Shown: piece by piece, positions 1 through 39,718 of the stretch
How the letters are laid out: each line of letters opens with the position of its first letter
Numbering within the stretch: position 1 is the stretch's first letter
Assembly: GCA_005772855.1 (NCBI GenBank)
Contig: SXIK01000038.1
Span: forward strand, 1-39,718
Reading direction: 5' to 3'
DNA length: 39,718 bases
Source: Planctomycetia bacterium
GTDB taxonomy: Bacteria > Planctomycetota > UBA8108 > SXIK01
Program-made: the position numbers and the translations under genes
Notes under the pieces: model-generated
The model's database searches: none
What the model saw: only the letters and a program-made list of their open reading frames with translations
What the model was told of the DNA's origin: nothing

Positions 1-622
1 GCAAGCACGTGCCGGTCGCGAGGCCGTCGGAGAGGTTCACTGCATTGGAAGCCCCGGTGGTCACAACGACGACCAGAGCCACGAAAAACACCCCGAGGTG
101 GAGAGCCCCTCCGCCGAGGAGCGTGAAGAAAATGCTCGTGCCTCCGTTGGAGACGATCGAGTCGTGTCGGACATCGAGTGGAATAAAGTACAGGTAGAGC
201 CCAACTCCGAGGGAAAGCGTCACTTGGGCGAAAAACTTGGACTTGGCCGAGATGCCCTTCCTGGTACGTAGCTTCGTGAAATCGTCGGCAAAACCCAGGA
301 GGCCAAGCAACAGTACAAAGAGGAGGATGAGGAGCACCAGCGGGTCGCCCCAACGCGTCCACAGGACTGTGGAGACCATCGTGCAACCGATCAGGACCAC
401 TCCGCCCAGCGTCGGCGTGCGGCTCTTCGAGGCGTGCAGTTTATCAAGTCGCACGGAGTCTCCCTTCTCCGAGCGCTCCAACAGATCTCGCCTCAAGAGA
501 AACCTTATGAACCAGCTTCCCAAGACGAGCGTGAAGGCAAGAGAAGTGATCGCCGCGAGGACGATACGCAGCTCAACGGGCAGCAAGAACTCAAGGTGTG
601 GCCAGGTAGAGAAGGTAAACAT
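1..622 (-). CDS. mraY: Phospho-N-acetylmuramoyl-pentapeptide-transferase MraY, C-terminus cut by window edge
   Basis: MraY is the integral membrane enzyme that moves phospho-MurNAc-pentapeptide from UDP onto undecaprenyl phosphate to make lipid I. My translation from the ATG at 622 gives about 207 residues of an open frame running off the left edge. It shows several hydrophobic helices, the family motif KSRTPTLGG, the catalytic Asp pair in FADDFTK followed by RKGISAKSKFF, and NAVNLSDGLATG, which holds the third catalytic Asp. In most MraY proteins this last motif reads NLTDGLDGLA, so three residues appear to be missing. The gene is the last visible one in the dcw operon, starting 24 nt after the murF stop. 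Identity is certain; the C-terminal third is not seen. Confidence 0.93.
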   Translation of the reverse strand, partial: MFTFSTWPHLEFLLPVELRIVLAAITSLAFTLVLGSWFIRFLLRRDLLERSEKGDSVRLDKLHASKSRTPTLGGVVLIGCTMVSTVLWTRWGDPLVLLILLFVLLLGLLGFADDFTKLRTRKGISAKSKFFAQVTLSLGVGLYLYFIPLDVRHDSIVSNGGTSIFFTLLGGGALHLGVFFVALVVVVTTGASNAVNLSDGLATGTCL

Positions 623-646
623 GGAGTCTTGCTGCATCGATTTGTC

Positions 647-2095
647 TCAGGTGCTTTTCGCCAGGTTCTGGCAAGCCCACTCCCTGACGGCCTTCACACA
701 GGAGTCGAGGCCGATCCTTCGGGAGCCCTTGAAGAGAACGCAGTCGCCGGACCTGAGGCTCCTCTTCAGGAACGGGAGCGCCTCGGATGCTGAAGCAAAG
801 TGAACCGTCTCGGCGTGCGCGCCCTCATTCAGGCATGCCTCGCCGATCCAGCGGCTATCGTTTCCCACTGTGACGACGAGCCTGGCTCCGGAACGGTGAA
901 GCCGTTTGCCGATCTCGGTGTGAAGGCGCAGTGACTCGGGGCCCATCTCCAGCATGTCCCCCAGGACAGCTACCCGGGAACTGGTCTCAACACCCCACTC
1001 GATCGATTCCCATTCCCTGATGGCCGCCTCCATGCTGGCGGGGTTGGCGTTGTAGGAGTCGTCAACAAGCACGAGGCCATTTTGCTCGGTGACTTGAAAC
1101 CTGAGCGGAGGCAACCGGCAACTGGCGATCTGGGAGCGAATCAGCTCCCAGCTCATGCCAAGGTCCCGAGCCACACCGATGGCTGCAGCGGCGTTGAGCA
1201 CGTTGTGGCGGCCAGGAACGGGCAGAAGGAAATTCTCCGAGCCGTTGATCGTGAAGTGATAGCCGTAATCGGCCGAAACCAACGAGTCGTGAGCATCCTG
1301 TCCGAGCATGACCCGCTGGCAATCCGTGACGGCAATGTCTCCCTTGTTCCAGCCAAAGGTCAGCAGCGGGCCTCGAGCCTTCGCAGCAAGGAGGTCAAAT
1401 CCGTGGACTCCGTGCCGCACGAAAGCCGAGCCGCCGTCCCCGAGGCCGTCAAAAATCTCTGCCTTGGCCTTCACGATCCCATCCAAGTCACCCAATCCAT
1501 CGAGGTGCGCGGGCGCAATCTCGGTAATCACGACCCTGTGAGGCCTCGCCAGGTTCGAGAGGTGGGAAATCTCCCCGGGGCTGGAGGTGCCCATCTCGAG
1601 CACCAGGACTTCCGTGCCAGGGTGGGCCGAAAGGATGCTCATCGCGACGCCAATCCGATTGTTGAAGCTCTTCGGAGCGGACTTTACGGAATGGGCACCG
1701 CCCAGGATGGTCGAGATAAACTCCTTGACGCTTGTCTTCCCCACGCTACCCGTTACGGCAATGACGCTGAGCGAGAGCCGTTCGCGATTCCAGCGCGCGA
1801 GCCGCTCGAGAGCCTCGAGCGGCTCGTCAACCACAATGTACGGCCCCCCTGAAGGGGGCAGCTCGGACAGCCGCCTGGATTGCACGATGGAAGCGACCGC
1901 ACCCCTGTGTCTCGCCTCGGACACAAATGCGTGCCCGTCGAAGTTCGGGCCCGACAAGGCGACGAAAACCGACTGATTCCCCAGAGCCCGGGTGTCCGTG
2001 CTCAGCTCGGCAACACTCAGGGCCGGAAGCGGAGAGGTTGCGACCCAACGGCCGCGGGAATGTCGAACTATGCTTTCCAGCTCAAGCGGTTCCAT
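647..2095 (-). CDS. murF: UDP-N-acetylmuramoyl-tripeptide--D-alanyl-D-alanine ligase MurF
   Basis: MurF is the cytoplasmic ATP-dependent ligase that adds D-Ala-D-Ala to UDP-MurNAc-tripeptide, the step before MraY. The 482-residue protein has the Mur ligase order: N-terminal UMP-binding domain (residues 1-105), central ATPase with P-loop TGSVGKTS (about 115-122), the SFNNRIGVAMS segment, and EMGTSSPGEI. In the C-terminal domain the MurF signature DDSYNANPASM is present. The ATG at 2095 has GGAG about six bases upstream, which supports this start. It lies 89 nt after murE and 24 nt before mraY in the same direction, in the usual dcw order. Length is normal for the family (about 450-480). Confidence 0.96.
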   Translation of the reverse strand: MEPLELESIVRHSRGRWVATSPLPALSVAELSTDTRALGNQSVFVALSGPNFDGHAFVSEARHRGAVASIVQSRRLSELPPSGGPYIVVDEPLEALERLARWNRERLSLSVIAVTGSVGKTSVKEFISTILGGAHSVKSAPKSFNNRIGVAMSILSAHPGTEVLVLEMGTSSPGEISHLSNLARPHRVVITEIAPAHLDGLGDLDGIVKAKAEIFDGLGDGGSAFVRHGVHGFDLLAAKARGPLLTFGWNKGDIAVTDCQRVMLGQDAHDSLVSADYGYHFTINGSENFLLPVPGRHNVLNAAAAIGVARDLGMSWELIRSQIASCRLPPLRFQVTEQNGLVLVDDSYNANPASMEAAIREWESIEWGVETSSRVAVLGDMLEMGPESLRLHTEIGKRLHRSGARLVVTVGNDSRWIGEACLNEGAHAETVHFASASEALPFLKRSLRSGDCVLFKGSRRIGLDSCVKAVREWACQNLAKST

Positions 2096-2184
2096 GGATT
2101 GCTCCGGGCTTCCTTGTGAGTATCTCGGCGTATCTCTCTTCGTCCCATTGCCGTCCCCCTGATCCCCTCACAGCTGCAAGATGG

Positions 2185-3660
2185 TCAGAAAGTGTGCAAC
2201 TCGGAGAGGAACTCGCGAGCCACCTCTCGATCATCGAAGTGCTGCTTGTTCCCCTGGCACTCCTGGTAGGACTCGTGTCCCTTACCCGCAATCAGGACCG
2301 TGTCCCCGGCCCTCGCCATTCGAATGCCAAGAGCAATCGCTTCCCTGCGGTCAACCTCCAGGACAACGTCTTCAGGCCGCTTGAGGCCCCGCTGAATCTC
2401 CTCGAGGATAGCCTGGGGGTCCTCGCTCCGCGGGTTGTCGCTCGTGATCACAACGTGGTCGGACCACTCCTCTGCGACGCTGCCCATGCGGGGGCGCTTC
2501 GAGCGGTCGCGGTCTCCTCCACAGCCGAAGATAGTGATCAGCCTCCCTGGTGGAGGGGTCGATGCTCTGAGAGCTTTGAGCACCGTCTCGAGTGATCCGT
2601 CCGTGTGCGCATAGTCCACAAAGACATTGAAGGGCAAACCGGGCGCTACTTGCTCGAGTCGTCCCGGCGGAGCGGCAGCCGAAGCGACGCCGTGGGCAAT
2701 CTCCTCCCTCCCAATCCCCAGGGACTCCGCGGCGGTCATGGCACCAAGAATATTGAGTAGATTGTGGTAACCCCAAAGTTGCGAACGCACCTTGAAACCC
2801 TTCCAGTTGAAGGCGAGACCCTCCGGCGTCATCCGGAGCCGCTCCACCCCGTCCTGCGCATCCGTGCCATACCATAACACCTGGGCCTTTACGCGGGCCA
2901 CGATCCTGAGCGATGTGGCCTCCTCGCGCGGAAGCACCGCGAAGGCGCTTCGATCCAGATCCGTGAAGAAGCTGACTTTCGTCTCGACGTAGCTCTCAAA
3001 TGTCTTGTGGTAGTCGAGGTGCTCCGAGGCGACGTTGGTGAACACTCCGCAGCGAAAATTAATTCCAGCCGTTCGGCGCTGAAGGATCCCGTGCGATGAC
3101 ACCTCCAGGACGGCGTGAGTTCCTCCTGCATCGGCCAGCTCCCGTAAGTGGCGATGGAGCTGGATGCATCCTGGAGTGGTGTTTTCGGAGGAGTAAATTT
3201 TTTGTGCGACGCGGTTGTGGACTGTCCCAAAGAGCGCGGTGGTCTTGCCAGCGCCACGCAGGATGGCGTCCAGTATCCACGTGGTTGTGGTCTTGCCCTT
3301 GGTGCCGGTGACACCAGCAATCAAGAGCTGATCGAGCGACCTGGAGTAGAGGTTGCGAGCCAGCGAACCCAGAATCGCCCGAGTGTCTGGCACTCTCAGG
3401 TAAGGCACGCCGGGGGAGAGCCCCGGATCCCGCAAGCAACTCACTGACTTTTGATGAGATTTCTCTCCCAGGACGACCACGGCGCCAGACTCCGCTGCCT
3501 CTCTCAGGAAGTGATGGCCATCGGTCTTCTCGCCTGGCACGGCGACGAAAAGGTATCCGGGACGAACTTCCCTGGAATCACTTGTCACTCCTGTCACCTC
3601 AATTCCCGAGTAGCGTTCAGGAATTTCGAGGCATCCCCTCACGACCTCTTGTAGACGCAT
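2185..3660 (-). CDS. murE: UDP-N-acetylmuramoyl-tripeptide synthetase MurE, meso-diaminopimelate type
   Basis: MurE ligates the third amino acid of the peptidoglycan stem peptide to UDP-MurNAc-L-Ala-D-Glu in the cytoplasm. The 491-residue protein has the N-terminal substrate domain (TSDSREVRPGYLFVAVPG near 26-43), the P-loop TGTKGKTTTT (118-127), NTTPG/LEVSSHG substrate segments, and the C-terminal ligase domain. Its DNPRSEDP motif (408-415) is the one that in characterised MurE enzymes selects meso-diaminopimelate, so the wall is probably DAP-type. The ATG at 3660 has GAGGAC nine bases upstream. It sits 77 nt downstream of ftsI and upstream of murF. Confidence 0.96.
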   Translation of the reverse strand: MRLQEVVRGCLEIPERYSGIEVTGVTSDSREVRPGYLFVAVPGEKTDGHHFLREAAESGAVVVLGEKSHQKSVSCLRDPGLSPGVPYLRVPDTRAILGSLARNLYSRSLDQLLIAGVTGTKGKTTTTWILDAILRGAGKTTALFGTVHNRVAQKIYSSENTTPGCIQLHRHLRELADAGGTHAVLEVSSHGILQRRTAGINFRCGVFTNVASEHLDYHKTFESYVETKVSFFTDLDRSAFAVLPREEATSLRIVARVKAQVLWYGTDAQDGVERLRMTPEGLAFNWKGFKVRSQLWGYHNLLNILGAMTAAESLGIGREEIAHGVASAAAPPGRLEQVAPGLPFNVFVDYAHTDGSLETVLKALRASTPPPGRLITIFGCGGDRDRSKRPRMGSVAEEWSDHVVITSDNPRSEDPQAILEEIQRGLKRPEDVVLEVDRREAIALGIRMARAGDTVLIAGKGHESYQECQGNKQHFDDREVAREFLSELHTF

Positions 3661-3737
3661 CGATTAAGTCCTCACGTCCTGTGTTTCCAAGTCGCGCTCA
3701 AAACTCAAGAGCCTTCTACGCCGAACGAGCCTCAAGA

Positions 3738-5591
3738 TCAATTGCTAGCGACCTTTCTCACCAGGGCAAGCTTTGTCTCGTTGGCCACCTTGAAAATCCT
3801 CCGAAAAACCTCCGCGACGATCGGCCCCGCGACGATTCCACCATAGATCGACTTGCCTCGCGGTTTTTCCACCATGCAGACGGCGACAACCTCGGGATTC
3901 TCGGCCGGCGCGAAGCCCTCAAATGAAGCGAGATAATCTTCCTTCGTGTAGCCGGACTTCTTTGCGAGGTTGGAAGTTCCTGTCTTGCCTCCGAACTCAA
4001 AACCGTCAATCTTGAGCCACTTCGCAGTACCTTCCTCGACCACGAGTCGCAGAATCTCTCGCATCTGGCGGGAAGTCTCCGGCGAGATTGCCTGGCACTC
4101 GATCTCGCCCGATGGGATCCTGCGCACCTCCCCGTCGCGCACCAGCCGATCGACAATTCGAGGCTTGAAAAGTCGGCCTCCATTCACCACCGCGGCAAAG
4201 GCACGACAAATCTGTAGAGGGGAAAGCATGATCTCATAACCAAAAGAGGCGGATACAGGGGAGTACAAGGGGTGCCAGACGCTGGGCGGGGTCCACGGAG
4301 CCTTGTTCGCCTCGCCGGGAAGGTCGATGCCCGTCGGCCGGTCAAAACCGAAGCGCTCAACCACGTCGAAAATTCCTTGTTTGCCAAGCCGGAGGCCCAG
4401 GATGCTCATGGCAATGTTGGAGGAGTGGACCACGGCCCCCTCAAAAGTCATTTTTTCATGCTCGTGCACATCAGTGATGAGCCGACGACCAATGCGTGCA
4501 CGACTGCCTCCGTCCCAACTCACGGGGGGAGCTACCAGACTCTCCATGAGCTGATCGCGCGCACAGATGCCCTTTTCGAGGCAAAAGGCTGCGTAGAAGG
4601 GCTTGACCACCGAACCCGGCTCATAAAGGCTCTCGATTGCCTTGTTGGGCCGACGCTTCTTGCGCTCCTCGTCGGGATAATCACCGAAACGGCCCGGGTC
4701 GAACGTGGGATAACTCGCCAGCGCGAGCACATCCCCCGAGTTCGGATCCATGAGGATGAAGATGCCGCCCTCGGCCCTCTCCCGACGAACTCCGGCCTCG
4801 AGCTCCTCCTCGACAATCGCCTGCAATCGGCTCTGAATGGTCAGATAGATGTCGTAGCCGCCCACCGGGGTTACGTCCAGGTTGCCTACCTTGAAGATTC
4901 TTGTTCTCTGCCGTGCATCCTTGAGGACCTCCCGAAAGCCATCTCGCCGCGAAAGGTAAGCGTCCATGCTCTTCTCAATGCCTTCGACGCCCCGGGCGTC
5001 GGCATCAGTGACCCCGATCAAGTGACTCGCAAGAGTTCCCCGCGGGTAGGCACGACGAGGCCGCGGCTCCACCACAAATCCCTTCTCCTCCGCGCTCGAA
5101 AGGACGCGCGCCAGAGCACCTTCAACCTCCTTCACGAGAGTCTGCGGCACTTCGGTAGCGAGCCGCACGTACTCGCCGCCCTTCTCTTTCTTGAAAAGAA
5201 CCGCACGCAGCCTGTCGCGCCGAAACTCAGCCGACTTGCCCGTGGCCTCGCAAACGAGGCGGACGCACACCTTGAGGTTTTCGGTCGAGATAAAACGGGG
5301 ATCGACACCGATCTCGTAGTCCACCACGTCACGCGACAGAAGCACTCCATCCTGCGAATGGACATCGCCTCTATACGCGGGCACAGGCTCGCTCGCACTC
5401 CTCATTCGCTTTGCGGAACGGGCGTACTTCTCGTGCTGCAGCACTTGAATAAAGAAGAGCCTTCCGACCAGCCCGGCAAGAAAAAGCGTGAACACGACGG
5501 CCACGCACACCAGGCGCATGCGTTGCATCGTGCCGGCTCGTACGCCTTGCGAAGCTGGGAGCTCTTGAGGAGCACTCATGGGCCCGGACAT
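3738..5591 (-). CDS. ftsI: Division-type penicillin-binding protein (class B transpeptidase, FtsI/PBP3 family)
   Basis: This is a class B PBP that crosslinks septal peptidoglycan. From the ATG at 5591 it is 617 aa: short cytoplasmic tail, one membrane anchor (about 25-48), a PBP dimerisation domain beginning with YRGDVHSQDGVLLS (73-86), and a transpeptidase domain with SVVK (Ser327, Lys330), SSN (390-392) and KTGTS (536-540). No PASTA domains follow. The open frame continues upstream to 5813, but that part overlaps ftsL and has low-complexity basic sequence. The start at 5591 lies just after ftsL and before the membrane anchor; an ATG at 5579 is also possible. Position between ftsL and murE supports ftsI rather than spoVD or mrdA. 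Confidence 0.93.
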   Translation of the reverse strand: MSGPMSAPQELPASQGVRAGTMQRMRLVCVAVVFTLFLAGLVGRLFFIQVLQHEKYARSAKRMRSASEPVPAYRGDVHSQDGVLLSRDVVDYEIGVDPRFISTENLKVCVRLVCEATGKSAEFRRDRLRAVLFKKEKGGEYVRLATEVPQTLVKEVEGALARVLSSAEEKGFVVEPRPRRAYPRGTLASHLIGVTDADARGVEGIEKSMDAYLSRRDGFREVLKDARQRTRIFKVGNLDVTPVGGYDIYLTIQSRLQAIVEEELEAGVRRERAEGGIFILMDPNSGDVLALASYPTFDPGRFGDYPDEERKKRRPNKAIESLYEPGSVVKPFYAAFCLEKGICARDQLMESLVAPPVSWDGGSRARIGRRLITDVHEHEKMTFEGAVVHSSNIAMSILGLRLGKQGIFDVVERFGFDRPTGIDLPGEANKAPWTPPSVWHPLYSPVSASFGYEIMLSPLQICRAFAAVVNGGRLFKPRIVDRLVRDGEVRRIPSGEIECQAISPETSRQMREILRLVVEEGTAKWLKIDGFEFGGKTGTSNLAKKSGYTKEDYLASFEGFAPAENPEVVAVCMVEKPRGKSIYGGIVAGPIVAEVFRRIFKVANETKLALVRKVASN

Positions 5592-5664
5592 CGATTCTCT
5601 TGAGAGATGGGGAAGGGGGGAAAGAACTGGAGTGGCAATTGGAACAGGGAGCCGGCGAGCGCCT

Positions 5665-5940
5665 TCACGCCTTCGGCTTTGGGTCCTTGGTTTTCGTTTT
5701 GGCGGAGCTTTCCACGGGAAGGAACTCCACAGGGAGCCGCTTCTCGAGAAGATCAGGGCTTGCCAGGTGATTGAACCGCATTTCGAGACGCCGGAATCGC
5801 TCGACCCTGGCATCCCGATCGATCATGAGACTTCGGATCCGCACGCCAGCGCGTACATTCTCGACCTCAAGGAACACGGCCGTGAGACCCACGGCCAAGA
5901 TCCAGAATGAGACGAGACCTGCCCGGGCAGCAGCAGTCAT
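5665..5940 (-). CDS. ftsL: FtsL-like small bitopic division protein
   Basis: FtsL is a small single-pass divisome protein that pairs with FtsB and FtsQ. This 91-residue product has a short N-terminus, one membrane helix (about residues 8-24), then a charged helical stretch with heptad-like spacing (IRSLMIDRDARVERFRRLEM) and a Lys-rich tail ending at 5665. The ATG at 5940 overlaps the rsmH stop in an ATGA arrangement, implying translational coupling. Sequence conservation in this family is very weak, so the call rests on size, topology and place between rsmH and ftsI. Confidence 0.75.
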   Translation of the reverse strand: MTAAARAGLVSFWILAVGLTAVFLEVENVRAGVRIRSLMIDRDARVERFRRLEMRFNHLASPDLLEKRLPVEFLPVESSAKTKTKDPKPKA

Positions 5941-6878
5941 TGGAGTTTTCTCCTCGCTCGAACAACAGCTCGCAGCTTGGCGCTCCGGGCTCGCGGGTTC
6001 TTGTACACCTCCTCCGGGCTCGGCGTGAGCGGGTTGGGCATGCACCATTGGTACAGCCCCTCCTCAACACGCTGCCGAAAGCTCTCTTTCACAATTCGGT
6101 CCTCCAGGGAGTGGTAGCTGAGAACCACCACCCGTCCCCCGGGCCGGATCCATCGATCCAGGTCCCGGAGAACAAGGCGAAGGTGCTCAAGCTCCCGATT
6201 GATCGCGATTCGGATCCCCTGAAAACTCCGAGTCGCCGGGTGAGTCCGCTTGCCCCTGCGGGGCACGACGCTTTCCACAAGATCCGCAAGCTGGCCAGTC
6301 GTCTCGAGCTTGCCCTCACGGCGAGCGCTATCGATGGCCCTTGCGATCTTTCGAGCGGCAGGCTCCTCGCCAAGCTCTCGAAGGACCCTTTCAAGCTCCT
6401 CGACGCTCACTCGCTTGAGAAACTCAACAGCGGATTCCCCCTCACCCGGAGACATCCGCATGTCAAGTGGCCCATCCCGGAGGAAGCTAAACCCCCGCTC
6501 GGGCCGATCCAGCTGCATGGACGACACGCCCAGGTCCAGGAGCAACCCATCCATCGCTCCTTCGGGCGCCAGCCCAGACAGCCGGAGAAAGTCACCTAAT
6601 TTTGAATAATCGCCCCTGAAAAGCCGAAACGGAAAGCCAACACCCTGAAGCTTTTGCTTCGCAATTTCGAGCGCCTCGGGGTCCCTGTCGATCCCAATGA
6701 GAAGGCCCGAGGATCCAAGTCGCGAAAGAACCTCCACCGCGTGGCCGCCTGCTCCAACCGTTCCGTCGACGTGCGTTTCCCCTGGCTGCGGATCGAGCCG
6801 CTCGATCACCTCTCGCAAAAGGACAGGCAAGTGAGCCTCGGGCCGTTCCCCTCTCTCGAGATCGGCCCGAGGCGTCAT
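5937..6878 (-). CDS. rsmH: 16S rRNA (cytosine-1402-N4)-methyltransferase RsmH (MraW)
   Basis: RsmH methylates N4 of C1402 in the decoding region of 16S rRNA using S-adenosylmethionine. The 313-residue protein starts with the family segment HLPVLLREVIERL, then the SAM-binding motif DGTVGAGGHA (38-47), GIDRDPEAL, LLLDLGVSSMQLD, and near the end VVLSYHSLEDRIVKESFR. I chose the ATG at 6878 because AGGAAAGGG lies directly before it and the length matches E. coli RsmH. A GTG at 6917 would add 13 residues. The 3' end overlaps ftsL by four bases. Confidence 0.95.
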   Translation of the reverse strand: MTPRADLERGERPEAHLPVLLREVIERLDPQPGETHVDGTVGAGGHAVEVLSRLGSSGLLIGIDRDPEALEIAKQKLQGVGFPFRLFRGDYSKLGDFLRLSGLAPEGAMDGLLLDLGVSSMQLDRPERGFSFLRDGPLDMRMSPGEGESAVEFLKRVSVEELERVLRELGEEPAARKIARAIDSARREGKLETTGQLADLVESVVPRRGKRTHPATRSFQGIRIAINRELEHLRLVLRDLDRWIRPGGRVVVLSYHSLEDRIVKESFRQRVEEGLYQWCMPNPLTPSPEEVYKNPRARSAKLRAVVRARRKLQ

Positions 6879-6920
6879 GTATTCCCTTTCCTTGAGATTG
6901 GCGAGAAGCACACCCACCTT

Positions 6921-7211
6921 TCAGGTTCTCTCATCCCAGCCCTGAAGCAGCTCACGGGCCCGCTCAAGCAGCGGCCCTTCTTCGGCCTCGAGGTGGGGAT
7001 ACAAGGAGCGCAGCCGCAAAAGCCTGCTCTGAGTTTCCCGAACTGCCTCAACGTCATTACGAAGCTTGGCACCTCGACGGCGCTCGATCAGGCCGGCCAC
7101 GAGCTGAGGATTCACGTTGGGCACCAACAGGTCCTCCACATCACCCAAGAACCCTCTCACGCGGCTCAGCACGGTGGACTCTCCAATCCAGGCATCGCGA
7201 ACAGCAACCAC
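6921..7211 (-). CDS. Small uncharacterised dcw-operon protein between mraZ and rsmH
   Basis: I do not recognise this 96-residue product. It is acidic-basic mixed and predicted mostly helical, with an Arg-rich middle (LIERRRGAKLRNDVEAVRE) and Leu-rich heptad-like spacing that could form a short coiled coil; no membrane segment, signal peptide or Cys cluster. It lies in the same direction as mraZ and rsmH, about 48 nt after mraZ and 42 nt before rsmH, so it is co-transcribed with the wall genes. The GTG at 7211 has AAAGGTGA six bases upstream; a GTG at 7220 would add three residues but has poor spacing. It does not resemble FtsL or FtsB. Confidence 0.65.
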   Translation of the reverse strand: MVAVRDAWIGESTVLSRVRGFLGDVEDLLVPNVNPQLVAGLIERRRGAKLRNDVEAVRETQSRLLRLRSLYPHLEAEEGPLLERARELLQGWDERT

Positions 7212-7259
7212 TGAAATCACCTTTCAACTCGTAGTTCCATCCAGATCACCAGAACACCG

Positions 7260-7754
7260 TCAAACACTCCTCGCTTCCTGCGTGGTCTCGCGGATCAGCA
7301 CTTCACTCGGAGCAGGAACCTCTCGCTCTTGCCCCTGTTCCCTCTGCCAGATGAGCCACTTGGGCTCGTCCCAGATCTCAATTTTTTTTGTTCGCCCAAC
7401 AAACACCAGCCTCTTCCCCAGGGACGCTGCCGACTTGCTGACCTCGGGAATAGTGAAGCGAAATTGGCGGTCCAGATCGACCGGCTCAACGCGGGAAGTG
7501 AAGAACCGCAAGTAAGCCTGGCCCTTCTTGTCCGAAGGCAGGTAACTCTTCTCAAGGGTGTCAATGTACTTGTCATACTCAACCTTGGGGTAGAGCTCGA
7601 GGCACTCATTGGTGTCACTGGGTCGAACCATGAAGATGTCCTTGAACAGATTCTCACGCTCCGACTCATCGATGCACTTGCGGAGGACAAGTGGCAACAC
7701 CACGCGGTCTTTTTCATCAAGGATCACGGAGTGATTGCCCGCAAACCTCAGCAT
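7260..7754 (-). CDS. mraZ: Transcriptional regulator MraZ
   Basis: MraZ is a ring-forming DNA-binding protein built of two SpoVT/AbrB-like domains that controls the dcw operon from its first gene. The 164-residue protein begins FAGNHSVILDEKDRVVLP, the first AbrB-type hairpin, and carries the second copy at about residues 92-125 (VDLDRQFRFTIPE then LGKRLVFVGRTKKIEIWD). It is slightly longer than typical MraZ (about 143-152 aa), with a charged C-terminal tail. The ATG at 7754 has AGGA spaced about eight bases upstream. It is the first gene of the minus-strand operon. Confidence 0.92.
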   Translation of the reverse strand: MLRFAGNHSVILDEKDRVVLPLVLRKCIDESERENLFKDIFMVRPSDTNECLELYPKVEYDKYIDTLEKSYLPSDKKGQAYLRFFTSRVEPVDLDRQFRFTIPEVSKSAASLGKRLVFVGRTKKIEIWDEPKWLIWQREQGQEREVPAPSEVLIRETTQEARSV

Positions 7755-8270
7755 TTGAATTCCTGTCGACCTCCGCGTCCCGGGTTAACCTCACAGGCCT
7801 CGGCTTCCCGATCCCAATATTTCGCAGCTTGTCAGGGCGCGGCCGGGCCTCCTCAAGTTTGCGCCGGCCGCGCGCCCAACCTCTCGATCCAGACTCTTCA
7901 CTTCTCTTCCCGACCTCTCCCCCCCGCCCGCGTCGCGCCCAACGCAGCGAAGGCTCAGGAAATGGTCCTGGGCGTACGCCCCCTCCCGGTGAGCAAGAAT
8001 CCCGACCCCCCACAAGACATTCTCGTGGGCAGCCCAGGTTTTTTGCCCCACCGGGTGGGCAAGTGGCGAGATTAGAGCGTCTGGGCCACGTTTAGGCAAT
8101 ACCCCTCCAAACATTTTCCTGTGGAGAACTCACGGGGCCTCGCCCCGACGCTCCGGGCACAACTTCTGGGGTCTTTGAGGCCAAGCGACACACTTCCCGT
8201 AGAGAGATCTGACAACTCTCCGTGGATTGTGGGAACGTCACCAGCTCGATCAGGTCTCCGGATGCGGGCG
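7755..8270. other. Intergenic region upstream of mraZ
   Basis: About 520 bases with no gene I can support. It must hold the dcw promoter on the minus strand, but I see no convincing -35/-10 pair. Several short minus-strand GGGG-rich words occur (around 8020-8060), yet they are not spaced at the ten-base period of known MraZ boxes. A GC-rich inverted repeat at about 8046-8065 is not followed by a T-run on either strand. Open frames here have biased, Arg/Gly-rich translations and no family features. Confidence 0.6.
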
Positions 8271-8318
8271 AAAACAGCGGTCGTGGTCAGAATTTGCACC
8301 CGGGAATCCCACGACCGC
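8271..8318 (-). terminator. Rho-independent terminator of the cohesin/dockerin-like gene
   Basis: On the minus strand, starting about 20 bases after the stop of the 8339-9460 gene, GCGGTCGTGG (8318-8309) and its perfect complement CCACGACCGC (8286-8277) form a 10-bp GC-rich stem around a 22-nt loop, followed immediately by TGTTTT. A smaller CCCGA/TCGGG hairpin precedes it. This is a good intrinsic terminator and separates the gene from the mraZ region. Confidence 0.75.
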
Positions 8319-8338
8319 GACCCCGAAGAAGCTCGGGA

Positions 8339-9460
8339 TCAACCATTGCAGGTTAGTGAGTCACTGGTGGGATCAAACCCACGGTCGGGGTAAGGCGGAG
8401 GGAGAGCCTGAAGGCCCTGGAAAAGTCGCTGAAGAAGCGCCAACACGTCCGTGATGTTGACTCTACCGTTATCGTCCACGTCAGCAGCGTCCTCGCACTC
8501 AACAGGCTGACCCTGGAACAAGTGGCCGAGGATAGCGATCGCATCGGAGAGGTTGAGCCCCGGCTTGCCGTTCGCATCGCCTCGGAGGAAAGTTCTCCGC
8601 TCTAGAACGCAAGAGGCCCGACAGCCTTCCACCAAACCAGTCTTGAGAAGCACGATCTCGTAACGAAGGGATAATGAATTCGGAGGCACAGCCGTGTCTT
8701 CAAAGGTCACAGTCCCCGACGGCAGAAAGTCGATGATCCTCTGGGAATCCCTGAATATCCGATAACCAACCGCCTGCCCCTCTGCCACACCCGTCCAGGA
8801 CAACTTGACGCTGTTGCCCTTCTCCTGACAGAGGAAATCAGTGACGTAGGCACCTCCCTCAGCGAGCGAAATCTCCAGTGGCGCGGGCGGAGTGGCTTCA
8901 AGGGCTTCCCCTCGCGCGCCAAAGACACGCGTCGAGGGATCCACGATGGAGAAGCACGATCGCGTCACGACTGAAAGAATCGCCTTCTCCCCCGCTGTCG
9001 CCACGCCCCTGGGAAGGAAAACGAAGCGCCCGAGGTCCACACTCTTGTCCTTCAAGATCAAGGACTGCCCGTCGCCGTAAGCGCTCCCGACCACTGCAGC
9101 CACATCGAGTCCGGCTCCATCTCCCCAGGGGTCCGAGCTCGCCTCCGGGCAAGGGGCAAATCCCCCACCGAAGGGTGGGCGGCCATTCACAAACACCTGG
9201 CCCCCGAGTGCCAGAGGCTGGTAATCAAGGGCCTCGAGATACTGCGTCGGATAGCTCAGGAAGACCTGGTAGCCAGCCACCGCTCGTGCCTTGGGGTTCA
9301 ATAGCCGCAAGGTAATGCTCACGACTTCTCCAGGACAATCTCGAGAGTTGGGGGCATCGAGCGCCAACTCAAAGACAAGGTCCTGGGCCCTTTGTGGAGT
9401 GGCGACGGGCAGGCCGGCCAGGACAGCAAGGAGAGTGGGGGCAAATCGAAAATGGTTCAT
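8339..9460 (-). CDS. Secreted protein with cohesin-like domain, FN3 domain and dockerin-like repeats
   Basis: A 373-residue exported protein of unknown role. Residues 1-25 form a signal peptide (FAPTLLAVLAGLPVATPQRA). Residues about 27-190 resemble a cohesin-type beta-sandwich (VAGYQVFLSYPTQYLEALDY), about 207-285 an FN3 domain (VKLSW, VGYRIFRD, YEIVLL), and about 293-350 two dockerin-like EF-hand repeats, DANGKPGLNLSDAIAIL and DVDDNGRVNITDVLALL, which provide the Asp/Asn pattern for calcium. The ATG at 9460 is chosen because it starts the signal peptide and has AAAAAGG upstream. The protein is followed by its own terminator. The domain assignments are from pattern reading; binding partners are unknown. 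Confidence 0.8.
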   Translation of the reverse strand: MNHFRFAPTLLAVLAGLPVATPQRAQDLVFELALDAPNSRDCPGEVVSITLRLLNPKARAVAGYQVFLSYPTQYLEALDYQPLALGGQVFVNGRPPFGGGFAPCPEASSDPWGDGAGLDVAAVVGSAYGDGQSLILKDKSVDLGRFVFLPRGVATAGEKAILSVVTRSCFSIVDPSTRVFGARGEALEATPPAPLEISLAEGGAYVTDFLCQEKGNSVKLSWTGVAEGQAVGYRIFRDSQRIIDFLPSGTVTFEDTAVPPNSLSLRYEIVLLKTGLVEGCRASCVLERRTFLRGDANGKPGLNLSDAIAILGHLFQGQPVECEDAADVDDNGRVNITDVLALLQRLFQGLQALPPPYPDRGFDPTSDSLTCNG

Positions 9461-9687
9461 TGGAACTGCCTTTTTCTCGGGACCCGAAAACGGCGACAAG
9501 GCCGAGCCCCACCGCCCAAGGTCGCCAGAAGGTCGGGGGGACCACGGCCTCCAGGCGGCGAAGGGACCCCGGGGCCGAGGTCGATGCCGCCTGAGCGCTC
9601 GTGTAGCGGCTCGAGGAAACACGAATGACTCCGATTATAGGCCTCGGCCCGATCGGGTCACCAGGCAAAATTCAGCGCCGATCCGCC

Positions 9688-10632
9688 TTACCGGCAAGGC
9701 AGTAAGTCGTCGGTTCGGTCACCGCCGGGTAGAGGATAGGGCGCAGGCATCTTCACACCGCCAAGGAAGAGGAAGTTGAGCGTGAAGATCGGGTCTCCCA
9801 GGTTAACGACCCCGTCGTCGTTCGAGTCGAGAGCGTCCCGGCAGTCTCTGGCGGGCTCGCCCAGAAAGAGGAAATTCAAGATGCTTATAGCATCGGTGAT
9901 GTTCACGAACCCTTCGCCGGAAGCGTCGCCCCGCACGAACTTCTTTTGAACATGGATCCGCCCCTTCATGCCCATGTGCTCGTGGGGCCTGCAGAAGTAA
10001 GGGTACTCGCCCGCTTTGAGGAACTGGAAGGCGAAGACGGGCAAGGCGTCCGACGATAGGGCGTCGAACAAAGCTCCGGGCAGATCCGAAGGCTCGGAGG
10101 AGAGACCGCTGGTGACCGTGTGATCATCCTCCATGGGCTCGTGCTCCCAGCGAACTGTGTCACCCTCGAAAACGTGGACAATTTGGGGGTTGAACACATT
10201 GTCCACCACGGCCACGCGAAAGGAAAATTCACCCGAGGAAATCTGGACGAAACCGATCTGATTGGGGTGTTGTCGGCAGAAAAAAGCGAACCCGTCGGCT
10301 TGAAACTCACTGAAAGTATGGCTGAACGTTGGGTGAAATTCATCGACAAGCCCTTCAAAAATCGCCCCGGGCTCGTCAACGGTCCCCGGAGCGCCGTCTG
10401 GAAGGCCACTTGCGATCGTATGCGTGCCGCGCTGCCACACCCAGCGAACGGTATCCCCAGGCTGAATGGAAAGGGACTGCGGTAGAAAGGCCGCCTGAAA
10501 CATGTCGATCGTCGGGTCGCCGGCAAGGGAGTTACCAGCCGACGTGACCGCGCCCACAATCCACAGGAAAGCCAGAACCCAGCTCACTCCAGGACTCAGT
10601 CGCCTCCTTCTGGCTCCATCGCAGATGGGCAT
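9688..10632 (-). CDS. Secreted double-cupredoxin protein with dockerin-like repeats
   Basis: A 314-residue exported protein with two tandem plastocyanin-like copper domains. After a signal peptide (about 1-37), domain 1 spans about 40-132 and domain 2 about 137-230. Domain 2 has the full type 1 copper set: His171 (DDHTV), Cys214, His217 and Met222 (FCRPHEHMGMKG). Domain 1 has His71, Cys119 and His122 (FCRQHPNQIG) but no Met at the axial position. Residues 234-295 are two dockerin-like EF-hand repeats (DASGEGFVNITDAISIL, SNDDGVVNLGDPIF). The chosen ATG at 10632 begins the signal peptide; a TTG at 10674 would add 14 residues. Likely a periplasmic or surface electron carrier or copper binder. 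Confidence 0.85.
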   Translation of the reverse strand: MPICDGARRRRLSPGVSWVLAFLWIVGAVTSAGNSLAGDPTIDMFQAAFLPQSLSIQPGDTVRWVWQRGTHTIASGLPDGAPGTVDEPGAIFEGLVDEFHPTFSHTFSEFQADGFAFFCRQHPNQIGFVQISSGEFSFRVAVVDNVFNPQIVHVFEGDTVRWEHEPMEDDHTVTSGLSSEPSDLPGALFDALSSDALPVFAFQFLKAGEYPYFCRPHEHMGMKGRIHVQKKFVRGDASGEGFVNITDAISILNFLFLGEPARDCRDALDSNDDGVVNLGDPIFTLNFLFLGGVKMPAPYPLPGGDRTDDLLPCR

Positions 10633-10760
10633 CGGCACGCAGCGCCTCACAAAAAAACACTTAACCTTCACCAAGCCGCCATTCTACTCTTCCTCAAGCC
10701 AACACGGCATGGAGACCCAGCGCTACTGCGCGCCGGGTCGCCTGTTTGACACGTTTTCAA

Positions 10761-10769
10761 TGCTATGAT
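10761..10769 (+). promoter_or_regulatory. Candidate extended -10 promoter for the Cys-cluster/HTH gene
   Basis: TGCTATGAT fits an extended -10 element (TGn followed by TATGAT). A TTGACA at 10746-10751 lies only 12 bases upstream of the hexamer, too close for a standard pair, so the extended -10 reading is preferred. Transcription would begin near 10776, about 29 bases before the ATG at 10805. Confidence 0.4.
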
Positions 10770-10804
10770 AGCCTCCCCCCCGGTTGCTGAAAAGAGATAT
10801 CGAC

Positions 10805-11134
10805 ATGTGCCATGAATGCCCGCTCCGTCGAACCTGCCCCAACATTTGCGAGTTCGTTGAGCTCCAGCTCCCGAGCCTGGAGGCAGGCCGAGTCGACCAC
10901 GAGGATCTCGAGCGGATCCACCAGGGCCGAATCATGACGAATGCATTGCTGGACAATGTTGATGTCCTGACAAATCGCCAGAAACAGGTCGTCGAATTCT
11001 ATTACCGAGAAAACCTCCAGCAGGTCGAAATCGCGCGGACGCTCAGCATTTCCCAGCAAGCGGTTGGAGACGCGCTTGCCCGCGCCAAGCTCACCATCGG
11101 GAAAAAGCTGAAGGGATACCCCAGTTTCCTGTAG
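10805..11134 (+). CDS. Small DNA-binding protein: four-Cys cluster plus sigma-70 region-4-like HTH
   Basis: This 109-residue cytoplasmic protein begins with a tight cysteine cluster, Cys2, Cys5, Cys11 and Cys15 (CHECPLRRTCPNIC), which could bind zinc or an iron-sulfur cluster. The C-terminal half (about 55-105) reads as a sigma-70 region 4 helix-turn-helix: LTNRQKQVVEFYYRENL, QVEIARTLSISQQAV, ALARAKLTIGKKL. There is no region 2, so it is not a complete sigma factor. The ATG at 10805 is preceded by AAAAGAGA; a TTG at 10784 would add seven residues and spoil the terminal Cys placement. It stands alone between two secreted-protein genes on opposite strands. Function: probable transcription regulator, possibly metal- or redox-responsive (inference). 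Confidence 0.75.
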   Translation: MCHECPLRRTCPNICEFVELQLPSLEAGRVDHEDLERIHQGRIMTNALLDNVDVLTNRQKQVVEFYYRENLQQVEIARTLSISQQAVGDALARAKLTIGKKLKGYPSFL

Positions 11135-11345
11135 CAAGCCGCTGGGTTGTTGCCTTCTGCGACCCGCTCGGCCGTCGACCCCCAGTTCCTGCCGTGTTCA
11201 CCATTCGGCAAATTGACTCCCGTGGAGGCATCGGTATACTCGGAACGTTGTCTGCCCACCTCTTTGTCCTTCCCCTGCCGAGGGAACCTCTCGCGGCAAA
11301 AAGTCTTGAATTAACATGGACTTGGTCCTTCCGGGAAACATTCGC

Positions 11346-13703
11346 ATGTATAGCGCCATTCTGTCGAGGCTTTCTCCCGTCAGGAGCGTCCTTGTGGCCG
11401 TGGTCCTGTCTCAGACTCTCCTCGCATCGAGACCTCTGGGAGCCCAGAACTGCCCCTGCGCAACGAACATGAGTCTCGGCTCTTGCCTTGAGACCACGCT
11501 CAAGTATCCCGACTCTTTTCCAGGATCGGTACTGATTGTGCCTCGCCAGGGCAATCCCTCACTGATTTATGCAGTCGACCTCTACGGCGGGTTCACGTAT
11601 TTCAGCGCGGTGAGCGGGGGGGTATTCGAGCTCAGCGCCGACAAGCGGGCCCCTTCGCCACGCGGCTCGAGCGCCACCACCGGCCTCGCCTTTCGCCAGA
11701 GCGGGGCCGAGACGACGTTGTTCTGGGCCATCGAAGACCGGCTGATCAGCTCGGACCTCATTGACCAGGCCGGCATACCTGCGCAACGCGTGCGCGACCT
11801 AGGCCCGGTACAGCTTGAAAGGCTTGCGGAGATGCTCCGCGAGTTCACTGGAGACAAGTCCATCGTAAAGGGCCGCCTGGGAGGCATAACTTATCACAAA
11901 AGCCGTGAAAAGCTCTGGGGCGTGGACATCGAAAATGACGTTTACTTCGAGTTCGAGGAGAACGGTCAACTCAGCCTCAACGACGGTAAACCCATCTTCT
12001 TCTTTAACCCAAAGCGCTCCAGGACGAGCAGCGCCGGCGCCTACGGCAACTCAATCGCCTACGTCGAGAGCCAGGGCAAGGAGTATTTCGACATTCCTGT
12101 CGGCCTCCTGGCAGACCGACGCCCCAGCGAGGTGCATCGGGTTTACGCCTCCAACAGCGAGGCTCCGGATTCACATCGAATCGGTGATTCGACAGGGTTG
12201 TTCTACCCCCTCGACTCGTCCGTCGGCTCGCCGAAATGGGTAACCGGCATCGCCTTCTGGCCCGATTCATGCAATAAAGACCAGCACAGCGAGTTACTCC
12301 TCGACCTCGACCAGGTCTCTGGCCTGCCCAGGGTCCTCCAAGTTCCAGCCGACGTGGCCGACTCGGCCACAATTGCCGATTTCGCCTGCGTCACGGAGGC
12401 TCCCACCGAGGTCAAGTTGACGTGGCGCAAGACCATGCCCTACACAAGCCTCAAGATCAGCCGGAAGAGCCTCACAAGGTCCAACGAGCCCGCGGTCACC
12501 ATTTTCGAGAACACGTCTTTCGAGAACGACCCAGAGACCTTCAATGACAAGGGCGTCCTCGACGGTACCCATGAATACACGGCAACCGTCACCGCGAAAA
12601 GCGCTCTTCCCACCGTCACCTGCCGTGTCACTCTTGGGGTCGGCACGGTGATCGCATCGAGGCAATTTCTGGGGGCCGGGAGCTCCAACAATCCAGCACC
12701 TTACGCCATGACTGTAATCAATGTCGAGACGGTCCTGGTCGCCGATCTCTACACGGGTGATGCCGAGATGTTCGACCTCGACCTCGCGCCCAAGGGCACA
12801 CTTCAGGGACCGATCGCCACTGGCCAGACCGTTGGCCTCGCCTGGGACAGCCTGGCAAACCGACTCTATTGGCTCGAGCACAACAACGGCAATCACTTCA
12901 TCCACACAACCGAAATCGCGGGCACTCGCCTCGGATCTGCCGTGCCCACAGAAGCGCCGCGGAACCTCACGAAGAGCGTTCAACTGGCTGAAATAGCCTT
13001 TGACCCCGTGAAGAATTACCTCTGGACAGTCGACCTGAAAAACCAGGTGATTTATGGTCTGACCTCACAGGGAAAGATTCCAGCGGAGTTCCAGTCAACC
13101 CAGATCGCTAACCCAGAGCCGCTCGGAATTCTTGGCGGCGGCATCGCGGTTTTCAGCGGTGACGACAAGGCCGTGACCCTGGACATCACGCTCGGAAAAG
13201 AGGCCAATGGCCTCGCCGGGCAAATCGGACGATTTGAGTACTCTCGGACCAGCTTCAACACCAAGAAACAGATCGCACGGCTCGAACTTCTCAGCACGAC
13301 AGGTGCCTCTGATTTCGGTGGGATGGAGGTTGTGAAAAAGTCTGAGACCGACCACTTTGAGTATGTGGTCGGTGTTGACACTCGCACCATCTACAAGATC
13401 GCGCTCAGCTCGCCCACGTCAAAGTTCGTCCCATTTCGACGGGGCGACGTGAATAACGACGCTACCCTCAACATTTCAGACCCGAGCTTCCTGCTGGGGA
13501 ACCTCTTCAAGGGAGGGCCGGAGCCTGCCTGCAAGCAGACGGCTGACGCTGACGATTCCAACGCTGTCGACATCTCCGACGCCGTGTACTTGTTCAACTT
13601 TCTCTTCAAGGGCGGCACCCCGCCAGCAGCCCCCTTCTCCACCTGCGGCATCGATCTGGGCTCGAATGTGCCGTGCGATTCAGCAAACTGCGTGGACGCA
13701 TGA
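11346..13703 (+). CDS. Large secreted dockerin-like protein with propeller-like domains
   Basis: A 785-residue exported protein that I cannot assign to a function. It has a signal peptide ending LLASRPLGAQ (about 24-34). The body contains two blocks of repeating beta-strand sequence that resemble propeller blades (GITYHKSREKLWGVD, GLAWDSLANRLYWLE, IAFDPVKNYLWTVD). They flank a FN3-like segment around residues 350-440 (EVKLTWRKTMPYTSLKISR). The C-terminus carries two dockerin-like EF-hand repeats (DVNNDATLNISDPSFLLG and DADDSNAVDISDAVYLF). The ATG at 11346 gives a normal signal peptide; the ATG at 11316 would add ten residues. It may be a surface protein retained through its repeats. Confidence 0.75.
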   Translation: MYSAILSRLSPVRSVLVAVVLSQTLLASRPLGAQNCPCATNMSLGSCLETTLKYPDSFPGSVLIVPRQGNPSLIYAVDLYGGFTYFSAVSGGVFELSADKRAPSPRGSSATTGLAFRQSGAETTLFWAIEDRLISSDLIDQAGIPAQRVRDLGPVQLERLAEMLREFTGDKSIVKGRLGGITYHKSREKLWGVDIENDVYFEFEENGQLSLNDGKPIFFFNPKRSRTSSAGAYGNSIAYVESQGKEYFDIPVGLLADRRPSEVHRVYASNSEAPDSHRIGDSTGLFYPLDSSVGSPKWVTGIAFWPDSCNKDQHSELLLDLDQVSGLPRVLQVPADVADSATIADFACVTEAPTEVKLTWRKTMPYTSLKISRKSLTRSNEPAVTIFENTSFENDPETFNDKGVLDGTHEYTATVTAKSALPTVTCRVTLGVGTVIASRQFLGAGSSNNPAPYAMTVINVETVLVADLYTGDAEMFDLDLAPKGTLQGPIATGQTVGLAWDSLANRLYWLEHNNGNHFIHTTEIAGTRLGSAVPTEAPRNLTKSVQLAEIAFDPVKNYLWTVDLKNQVIYGLTSQGKIPAEFQSTQIANPEPLGILGGGIAVFSGDDKAVTLDITLGKEANGLAGQIGRFEYSRTSFNTKKQIARLELLSTTGASDFGGMEVVKKSETDHFEYVVGVDTRTIYKIALSSPTSKFVPFRRGDVNNDATLNISDPSFLLGNLFKGGPEPACKQTADADDSNAVDISDAVYLFNFLFKGGTPPAAPFSTCGIDLGSNVPCDSANCVDA

Positions 13704-14076
13704 CAGCCCCCCCGTGCCGCAGGTCCGCGAGTTTGCGCTGTACCCTACGCTGACACCGCTCTGAGGTCGGCTGGAGGCGTGGGTGGTGCGGAGCCTCGTG
13801 CCGGAACCCAACTGCGCGACACAGCACCGCGGCTTGGCCCTTCAAGTTGCGGCAGCAATATAGCCACCCATGGCGTTGGGTGGTCCGATAACCGTCGATT
13901 TTCCTGGCCTCGGGACAAACCGCTTCCTCCCTGCCCGAAGAATATGTTAACATTCTACCGCTAGTAGAAGAGAATTTGTTGGCGCGGAGCAGGACGTCGG
14001 ACAAGAAGGTTCGGACTCCCGATAGAGATCTCTGCGAAGCTGGACTTTTCAAGAAGTGAGCGTGAAGAGGAGCAAC
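13704..14076. other. Intergenic region with a 7-bp inverted repeat
   Basis: About 370 bases without a supported gene. CCACCCA (13864-13870) and TGGGTGG (13877-13883) form a perfect 7-bp hairpin with a 6-nt loop that might end the 11346-13703 transcript, although no T-run follows directly. The AT-richer stretch at about 13940-13980 is the likeliest promoter area for the amidase gene, but no clear consensus is visible. Confidence 0.5.
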
Positions 14077-15273
14077 ATGCCCTATCGTCCTGGCCTCGTG
14101 AGTTTCGCTATTGTGGCCCTGGCAGCCGTCTACGGGTGTCGGTCCGCTGGCTCCAGGGGCAGAAGCTCCGATCGGGAAGTCGCAAGCCACGGCATCGCAG
14201 ACCTGCGCTCCGAGCGGGGCCCGGAGACCCCCGAGGCGCTCTATGCGCGGGCATTGTCTCTGGCAACGACACCGGATGGCAAGGCGCGAGCTTACCTTTC
14301 GCTCGGAAGGGCCCAGCTCAAAGGAGGCCGGGGGCAAGATGCGCTAAAGTCGTTCTACGAGGCCCGGCGACTCGCATACGACGGAGACCTCTCACCCGCA
14401 ATCCATCAAGCTATAGGCGACGCTTACTTCGACCTCGGAGATTACAATTTGGCTCGTCGCTACCTCGGCAAAGCCGCGGTGGAGGGCATCACCAACGATC
14501 GAGATGTCCTCTACGCGAAGCTTGTCATGTGCTGTCGAGCTGTGGAGGACATTGACGCAGCCACCGAATACCGCAAGAGGCTCGGACACCCTATTTCCGA
14601 AGAGGCCCGTTCCATTCTGGCTGCGGAGGCTTGGCTGAAGAATTCCTACAGCTCTCCAGGGGGCTCGCAAGGATACCCCTCGACTCTCCGTCCCGCCCCG
14701 AGGCCGCCAACGACCATCGCCCGCTCCGACGCAGAGGACAAGCTGCGGGTCTATTCCCGCACGAACTGGAGCGCTCGATCGCCTCGCAGCAACATTGAGC
14801 CAATGGGTCGCGTTGAGAAGATCACGGTCCATCATTCTGGCGGTGACAACATCTGGAGCAGTTCAGCCGCCGACACAGCCGACGAGATTCGAAAAATTCA
14901 ACGCTACCATCAGAACGACAAGGGCTGGGCCGACATTGGTTACCACTATGTTGTCGACCGCTCGGGCGCAATCTGGCAGGGCCGAAAGCTCCGCTACCAG
15001 GGCGCGCACGCACGGGGCTCTGCCAATGAGGGCAATGTTGGAATCGTTCTTCTTGGGAACTACATGCACCAGGGCCTCACGCAGGCCCAGAAGGGGAGCC
15101 TCGAGACCTTGATCGAGACACTCTGCGAGCACTTCTCAGTCCCGGCCAATCGAATCTACACCCACGGCGAAATCCTTGATGGCAAAACCGAGTGCCCCGG
15201 CCCGGAGATTTCAAGGTGCGTGAAGGAAATTCGCGAGGACATTCGCCGACGTCTCGTGGCCTACAGGCCCTGA
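14077..15273 (+). CDS. Lipoprotein N-acetylmuramoyl-L-alanine amidase (Amidase_2/PGRP fold) with TPR-like N-domain
   Basis: Predicted to cut the MurNAc-L-Ala bond of peptidoglycan in the periplasm. The 398-residue protein starts with a lipoprotein-type signal ending at Cys21 (AIVALAAVYGC), followed by TPR-like helices (about 55-170: ARAYLSLGRAQLKGGRGQDA, AIGDAYFDLGDYNLARRYL), a Pro-rich linker, and a zinc amidase domain (about 235-395). Zinc-ligand candidates are the His in ITVHHSG, the His in YTHGEI, and the Cys in TECPGPEI; GWADIGYHYVVDRSGAIWQGR (read in two parts) is the family core. The ATG at 14077 has AGAGGAG five bases upstream; a GTG at 14056 is less good. Wall recycling or remodelling is likely. 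Confidence 0.88.
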   Translation: MPYRPGLVSFAIVALAAVYGCRSAGSRGRSSDREVASHGIADLRSERGPETPEALYARALSLATTPDGKARAYLSLGRAQLKGGRGQDALKSFYEARRLAYDGDLSPAIHQAIGDAYFDLGDYNLARRYLGKAAVEGITNDRDVLYAKLVMCCRAVEDIDAATEYRKRLGHPISEEARSILAAEAWLKNSYSSPGGSQGYPSTLRPAPRPPTTIARSDAEDKLRVYSRTNWSARSPRSNIEPMGRVEKITVHHSGGDNIWSSSAADTADEIRKIQRYHQNDKGWADIGYHYVVDRSGAIWQGRKLRYQGAHARGSANEGNVGIVLLGNYMHQGLTQAQKGSLETLIETLCEHFSVPANRIYTHGEILDGKTECPGPEISRCVKEIREDIRRRLVAYRP

Positions 15274-15321
15274 AAGTTTCTGGAGCACCAGCTCACGAAC
15301 GTGGTCCTTGGGCTGCTTGAC

Positions 15322-15699
15322 TCAAGGCGCGCGGGAGGAAATCTGAACCATGCGCTCCCAGCAGTCGGGCTGCCTCGGGTCGTTCTCCGCAGTCTTGTTT
15401 CGTCGCACGAAGCCGCAGTCGACACACTTGTGAATAAGCGCCCAGCCCACCGCAGGCGAACCTTCGAGCGCTGTCGGCTCCATGAGCCCGCCACAGGGCG
15501 AGGCCCGGTCTCCGGGCACAACATCCACGTGGCGCGACCAGAGACATCGGGGGCAGTGGCTGCGAAAACTGCCGTTCTTGAGCGGCAAGACCTCCTCGCC
15601 ACAGACGAGGCAGCGAAAGGCATCGTTGCCAGTGCCGACGAAGTTGCGGCGAGAGACCTCGACATCCTCCCCAGCTCTCCTCCCTCGGCGCTTCGGCAT
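15322..15699 (-). CDS. RNHCP-domain zinc-ribbon protein
   Basis: A 125-residue cytoplasmic protein of the RNHCP family, named for its conserved motif and of unknown function. It shows FRCLVCGEEVLPL (Cys30, Cys33), SHCPRCLWSRHVDVVPGDR (His48, Cys49, Cys52), SPCGGLMEP, and a second pair HKCVDCG (Cys92, Cys95), consistent with two zinc ribbons. The ATG at 15699 is preferred over a TTG at 15741. It converges on the amidase gene (48-nt gap) and diverges from threonine aldolase, whose start is 50 bases away, so the two promoters would overlap. Confidence 0.85.
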   Translation of the reverse strand: MPKRRGRRAGEDVEVSRRNFVGTGNDAFRCLVCGEEVLPLKNGSFRSHCPRCLWSRHVDVVPGDRASPCGGLMEPTALEGSPAVGWALIHKCVDCGFVRRNKTAENDPRQPDCWERMVQISSRAP

Positions 15700-15749
15700 G
15701 GCCAAATTCTCGCTTGGACTAACTCCGGTAACAACCGACAATTCTGCAC

Positions 15750-16805
15750 GTGTTTCCCGTAGACCTCAGAAGCGACACAGTCACCCGACCCGACGCCGCC
15801 ATGTACGAGGCGCTGCGAAGGGCCCCCCTCGGCGATGACGTTTTCGGCGACGACCCCAGCGTCTTGCGGCTCGAGGAAATGGCGGCCGAGATCCTGGGCA
15901 AACAAGCCGCGCTATTCGTCCCGTCCGGCACCATGGGAAACTCGATCGCAATTGCCGTGCAAACGCGGCCTGGCGACGAAGTCTTGACCGAAGCGCAGGC
16001 CCATAGTCTGATCTCCGAGGTCGGGGGCGGCCCGCGCCTCTGGGGAGTCCAGATGACGGCCATTCCGGGCACGGGCGGAATGATTCCGCTGGATAGCATT
16101 CGCCGCGGCGTGAAACCCAACGACATCCACCTCACGCCCGCTCGCCTCCTCATCCTCGAGCAGACGAGCAATCTGGCGGGCGGCCGAATACTGCCTCTCG
16201 ACTACTTACGGAAAGCCTCCAGCCTTGCACGGGAACTGGGCCTACGCTTTCACATCGATGGGGCGCGAATCTTCAACGCCGCGGTAGCGACCGGATTGCC
16301 CGTCCGGGAGTTCGCCGCATGCGCCGACACGGTGATGTTTTGCCTCTCGAAGGGGCTTGGAGCTCCGGTAGGCTCGGTCTTGACGGGAGAGGCGAACGTC
16401 ATCGCGGAGGGCCGACGCGTCCGCAAGCTTCTCGGCGGCGGATTACGCCAGGCCGGGGTGCTCGCCACTTGCGGAATTCATGCACTGGAGCACAACGTCG
16501 AGCGCCTTGAGGAAGACCATGCGAACGCTCGAGGCTTCGCCAGGGCGATCCTCGAGGCCAACCTGCCCGGCGTCGAAGTCGTCCCTCCCGAGACGAACAT
16601 GGTTTACGTGAGAGTCGAGGGCTTTGAGGCCACCGATAACCAGCGGCTACTTCTGAGCCTCAAGGAAGACGGTGTTTGGGCTCTATCGATGCTGGGGCAC
16701 GTCTTGCGGTTCGTTTTTCACAAGGACATCAGTCCCAAAGCTGCTCAAACTGCCCAGGACTTGGTCATTCGCCAGCTTGAAATCAAGTCCAAAGCCCGCA
16801 AATAG
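15750..16805 (+). CDS. ltaE: Low-specificity L-threonine aldolase
   Basis: PLP enzyme splitting L-threonine or L-allo-threonine into glycine and acetaldehyde. The 351-residue protein has the fold-type I aldolase features: DLRSDTVTRP (5-14), GDDVFGDDPSV (28-38), FVPSGTMGN, the active-site His85 in TEAQAH, HIDGARIFNAAV, the PLP lysine Lys201 in CLSKGLGAPVGS, and RKLLGGGLRQAG. Length is normal. The start is a GTG at 15750 with no strong ribosome site. Transcribed away from the RNHCP gene; the ECF sigma gene follows 84 bases after its stop. Confidence 0.94.
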   Translation: MFPVDLRSDTVTRPDAAMYEALRRAPLGDDVFGDDPSVLRLEEMAAEILGKQAALFVPSGTMGNSIAIAVQTRPGDEVLTEAQAHSLISEVGGGPRLWGVQMTAIPGTGGMIPLDSIRRGVKPNDIHLTPARLLILEQTSNLAGGRILPLDYLRKASSLARELGLRFHIDGARIFNAAVATGLPVREFAACADTVMFCLSKGLGAPVGSVLTGEANVIAEGRRVRKLLGGGLRQAGVLATCGIHALEHNVERLEEDHANARGFARAILEANLPGVEVVPPETNMVYVRVEGFEATDNQRLLLSLKEDGVWALSMLGHVLRFVFHKDISPKAAQTAQDLVIRQLEIKSKARK

Positions 16806-16812
16806 CACTTCT

Positions 16813-16839
16813 GGAACTTTATTCCGACTCCGACCTTGA
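16813..16839 (+). promoter_or_regulatory. Candidate ECF-type promoter upstream of the sigma-factor gene
   Basis: GGAACTT at 16813-16819 equals the -35 consensus of many ECF sigma factors (sigma-E type). CTTGA at 16835-16839, after 15 bases, is a weak match to the TCTGA-like -10. It lies just after the ltaE stop and about 50 bases before the sigma ATG, where an autoregulated promoter is expected. The -10 match is poor, so this is tentative. Confidence 0.35.
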
Positions 16840-16889
16840 CCAGGGTACCTTTTTTATCAAGCAACCCTTCCAGGGCATTTTCAAAGGTT

Positions 16890-17513
16890 ATGATCGAATC
16901 TGTGGAAAAAGAACCCTCATCTTCCGAACTCGACCTTGTGAATCAAGCGTCCCGTGGCGACCTGAGAGCCTTCGGAAGCCTGGTGGCCAATTATCAGAGG
17001 GCTGTGTTCAACATAGCGCTTTACAAGAGCCGGAACTACTTCGACGCCGAGGACCTCACGCAGGACATCTTCTTTGCCGCATTCAAGGCGCTCTCGACGA
17101 TCAAGGCCCCTGAAAACTTTGGCAGCTGGCTCTTTGGGATCGCCTACAACCGATGCCACAAGTGGTATCGCCGGGAGCGAACGAAGATTCTCAAGATCCA
17201 GGAAATCAGGGATCGTGCTGAGCGCGAGGACCGCTCACGCCATCGCCCTTCGGCCCTCAGCGCGCATCAAGTGCCGGGCTCAAGCGGGAGCGGGGCATCT
17301 GGCCAGTCCAATCCCCACCTCGCCGAGACGATGCGTCGCCTCCCAAAAGACGTGCGTGAGACGCTGACTTTGAAGTATCTGGAGGGCCTCAGCTATCAAG
17401 AGATCGAAGTGCGGCTTGGAATCAACGCTCACCGCATAGACTACTTGATCCGTAAAGGCAAGCAAATGATTCGAGAGCGAATGGGCCTGAACTCCGCTGG
17501 AGGTGCCACGTGA
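16890..17513 (+). CDS. ECF-type RNA polymerase sigma factor
   Basis: A 207-residue alternative sigma factor. Region 2 spans about 15-85 (DLVNQASRGDLRAFGSLVAN, DAEDLTQDIFFAAFKAL, NFGSWLFGIAYNRCHKWYRR), then a Ser/Gly-rich linker, and region 4 covers about 155-205 (LPKDVRETLTLKYLEGLSYQ, GINAHRIDYLIRKGKQMIRE). The ATG at 16890 is chosen because region 2 follows directly and AAAGG lies close before it; a TTG at 16836 is unlikely. Its stop overlaps the GTG of the next gene by four bases, and that gene encodes a membrane anti-sigma factor. With the two cytochromes downstream it may form one operon; target genes unknown. Confidence 0.92.
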   Translation: MIESVEKEPSSSELDLVNQASRGDLRAFGSLVANYQRAVFNIALYKSRNYFDAEDLTQDIFFAAFKALSTIKAPENFGSWLFGIAYNRCHKWYRRERTKILKIQEIRDRAEREDRSRHRPSALSAHQVPGSSGSGASGQSNPHLAETMRRLPKDVRETLTLKYLEGLSYQEIEVRLGINAHRIDYLIRKGKQMIRERMGLNSAGGAT

Positions 17514-18343
17514 GCAATCCCCACGAATCCCATGCCAATGGCCGTGAGGCCTCTCGGCCCGATTGTCACTGGGTATCTGAAGACCTTCATGCCTTCACCG
17601 AGGGAGAATCGTCTCCACTCGTCGAGAAGCTGATTCGAGAGCACCTGGCTGATTGCGCCGGGTGTCGAGCGCGTGAGGAAGAGCTGAAGCTGGAGCGGCT
17701 ATGGATTATCGAGGCCGCGATCGCGGCTCCGGCGCTACCAAGCCATTTCGTGGAGAAGATCCTGCGACGCATCAAGAGGGCAGAGACCGCGCGCCACTCC
17801 CACCGCCGAGCGATTTTGCTGCGAGTCTCGGCCGTCGCGGCTGCCGTGCTCGTGATCGCAACCCTCCTTGTGTCGAGGTTTGAGCCAGGGCTTGACTCAA
17901 AACCAGGGGCTCCCGAAACGGATGTTGGAACAAGCAGAGTCGCCCTGGCTCCTAATCCGCCAGCCCACAATCTTCGAATCGCACCGGCGCCCGCCTCGCC
18001 TGTGGCTGACGAATTGCTACGCGTCGTCGCCCAGCGCACCATCCCCCCTGAGTCGGCGCAAGTCCCGCAACTCAACGAGTCCGTCTTCCCGTCCAGCCCC
18101 CCGAGCTTTGGTCACGTGGCAGGCATGGCTCGAAGACTCGATCCCAGGGCAAGACGTCACGAAGCGTCCCTGGGCGACGACCCGTGCAAACCCGATCCCA
18201 ACAAGGATGGCAAGACCGACATCATTGACGTCGCCTACTCTTGCCAGCTCCTTCTTACAGGCCAGCCGCCAAACCCGCTCGAAGTCCCCAACGTGAAGGC
18301 TCAAGAATCGGCCGATTGCGATGAGTCGTGTTTCCGCGCCTGA
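17510..18343 (+). CDS. Membrane anti-sigma factor with zinc-binding motif and an external dockerin-type EF-hand loop
   Basis: A 277-residue single-pass anti-sigma factor, translationally coupled to the sigma gene (GTGA overlap). The cytoplasmic part carries the ZAS-type zinc motif His45-x3-Cys49-x2-Cys52 (EHLADCAGC). A membrane helix lies at about 102-122, then a Pro/Ala-rich periplasmic linker. Near the C-terminus, DPNKDGKTDIID (229-240) has EF-hand ligand spacing at positions 1, 3, 5, 7, 9 and 12 and is followed by VAYSCQLLLTGQPPN, which looks like half a dockerin repeat pair. Four Cys (226, 245, 270, 274) lie in this outer part. It could sense calcium, redox state or a protein partner outside the membrane; that is inference. 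Confidence 0.88.
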   Translation: MSNPHESHANGREASRPDCHWVSEDLHAFTEGESSPLVEKLIREHLADCAGCRAREEELKLERLWIIEAAIAAPALPSHFVEKILRRIKRAETARHSHRRAILLRVSAVAAAVLVIATLLVSRFEPGLDSKPGAPETDVGTSRVALAPNPPAHNLRIAPAPASPVADELLRVVAQRTIPPESAQVPQLNESVFPSSPPSFGHVAGMARRLDPRARRHEASLGDDPCKPDPNKDGKTDIIDVAYSCQLLLTGQPPNPLEVPNVKAQESADCDESCFRA

Positions 18344-18394
18344 GCCAACTCAATCTGCGCCTTCCCCCATCGGTAGAAAGGTCTCTTTAGTCTC

Positions 18395-19834
18395 ATGAAA
18401 AAAAGTTTGGCGTTTCCCCGAACGTCGTCTGTCCTGGCCGCCATGCTGTTGGTTGCACCCGCTCTACCTGGCCTCGGCGTGCAGCAGCCTCCAGCCGGGG
18501 AGGCCCCTGCTTACGAGCAGCAGGTCAACCTCGTCTACACCGTCAACAACCTGGGTTACACCGAGACTTGTGGCTGACCGAAGAAAAAAATAAAACTGGG
18601 CAGTTTGCCCAGACGCGCAACTTATCTCAACCAAGTGCGAGGAGAGGGACACCCGGTGATTCTGGTCGACGCCGGCGACTGCTTCTTTTCGACCCCCACC
18701 AAGAAGGCTCCCACCAAGGCGGAGGAAATTCAAGAGTTGCGCAAGGGCCGAACGGTCCTGAACGCTTACAACTTCATGGGGTACCAGGCCCTTGGCATAG
18801 GGCCCGCCGATTTGCAGCTTGGGATCAGCACACTGAAGGACTTCGAGAGGGAGGCAAATTTTCCGTTTCTGTGCGCCAACCTTGTCGACAAGGAGACGAA
18901 GAACCCCATCTTCAAGCCCTATCTGATCGTCGAGGCCGGGGGGATCAAATTCGGGCTCTACTCCGTCATGATGGTGCTCCTCAACGAAACCTATGCGAAC
19001 CGAGTCCTCGTCAATGCCGAGCTGCTCGATCCCGAAAAGGTGAGTCGAGATCTCGCGCTGGAGCTCAGCAAATCATGCGATGTCGTCATCGCACTGTCGC
19101 ACTTGAACGTCGACACGAACGAAAAGCTTCTCGACTCAAACCCGGGCATCGACGCACTCATCGATCCTCTCTCAAGGTCTGGCTCGAAGAACATTTGGAT
19201 CGCAGAGAACGAGTACCTGGTATTGCGAAATGGCACTCCCGTGCTGCGGATCGACGGTCAGGGCTCCCGGGTCGGCGTCTTCGAGATGTACTTCAAGAAG
19301 GGCGAGAAAAAATTTGCTGACTACCGCGTGGTCGACGGGGCGCTCGAGCCGCACATCATGCGACACCCCGAAATGACACAGCTCGTCGAGGAGTTCGAAC
19401 GGGGACGGTTGCAACCCTTCCCGATCAAGTTCGACACGCGAAAGCCACGGATTTTCGAGGATTTCATGGGCCAGGAAGGCTGCGCTTCCTGCCACGCAGA
19501 GCAAGCCGCATTCTGGAAAGGAACAAAGCACGCCAACACCTTCGCCACTCTCGAGAAGACCGGTGACCAGGCGCGCACGGACTGCGTCGGCTGCCACACA
19601 CTCGGCTACGGCGTCGGGTATGCGTCCGCGCAACTCGTTGGGAAGTTCAAGGAAGTTCAGTGCGAGAGCTGCCACACAAGCAAGCCGGACCACGCCTCCA
19701 ACCCCAAGAGCGTCAGGCTCGGCGTGGTGCAGGAAGAGACTTGTTGGGGTTGCCATAACCCCGAGATCACAAAAAAGCAGTTTCAATACTCGGACGCCAT
19801 GATGAAGGCGTCCTGTCCAAAAATTAAGAAGTAG
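18395..19834 (+). CDS. Predicted selenoprotein: tetraheme cytochrome c554-like protein with 5'-nucleotidase-like N-domain (TGA codon 61 = Sec)
   Basis: The frame from ATG 18395 meets one TGA (18575-18577) and then stays open in the same frame to 19834. Read through, it gives 479 residues: signal peptide (1-30), a metallophosphoesterase/5'-nucleotidase-like domain (about 44-315), and a cytochrome c554-like domain with four heme sites (CASCH, CVGCH, CESCH, CWGCH). The neighbouring paralog at 19849 aligns without gaps across the TGA: GYTETCG-TGA-PKKK against GYIDVCGCKHKE. The TGA therefore takes the place of a cysteine, giving a Cys-Gly-Sec motif. The phosphoesterase motifs are degenerate (GPADL where GNHE is expected), so the domain may be non-hydrolytic. 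Exported, probably a periplasmic redox protein. The alternative is a pseudogene with one nonsense mutation, which the hairpin at 18596 and the intact downstream frame argue against. Confidence 0.8.
18575..18612 (+). promoter_or_regulatory. Candidate bacterial SECIS element at the in-frame TGA
   Basis: CTGGGCA (18596-18602) and TGCCCAG (18606-18612) form a perfect 7-bp stem closed by a GTT loop. The loop begins 26 bases after the TGA, inside the spacing known for bacterial SECIS elements (roughly 16-37), and its first base is G, as the family requires. The codons here (AAA AAA ATA AAA, AGT TTG, AGA) are unlike the GC-rich codons around them, suggesting constraint on RNA rather than protein. 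The Cys paralog has no such hairpin at the same place. SelB would bind this loop. Confidence 0.7.
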
Positions 19835-19848
19835 GAAAGAGTTTCCCA

Positions 19849-21339
19849 ATGTCGCGGAGAACCGTTTGCACATTATGCTTTTCTCTGGCAGCCACTGTTG
19901 CCACTTGCAGCGTCGGCCAGACGGGTGGGCCAGACAATCCGAAGAAATTCACGCTGGTCTACAATGTGAACAACGCTGGCTACATCGACGTCTGCGGATG
20001 CAAGCACAAGGAGGTGCGCCAGGGGAGCATCACTCGGCGGGCGAGCTTCCTCAAGCAACTGAAGGCCACCGGGCGTGACTTGCTGATCCTCGACGGCGGG
20101 AGTTCGCTCTTCGCGCTCGACGACCGCCTGAAGGACGCGGAACGCACCGAAGCCATTCGCAAGGCCAAGCTGATTGTCGAGGCCTACAACCGAATGGATT
20201 ACAAGGCCATGGCCATCGGCCCCTTCGACCTGGCTGGCGGCCTCGATACCCTCCAGACCCTCCAGGCAAGAGCCAAGTTCGAGTTCCTTTCCGCGAATAT
20301 GGTCCACAAGGGAACCCGGCAACTCTATTTCAAACCGCACACAGTGATCGAGGTCGCAGGGGTGCGTGTGGGCGTCATCGGCCTCACGCTCAACACCATG
20401 GGCTCCGCCTTCCTGGCAAAGGTGGCCCCGGACCTCGAGGTGACCGATCCCATCGAAGCAGCCAGGGCCTCGATGAACGACTTGAAGGGCAAGACAGATT
20501 TGCTGATCGCGCTCTCCCACATGAAGGAGGAGGCCACCTTCGAGCTGGCCAAAAAATTGAGCGATCTCCAGATCGTGGTGGATCCGTATATCCAGTACGG
20601 AAACCATCACACCTGGATTAAAGATGATGAGTGGGTCAGCTTCAAGGATCACACCCTGCTCCTGCGAAGCGACGGCCAGGGAGCCCGCATGGGCGTCGTC
20701 GACATCACCCTTCGTGAGTCGCAGAAGCCGTTGGTGTTGGAGGCCCGCGTGAGTGAGTTGGAGGATTCCGTTGCGGCGAAGTCAGCCACGGCAGAGGAAA
20801 AGGCGGAGTTGGAGAAATCTCGCGGAAAAAACCCCTTCAAGTTCGAACGAATCAGCCTCGAGCCCCACCACAGGTCGGACCCAGACATGGACCAGCTCGT
20901 TGAGGAATGGAAAAAAAACATCGATCCGCAGAAGGTGGCGCACCTCGAGAGCGCTCTGCCCCGGAAAAACGAATATCTGACGGTCGAAAAGTGCAAGACT
21001 TGCCACACGAAACAATACGAGAACTGGAAGACCACGAAGCACTCGCACGCCATGGCATCTCTCGCCGAGACGGGCGATCAGCATCGCTACGACTGCGTCG
21101 GTTGCCATTCACTTGGCTACGGGGAAGCCTTTCTCGACACATCAAGAGTGGGATCCTTCGCCGATGTCCAGTGCGAGTCCTGCCACGGCACCAACGTCAA
21201 GCATGCGGACGACCCAAAACAGTTCCAGTTCTCAAAGGTCCAGCGAAGCGACTGCATTGTCTGCCACAACAAGGAGCAGACCCGCAACGAGTTCAATTAC
21301 GCGACAGCCAAGCCGAAGGTCCAGTGCCCGAAGTCTTGA
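19849..21339 (+). CDS. Cys paralog: tetraheme cytochrome c554-like protein with 5'-nucleotidase-like N-domain
   Basis: A 496-residue exported protein, tandem paralog of the predicted selenoprotein. It has a signal peptide (about 1-23), the N-terminal motif VNNAGYIDVCGC (Cys49, Cys51), and a metallophosphoesterase-like domain whose metal motifs are lost: LDGGSSLF for the usual GD motif and GPFDLAGG for GNHE. The C-terminal cytochrome c554-like domain has four CxxCH sites (CKTCH, CVGCH, CESCH, CIVCH). AGGAAAGAG precedes the ATG, and the gene starts 14 bases after the selenoprotein stop, so the two are surely co-transcribed. A periplasmic electron-transfer role is likely; substrate unknown. Confidence 0.85.
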   Translation: MSRRTVCTLCFSLAATVATCSVGQTGGPDNPKKFTLVYNVNNAGYIDVCGCKHKEVRQGSITRRASFLKQLKATGRDLLILDGGSSLFALDDRLKDAERTEAIRKAKLIVEAYNRMDYKAMAIGPFDLAGGLDTLQTLQARAKFEFLSANMVHKGTRQLYFKPHTVIEVAGVRVGVIGLTLNTMGSAFLAKVAPDLEVTDPIEAARASMNDLKGKTDLLIALSHMKEEATFELAKKLSDLQIVVDPYIQYGNHHTWIKDDEWVSFKDHTLLLRSDGQGARMGVVDITLRESQKPLVLEARVSELEDSVAAKSATAEEKAELEKSRGKNPFKFERISLEPHHRSDPDMDQLVEEWKKNIDPQKVAHLESALPRKNEYLTVEKCKTCHTKQYENWKTTKHSHAMASLAETGDQHRYDCVGCHSLGYGEAFLDTSRVGSFADVQCESCHGTNVKHADDPKQFQFSKVQRSDCIVCHNKEQTRNEFNYATAKPKVQCPKS

Positions 21340-21343
21340 TACC

Positions 21344-21485
21344 CTCCTCGCGGAAGAGGAAGACCTCCCCCGCACCGGCCGCCTGACGGCGTCCCTCCGT
21401 CTCGCGCTTCGAGTTCGCTCCAGGCGTCACGGGCTCTCCGCCTTGGTCGCCCTCCCCCCCTCCTCGGCGCTCGATAAGCGCCTGC
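21344..21485. repeat. Dispersed intergenic repeat, copy 1
   Basis: Two blocks, CTCCTCGCGGAAGAGGAAGA onward at 21344-21383 and about 21447-21485 (ending CTCGGCGCTCGATAAGCGCC), match blocks at 38114-38155 and 38157-38195 in the same order. Here they are separated by about 63 bases; in the other copy they are nearly adjacent. The first block can fold into a short hairpin in both copies. It lies directly after the second cytochrome gene. Confidence 0.45.
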
Positions 21486-21563
21486 AGGGCCATTGCCAAC
21501 AGCCCTGGAACAGGCACATCTCGCAACGCCCTGGCATCTCGCTTACGATGAAGGTGTTTTCCC

Positions 21564-22652
21564 GTGGACCCATTGCCAAGACATTATTGTAGCCTCGGAG
21601 CAGGTCCGCCCATTGTCGTGGTGGGCGGCGGTGTGATCGGGCTTGCGATCGCCCGGGAGCTTGCCCGAGAGGGTTGGGCTGTCACCGTGGTAGAACGTGG
21701 TCAGCCGGGCGCCGAGGCTTCACGCGCAGCAGCTGGCATGATCGCGCCCCGGGTTGAATTCAAGCACGGGAGTTGGCTCTGGAACGCTGGGCTCGAGTCA
21801 AGGCGACTCTATCCACGCTTCGCCGCGGAGCTTGAGGACGAAACGGGCATATCGATCGACCTGCGCTTGAGCGGGCTTCTCGTGCCCATCTTTTCCGAGG
21901 AGGACGAGACCAGGTACGAGCCTTTTGACTCGGATCGCCTGAGCGCCCGTGAGGCACGTGAGCTGGAGCCCTCACTTACGGAGAGCCTCCGTGGCGCTCT
22001 TCTATATCCGGAGGACGGCAGCGTGGACAATCGAGCGCTCATCGAGGCGCTCTTGGCTTCTCTTCAGGCTCGCAGGGTAAGACTGCTCACGAACACGGCG
22101 GCACTCGAGGTGCTCGTTGATTCCGATAGAGTTTGCGGAGTCAGCACGAGTCGAGGCGTGATCGAGGCCTGCGCCGTCGTCAACTCGGCCGGCGCCTGGG
22201 CCGGAGATTTGAAAGTGCCCGGCATTGACCTGAAAATGAGGCCCGTCAAGGGTCACATGATCTCGGTTCAGACGAAGGCGCTCAGAGGCCGACCGCTCCC
22301 GGTAAGAGTACTTTATTCGCACACCAGTTACCTCGTCCCACGTGGCGATGGACGTGTCGTCATCGGCACCACCGTGGAAGACAAGGGTTTTGACAAGACC
22401 GTGGAAACCGGGCAAATTGCCCACCTTATCGAAAGAGCCCGCCAAGTCTGGCCCGACGTCGTCCAGACCCAGTTTGTGGAAGCCTGGACAGGGCTTCGTC
22501 CTCTGGGACCCGAAATTGAGCCGCGGATCGGGGCCGCGGGCCCGATGGGCTATGTAGTTGCCATCGGTCACTATCGAAACGGGATCCTCCTGAGTCCACT
22601 CACGGCGCTGCGGGTCGCGGACGCGCTCTCGGGCAGCCTTGCGCGGCCCTGA
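21564..22652 (+). CDS. thiO: Glycine oxidase / thiamine-pathway FAD oxidoreductase ThiO
   Basis: A 362-residue FAD-dependent amine oxidase (DAO family), most like ThiO, which oxidises glycine to the imine used in thiazole synthesis. Visible features are the dinucleotide-binding motif VVVGGGVIGLAIARELAREG (about 18-37), EASRAAAGMIAP, the FAD-interacting VNSAGAWAGDL, the substrate-side RPVKGHM, WTGLRPLGPEIEPRIG, and GHYRNGILLSP at the C-terminus. The GTG at 21564 is preceded by AAGGTG seven bases upstream. No thiG or thiS is next to it. Other DAO-family oxidases cannot be fully excluded. Confidence 0.85.
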   Translation: MDPLPRHYCSLGAGPPIVVVGGGVIGLAIARELAREGWAVTVVERGQPGAEASRAAAGMIAPRVEFKHGSWLWNAGLESRRLYPRFAAELEDETGISIDLRLSGLLVPIFSEEDETRYEPFDSDRLSAREARELEPSLTESLRGALLYPEDGSVDNRALIEALLASLQARRVRLLTNTAALEVLVDSDRVCGVSTSRGVIEACAVVNSAGAWAGDLKVPGIDLKMRPVKGHMISVQTKALRGRPLPVRVLYSHTSYLVPRGDGRVVIGTTVEDKGFDKTVETGQIAHLIERARQVWPDVVQTQFVEAWTGLRPLGPEIEPRIGAAGPMGYVVAIGHYRNGILLSPLTALRVADALSGSLARP

Positions 22653-22664
22653 ATCGGAGGCCGC
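22643..22664. terminator. Hairpin between convergent thiO and glycosyltransferase genes
   Basis: GCGGCC and GGCCGC form a perfect 6-bp stem with a 10-nt loop that includes the thiO stop codon, in the 45-base gap between two convergent genes. There is no T-run on either side, so it may be only a weak bidirectional stop signal. Confidence 0.3.
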
Positions 22665-22697
22665 CAGAGGATCAGCTTGGATCTGAATCCAGGTAAC

Positions 22698-23702
22698 TTA
22701 CAGCAGTTCGCCAAGGAAACGGTAAAGAGACTCCAGGGTGGGAAAAGACTCGGCTCGCAGGTGGCGAAAAACCACTTCGCCTCTCGGCAGTTCACCGGGA
22801 AGACCTTTACCAAAGCAGAGAGAGACCTCGGGGGGATTGGGCCGAGCTTTCGGCAGGATCGGCAACAGTGCCGCGGGCACTTCGCCAGTTAGCTCCAGCT
22901 CCAGTTCGGTAGGATCACGCCTCTTCAAGCCACGAAGGGGCTTCGTAAGAAAACGATTCAACTTGAAGTACCTGTAGTTGGCGCTCGCCCTTGCATCCGG
23001 ACGATGCGTCTCATGAACGGGGTGAAATAGATGTAGCACCAGCGATTCGTTGCATGCATCGGCAATTTGAACGCCCATCCTCCGGAGCCGCCGGGCCAGA
23101 TCTTCATCCTCGTAGCCCCAGCCCACAAAACGCTCATCGAAGCCATTCACTGCCTCAAAATCACTGCGGTGCACGGCAGCATTGGCTGTAAGGAGCTTCG
23201 GTCGCGGCTTGAGGTGCGTGATGGCATAGAAGCGGTTCTTCCACCGCAGAAGACGTAAAGCCGGCAGATCTCGCCGCAACACATCCGCCAGGATCTTGTC
23301 GGTCGAAAGCTCGCGGGAGAGAATTCCCAGGGTCTCCTCCTCAGTAAGAAGACAGCGGCCCCCGGTAATCGCACGGCCGGGCACGCACCTCTCGAGGGGA
23401 AGCGTCAAGGTCTCCGGCAGCGGCACGCAGTCGCCGTCGGTGAGTACGAGCACATCCCCCGAAGCCGATTTCGCTGCCTGGTTGCGGGCACCCGCAAGTC
23501 GAAAACCCTCGTGCCGTTGCCAGACGTGCTGAAGTCGATAAGACGCGGCTCTCGACATGCTGCGCACGAGGTCGGCCGTCTCGGGCCCGGAGCCGTCGTC
23601 AGCAACGACGACCTCGAAATCACGGCAGATCGACCGGCCATATCCCTCCAGCACAAGACGCAGCGCGTCGGGGCGATTGTGGGTCGAGATGATGACGCTC
23701 AA
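22698..23702 (-). CDS. Family 2 glycosyltransferase
   Basis: A 334-residue GT-A fold transferase that uses a nucleotide sugar on the cytoplasmic side, acceptor unknown. It opens with SVIISTHNRPDALRLVLEGY, has VVADDGSGPETADLV, the metal-binding Asp motif VLTDGDCVPLPE, and the galactosyltransferase-type segment FDERFVGWGYEDEDLARRL (about 191-209). The first usual start is TTG at 23702, with no well-spaced ribosome site; an in-frame CTG at 23714 has AGGAG seven bases upstream and would add four residues typical of the family N-terminus. Convergent with thiO; same direction as the mutase gene behind it. Confidence 0.85.
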   Translation of the reverse strand: MSVIISTHNRPDALRLVLEGYGRSICRDFEVVVADDGSGPETADLVRSMSRAASYRLQHVWQRHEGFRLAGARNQAAKSASGDVLVLTDGDCVPLPETLTLPLERCVPGRAITGGRCLLTEEETLGILSRELSTDKILADVLRRDLPALRLLRWKNRFYAITHLKPRPKLLTANAAVHRSDFEAVNGFDERFVGWGYEDEDLARRLRRMGVQIADACNESLVLHLFHPVHETHRPDARASANYRYFKLNRFLTKPLRGLKRRDPTELELELTGEVPAALLPILPKARPNPPEVSLCFGKGLPGELPRGEVVFRHLRAESFPTLESLYRFLGELL

Positions 23703-23789
23703 TCGAGGCTTCAGGCTCTGGCTCCTGTTTCAAACTTTGTTCATTTGCCCCTCGACGTGGAGTCTCCAGGTACCGCACGGCACCAGGAG

Positions 23790-25004
23790 CTAGGCCCCAA
23801 ACTTGCTCAGGCGGGATGCATGAGCAAGCGCAAGAGTCAAGAGGTCAGTCGCATGAAAGACGCCAAGATCGCCCACCATGAGGGAGCGCTCCGTAAGCTT
23901 GGCGTCCGGCCTTGAAAGGGCGAGCGGAGAACGGATGATCGTGGGTACGGGGTGCCAACTGTGCTCCTTGCAAATGCACGGGGTCGAGTGGTCTCCGGTC
24001 ACGATCAAGACCTCTGGCTTCAGGGCCTCGATCCTCGGGATCATGGCATCGACGATCTCAAGCTGCCGGACCTTCTCCAGGAAATCGCCCGTGTGGCCAG
24101 CGGCATCGGTCCCCTTGAAGTGAACGAAAAAGAAGTCATGTTCCACGTACTTCCTCTCGAGGAGGGAGATCTCTTCATCAAAATTCTTTGGTGACCCCAG
24201 GACGGTCATTCCGACGAGCGCCGCGACTCCGCGATACATCGGGTAGGCGGCTATGGCGGCTGCATTGAGGCCGTAGCGATCGTTGAAGGGCATCACCTCG
24301 GGGAGGCCCGAGAAGCCTCTCAGGAGCAGCCCGTTAGCCCTCGGCTCGTCTTTCAGAATTTCACGGGCGAGGGAGAGGAATCGGTTCACGACTCTGGCCG
24401 ATGCCGCTGCCTGCGGTCGCCCCGCCTCGATCGGGATCAGCTTGCGTCCCTCCCTCTGCGGATCATTGTCCTTGATGGCAGCGTCAAGACCTTCGCCCCG
24501 GAACACCACGGTAAATCGGTGCTCCTTTCCGGGCAGCAAATAGATCTGGGTACCTTCCACCTTGCCCCCTAAACCTGAGAGAACCTTGGCGCAGAGCCGC
24601 CGGTTTTCCTCGTCCGATGGTTTCGCTGCCCGCCGGTCCAGCACGACGTCGTTGACGTTTATCGTCGCGTAGTTGGCCCGGGCGGCAAGGTCACCCCGGG
24701 CAAAGGCAAAATCGCTTCCAAGCGCCTCGAGAGCGCCGCGTCCAAACTCGACCTCGTACGGATGATAGCCAAAAAGGGAGAGATGCGCAGGACCGCTTCC
24801 AGGTGTGACGCCAGGCTCGACCATCTTCATCCTCCCTCCAGAGGATGTGGCGGCCAGACGATGCAAGTTGGGTAGTTTAGCCGTTTCGAGCTCCGATAGC
24901 CCGGTCTCCGGGTGCGGCAGTCCGCCGAGTCCGTCCAACAAAAGCAGGATGATCTTTTTCTCGGGGATCTTGAGGACCAGGTCACGCGTCTTGTCGTGGA
25001 TCAT
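23790..25004 (-). CDS. apgM: 2,3-bisphosphoglycerate-independent phosphoglycerate mutase, archaeal (ApgM) type
   Basis: Interconverts 3- and 2-phosphoglycerate in glycolysis. The 404-residue protein belongs to the ApgM branch of the alkaline phosphatase superfamily. Key motifs are LLLLDGLGGLPHPETG near the start (metal Asp), TPGSGPAHLSLFGYHP with the nucleophilic Ser, RANYATIN, FFVHFKGTDAAGHTGDF, and the metal His/Asp of VTGDHSTPCICKEHSWHPVP. Length fits the family (about 400). The ATG at 25004 has AAGGAAAA upstream; an ATG at 25055 would add 17 residues. It is divergent from the following GT4 gene (121-base gap). Confidence 0.92.
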   Translation of the reverse strand: MIHDKTRDLVLKIPEKKIILLLLDGLGGLPHPETGLSELETAKLPNLHRLAATSSGGRMKMVEPGVTPGSGPAHLSLFGYHPYEVEFGRGALEALGSDFAFARGDLAARANYATINVNDVVLDRRAAKPSDEENRRLCAKVLSGLGGKVEGTQIYLLPGKEHRFTVVFRGEGLDAAIKDNDPQREGRKLIPIEAGRPQAAASARVVNRFLSLAREILKDEPRANGLLLRGFSGLPEVMPFNDRYGLNAAAIAAYPMYRGVAALVGMTVLGSPKNFDEEISLLERKYVEHDFFFVHFKGTDAAGHTGDFLEKVRQLEIVDAMIPRIEALKPEVLIVTGDHSTPCICKEHSWHPVPTIIRSPLALSRPDAKLTERSLMVGDLGVFHATDLLTLALAHASRLSKFGA

Positions 25005-25125
25005 GAAGGATTTTCCTTGGAGAAATGTGTCCCGTGGCAAGCTGGCAGCTGGCATTTTTCGTCCGTCGGATCCTCAGCCTTGCGACGCACTTGCCTTCCA
25101 CAACTGGGTCAACATACTACGCCGC

Positions 25126-26298
25126 ATGCGTATCGCGATCAATCACACGCGATTCAGGAACCAGGGTGGCATCGAGTTCCACATATTCCAGCTCGTGGAG
25201 CGCCTGCTCGCCGACGGGCACGAGGTCCACTGCTTCGTACGCCGATGGACTCCTCATGACCACCCACGGCTGCGATTTCACCACGTCCCAGTCCTCCCCC
25301 TCGGCGAAGGAGTCAAGGCACTCACCTTCGCCTATGCGTCTTTCCTCAAGATCTCGAGGGAGCGTTTCGACGTTGTGCACGGCTTTTCAAAAACGTTCGA
25401 GCAGACCGTTTATACCGATGGAAGCGGGTCCTTCAGCGACTACCGTCGGTACCTTGGATCAGCAAGCTTGTGGCGGCGCATCACCACGTTCCGGCCGCTC
25501 CTCGCTTTCGCAACGTGGCACATTGAGCGGCGGCGGTTCCGGCGCACTCCACCACCCCGCGTTCTTGCGATGTCCGCGGACACGCGGGAGCAAATCCTGC
25601 GGCGGCACCGGTTTCCCGCCGAACGCATCGTAGTTGCCTACAGCGGCGTGGATACGCAACGTTTTCAGCCCGGGACGTCACCAGCGTTACGTGAGGCCGT
25701 CCGTGCCCGCCTCGGCACCCCCGAGAAGCGCCTCGCCCTCCTGTGTATCGGCAACGACTTTCGACGGAAAGGATTCGATACGGCGATCAAGGCCATGACC
25801 CTCCTTCCCAAGGCATTGTGCGCGCTCTGGATACTCGGGCAGGACAGGAACAGCTCGCGCTACGAGAGGCTTGCAGAAAGGCTGGAAGTCGAGGCTCGAT
25901 TTCTTGGCTCGAGTGCCGATCCCACTGAGCTGTTTGCCGGAGCTGACGCGTTCCTCTTCCCGAGCCGCTTTGACGTCTTTGGAAACGCAGCACTCGAGGC
26001 CCTCGCATCCGGGCTTCCAGCGATCTTGAGCAGGAAGGCGGGAGTGAGCGAGCTCGTCGAGGACGGACACGATGGACTCCTCCTGCGCGACCCCGAATCC
26101 CCCCTTGCGCTCGCCCAGCTCGTCCGACGGATCTTCGATCCCGAGCTGCGTCAAAAACTCGCCATGAACGCCCGCGAAACCGCCAAGAAGTACTCCTTCG
26201 AGGCTTATTACCGACGAGTCCTCGAGGCTTATCACACAGCACAAGGAACAGGGCCAAAACAACTTGAAGAAGAGAAAGATCCCGGCGCTGATCAATAG
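25126..26298 (+). CDS. Family 4 glycosyltransferase, WaaG-like
   Basis: A 390-residue GT-B transferase resembling WaaG, the lipopolysaccharide core glucosyltransferase I. It begins MRIAINHTRFRNQGGIEFH (Gly loop for the sugar donor), has HGFSKTFEQTVYTDGSGSF where WaaG has its conserved HG...G stretch, and the C-terminal donor domain with RKGFDTAIKAM, FLFPSRFDVFGNAALEALA and the EX7E-type motif around 285-293. The frame is open far upstream, but that part is antisense to apgM; the ATG at 25126 starts the fold exactly. No good ribosome site precedes it. If WaaG-like, the organism makes an LPS core. Confidence 0.85.
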   Translation: MRIAINHTRFRNQGGIEFHIFQLVERLLADGHEVHCFVRRWTPHDHPRLRFHHVPVLPLGEGVKALTFAYASFLKISRERFDVVHGFSKTFEQTVYTDGSGSFSDYRRYLGSASLWRRITTFRPLLAFATWHIERRRFRRTPPPRVLAMSADTREQILRRHRFPAERIVVAYSGVDTQRFQPGTSPALREAVRARLGTPEKRLALLCIGNDFRRKGFDTAIKAMTLLPKALCALWILGQDRNSSRYERLAERLEVEARFLGSSADPTELFAGADAFLFPSRFDVFGNAALEALASGLPAILSRKAGVSELVEDGHDGLLLRDPESPLALAQLVRRIFDPELRQKLAMNARETAKKYSFEAYYRRVLEAYHTAQGTGPKQLEEEKDPGADQ

Positions 26299-26394
26299 GC
26301 CCTTGTGGCTGTTTCTTGGCCACACAGGTGACTCCATGCCGCCGGATCCCTAAGATAGAAGCGTGGCGATCATTTTTTTGCCACTCTGAAACCT

Positions 26395-29300
26395 GTGGCC
26401 GTGCAAGTCCCACTCTCAACCTCTCTTCCTCCCCGGTATCAGATCCTTCGCCTTCTGGGCGAGGGCGCAATGGGTCGTGTTCTGGAGGCTCTGGATCAGA
26501 GAGAGGGTCGTCGTGTGGCCGTCAAGACGCTCAGGGCGTCGTCGCCAGCGGACCGGCGACACATGGAGGCCGAGGTTCGGACCCTCTCTCGGCTCCAACA
26601 CCAGGGTATCGTCCGTTTTCTCGACACGGGGATTTGCGGCGACGAGATCTTTTTGACGATGGAAGTCTGCGATGGCGTCACTCTTGACCGTTTCCTCGAG
26701 CTAGGCCTTCCTGGAAGTGGCGCGATTCGCTGGCTACTCAAGGCGGCGATGCAGCTCTCCGAGGCCCTGGCCTATCTCCACTCCTGCGATGTGATCCACG
26801 GAGACTTGAAGCCAGCGAACATCGTGGTGCTTGGCTCACTGAATGCGGAGGACCCATCGGACGAGTCTCGGCTACGTGGGCTGTTCGACGCCCCGAACTT
26901 CAGCGTGAAGATCCTCGATTTCGGCCTGGCGAAAAATTTGGGGGCCTTGCTCCAACCCGGGGAGACAGCGGCAGGCACGCCGCTCTACATGTCCCCGGAG
27001 CAACTCCGCGTTCAGGCCACCGAGAGATCGGACCTCTACTCGCTGGGCGCCCTCCTCTATCACCTCGTCACGGGCAAGCCGCCTTTCCCCGGCCTGTCGC
27101 AGATCCTGTCCGGAAAGAGCCCTCCTCGCCCCGGCGACTTGAACCCGGCATGCCTGCCAGCCCTCTCGCAGTTGATCCTTCGGCTGCTCGCCCGCGAGCC
27201 ACACGATCGCCTCGCCTCGGCGAGCGAGGTTCGGGAGCACTTGCTCGACATCCTCGAGCCTGGCCGCCCGACAACTCAGATTCCGGATCGACTACTCCCC
27301 ACGGTCTTCGTTGGCCGTGTAACTGAACTCAACAGGCTCAGCGCCCTCGTCGCAAGCGCCGCGGCCAGAAAAGGTTCGTCCCTGCGCATAGGCGGGCCCC
27401 GTGGCTCCGGCAAGAGCTGGCTCCTACGCGAGAGTGGAATCATCGCCGAAGCGCTCGCCGACCACGGTGTGCCCACGTTTCGGCTCACCTTTTCGCCTGG
27501 AAACAGCAGCTTCACAGCGTTCTCAACCCTGTTCGATGATCTCTCATCGCTCGAAGATACCTCGGGTCCTGAACCTCACTCGGCGTCGCCGTTGACCGAA
27601 GCTCTCAAGGAGTGGAAAGCGGCGGTGGCGGAACCCCAGGGCCCCGACTCCCCACCGTTGCCAGCCTGGACAGACGATGGATCCGGAGCGGCGGCGAAAA
27701 TCCTCCGTGATCGACGGGTCGATGCGGCCCTGAAGATTCTGTGTGCCGCTTGCCAACGCCCGCTCTTTCTTCAAATCGAGGATGTGCAGCACGCAGGCGA
27801 GCTTGAGATCGAGATCCTTGGCCGACTTTCCCGCCGCGCCAGAGACTGGCCTGTCGCCCTGGTAGTCACACACCGCACCGACTCCCAGAAGACCTCGGAG
27901 ATTCTTGCTCGCTGGCTCCAGGACTTTGACACAAACTCTGCAACCGGCCCGATCCTGTTGGCCGGACTCTCGGACGGCGAGGTGGCGAAACTGGTGGAGC
28001 GCAGACTCTACCCAACGAGCAAGATTTCGCCGGCACTCATGGAGGCGCTTACCAAGAGATCGGAGGGGAACCCTCTGGCGCTTTCTCGTTGGCTCGAAAT
28101 CCTTTGGGGACAGGGGCACCTGAGGCGAGCCGACGGCGACTGGCAGCTGGCCCAGGACCAGCAGCAAGGCGACCTCCCTCCAGAGAGCCTCTGGGGTCCC
28201 CTTTTCAGGGCGATCCCGGAGGCAGATCGAGCGCTCCTGACGGCAACGTCGATTCTGGGCACTCCGTCATCTGCGGCGACGCTGGGTCGGGTCGCCGGGC
28301 TCGAGGCCGGCTCGATCGAGGGCGAATCCCTACAGGCCAGCCTGCGTCGACTGGCAAAGAAAGGTCTCCTGGCAGAAGATCGTGACGGATTCCGCCCAAC
28401 GCCGGATCTCGAGGACGGAGGGGCTGGCGCCCTGGCGATGTTTGGAGTTTTGGGCGCGAAGGCCATCGAGGCCTTTCACGCGCGCGCGGCCGCCTCGATC
28501 CTTGAATCAAGCGGCGCCAGCGACGGACACGCGGCTCTTCGCATCGCGCGTCACCTCGAACGATCGGGCAATCCGTACGAGGCGGCACGATACTATTCCG
28601 TGGCCGGCCGACACTTCGCGAACGGGTTTCTCAACACGCTCGCGATTGATGCCTACCAGAGGGCCCTGGCGCTTTCTGACTCGCAAGATCTGCAGGGGGA
28701 AATTGAGGAAGGCCTGGGCGATCTGCACGGCCGCCTTGGCCACTACGCTGTGGCGCTTCAGCGTCTAGGGGAAGCTCTCTCGAAGCGGGGAGTGAGCCTC
28801 TCTCTTCTCGACAAGATCGGCCGAGTGCTGCATCGCCAGGGCGAGTTGACGCAGGCAACCCGCGTCTTCACGGAGTGCCTCGAATCCGCAGGAGAGAACG
28901 AAGCCGCTCGCGCTCTGGCGCTCCTTCGGCTGGGCGGCTTGCTACTGGAGCGAGGACAGGCGGCAGAGGCTCGCGATCGACTGGAGGAAAGCCTCAGTAT
29001 TTGCACCCGCCTCGGTGATGTTCGACAGACGGCGAGGGTTCAATTCAGCCTTGGTGTCGCGGAGAAACAACAAGATCGGCCAGACATTGCCGCCCTGCGC
29101 TTCGAGGAGGCGCTACGAAACGCCGAGCGATCCGGCAGCGTCCTCGAAGCGGCGACGACTCTCAACAACCTGGGGAACATCCACCGGGCCCTGGGGGATG
29201 AGCAACGCGCCATCGACTGCCTGCGCCGTTCGATGACGGCACGCGAGAGCATGGGAGACCGTCAGGGCATCGCAATTGTGCTCAACAACATCGCACAGGT

Positions 29301-30150
29301 ACACCTGATGCGGGGCGAGCTACCGGCCTCCCGCGCTGCGACAGAAAGCTCCCTCCAGATCTTCGCTGAAGTCGGTGACAAGCGAGGCATCCTCATTGCT
29401 CGGTCCAATCTCGGCGCGACGCTTCTCCAGCTTGGTCAGCTACAGGCCGCCCGGGAGCAGCTTGAGGCGGTGACCGGCGAGTCGAAACGGCTCCAACTTT
29501 ATAGAATCCTGGAGTCGGCTCTTTGCACCCTCGGAGCGCTGGAGCTCGATGCCGGATACTACCCAACGAGCGCCGAGCACGTCCGTGAGGCGCTCAGGAG
29601 CATCCCGGAGGACAAGCCGATTGAGCTTCGCGCCCACGCGCTCTCACTCGCCGCAGCGGTCTCGCTCAAGCAGAACAACAGGGAAGCGGCCGAGGATGCC
29701 TTCCGCGAAGCTTCCTTCCTGGCGAACGAGATTCATCTTCGGGGCAAGCTCGGCCTCTTCCATGCGGTCGAGATGCGCCTCCACCTCCTGCGCGGCGAGA
29801 TCGAGGAGGCTCTGAAGGCCGGACAGCCCCATCTGACCCACCAGGGCAGTCTCGACAAGCTACACTGGGGGCTGCTGCATGTGGAGGCTGGCAAGGCTTA
29901 CCGCGAGTTGGGCCCTGATTGGGCCGATCGTGCCGAACGAGAGCTTACAAGGGCGATCCGCATTTTTGAGTCCATGCCGAGCCCCCTCCACGCGGCCGAG
30001 GCTCGAATTGAGCTTGGAATCTACTGGCGGCTTCTTGGGGAGGACCTGACCTCGGAGGACCTCTTTAGAAGTGCAAGGGAGGAGCTGAACTCCTGCGGCG
30101 CCTCTCAACGTATCGAAGAGCTGAATATTGTAAAGGATCTCAGACCATGA
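26395..30150 (+). CDS. Serine/threonine protein kinase fused to an ATPase domain and TPR array
   Basis: A 1,251-residue signalling protein. Residues about 14-285 form a Hanks-type kinase: LGEGAMGRVLEA glycine loop, VAVKTL lysine, catalytic HGDLKPANI, DFGLA, GTPLYMSPEQL. The loop has Gly where most kinases have Arg (HRD), so it is non-RD. A P-loop ATPase domain follows (GGPRGSGKSWLLRE near 332-345; STAND/AAA-like), then at least ten TPR units from about 700 to the C-terminus (NNLGNIHRALGDEQRAIDCL, NNIAQVHLMRGELPASRAA). No membrane segment. The start is a GTG at 26395 without a clear ribosome site. The stop overlaps the next ATG by four bases, tying it to the sigma-54 activator. Confidence 0.9.
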   Translation: MAVQVPLSTSLPPRYQILRLLGEGAMGRVLEALDQREGRRVAVKTLRASSPADRRHMEAEVRTLSRLQHQGIVRFLDTGICGDEIFLTMEVCDGVTLDRFLELGLPGSGAIRWLLKAAMQLSEALAYLHSCDVIHGDLKPANIVVLGSLNAEDPSDESRLRGLFDAPNFSVKILDFGLAKNLGALLQPGETAAGTPLYMSPEQLRVQATERSDLYSLGALLYHLVTGKPPFPGLSQILSGKSPPRPGDLNPACLPALSQLILRLLAREPHDRLASASEVREHLLDILEPGRPTTQIPDRLLPTVFVGRVTELNRLSALVASAAARKGSSLRIGGPRGSGKSWLLRESGIIAEALADHGVPTFRLTFSPGNSSFTAFSTLFDDLSSLEDTSGPEPHSASPLTEALKEWKAAVAEPQGPDSPPLPAWTDDGSGAAAKILRDRRVDAALKILCAACQRPLFLQIEDVQHAGELEIEILGRLSRRARDWPVALVVTHRTDSQKTSEILARWLQDFDTNSATGPILLAGLSDGEVAKLVERRLYPTSKISPALMEALTKRSEGNPLALSRWLEILWGQGHLRRADGDWQLAQDQQQGDLPPESLWGPLFRAIPEADRALLTATSILGTPSSAATLGRVAGLEAGSIEGESLQASLRRLAKKGLLAEDRDGFRPTPDLEDGGAGALAMFGVLGAKAIEAFHARAAASILESSGASDGHAALRIARHLERSGNPYEAARYYSVAGRHFANGFLNTLAIDAYQRALALSDSQDLQGEIEEGLGDLHGRLGHYAVALQRLGEALSKRGVSLSLLDKIGRVLHRQGELTQATRVFTECLESAGENEAARALALLRLGGLLLERGQAAEARDRLEESLSICTRLGDVRQTARVQFSLGVAEKQQDRPDIAALRFEEALRNAERSGSVLEAATTLNNLGNIHRALGDEQRAIDCLRRSMTARESMGDRQGIAIVLNNIAQVHLMRGELPASRAATESSLQIFAEVGDKRGILIARSNLGATLLQLGQLQAAREQLEAVTGESKRLQLYRILESALCTLGALELDAGYYPTSAEHVREALRSIPEDKPIELRAHALSLAAAVSLKQNNREAAEDAFREASFLANEIHLRGKLGLFHAVEMRLHLLRGEIEEALKAGQPHLTHQGSLDKLHWGLLHVEAGKAYRELGPDWADRAERELTRAIRIFESMPSPLHAAEARIELGIYWRLLGEDLTSEDLFRSAREELNSCGASQRIEELNIVKDLRP

Positions 30151-31940
30151 GCCAGGTGCTGTACCGTCGCAAAGCCATCCTTTCCCGCATTCGCAAGGCA
30201 CTCGATGCCTTCTACATGCTCCAGAAGATTGACTGGGAGTACGATATTCGCACCACCCTCGAGAAGATTCTCGCGCTGGTGCTGGAAGAGGTCGAGCTCG
30301 AGGGAGGAAAACAAATCGAGCGTGGTTTGATCATCATCCAGCCCGACGGGGGCGGAAATCTCGAGATTCATGCTGGCTGGAAGGCCGACGACCCCGACCT
30401 TGCCTTCAGCCGTACCGTGGTCCAACAGACCATTGCGACGGGCGAGCCCATTCTCTGCGAGAACGCCAAGGACGACCTCCGCTTCAGGGAAGCCGAGAGT
30501 ATCAAGAACCTCGTGACCCTCTCCCTGATCTCGGTCCCGCTGACGTTTGAGGTGCAGCGTATTGGCGCCCTGTACATCGAGAGCAAGTCGCCAAGCAACT
30601 TGTTCGACGAGTCGGATCTTGATTTTTTGAAAGAGTTCACCGAGTGCATCGCCCCTTACCTCAAGACGGCGCTGACCCACCAGGGGCACGTGAAGGCGCT
30701 CCTCAGGCTACAGGAGGAGGTTAGCGGGCAGTACCAATTCTCGAACATTATCGGGCGCAGCGCCTCCATACAAAATGTCTTTGACCTGGTCCGAATCGCG
30801 GCCGGGAACGATCGCACGGTTCTCATTACCGGCGAGTCTGGCTGCGGCAAGGAGCTGATCGCGAACGCGATTCATTACAACGGTCCCCGCAAGAACAACG
30901 CATTTGTGGTTGTCGACTGCTCTGGCTTGAGCGAGCACCTCCTCGAGAGTGAGCTATTTGGTCACCGACGTGGAGCCTTCACTGGCGCCTCCAGCGACAA
31001 GGTAGGAGCCTTCGAGGAGGCGAACAACGGAACGATCTTTCTCGACGAAATCAGCGACGCGTCCAAGCCTCTCCAGCAGAAACTACGACGCGTGCTTCAG
31101 GAAAGTGAGATCCGCCGGGTTGGCGAAAACATCTCCAGAAAAGTCAACGTTCGCGTCATCTGCGCAACGAACAAGAGCCTCCCTGGGCTCGTGGAACACG
31201 GCGAGTTCATCCGTGATCTCTACTTCCGGATCAACAAGTTCCCGATCCACCTTCCGCCCATCCGTAACCGCAGAGAGGACATCCCTCTCCTCGTCGAGCA
31301 CTTCCTCTCGAAGGCTGGAGCGACCGACGGCGCCCCCAGGAAACGCATCCACCCCGATGCGCTGGAAATGCTCCTCGCGCGCGATTGGGCCGAGAACAAC
31401 GTCCGCGAACTCCGTAACACGGTAGAGCTCGCCTGCGACTTCGCGCCGGATGGAGAAATTACGCGCAAGACACTCGAACGGGTCCTGCGTGTGCAGCGCG
31501 GTGAAATGGAGAAGCCTCTCGATGCGTCAACGAGCCAGCCCCACCGGGACTTCTCTCGGACCTCGGGAAGTCTCGTGGAAATCCACATTGATGCATTCCG
31601 CACGCTCCTGGAAAACGCAAGAACATTCGAGCGCCCGGAAGACCTGGAAAAGGAGGAAACCCCCTTCTACCGAATCCAGCTTGAGGTGGCTGCTCGAGCC
31701 ATTATAGAGGGGCTCCGAGCCGTAAATTGGAAGCTCCGACCTGCAGCAAAAATCCTCGGAATCAGCCCGACAAAACTCAGGTACGAGCTCAAGACATACT
31801 TGCAATTGACACTCAATAGCTGCGGCGGAAAGTGCGATGAGGCCGCCAAGAAGCTGGGCATCCCCGCAGAAGTGATCGAGAAGAAGGCCGCTGATTTTGG
31901 CCTGGAGGAGCTACTTTCGACAGAAGGGAAATCACGATGA
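30147..31940 (+). CDS. Sigma-54-dependent transcriptional activator with GAF domain
   Basis: A 597-residue enhancer-binding protein. Residues about 25-180 are a GAF sensor domain (ERGLIIIQPDGG, VPLTFEVQRIGALYIES). The AAA+ domain (about 200-435) has Walker A GESGCGKE (229-236), the sigma-54 contact loop GAFTGA (276-281), Walker B GTIFLDE (295-301), and the RDLYFRINKF arginine region. The C-terminus holds a Fis-type helix-turn-helix (AAKILGISPTKLRYELKTY) followed by a second similar unit (EAAKKLGIPAEVIEKKAADF). It has no receiver domain, so activation probably comes through the GAF domain or the upstream kinase, to which it is translationally coupled. Confidence 0.93.
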   Translation: MSQVLYRRKAILSRIRKALDAFYMLQKIDWEYDIRTTLEKILALVLEEVELEGGKQIERGLIIIQPDGGGNLEIHAGWKADDPDLAFSRTVVQQTIATGEPILCENAKDDLRFREAESIKNLVTLSLISVPLTFEVQRIGALYIESKSPSNLFDESDLDFLKEFTECIAPYLKTALTHQGHVKALLRLQEEVSGQYQFSNIIGRSASIQNVFDLVRIAAGNDRTVLITGESGCGKELIANAIHYNGPRKNNAFVVVDCSGLSEHLLESELFGHRRGAFTGASSDKVGAFEEANNGTIFLDEISDASKPLQQKLRRVLQESEIRRVGENISRKVNVRVICATNKSLPGLVEHGEFIRDLYFRINKFPIHLPPIRNRREDIPLLVEHFLSKAGATDGAPRKRIHPDALEMLLARDWAENNVRELRNTVELACDFAPDGEITRKTLERVLRVQRGEMEKPLDASTSQPHRDFSRTSGSLVEIHIDAFRTLLENARTFERPEDLEKEETPFYRIQLEVAARAIIEGLRAVNWKLRPAAKILGISPTKLRYELKTYLQLTLNSCGGKCDEAAKKLGIPAEVIEKKAADFGLEELLSTEGKSR

Positions 31941-32239
31941 GAAAACAGGGAAAGTCGATGCGCATAGGCGTCCTCCGCGTTTACTTCATGATCTTGGACG
32001 CTCACTCGCTCAAGGAGAAGCGGATGGTGGTTCGATCGCTCAAGGACCGCCTCTCAAATACTTTCAACGTCGCCGTCGCCGAGATAGGTTCCAACGACAA
32101 GTGGCAGGTCGGGGAGCTGGGCCTCGCCACGGTCGGCAACGACGCCAAATTCGTCAACTCAGCAATGGAAGAAGTGAAGAACTTCATTCAGTCGAACCCC
32201 GCAATCCGAATCATCGAGTCCGACATCGAGATTATCTAG
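31937..32239 (+). CDS. DUF503 (YlxP-like) protein
   Basis: A 100-residue protein of the DUF503 family, small cytoplasmic proteins often encoded near nusA-infB-rbfA and of unsettled function. Family features are MRIGVLRVYFMILDAHSLKE, KRMVVRSLKDRL, NVAVAEIGSNDKWQ, and the C-terminal IIESDIEII. The ATG at 31937 overlaps the activator stop (ATGA) and has AAGGGA upstream; family alignment suggests translation could also begin at ATG 31958, which has GGGAAAG before it. Here it is the third member of a coupled signalling operon, an unusual setting. Confidence 0.85.
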   Translation: MRKQGKSMRIGVLRVYFMILDAHSLKEKRMVVRSLKDRLSNTFNVAVAEIGSNDKWQVGELGLATVGNDAKFVNSAMEEVKNFIQSNPAIRIIESDIEII

Positions 32240-32480
32240 ACCTCAGGCGCAGCAGCTCCCGTCGTCTTGACCGTGGTGGACTCGCGCGACAGCAGCTCGC
32301 TCCGCGACCGGGCGACATATGTGGAGCCCCATCGAAACGCTCCTCCAGCCCCCCTGATCACCGGAACGCCACTCGCCTTCGACCAGGCACGGCTCGAGTG
32401 GGCGAGTCCAGTCACAAGTTCTTGTGGCGTGAAAATCCAGGGCGGCACAACGCTCAAGTTGGGCTAAGATCAGGTTCACC

Positions 32481-32939
32481 GTGGGTAACATCCACAGGAA
32501 GAAACAAAAGGCGAAACGTCGTGCACGACGGGTGGCCGAGGCGGCCTGGGAAGCCGTCGACCGCTCGGATCTCCTGAAGGCCGAAAAAACCTTGCGAAAC
32601 GTACTGAAGACCCGGGCGGGCGACTGCGTCCTGTGGAACGACCTGGGTCTCGTTCTGTGGCGCAAGGGCGACCTGCGCGAGGCGGAAAGTGCCTTGCGCA
32701 CTGCTATCACGCTCCGTCCGCACTACGAGGACGGCAAGATGAACCTCTCGGCACTGCTTGCATCGCGCGGCTTTTACCGCCAGGCTCTCCGCCTCGAGGA
32801 GGAGATGGCTCGGAGCTCATCGCGGTCGGAGTTTCACCACAAGATGGCCGAGGAGTATCGCCAGCTCGCCGAGACACGGAGCGCCGCCCTCAACGCCTCG
32901 GCTGAGACGGGAGAAGGTTCCTCTGCCCGGGATGGATAG
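32481..32939 (+). CDS. Small TPR-repeat protein
   Basis: A 152-residue cytoplasmic protein with a very basic N-terminus (HRKKQKAKRRARR), then about three TPR-like helix pairs (AEKTLRNVLKTRAGDCVLWN, DLGLVLWRKGDLREAESALR, MNLSALLASRGFYRQALRLE) and a polar tail. Probably a protein-interaction adaptor; the basic leader could bind RNA. GTG start at 32481 with CAGG upstream. Its last five codons lie in the repeat shared with the end of the EF-G-like gene, so the original C-terminus may have been replaced. Confidence 0.65.
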   Translation: MGNIHRKKQKAKRRARRVAEAAWEAVDRSDLLKAEKTLRNVLKTRAGDCVLWNDLGLVLWRKGDLREAESALRTAITLRPHYEDGKMNLSALLASRGFYRQALRLEEEMARSSSRSEFHHKMAEEYRQLAETRSAALNASAETGEGSSARDG

Positions 32940-32997
32940 TCCTTCTTCTCCATCTTGTGCCTCGCCGCCTCGACCCACTTCTGCGGGGGCTGACAGG
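32923..32997 (-). pseudogene. Duplicated 3'-end fragment of an EF-G-like gene
   Basis: About 54 of 62 bases at 32937-32997 match 35412-35473, the 3' end of the EF-G-like gene, in the same orientation, with a further shared CTGCCCGG just outside. The minus-strand reading gives QPPQKWVEAARHKMEKKD against SLQQKLVEAAKHEMEKED in the intact gene. One base is missing, which shifts the frame, and upstream similarity stops. It overlaps the end of the TPR gene. Confidence 0.6.
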
Positions 32998-33342
32998 CGC
33001 GTGCGCCATTGGAGCGATGTCTGCATCGCAAGCTCCATCGAGCCGCGAGAGCGGCATCGCACGGAATTCACTATCCAGGCCCGTTCGGCCCAACAAGATT
33101 GATGACTGGACCGCACGAGCTCATGGCCCGACGCTCCAGACGGGAATGTCACCACATGTACCGCGCGGCAAGAAATGGAGCCTCCCTCCAGGACGAGCAG
33201 ACGATTTCCTGAGCGGTATGCGAAAATGGAAGTTGTGGCCTTGTTGGAAAGCACGCCCGAGAAGCGCCGGAAATTCCGTTGATGATCGGAGCAGCGCTCG
33301 TGTGCTATATCTCTCAAGATTTCTAATGGTCGGAATAGCCCT
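32998..33342. other. Intergenic region, mostly unexplained
   Basis: About 345 bases after the EF-G-tail fragment. No gene is supported. A 35-codon plus-strand frame at 33175-33282 (ending PERYAKMEVVALLESTPEKR and a few basic residues) looks coding-like but has no good ribosome site and no family match that I know; it may be a remnant. Confidence 0.4.
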
Positions 33343-34389
33343 GTGGCCAAGAAAGGCATGGCGTACGTCGAAATGATTGCAAGGACAGTTCACATCCAGA
33401 GTGCTCTCCCTTTCCACTGCGCGTTCCGTCGCCTGACTCTCCCTTGGCTCTCGAGCATCCTTATTTTCCATGGTTGCCATCACGTCGGGCCAGGCACGCT
33501 GGTGCGGGACCGCTTCGACTACAGCGAAAGCATCGCCCAGTCGTGGAAGGAGCAGACACTGCTCAATCTCGTCAAGCTACGGTACATGGACTTGCCAGTG
33601 TTCCTCGACGTGGGTCAGATCGTGAGCGGATACACGCTCGAGTCGAGCGCGGATCTCTCCGGATCCATCGTCTGGCCGCGTGCCGCCGATGCGGTGGGAG
33701 TTGGGAGCAGCTGGAGGTTCACGGACAGGCCAACAATTACTTACACGCCCCTGACCGGTGAGTCATTCCTGCGCAGTCTGATCGCACCCATCCCCCCCAT
33801 GTCTGTTTTTTATCTCCTTCAGTCGGGGTATCCGGCCGACTTCGTTCTTGGGCTTGCAATCAGCAACTTGAATGGACTTCGCAACCCCCTGACGACGAGT
33901 GCTGTGCCCCGCGATCGTGTTCAGGACTTCGGTCGCGTGCTCGAACTGCTCCGGGATCTGCAAGTCCACGGCGCGTTTGGTCTGCGAGTCGAGATTGGCA
34001 CCGCCAAGGAGGAATCGGTCATCCTCTTTTTTCGGGCGGACAACCTTCCCGAGCCGATTGTCGCCAAGATCAACGAGGTCCGAAGCCTTCTCGGCATTCC
34101 GCAGGACCGCACACGGCTTCGCCTCGTCTATTCGCCGGTGCGCGGCGGCCCCGATGAGCTCACGGTCCAAACTCGCTCGGTTCTTCAGTCGCTCCTGGCC
34201 CTCTCGGGAGCTGTGGAGGTTCCTCGCGTTCACGTGGAGGAAGGGCGAGCGGTGCCCTTGCCCGATCCGGACCCTGAAACGAAACGCACCCTCGCCTTCT
34301 CAATTCACTCCGGAAAGGAAAGACCTGCGGACGCTTTTGTCGTCGTTCCTTATCGAAACCTCTGGTACTGGATCGATGATACGGACTAG
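33343..34389 (+). CDS. Uncharacterised predicted lipoprotein
   Basis: A 348-residue protein belonging to a family I have seen only as hypothetical in Gram-negative genomes; I cannot name a function. It has a hydrophobic N-terminal segment ending LPWLSSILIFHGC, a probable lipoprotein signal, followed by the conserved opening DRFDYSESIAQSWKEQTLLN, LVKLRYMDLPVFLDVGQIVS, and RPTITYTPLTGESFLRSL. The rest is mixed alpha/beta without known catalytic motifs. The start is uncertain: GTG 33343, ATG 33358 and ATG 33373 are all possible, and none has an ideal ribosome site. It stands alone; outer-membrane or periplasmic location is likely. Confidence 0.7.
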   Translation: MAKKGMAYVEMIARTVHIQSALPFHCAFRRLTLPWLSSILIFHGCHHVGPGTLVRDRFDYSESIAQSWKEQTLLNLVKLRYMDLPVFLDVGQIVSGYTLESSADLSGSIVWPRAADAVGVGSSWRFTDRPTITYTPLTGESFLRSLIAPIPPMSVFYLLQSGYPADFVLGLAISNLNGLRNPLTTSAVPRDRVQDFGRVLELLRDLQVHGAFGLRVEIGTAKEESVILFFRADNLPEPIVAKINEVRSLLGIPQDRTRLRLVYSPVRGGPDELTVQTRSVLQSLLALSGAVEVPRVHVEEGRAVPLPDPDPETKRTLAFSIHSGKERPADAFVVVPYRNLWYWIDDTD

Positions 34390-34776
34390 CGATCGAAGCG
34401 AGTTTTCGCCTTTATCCTCTTTCTCTTCACGCTGTCGGACTCGAAGGGCAATGACCGCCTTCCCCTTATCACGATCCCGGCGGGGTAGCCGGGGACAGGC
34501 CCCATTGACGGTGTAAAAAGAGATTGCAGTCGCCTTTCTGGCCGCTCGGCGTGCCCCGCTCCACACGGCTGCCGGATGGCTGAAGCGAAGCCCTCGTCCG
34601 GTCACAGTGGCCGTGGGCTGGGACGATGGGTTGACCACACTCCGCAGCAGGATCACACGACTCGAGAAGCGCAGCAAGCGCCCCCGCGGCATCCTGCGGA
34701 TCCCGCTCGAATACCCCTCGCGCAACAGACGTCCACGAGGAGTGGGCCCTGGTGGGATGAGGTTTGCGAAGAGCCC
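34390..34776. other. Non-coding or degenerate region
   Basis: About 390 bases with no gene I can support. A plus-strand frame from about 34514 to 34788 lacks a good start and a recognisable family. GGGGACAGGCCCC near 34488 can form a small hairpin of the type seen in REP-like elements, but there is only one copy. The region joins directly to the MAT fragment. Confidence 0.4.
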
Positions 34777-34953
34777 ATGCAGCACCTAAAAGTTCGAGCC
34801 ATACAAATCCACTTTGAAGAGCTGCAAGGCGTCGGGGTGGGCGATCGTGCGACGGAGATCGCGGAGCGGAAGGGAATGGGACACACGGACACCATCTGCG
34901 ACCAAGCCATGGAGCAAGTGTCCGTGGCTCCGACCGGGCCACCTCGGGGTTGA
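34777..34953 (+). pseudogene. N-terminal fragment of an archaeal-type methionine adenosyltransferase
   Basis: The 58-codon frame contains RATEIAERKGMGHTDTICDQ followed by AMEQVSVA. This matches the N-terminus of archaeal-type S-adenosylmethionine synthetases, where the consensus is close to TEIVERKG-GHPD-ICD-IAE-VS-A at the same distance (about 25 residues) from the start. The Pro after the conserved His is changed to Thr. The frame stops soon after, and the expected HHN-D-K and FGGG segments are absent in all three plus frames downstream. I therefore read it as a truncated, decaying gene rather than an active enzyme. Confidence 0.6.
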
Positions 34954-35402
34954 GACTCACGCCCGCAGAACTCCAACGCCTGCCAACCTTCTGTGAAGAG
35001 CTGGCCGCAGGGTCGCACCCCCGGTGTGCTGAGTTCGACTTTCGCCTGTTTTCTTGCCACTGCGCAAGGGTAGCGGCCAGGTATTGGCGGGGGTAACCCA
35101 ATGGGCACACGCACAGGAGAAGTCTGACTTCAAAGGTCAACTTCCCTGCCGAGCAGGTTCATTCGGAAGCTCCCTACATTCTCGGGGGACCGAGGGCGGT
35201 CCGCATTCGAGGGTCTTGGTGGAGACACCGGACTGGCGTTTCGTCGCGTCGCCCACTTGAGCTTCTCGACAAAGCCCAAGTTTTCGGTTTCGCTCTCGCC
35301 ACTCGAGAGGACGATGCACAGGTCTCGATCCCTCAGACCTTCGAGCCAGTTGCCAAGTCGGTCTGCAGTTCGCGCAAGAAACTTGAAAGGCGTCGTGAGG
35401 GA
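34954..35402. other. Degenerate region between the MAT fragment and the EF-G-like gene
   Basis: About 450 bases with no intact gene. On the minus strand, 35136-35410 is open and reads like protein (FKFLARTADRLGNWLEGLRD, RDLCIVLSSGESETENLGFV), but it has no ordinary start codon before its first 45 residues and enters the EF-G-like stop region in another frame. On the plus strand 34954-35095 another coding-like stretch (TPAELQRLPTFCEELAAG) ends without context. Both may be gene remnants. Confidence 0.4.
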
Positions 35403-35473
35403 CTGCCCGGCTAGTCCTCCTTCTCCATCTCGTGCTTCGCCGCCTCGACCAGCTTCTGCTGGAGACTGACAGG
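35403..35473 (-). repeat. Parent copy of the EF-G-tail repeat
   Basis: The last 20 codons of the EF-G-like gene plus a few bases beyond its stop are shared with 32923-32997, with about 87 % identity over 62 bases and one gap. Orientation is the same in both places. Confidence 0.6.
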
Positions 35474-37447
35474 AACAATCTCGTAATGGGATGTCTCAAT
35501 CGAATACGTGCCCTGGCCCCCCGTCATCGAACCGAGGCTGCTCGCGTAGTCCGTGATCTCGGAAAGAGGCACTTGAGCCCTGAGCGTCTCTAGTGTGCCG
35601 GTGGAGTCAGCGCCGACGACACGAGCCCTGCGTCGGTTCAAATCGCCCTGAATATCCCCCATGCGCTCGATGGGAAACGTCACCTCGAGATTGACGATCG
35701 GCTCGAGCAAGACGGGCTTCGCTTGCCGCATGGCCAGTTTGAAGGCGTCTCGCCCGGCCTTTTGAAATGCCACGTCCTTCGAGTCGACGGGGTGCTCCTT
35801 GCCGTCGTAGATCTCGACCTTCAGGTCGACGACCGGATAGCCAGCGATCACTCCACGCTCCATCACCGTACGAATCCCCTTCTCCGCCGAAGCGACATAG
35901 CTGGCGCTGATGGATCCTCCAAAGACCTTGTTGTGGAATTCGATGCCTTTCCCACGTTCGAGGGGCTCGACGCGCAGCCAAACCTCCGCGAACTCACCCG
36001 CTCCCCCCGACTGTTTCTTGTGCCGGTAGTGGTCGTCACCTCGAGCCGATATCGTCTCGAGGTAGAGCGTCTTTGGCTCCCTGGTGATAACCTCAACTCC
36101 GAATCGTGTCTTCAGACGATCCCACAGAACGCCCAGGTGAAGCTGGCTCACGCCAGCCACGACCATCTCGTGCGTGCGGGAATTTCGCGTCGCGCGGACC
36201 ATGACGTCCTCGTCGATCACTTTGACGATGCTCTCTGCAAACTTCTTCTCGTCCGCCTTGTTCTTCGGTTCGACGGCCCGGGCAAACATGGGCGTCGGAA
36301 GCGGCAAGTGGTCGATGACCATCTTCTTGTCGGAGCACAGAGTATCGAAAGTTTTCAGCCCCTCCAGCTTCGCGATGGCGACAAAATCGCCAGCGCTCAC
36401 CGATTCCACGGTCTCTTGCTCCCTCCCTTGCATCCGGACTAGCTTGTGTACTTTCTCGAGCTTGCCCGTGTGGGGATGGAGGAAATTTTCGTTGTGCGAA
36501 ATCGTTCCTGAGAAGACCCGCACGAAGGATAGCTTGCCGACGTAGGAATCGCTTACGACCCGAAAAACATGAGCACAGAAGGGGTCCTCGAGACCCGTGG
36601 TCAGCGGAACCTTCTCCCCATTTTGAGCGACCGGGGAGTGCATCATTCGTCCCCGCGACGCGGTGACTGGAGGCGCATAGGCTCTCAACGCCTCCGAAAG
36701 CTCCAGGACCCCGATATCCGTCTCGCCGCTAGTGAACAGAACAGGAAAAACTGAACGGGTTGCAACGGCAATCTTTACCTGTTCACGTACCTCCTCGTCC
36801 GTCAGTGTCTCGCCTCCCAGGTACCGAACCATGAGGGCCTCATCGGTTTCAATCACACTCTCGAGGAATCGGTCTGAGGCGGCCCTTGCGGCTGAAGATG
36901 GGGCCGGATTTCCAAGTGTGAGCTCCACTTGTGTGAACTTGGAGCCGTTCCCGCTCGAGAGTGTCAGCGGGAGACACCGGGAGCCAAGCTCCCCTGCGAT
37001 CTGCGCAAAGATGGTCTCGCTGCGAGCCTGATCACGATCGCAACGGTTCACCACGATGAAGCAAGGAATCTTCGCCTCTTCCAGGATCTGCCAAATCTTT
37101 CTGGTATTCGGACGCACGCCCTCATCGGCGTCCACTACCAGCACGGCACTCTCGACGACCGGAAGAGCGCAGTAGACCTGCCCGATGAAGTCTCGGTAGC
37201 CCGGCGTGTCGAGGAGGTTGAGGGTCGTCCCCTTGACGTCGGCATGCACCCAGGTCAAGTCGATTGAGTGCTTGTGCGCTTTCTCCTGCGTATCGTAATC
37301 ACTAACCGTCGTTCCGTCCTCGATCCGACCCTTTCGCGAGATTGCCTTCAACTTGAAAAGAAGACTCTCAAGAAGAGTCGTCTTGCCGCAGCTTGAATGA
37401 CCACAGAAGGCGACGTTTCGAATCGTCGCCGGAGCTCTGGACGCCAT
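35411..37447 (-). CDS. Elongation factor G-like translational GTPase (EF-G2 type)
   Basis: A 678-residue paralog of EF-G. The GTPase domain has G1 GHSSCGKTT (16-24), G3 DTPGYRDF (80-87) and G4 NRCD (134-137). Tyr84 replaces the His of DTPGH found in true EF-G, a change also seen in EF-G2-like proteins. Domains II to V follow, with QSGGAGEFAEVWLRVEPLER in domain IV and RMGDIQGDLNRRRARVVGAD in domain V. True EF-G has a GRGQF-type loop where this one has QSGGAGEFA. The ATG at 37447 has a perfect GGAGGT at six bases. It is unlikely to be the main EF-G, since no rpsL, rpsG or tuf genes are near. Its role may be specialised or stress-linked translation. Confidence 0.92.
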   Translation of the reverse strand: MASRAPATIRNVAFCGHSSCGKTTLLESLLFKLKAISRKGRIEDGTTVSDYDTQEKAHKHSIDLTWVHADVKGTTLNLLDTPGYRDFIGQVYCALPVVESAVLVVDADEGVRPNTRKIWQILEEAKIPCFIVVNRCDRDQARSETIFAQIAGELGSRCLPLTLSSGNGSKFTQVELTLGNPAPSSAARAASDRFLESVIETDEALMVRYLGGETLTDEEVREQVKIAVATRSVFPVLFTSGETDIGVLELSEALRAYAPPVTASRGRMMHSPVAQNGEKVPLTTGLEDPFCAHVFRVVSDSYVGKLSFVRVFSGTISHNENFLHPHTGKLEKVHKLVRMQGREQETVESVSAGDFVAIAKLEGLKTFDTLCSDKKMVIDHLPLPTPMFARAVEPKNKADEKKFAESIVKVIDEDVMVRATRNSRTHEMVVAGVSQLHLGVLWDRLKTRFGVEVITREPKTLYLETISARGDDHYRHKKQSGGAGEFAEVWLRVEPLERGKGIEFHNKVFGGSISASYVASAEKGIRTVMERGVIAGYPVVDLKVEIYDGKEHPVDSKDVAFQKAGRDAFKLAMRQAKPVLLEPIVNLEVTFPIERMGDIQGDLNRRRARVVGADSTGTLETLRAQVPLSEITDYASSLGSMTGGQGTYSIETSHYEIVPVSLQQKLVEAAKHEMEKED

Positions 37448-38276
37448 GCAATACCTCCGGAGGTGACTTGGAGGAGATGTGTTCTTGAACGGCTATTTGC
37501 CATTCACACCTGATTCTCCGACTTGTTCCAAGCCTATTCTGCCAAAGTCCACAATGTCAGCCAGGCGACGAGGCCCAACCGACACACACTACAATGCTAC
37601 CTGAACTCCGCCCCTCCTACTGGACTCTTTCGACCGCTTCGCAGGTCTTCTTGAGGAGTGGGGCTTGCGGTGGAGGGGATCAAAAGCCATTGTTCTGGCT
37701 TCGAATTGGGCTGTCAACACCTCCAGGCGGTCTCCGGTGCTACCCCACCGGCAGGCTGCTGGACCACCTACGACCCGCTAGGCTTCAGAGTTCACACGAG
37801 GCGGAAACCGAGCTCGGTGTGACGGAAACCAAGTTTGCGTTGGTCGCGACAGGACGGCTCCAACAAGGAACACACTGTTTTCGTTGCACCGGTGCTGTTC
37901 GTTGTTTGCGTTGGTTCCACTGGCGCGTTGCTGGCCTACATCTTGCCCTCCTCCCTCTTGAGGTGGGTATCCGTTCTGCCCGCTGAGGGCGCCTGGACCT
38001 GCCTTCCCGGGAGCCTCCGAGCATACCGAAGCTACGCCCACCGCGAGCGGAGAAGGGCCGGTGGGAGAAGCCTGGCAATGAGAACCACCAGCGTGGTACG
38101 CTCCTGCACTAGACTCCTCGCGGGGGAGGAAGAGTCCCCCCCCGGCGCGCCTGGCGACCGCCCCTCCCCCACCTCGGCTCTCGATAAACACCCGGCGCCG
38201 ACGACGGGGGAACGTTGGCCAGGATGTACCAATCATGACCGCGAGGAGCATAACCTATTACTGGAGGACCCATCGA
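37448..38276. other. Long intergenic region with repeat copy 2
   Basis: About 830 bases between the EF-G-like gene and the YhcH gene, which are transcribed away from each other. Both promoters should lie here, but I see no clear consensus. Open frames on either strand have biased composition. One plus-strand frame near 37875-37970 has a short hydrophobic run (VLFVVCVGSTGALLAYIL) without start signals, which I do not call a gene. The dispersed repeat at 38114-38195 is the only clear structure. Confidence 0.45.
38114..38195. repeat. Dispersed intergenic repeat, copy 2
   Basis: CTCCTCGCGGGGGAGGAAGA onward and the block ending CTCGGCTCTCGATAAACACC match the two blocks of 21344-21485 in the same order and orientation. 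GGGGGA and TCCCCC inside it can pair in a hairpin. It lies about 80 bases upstream of the YhcH gene. Confidence 0.45.
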
Positions 38277-38729
38277 ATGATCGTGGACAAGCTGGACAAT
38301 GCTTCCCTTTACTTCGGACTCGGCGAACGTATCGAAACGGCGCTGCGCTATCTCCAGGGGAATGACTGCACCAAGCTGGGCGTTGGAAAAATCCCACTTC
38401 GGGGTGATCAGATATTCGCTCTTGTTCAGGACAACACCACCAAGCCTCGTGAGCAAGGCGTGTGGGAGGCACATCGAAAATACATCGACGTTCAGTTCGT
38501 CGCCTCTGGCATCGAGGAGATGGGCTACTGCAACGTCAAGAGCCTGACAGTGCAGAAGCCCTATGACGAGACCAACGACTACGCGCTGTTTCAAGGTGTC
38601 GGGAGCTTCGTGACAGTCCCGGCCGGGTATTTCACGATCTTCTTCCCCGAAGACGCGCACGTCCCCGGTTCCGCCGTGCACGACAAACCCGCCGCGGTCA
38701 GAAAGGTCGTCGTGAAGGTTGCACTGTGA
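38277..38729 (+). CDS. YhcH/YjgK/YiaL family protein
   Basis: A 150-residue cytoplasmic cupin-fold protein of the YhcH/YjgK/YiaL (DUF386) family, linked in other bacteria to sialic acid or other sugar catabolism, possibly as an anomerase or sugar-binding enzyme. The family core is visible: WEAHRKYIDVQFVASGIEEM (His and Glu for a metal site), FAIF-like strand YFTIFFPEDAHVPGSAV, and the C-terminal KVVVKVAL. Length is typical (about 150). The ATG at 38277 has GGAGG ten bases upstream. No sugar-catabolic gene is visible nearby. Confidence 0.88.
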   Translation: MIVDKLDNASLYFGLGERIETALRYLQGNDCTKLGVGKIPLRGDQIFALVQDNTTKPREQGVWEAHRKYIDVQFVASGIEEMGYCNVKSLTVQKPYDETNDYALFQGVGSFVTVPAGYFTIFFPEDAHVPGSAVHDKPAAVRKVVVKVAL

Positions 38730-38896
38730 GAAAACTGGCTGGCTGAAGTCCTCGTGAGAGCACCGAAGACCTGGGGCCTTCCGTGGATGCCCGTTCCATC
38801 GCCTATCGGCTCATGCCCGCTCGGTGTGGTTGCCAGGTAACGAGGAGTGTCGTCGCACCCGGGGGAACCTGCGCACCCTCACGGGACAGCTTGCGA

Positions 38897-39718
38897 TTAC
38901 TGGCTTCGAATGAACTGGAGCACCTCATCTTCCATGTTCAGTGGGACGGGTGCCAGTGCGGCCGGATCTTCCGTGGGCGCCTCTCCCGCCTCCGTCTGGA
39001 GGTTGATGTCCGCGAAGCGAGCTCTTCCCTCGCAGGGTCGCAGGCCAAAGAAGACCTCGAACCGCTCGGCCTTCTCTGGTGCCACCGCGATACCGGAGAT
39101 CTTTCGCCAGGAGAAGCTCCCCTGGCACGGGCCTGGCTCGACCATCTGTCCTGCGTCATTCTTCCCGGCGATAAACTGCCGGCTGACATTCTGATCGGTG
39201 AGCGACGAGAAGCGGATCCAGGCAACCACCGTGTCCATCGTCGGCGCCTTCAAGTCCTTCCCGTCCACAAGGACAGAGAAGCTGATCTTGGCTCCCGGAA
39301 CGGTCGGCAAGCTGGGACTCCACCAGCCTCCGGCCTCCGCTTCTGCCGCGGCCGCTCCCTTGCCGGTCGCGGTCAGCCAGACGACCGCCGGAACATCTAG
39401 CTTGAGGCGCGGGCCGCCGTCCCTGAGGAAGGGCCGTCGGCTCCACCGCAGCTCAAATCCCGGCCCCGGGTTGGTCCAGGCCCATGGGCTGGGCTCCGGG
39501 GTCCCTCGGGGCTTGGCGCTGGGCCGCCAAAAGTAAGGAGACTCCTCGTGGTAGGTCTCCATCGGATCGACGTGAATGGCCTTCTGCGCAGGATTGCCCA
39601 CAATGGGCACCGCCAGGTGGGGTGTCGATGAGTGCGGAATACGGATGGTGTAAAGCCCCAAGCCGAAATGCTCCATCCCCACTTCACGCTCCTCGGAACC
39701 TCGCTCGCGGCCCGTCGC
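38897..39718 (-). CDS. Uncharacterised protein with carbohydrate-binding-module-like C-terminus, N-terminus cut by window edge
   Basis: The frame is open from 38897 to the right edge (273 codons seen), so the start may lie outside; a GTG at 39682 is the first internal candidate. I do not recognise the N-terminal part (GLGLYTIRIPHSSTPHLAVP, ETYHEESPYFWRPSAKPRGT). The C-terminal 130 residues resemble a jelly-roll carbohydrate-binding module: AKISFSVLVDGKDLKAP, SWRKISGIAVAPEKAERFEV, GRARFADINLQTE. If that is right the protein is probably exported and binds or processes polysaccharide, but no catalytic motif is visible in the part present. Confidence 0.6.
   Translation of the reverse strand, partial: ATGRERGSEEREVGMEHFGLGLYTIRIPHSSTPHLAVPIVGNPAQKAIHVDPMETYHEESPYFWRPSAKPRGTPEPSPWAWTNPGPGFELRWSRRPFLRDGGPRLKLDVPAVVWLTATGKGAAAAEAEAGGWWSPSLPTVPGAKISFSVLVDGKDLKAPTMDTVVAWIRFSSLTDQNVSRQFIAGKNDAGQMVEPGPCQGSFSWRKISGIAVAPEKAERFEVFFGLRPCEGRARFADINLQTEAGEAPTEDPAALAPVPLNMEDEVLQFIRSQ

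Follow-up and report, generated by a model that had tools for sequence, protein, structure and literature searches.

The window, i.e. the whole analysed stretch of 39,718 nucleotides from a Planctomycetia bacterium (contig SXIK01000038.1), carries two adjacent genes for UshA-like proteins with four CxxCH heme motifs each, the first of which contains an in-frame TGA, and both lie downstream of genes for a sigma factor and an anti-sigma factor. Their coordinates, and those of the smaller features, are as follows.

16890..17513, + strand: ECF sigma factor (Sigma70_r2 and r4_2; alternative start TTG 16836), conserved upstream of the pair
17510..18343, + strand: zf-HC2 anti-sigma factor (PF13490), probably membrane-spanning, at a position conserved in other genomes
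18395..19834, + strand: predicted Sec-containing UshA-like tetraheme cytochrome gene, 479 residues with Sec61
18395..18499, + strand: probable export signal (MKKSLAF...VLAAMLLVAPALPG) and linker, from reading of the sequence
18500..19417, + strand: 5'-nucleotidase-like (calcineurin-type) domain with a degenerate metal site (fold model, PDB matches, UshA alignment)
18575..18577, + strand: Sec-TGA codon, residue 61, in the motif Cys59-Gly60-Sec61 (translation, orthologue alignment)
18596..18612, + strand: SECIS-like stem-loop CUGGGCA-GUU-UGCCCAG (folding, codon constraint, bSECIS model of PMC13188914)
19481..19756, + strand: cytochrome c554-like domain with four CxxCH (PF13435, E 5.8e-12; PDB profile match 1bvb)
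19481-19495, 19583-19597, 19661-19675 and 19742-19756, + strand: the individual CxxCH heme motifs of the Sec gene
19849..21339, + strand: tandem Cys paralogue, CGC at residues 49-51, four CxxCH (domain profiles, alignment, tree)

Translation of the frame 18395-19834 gives 480 codons, the sole internal stop being the TGA at codon 61, behind which 418 sense codons run to a terminal TAG; all four CxxCH are found downstream of the TGA. This is what a previous sequence-only reading had described, together with the prediction that a gene caller would split the gene at the TGA, and an ORF is indeed called at 18605-19834. When the window was scanned mechanically for further TGAs with coding-like sequence on either side, only weak candidates emerged, mostly antisense and none of them convincing.

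Orthologues of the Sec gene were analysed in a sample of 29 genomes from the planctomycete class of the source genome. Exactly one TGA per orthologue was found in 26 of these and, wherever the site was read, at the same codon and in the context CG-TGA-P. As for the remaining three genomes, one has a Cys copy only and two have no close copy. Since the orthologues of 25 other class genomes, with 35-68% identity, also carry a single TGA, its presence in frame is not due to chance. The sequence is conserved on both sides of the TGA where orthologues were aligned, with G54, C59-G60-[U/C]61, G69-S70, R73-R74 and D92 among the invariant positions. Three heme motifs are likewise invariant; the remaining one, the fourth, is nearly so, since some rows end at the locus edge. 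The gene thus combines an in-frame UGA, a conserved frame and homologues with Cys at the site, as a selenoprotein gene should.

Concerning the decoding machinery, the source assembly (Planctomycetota, 5.03 Mb, 96% complete) contains the complete set of a selenoprotein host: a tRNA-Sec (selC) with 66.4 bits, above the Rfam cut-off, selB (353 bits), selA (545 bits) and selD (347 bits). The selD gene (L065 / L054, G000:C36:17289-18212) has its own in-frame TGA, in the active-site segment LTQHASCAG-U-ASKL (...CAGU...), so the genome possesses a second, textbook selenoprotein. Among the 29 class genomes, tRNA-Sec reaches at least 62 bits in 26 and selB exceeds its cut-off in 25, those lacking a match being mainly less complete or fragmented assemblies. 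The sequence-only reading had proposed a selenoprotein with a Sec/Cys exchange at CG[U/C] and had suggested looking for these four genes; it had also held that missing selB and tRNA-Sec, or a decayed downstream frame, would speak against it. All four genes were found, the TGA codon and the frame behind it are conserved, and the alignments of orthologues and paralogues place Cys opposite Sec. From these sequence data, the gene almost certainly encodes a true selenoprotein.

The stem-loop starts 21 nt past the T of the TGA and has a 7-bp stem, a GUU loop and an MFE of -11.5. The bSECIS model of PMC13188914 calls for a 3-nt loop beginning with G then U, a given spacing and an energy below -7.5 kcal/mol, and the stem-loop, with a spacing of 25 nt from the UGA, fits it. 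This model discriminates poorly, since eight of the ten Cys homologues from beyond the class fall below -7.5 kcal/mol as well, and the energy-based test alone was therefore discarded as evidence; given this looseness, codon constraint was tested in its place. The Ser codon of the loop is AGT in all 21 distinct Sec copies and the Gly codon is GGC in 20 of them, while 24 Cys copies vary at the same sites among five Ser codons and the four Gly codons. Likewise, synonymous recodings as stable as the native sequence amount to 5.9% for the Sec copies vs. 33% for the Cys copies. Codon bias and recoding stability together show a constraint beyond the protein sequence, and the stem-loop probably acts as a SECIS. 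One G-C pair of the stem is replaced by C-G in eight sequences, both bases being at third codon positions; this compensatory change may correspond to a single event in one family.

The Cys paralogue starts 14 bp after the stop of the Sec gene. As had been noticed from the sequence alone, the two align without gaps on both sides of the site (Sec gene LVYTVNNLGYTETCG[TGA]PKKKIKLGSLPRRATYL; Cys paralogue TLVYNVNNAGYIDVCGCKHKEVRQGSITRRASFL), the paralogue having a TGC codon opposite the TGA, and Cys is kept there in every class paralogue read. In a tree of 87 rows, comprising class members and relatives, the class Sec copies form one group (97/81), the class Cys copies another (99/95), and both together a single one (100/100). 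Judging from this grouping, the two sets of copies derive from one duplication, older than the radiation of the class, with the Sec and Cys states retained since. The genes stand side by side on the same strand, Sec first, in 23 of the 26 TGA-bearing class genomes; among the other three, one contig stops too soon for a decision, and in one genus no Cys copy is adjacent to the Sec copy.

In Candidatus Eisenbacteria, too, Sec and Cys genes of this family stand in tandem (loci L110, L123 and L139, with the reverse order in L124), which suggests that the pairing matters, and locus L117 has two Sec copies in tandem. Besides, L056 (G224:C11) and L057 (G281:C144) display a second, divergent UshA-like tetraheme gene (ca. 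28% identity, with extra N-terminal domains) containing one in-frame TGA at the equivalent site (LEPCG-U-ISHPLGGLARR / MSNPLGGLARR), so that these genomes have two Sec versions of the family.

The ECF sigma factor and zf-HC2 anti-sigma factor genes are located directly upstream of the pair in all seven loci with enough flank (the window, G314, G133, G015, G202, G043 and G083), which represent three families, the anti-sigma call being based in some of them on position and homology without a separate Pfam match. In the f5 genus, the two genes are not upstream. From its sequence, the anti-sigma factor of the window (17510-18343) has one membrane helix and, at its C-terminus, a calcium-loop motif of dockerin/EF-like type (DPNKDGKTDIIDVAYSC), a possible extracytoplasmic sensor. 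Further upstream (14056-16806), Amidase_2, RNHCP and threonine-aldolase-like genes keep their position in several genomes; they were nevertheless discarded as partners, no functional link being evident. Downstream, at 21564-22652, lies a ThiO-like glycine oxidase gene (276.9 bits, cut-off 250.8), homologues of which also follow the pair in G314 and G133. In other phyla, large multiheme cytochromes, mostly with 9 or 16 CxxCH, occur near the family gene in 9 of 51 loci (e.g. L101, L106, L108 and L113), and a protein that we read as DsbA-like is encoded upstream in three of the 51.

Both window proteins exceed the cut-off (275 bits) of NCBIfam NF041198, the 'UshA-like (seleno)protein' family (UshA_like_PCGU), with 284.4 and 291.8 bits, and very probably belong to it. 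The pass is marginal: class Sec copies score 229.6, 264, 270 and 284 bits, several thus staying under 275, and by these scores they are the divergent edge of the family. Positions 10-270 of the model correspond to the nucleotidase-like part and 345-519 to the heme part; the heme-containing C-terminal half of the model is matched (profile 378-518), and C59-G60-U61 has the C-x-U / C-x-C form of the family motif. A 'COG0737, UshA-like, CxU' selenoprotein family with 76 sequences appears in the GOS survey of 2008 (PMC2398784), and the UshA-like family is again listed in reviews of 2022 (PMC9312934) and 2026 (PMC13188914); where these three papers list the family, no function is given. The profile match and these listings make the Sec gene a member of a known, uncharacterised family, and the earlier impression that such an architecture had not been described has to be abandoned. 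What is added here is the class-old duplication, the sigma/anti-sigma neighbourhood and the loss of nucleotidase residues.

A contig scan with a single sequence found nothing, and an alignment-based scan provided 79 loci. The phyla in which the latter detected relatives with four CxxCH and CGU or CGC include Thermodesulfobacteriota, Acidobacteriota, Candidatus Eiseniibacteriota, Myxococcota and Nitrospirota. Beyond the class, 56 family members were compared, with TGA at the site in 43 and Cys in 13. The class shares with NF041198 the CG[U/C] motif, the UshA-like N-terminal domain and the C-terminal heme domain, and differs from it by its fixed Sec/Cys tandem pair, by KIKLGSLxRR instead of the GGLARR loop and, in the source genome's own order, by Thr instead of Pro before CGU. 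Two other selenoprotein families are similar in part only. NF049981 (UshA-like selenoprotein family 2, CxxU) has the same type of scaffold, but its motif spacing is different, its model has 262 vs. 519 positions and the score is 41.4 bits for a cut-off of 140. NF040886 (ExtKL), given in PMC13188914 as a multiheme c-type cytochrome (seleno)protein, does not match the Sec protein and gives 18.4 bits with the Cys paralogue, for a cut-off of 250.

As for the domains, an AlphaFold2 model is confident for the N-terminal domain and has pLDDT < 50 for the heme domain. The best PDB matches of the former are 5'-nucleotidases, E. coli UshA among the proteins of like fold (Foldseek E 1e-23 to 1e-24), and the latter shares its CxxCH pattern with Nitrosomonas cytochrome c554 (1bvb, PF13435), although only ca. 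70-85 residues match and the domain is fused here to another one. The two domain likenesses proposed by the sequence-only reading are thereby confirmed. Residues of the nucleotidase site were compared in an alignment of E. coli UshA with 86 family members, 30 of them from the class (17 Sec and 13 Cys copies). We take the dinuclear metal ligands of UshA to be D41, H43, D84, N116, H217, H252 and Q254, and its catalytic dyad to be H117/D120; the motifs were checked in the aligned UshA sequence. The window protein has N, L, D, P, H, L and R at the seven ligand positions and A and Q at the dyad, and therefore lacks the residue set of a 5'-nucleotidase. Within the class, the Asp41 position is occupied by Asn, His or Ser. 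This loss makes a phosphoesterase role unlikely, so '5'-nucleotidase-like' is correct for the fold and misleading for the function. Compared with E. coli UshA, hemes and CGU have been added. Some relatives retain part of the ligands (Asp41, Asp84, His217, His252), and residual metal binding is consequently possible.

The best overall explanation, to which we assign a probability of about 0.8 on the sequence evidence, is an NF041198 selenoprotein with a heme-coupled redox centre, a Cys counterpart and ECF control. UGA61 would be read by SelB with Sec-tRNA-Sec, aided by the downstream stem-loop, as the sequence, the codon constraint and the machinery suggest. The product would be exported and receive four c-type hemes, in line with its signal-like N-terminus, its four CxxCH and the presence of the cytochrome assembly family PF01578 in the source genome. 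Its N-terminal domain would be a 5'-nucleotidase fold with a decayed metal and catalytic site, with the invariant Cys-Gly-Sec in the loop that follows strand one. The protein would act in the periplasm through a Cys-Gly-Sec redox centre linked to its four hemes, and would be no nucleotidase. That it is a heme-coupled redox enzyme appears likely. The most probable action is that of a two-electron selenol/thiol (selenenylsulfide) centre passing electrons to or from the tetraheme domain; candidate substrates are small molecules of sulfur, selenium or peroxide type, oxidised or reduced, or a protein disulfide, and the invariant R73-R74 pair perhaps binds an anion. The Cys paralogue, probably made from the same transcript, would be a partner or a lower-reactivity counterpart, and the ECF sigma and anti-sigma factors encoded next to the two genes, on their upstream side, probably control both of them. 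A true working partnership of the two copies can be proposed only tentatively. Just as speculative is the idea that the Sec and Cys copies depend on each other as the two components, perhaps the two subunits of a heterodimer, of an electron-transfer system in the periplasm with its own ECF sigma factor, in which a dead 5'-nucleotidase has become a heme-coupled selenol/thiol redox enzyme; no description of such chemistry was found for any selenoprotein.

Three other explanations were weighed against this redox selenoprotein. The protein could be a selenoprotein whose nucleotidase-like domain binds one metal, Sec being a metal ligand or nucleophile in a SoxB-like hydrolase without redox centre: SoxB is a detectable relative, Asp84 (14/17) and His217 (15/17) are mostly retained in the Sec copies, and several members outside the class retain Asp41/His252. 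Yet His43 and Asp120 are found in none of the 30 class members; among the 13 Cys copies, Asp84 is missing throughout and Asn116 is retained in only three; and the feature that is conserved, CG[U/C] with four hemes, includes hemes that a hydrolase would not need; we regard this explanation as improbable. The TGA could also be a real stop, in a pseudogene or in a gene of two parts that restarts downstream, e.g. at TTG 18605 where the called ORF begins, or it could result from a sequencing error; this is very improbable and was rejected, as a single TGA, with conserved flanks where aligned, is kept in 26 genomes from independent, divergent assemblies, and a product restarted downstream would lack the export signal required for c-type heme attachment, which takes place outside the cytoplasm. 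A genome-wide reassignment of TGA to Trp or Gly without any Sec, in favour of which no observation was found, was dismissed as extremely improbable, since TGA ends the neighbouring anti-sigma gene and is thus a stop elsewhere in the genome, all paralogues and distant homologues whose site was read have Cys, and neither Trp nor Gly, at the aligned position, and the Sec machinery is complete.

For annotation, this means that a stop-to-stop gene call deprives the Sec gene of its export signal and active site in all class genomes that possess it. As a whole, a family that has stood on selenoprotein lists since 2008 without a function, under a misleading name, is argued here to consist of redox enzymes wired to hemes, not of nucleotidases, and the Sec and Cys versions of one protein, kept adjacent across the class, provide a natural experiment on what Sec adds over Cys.
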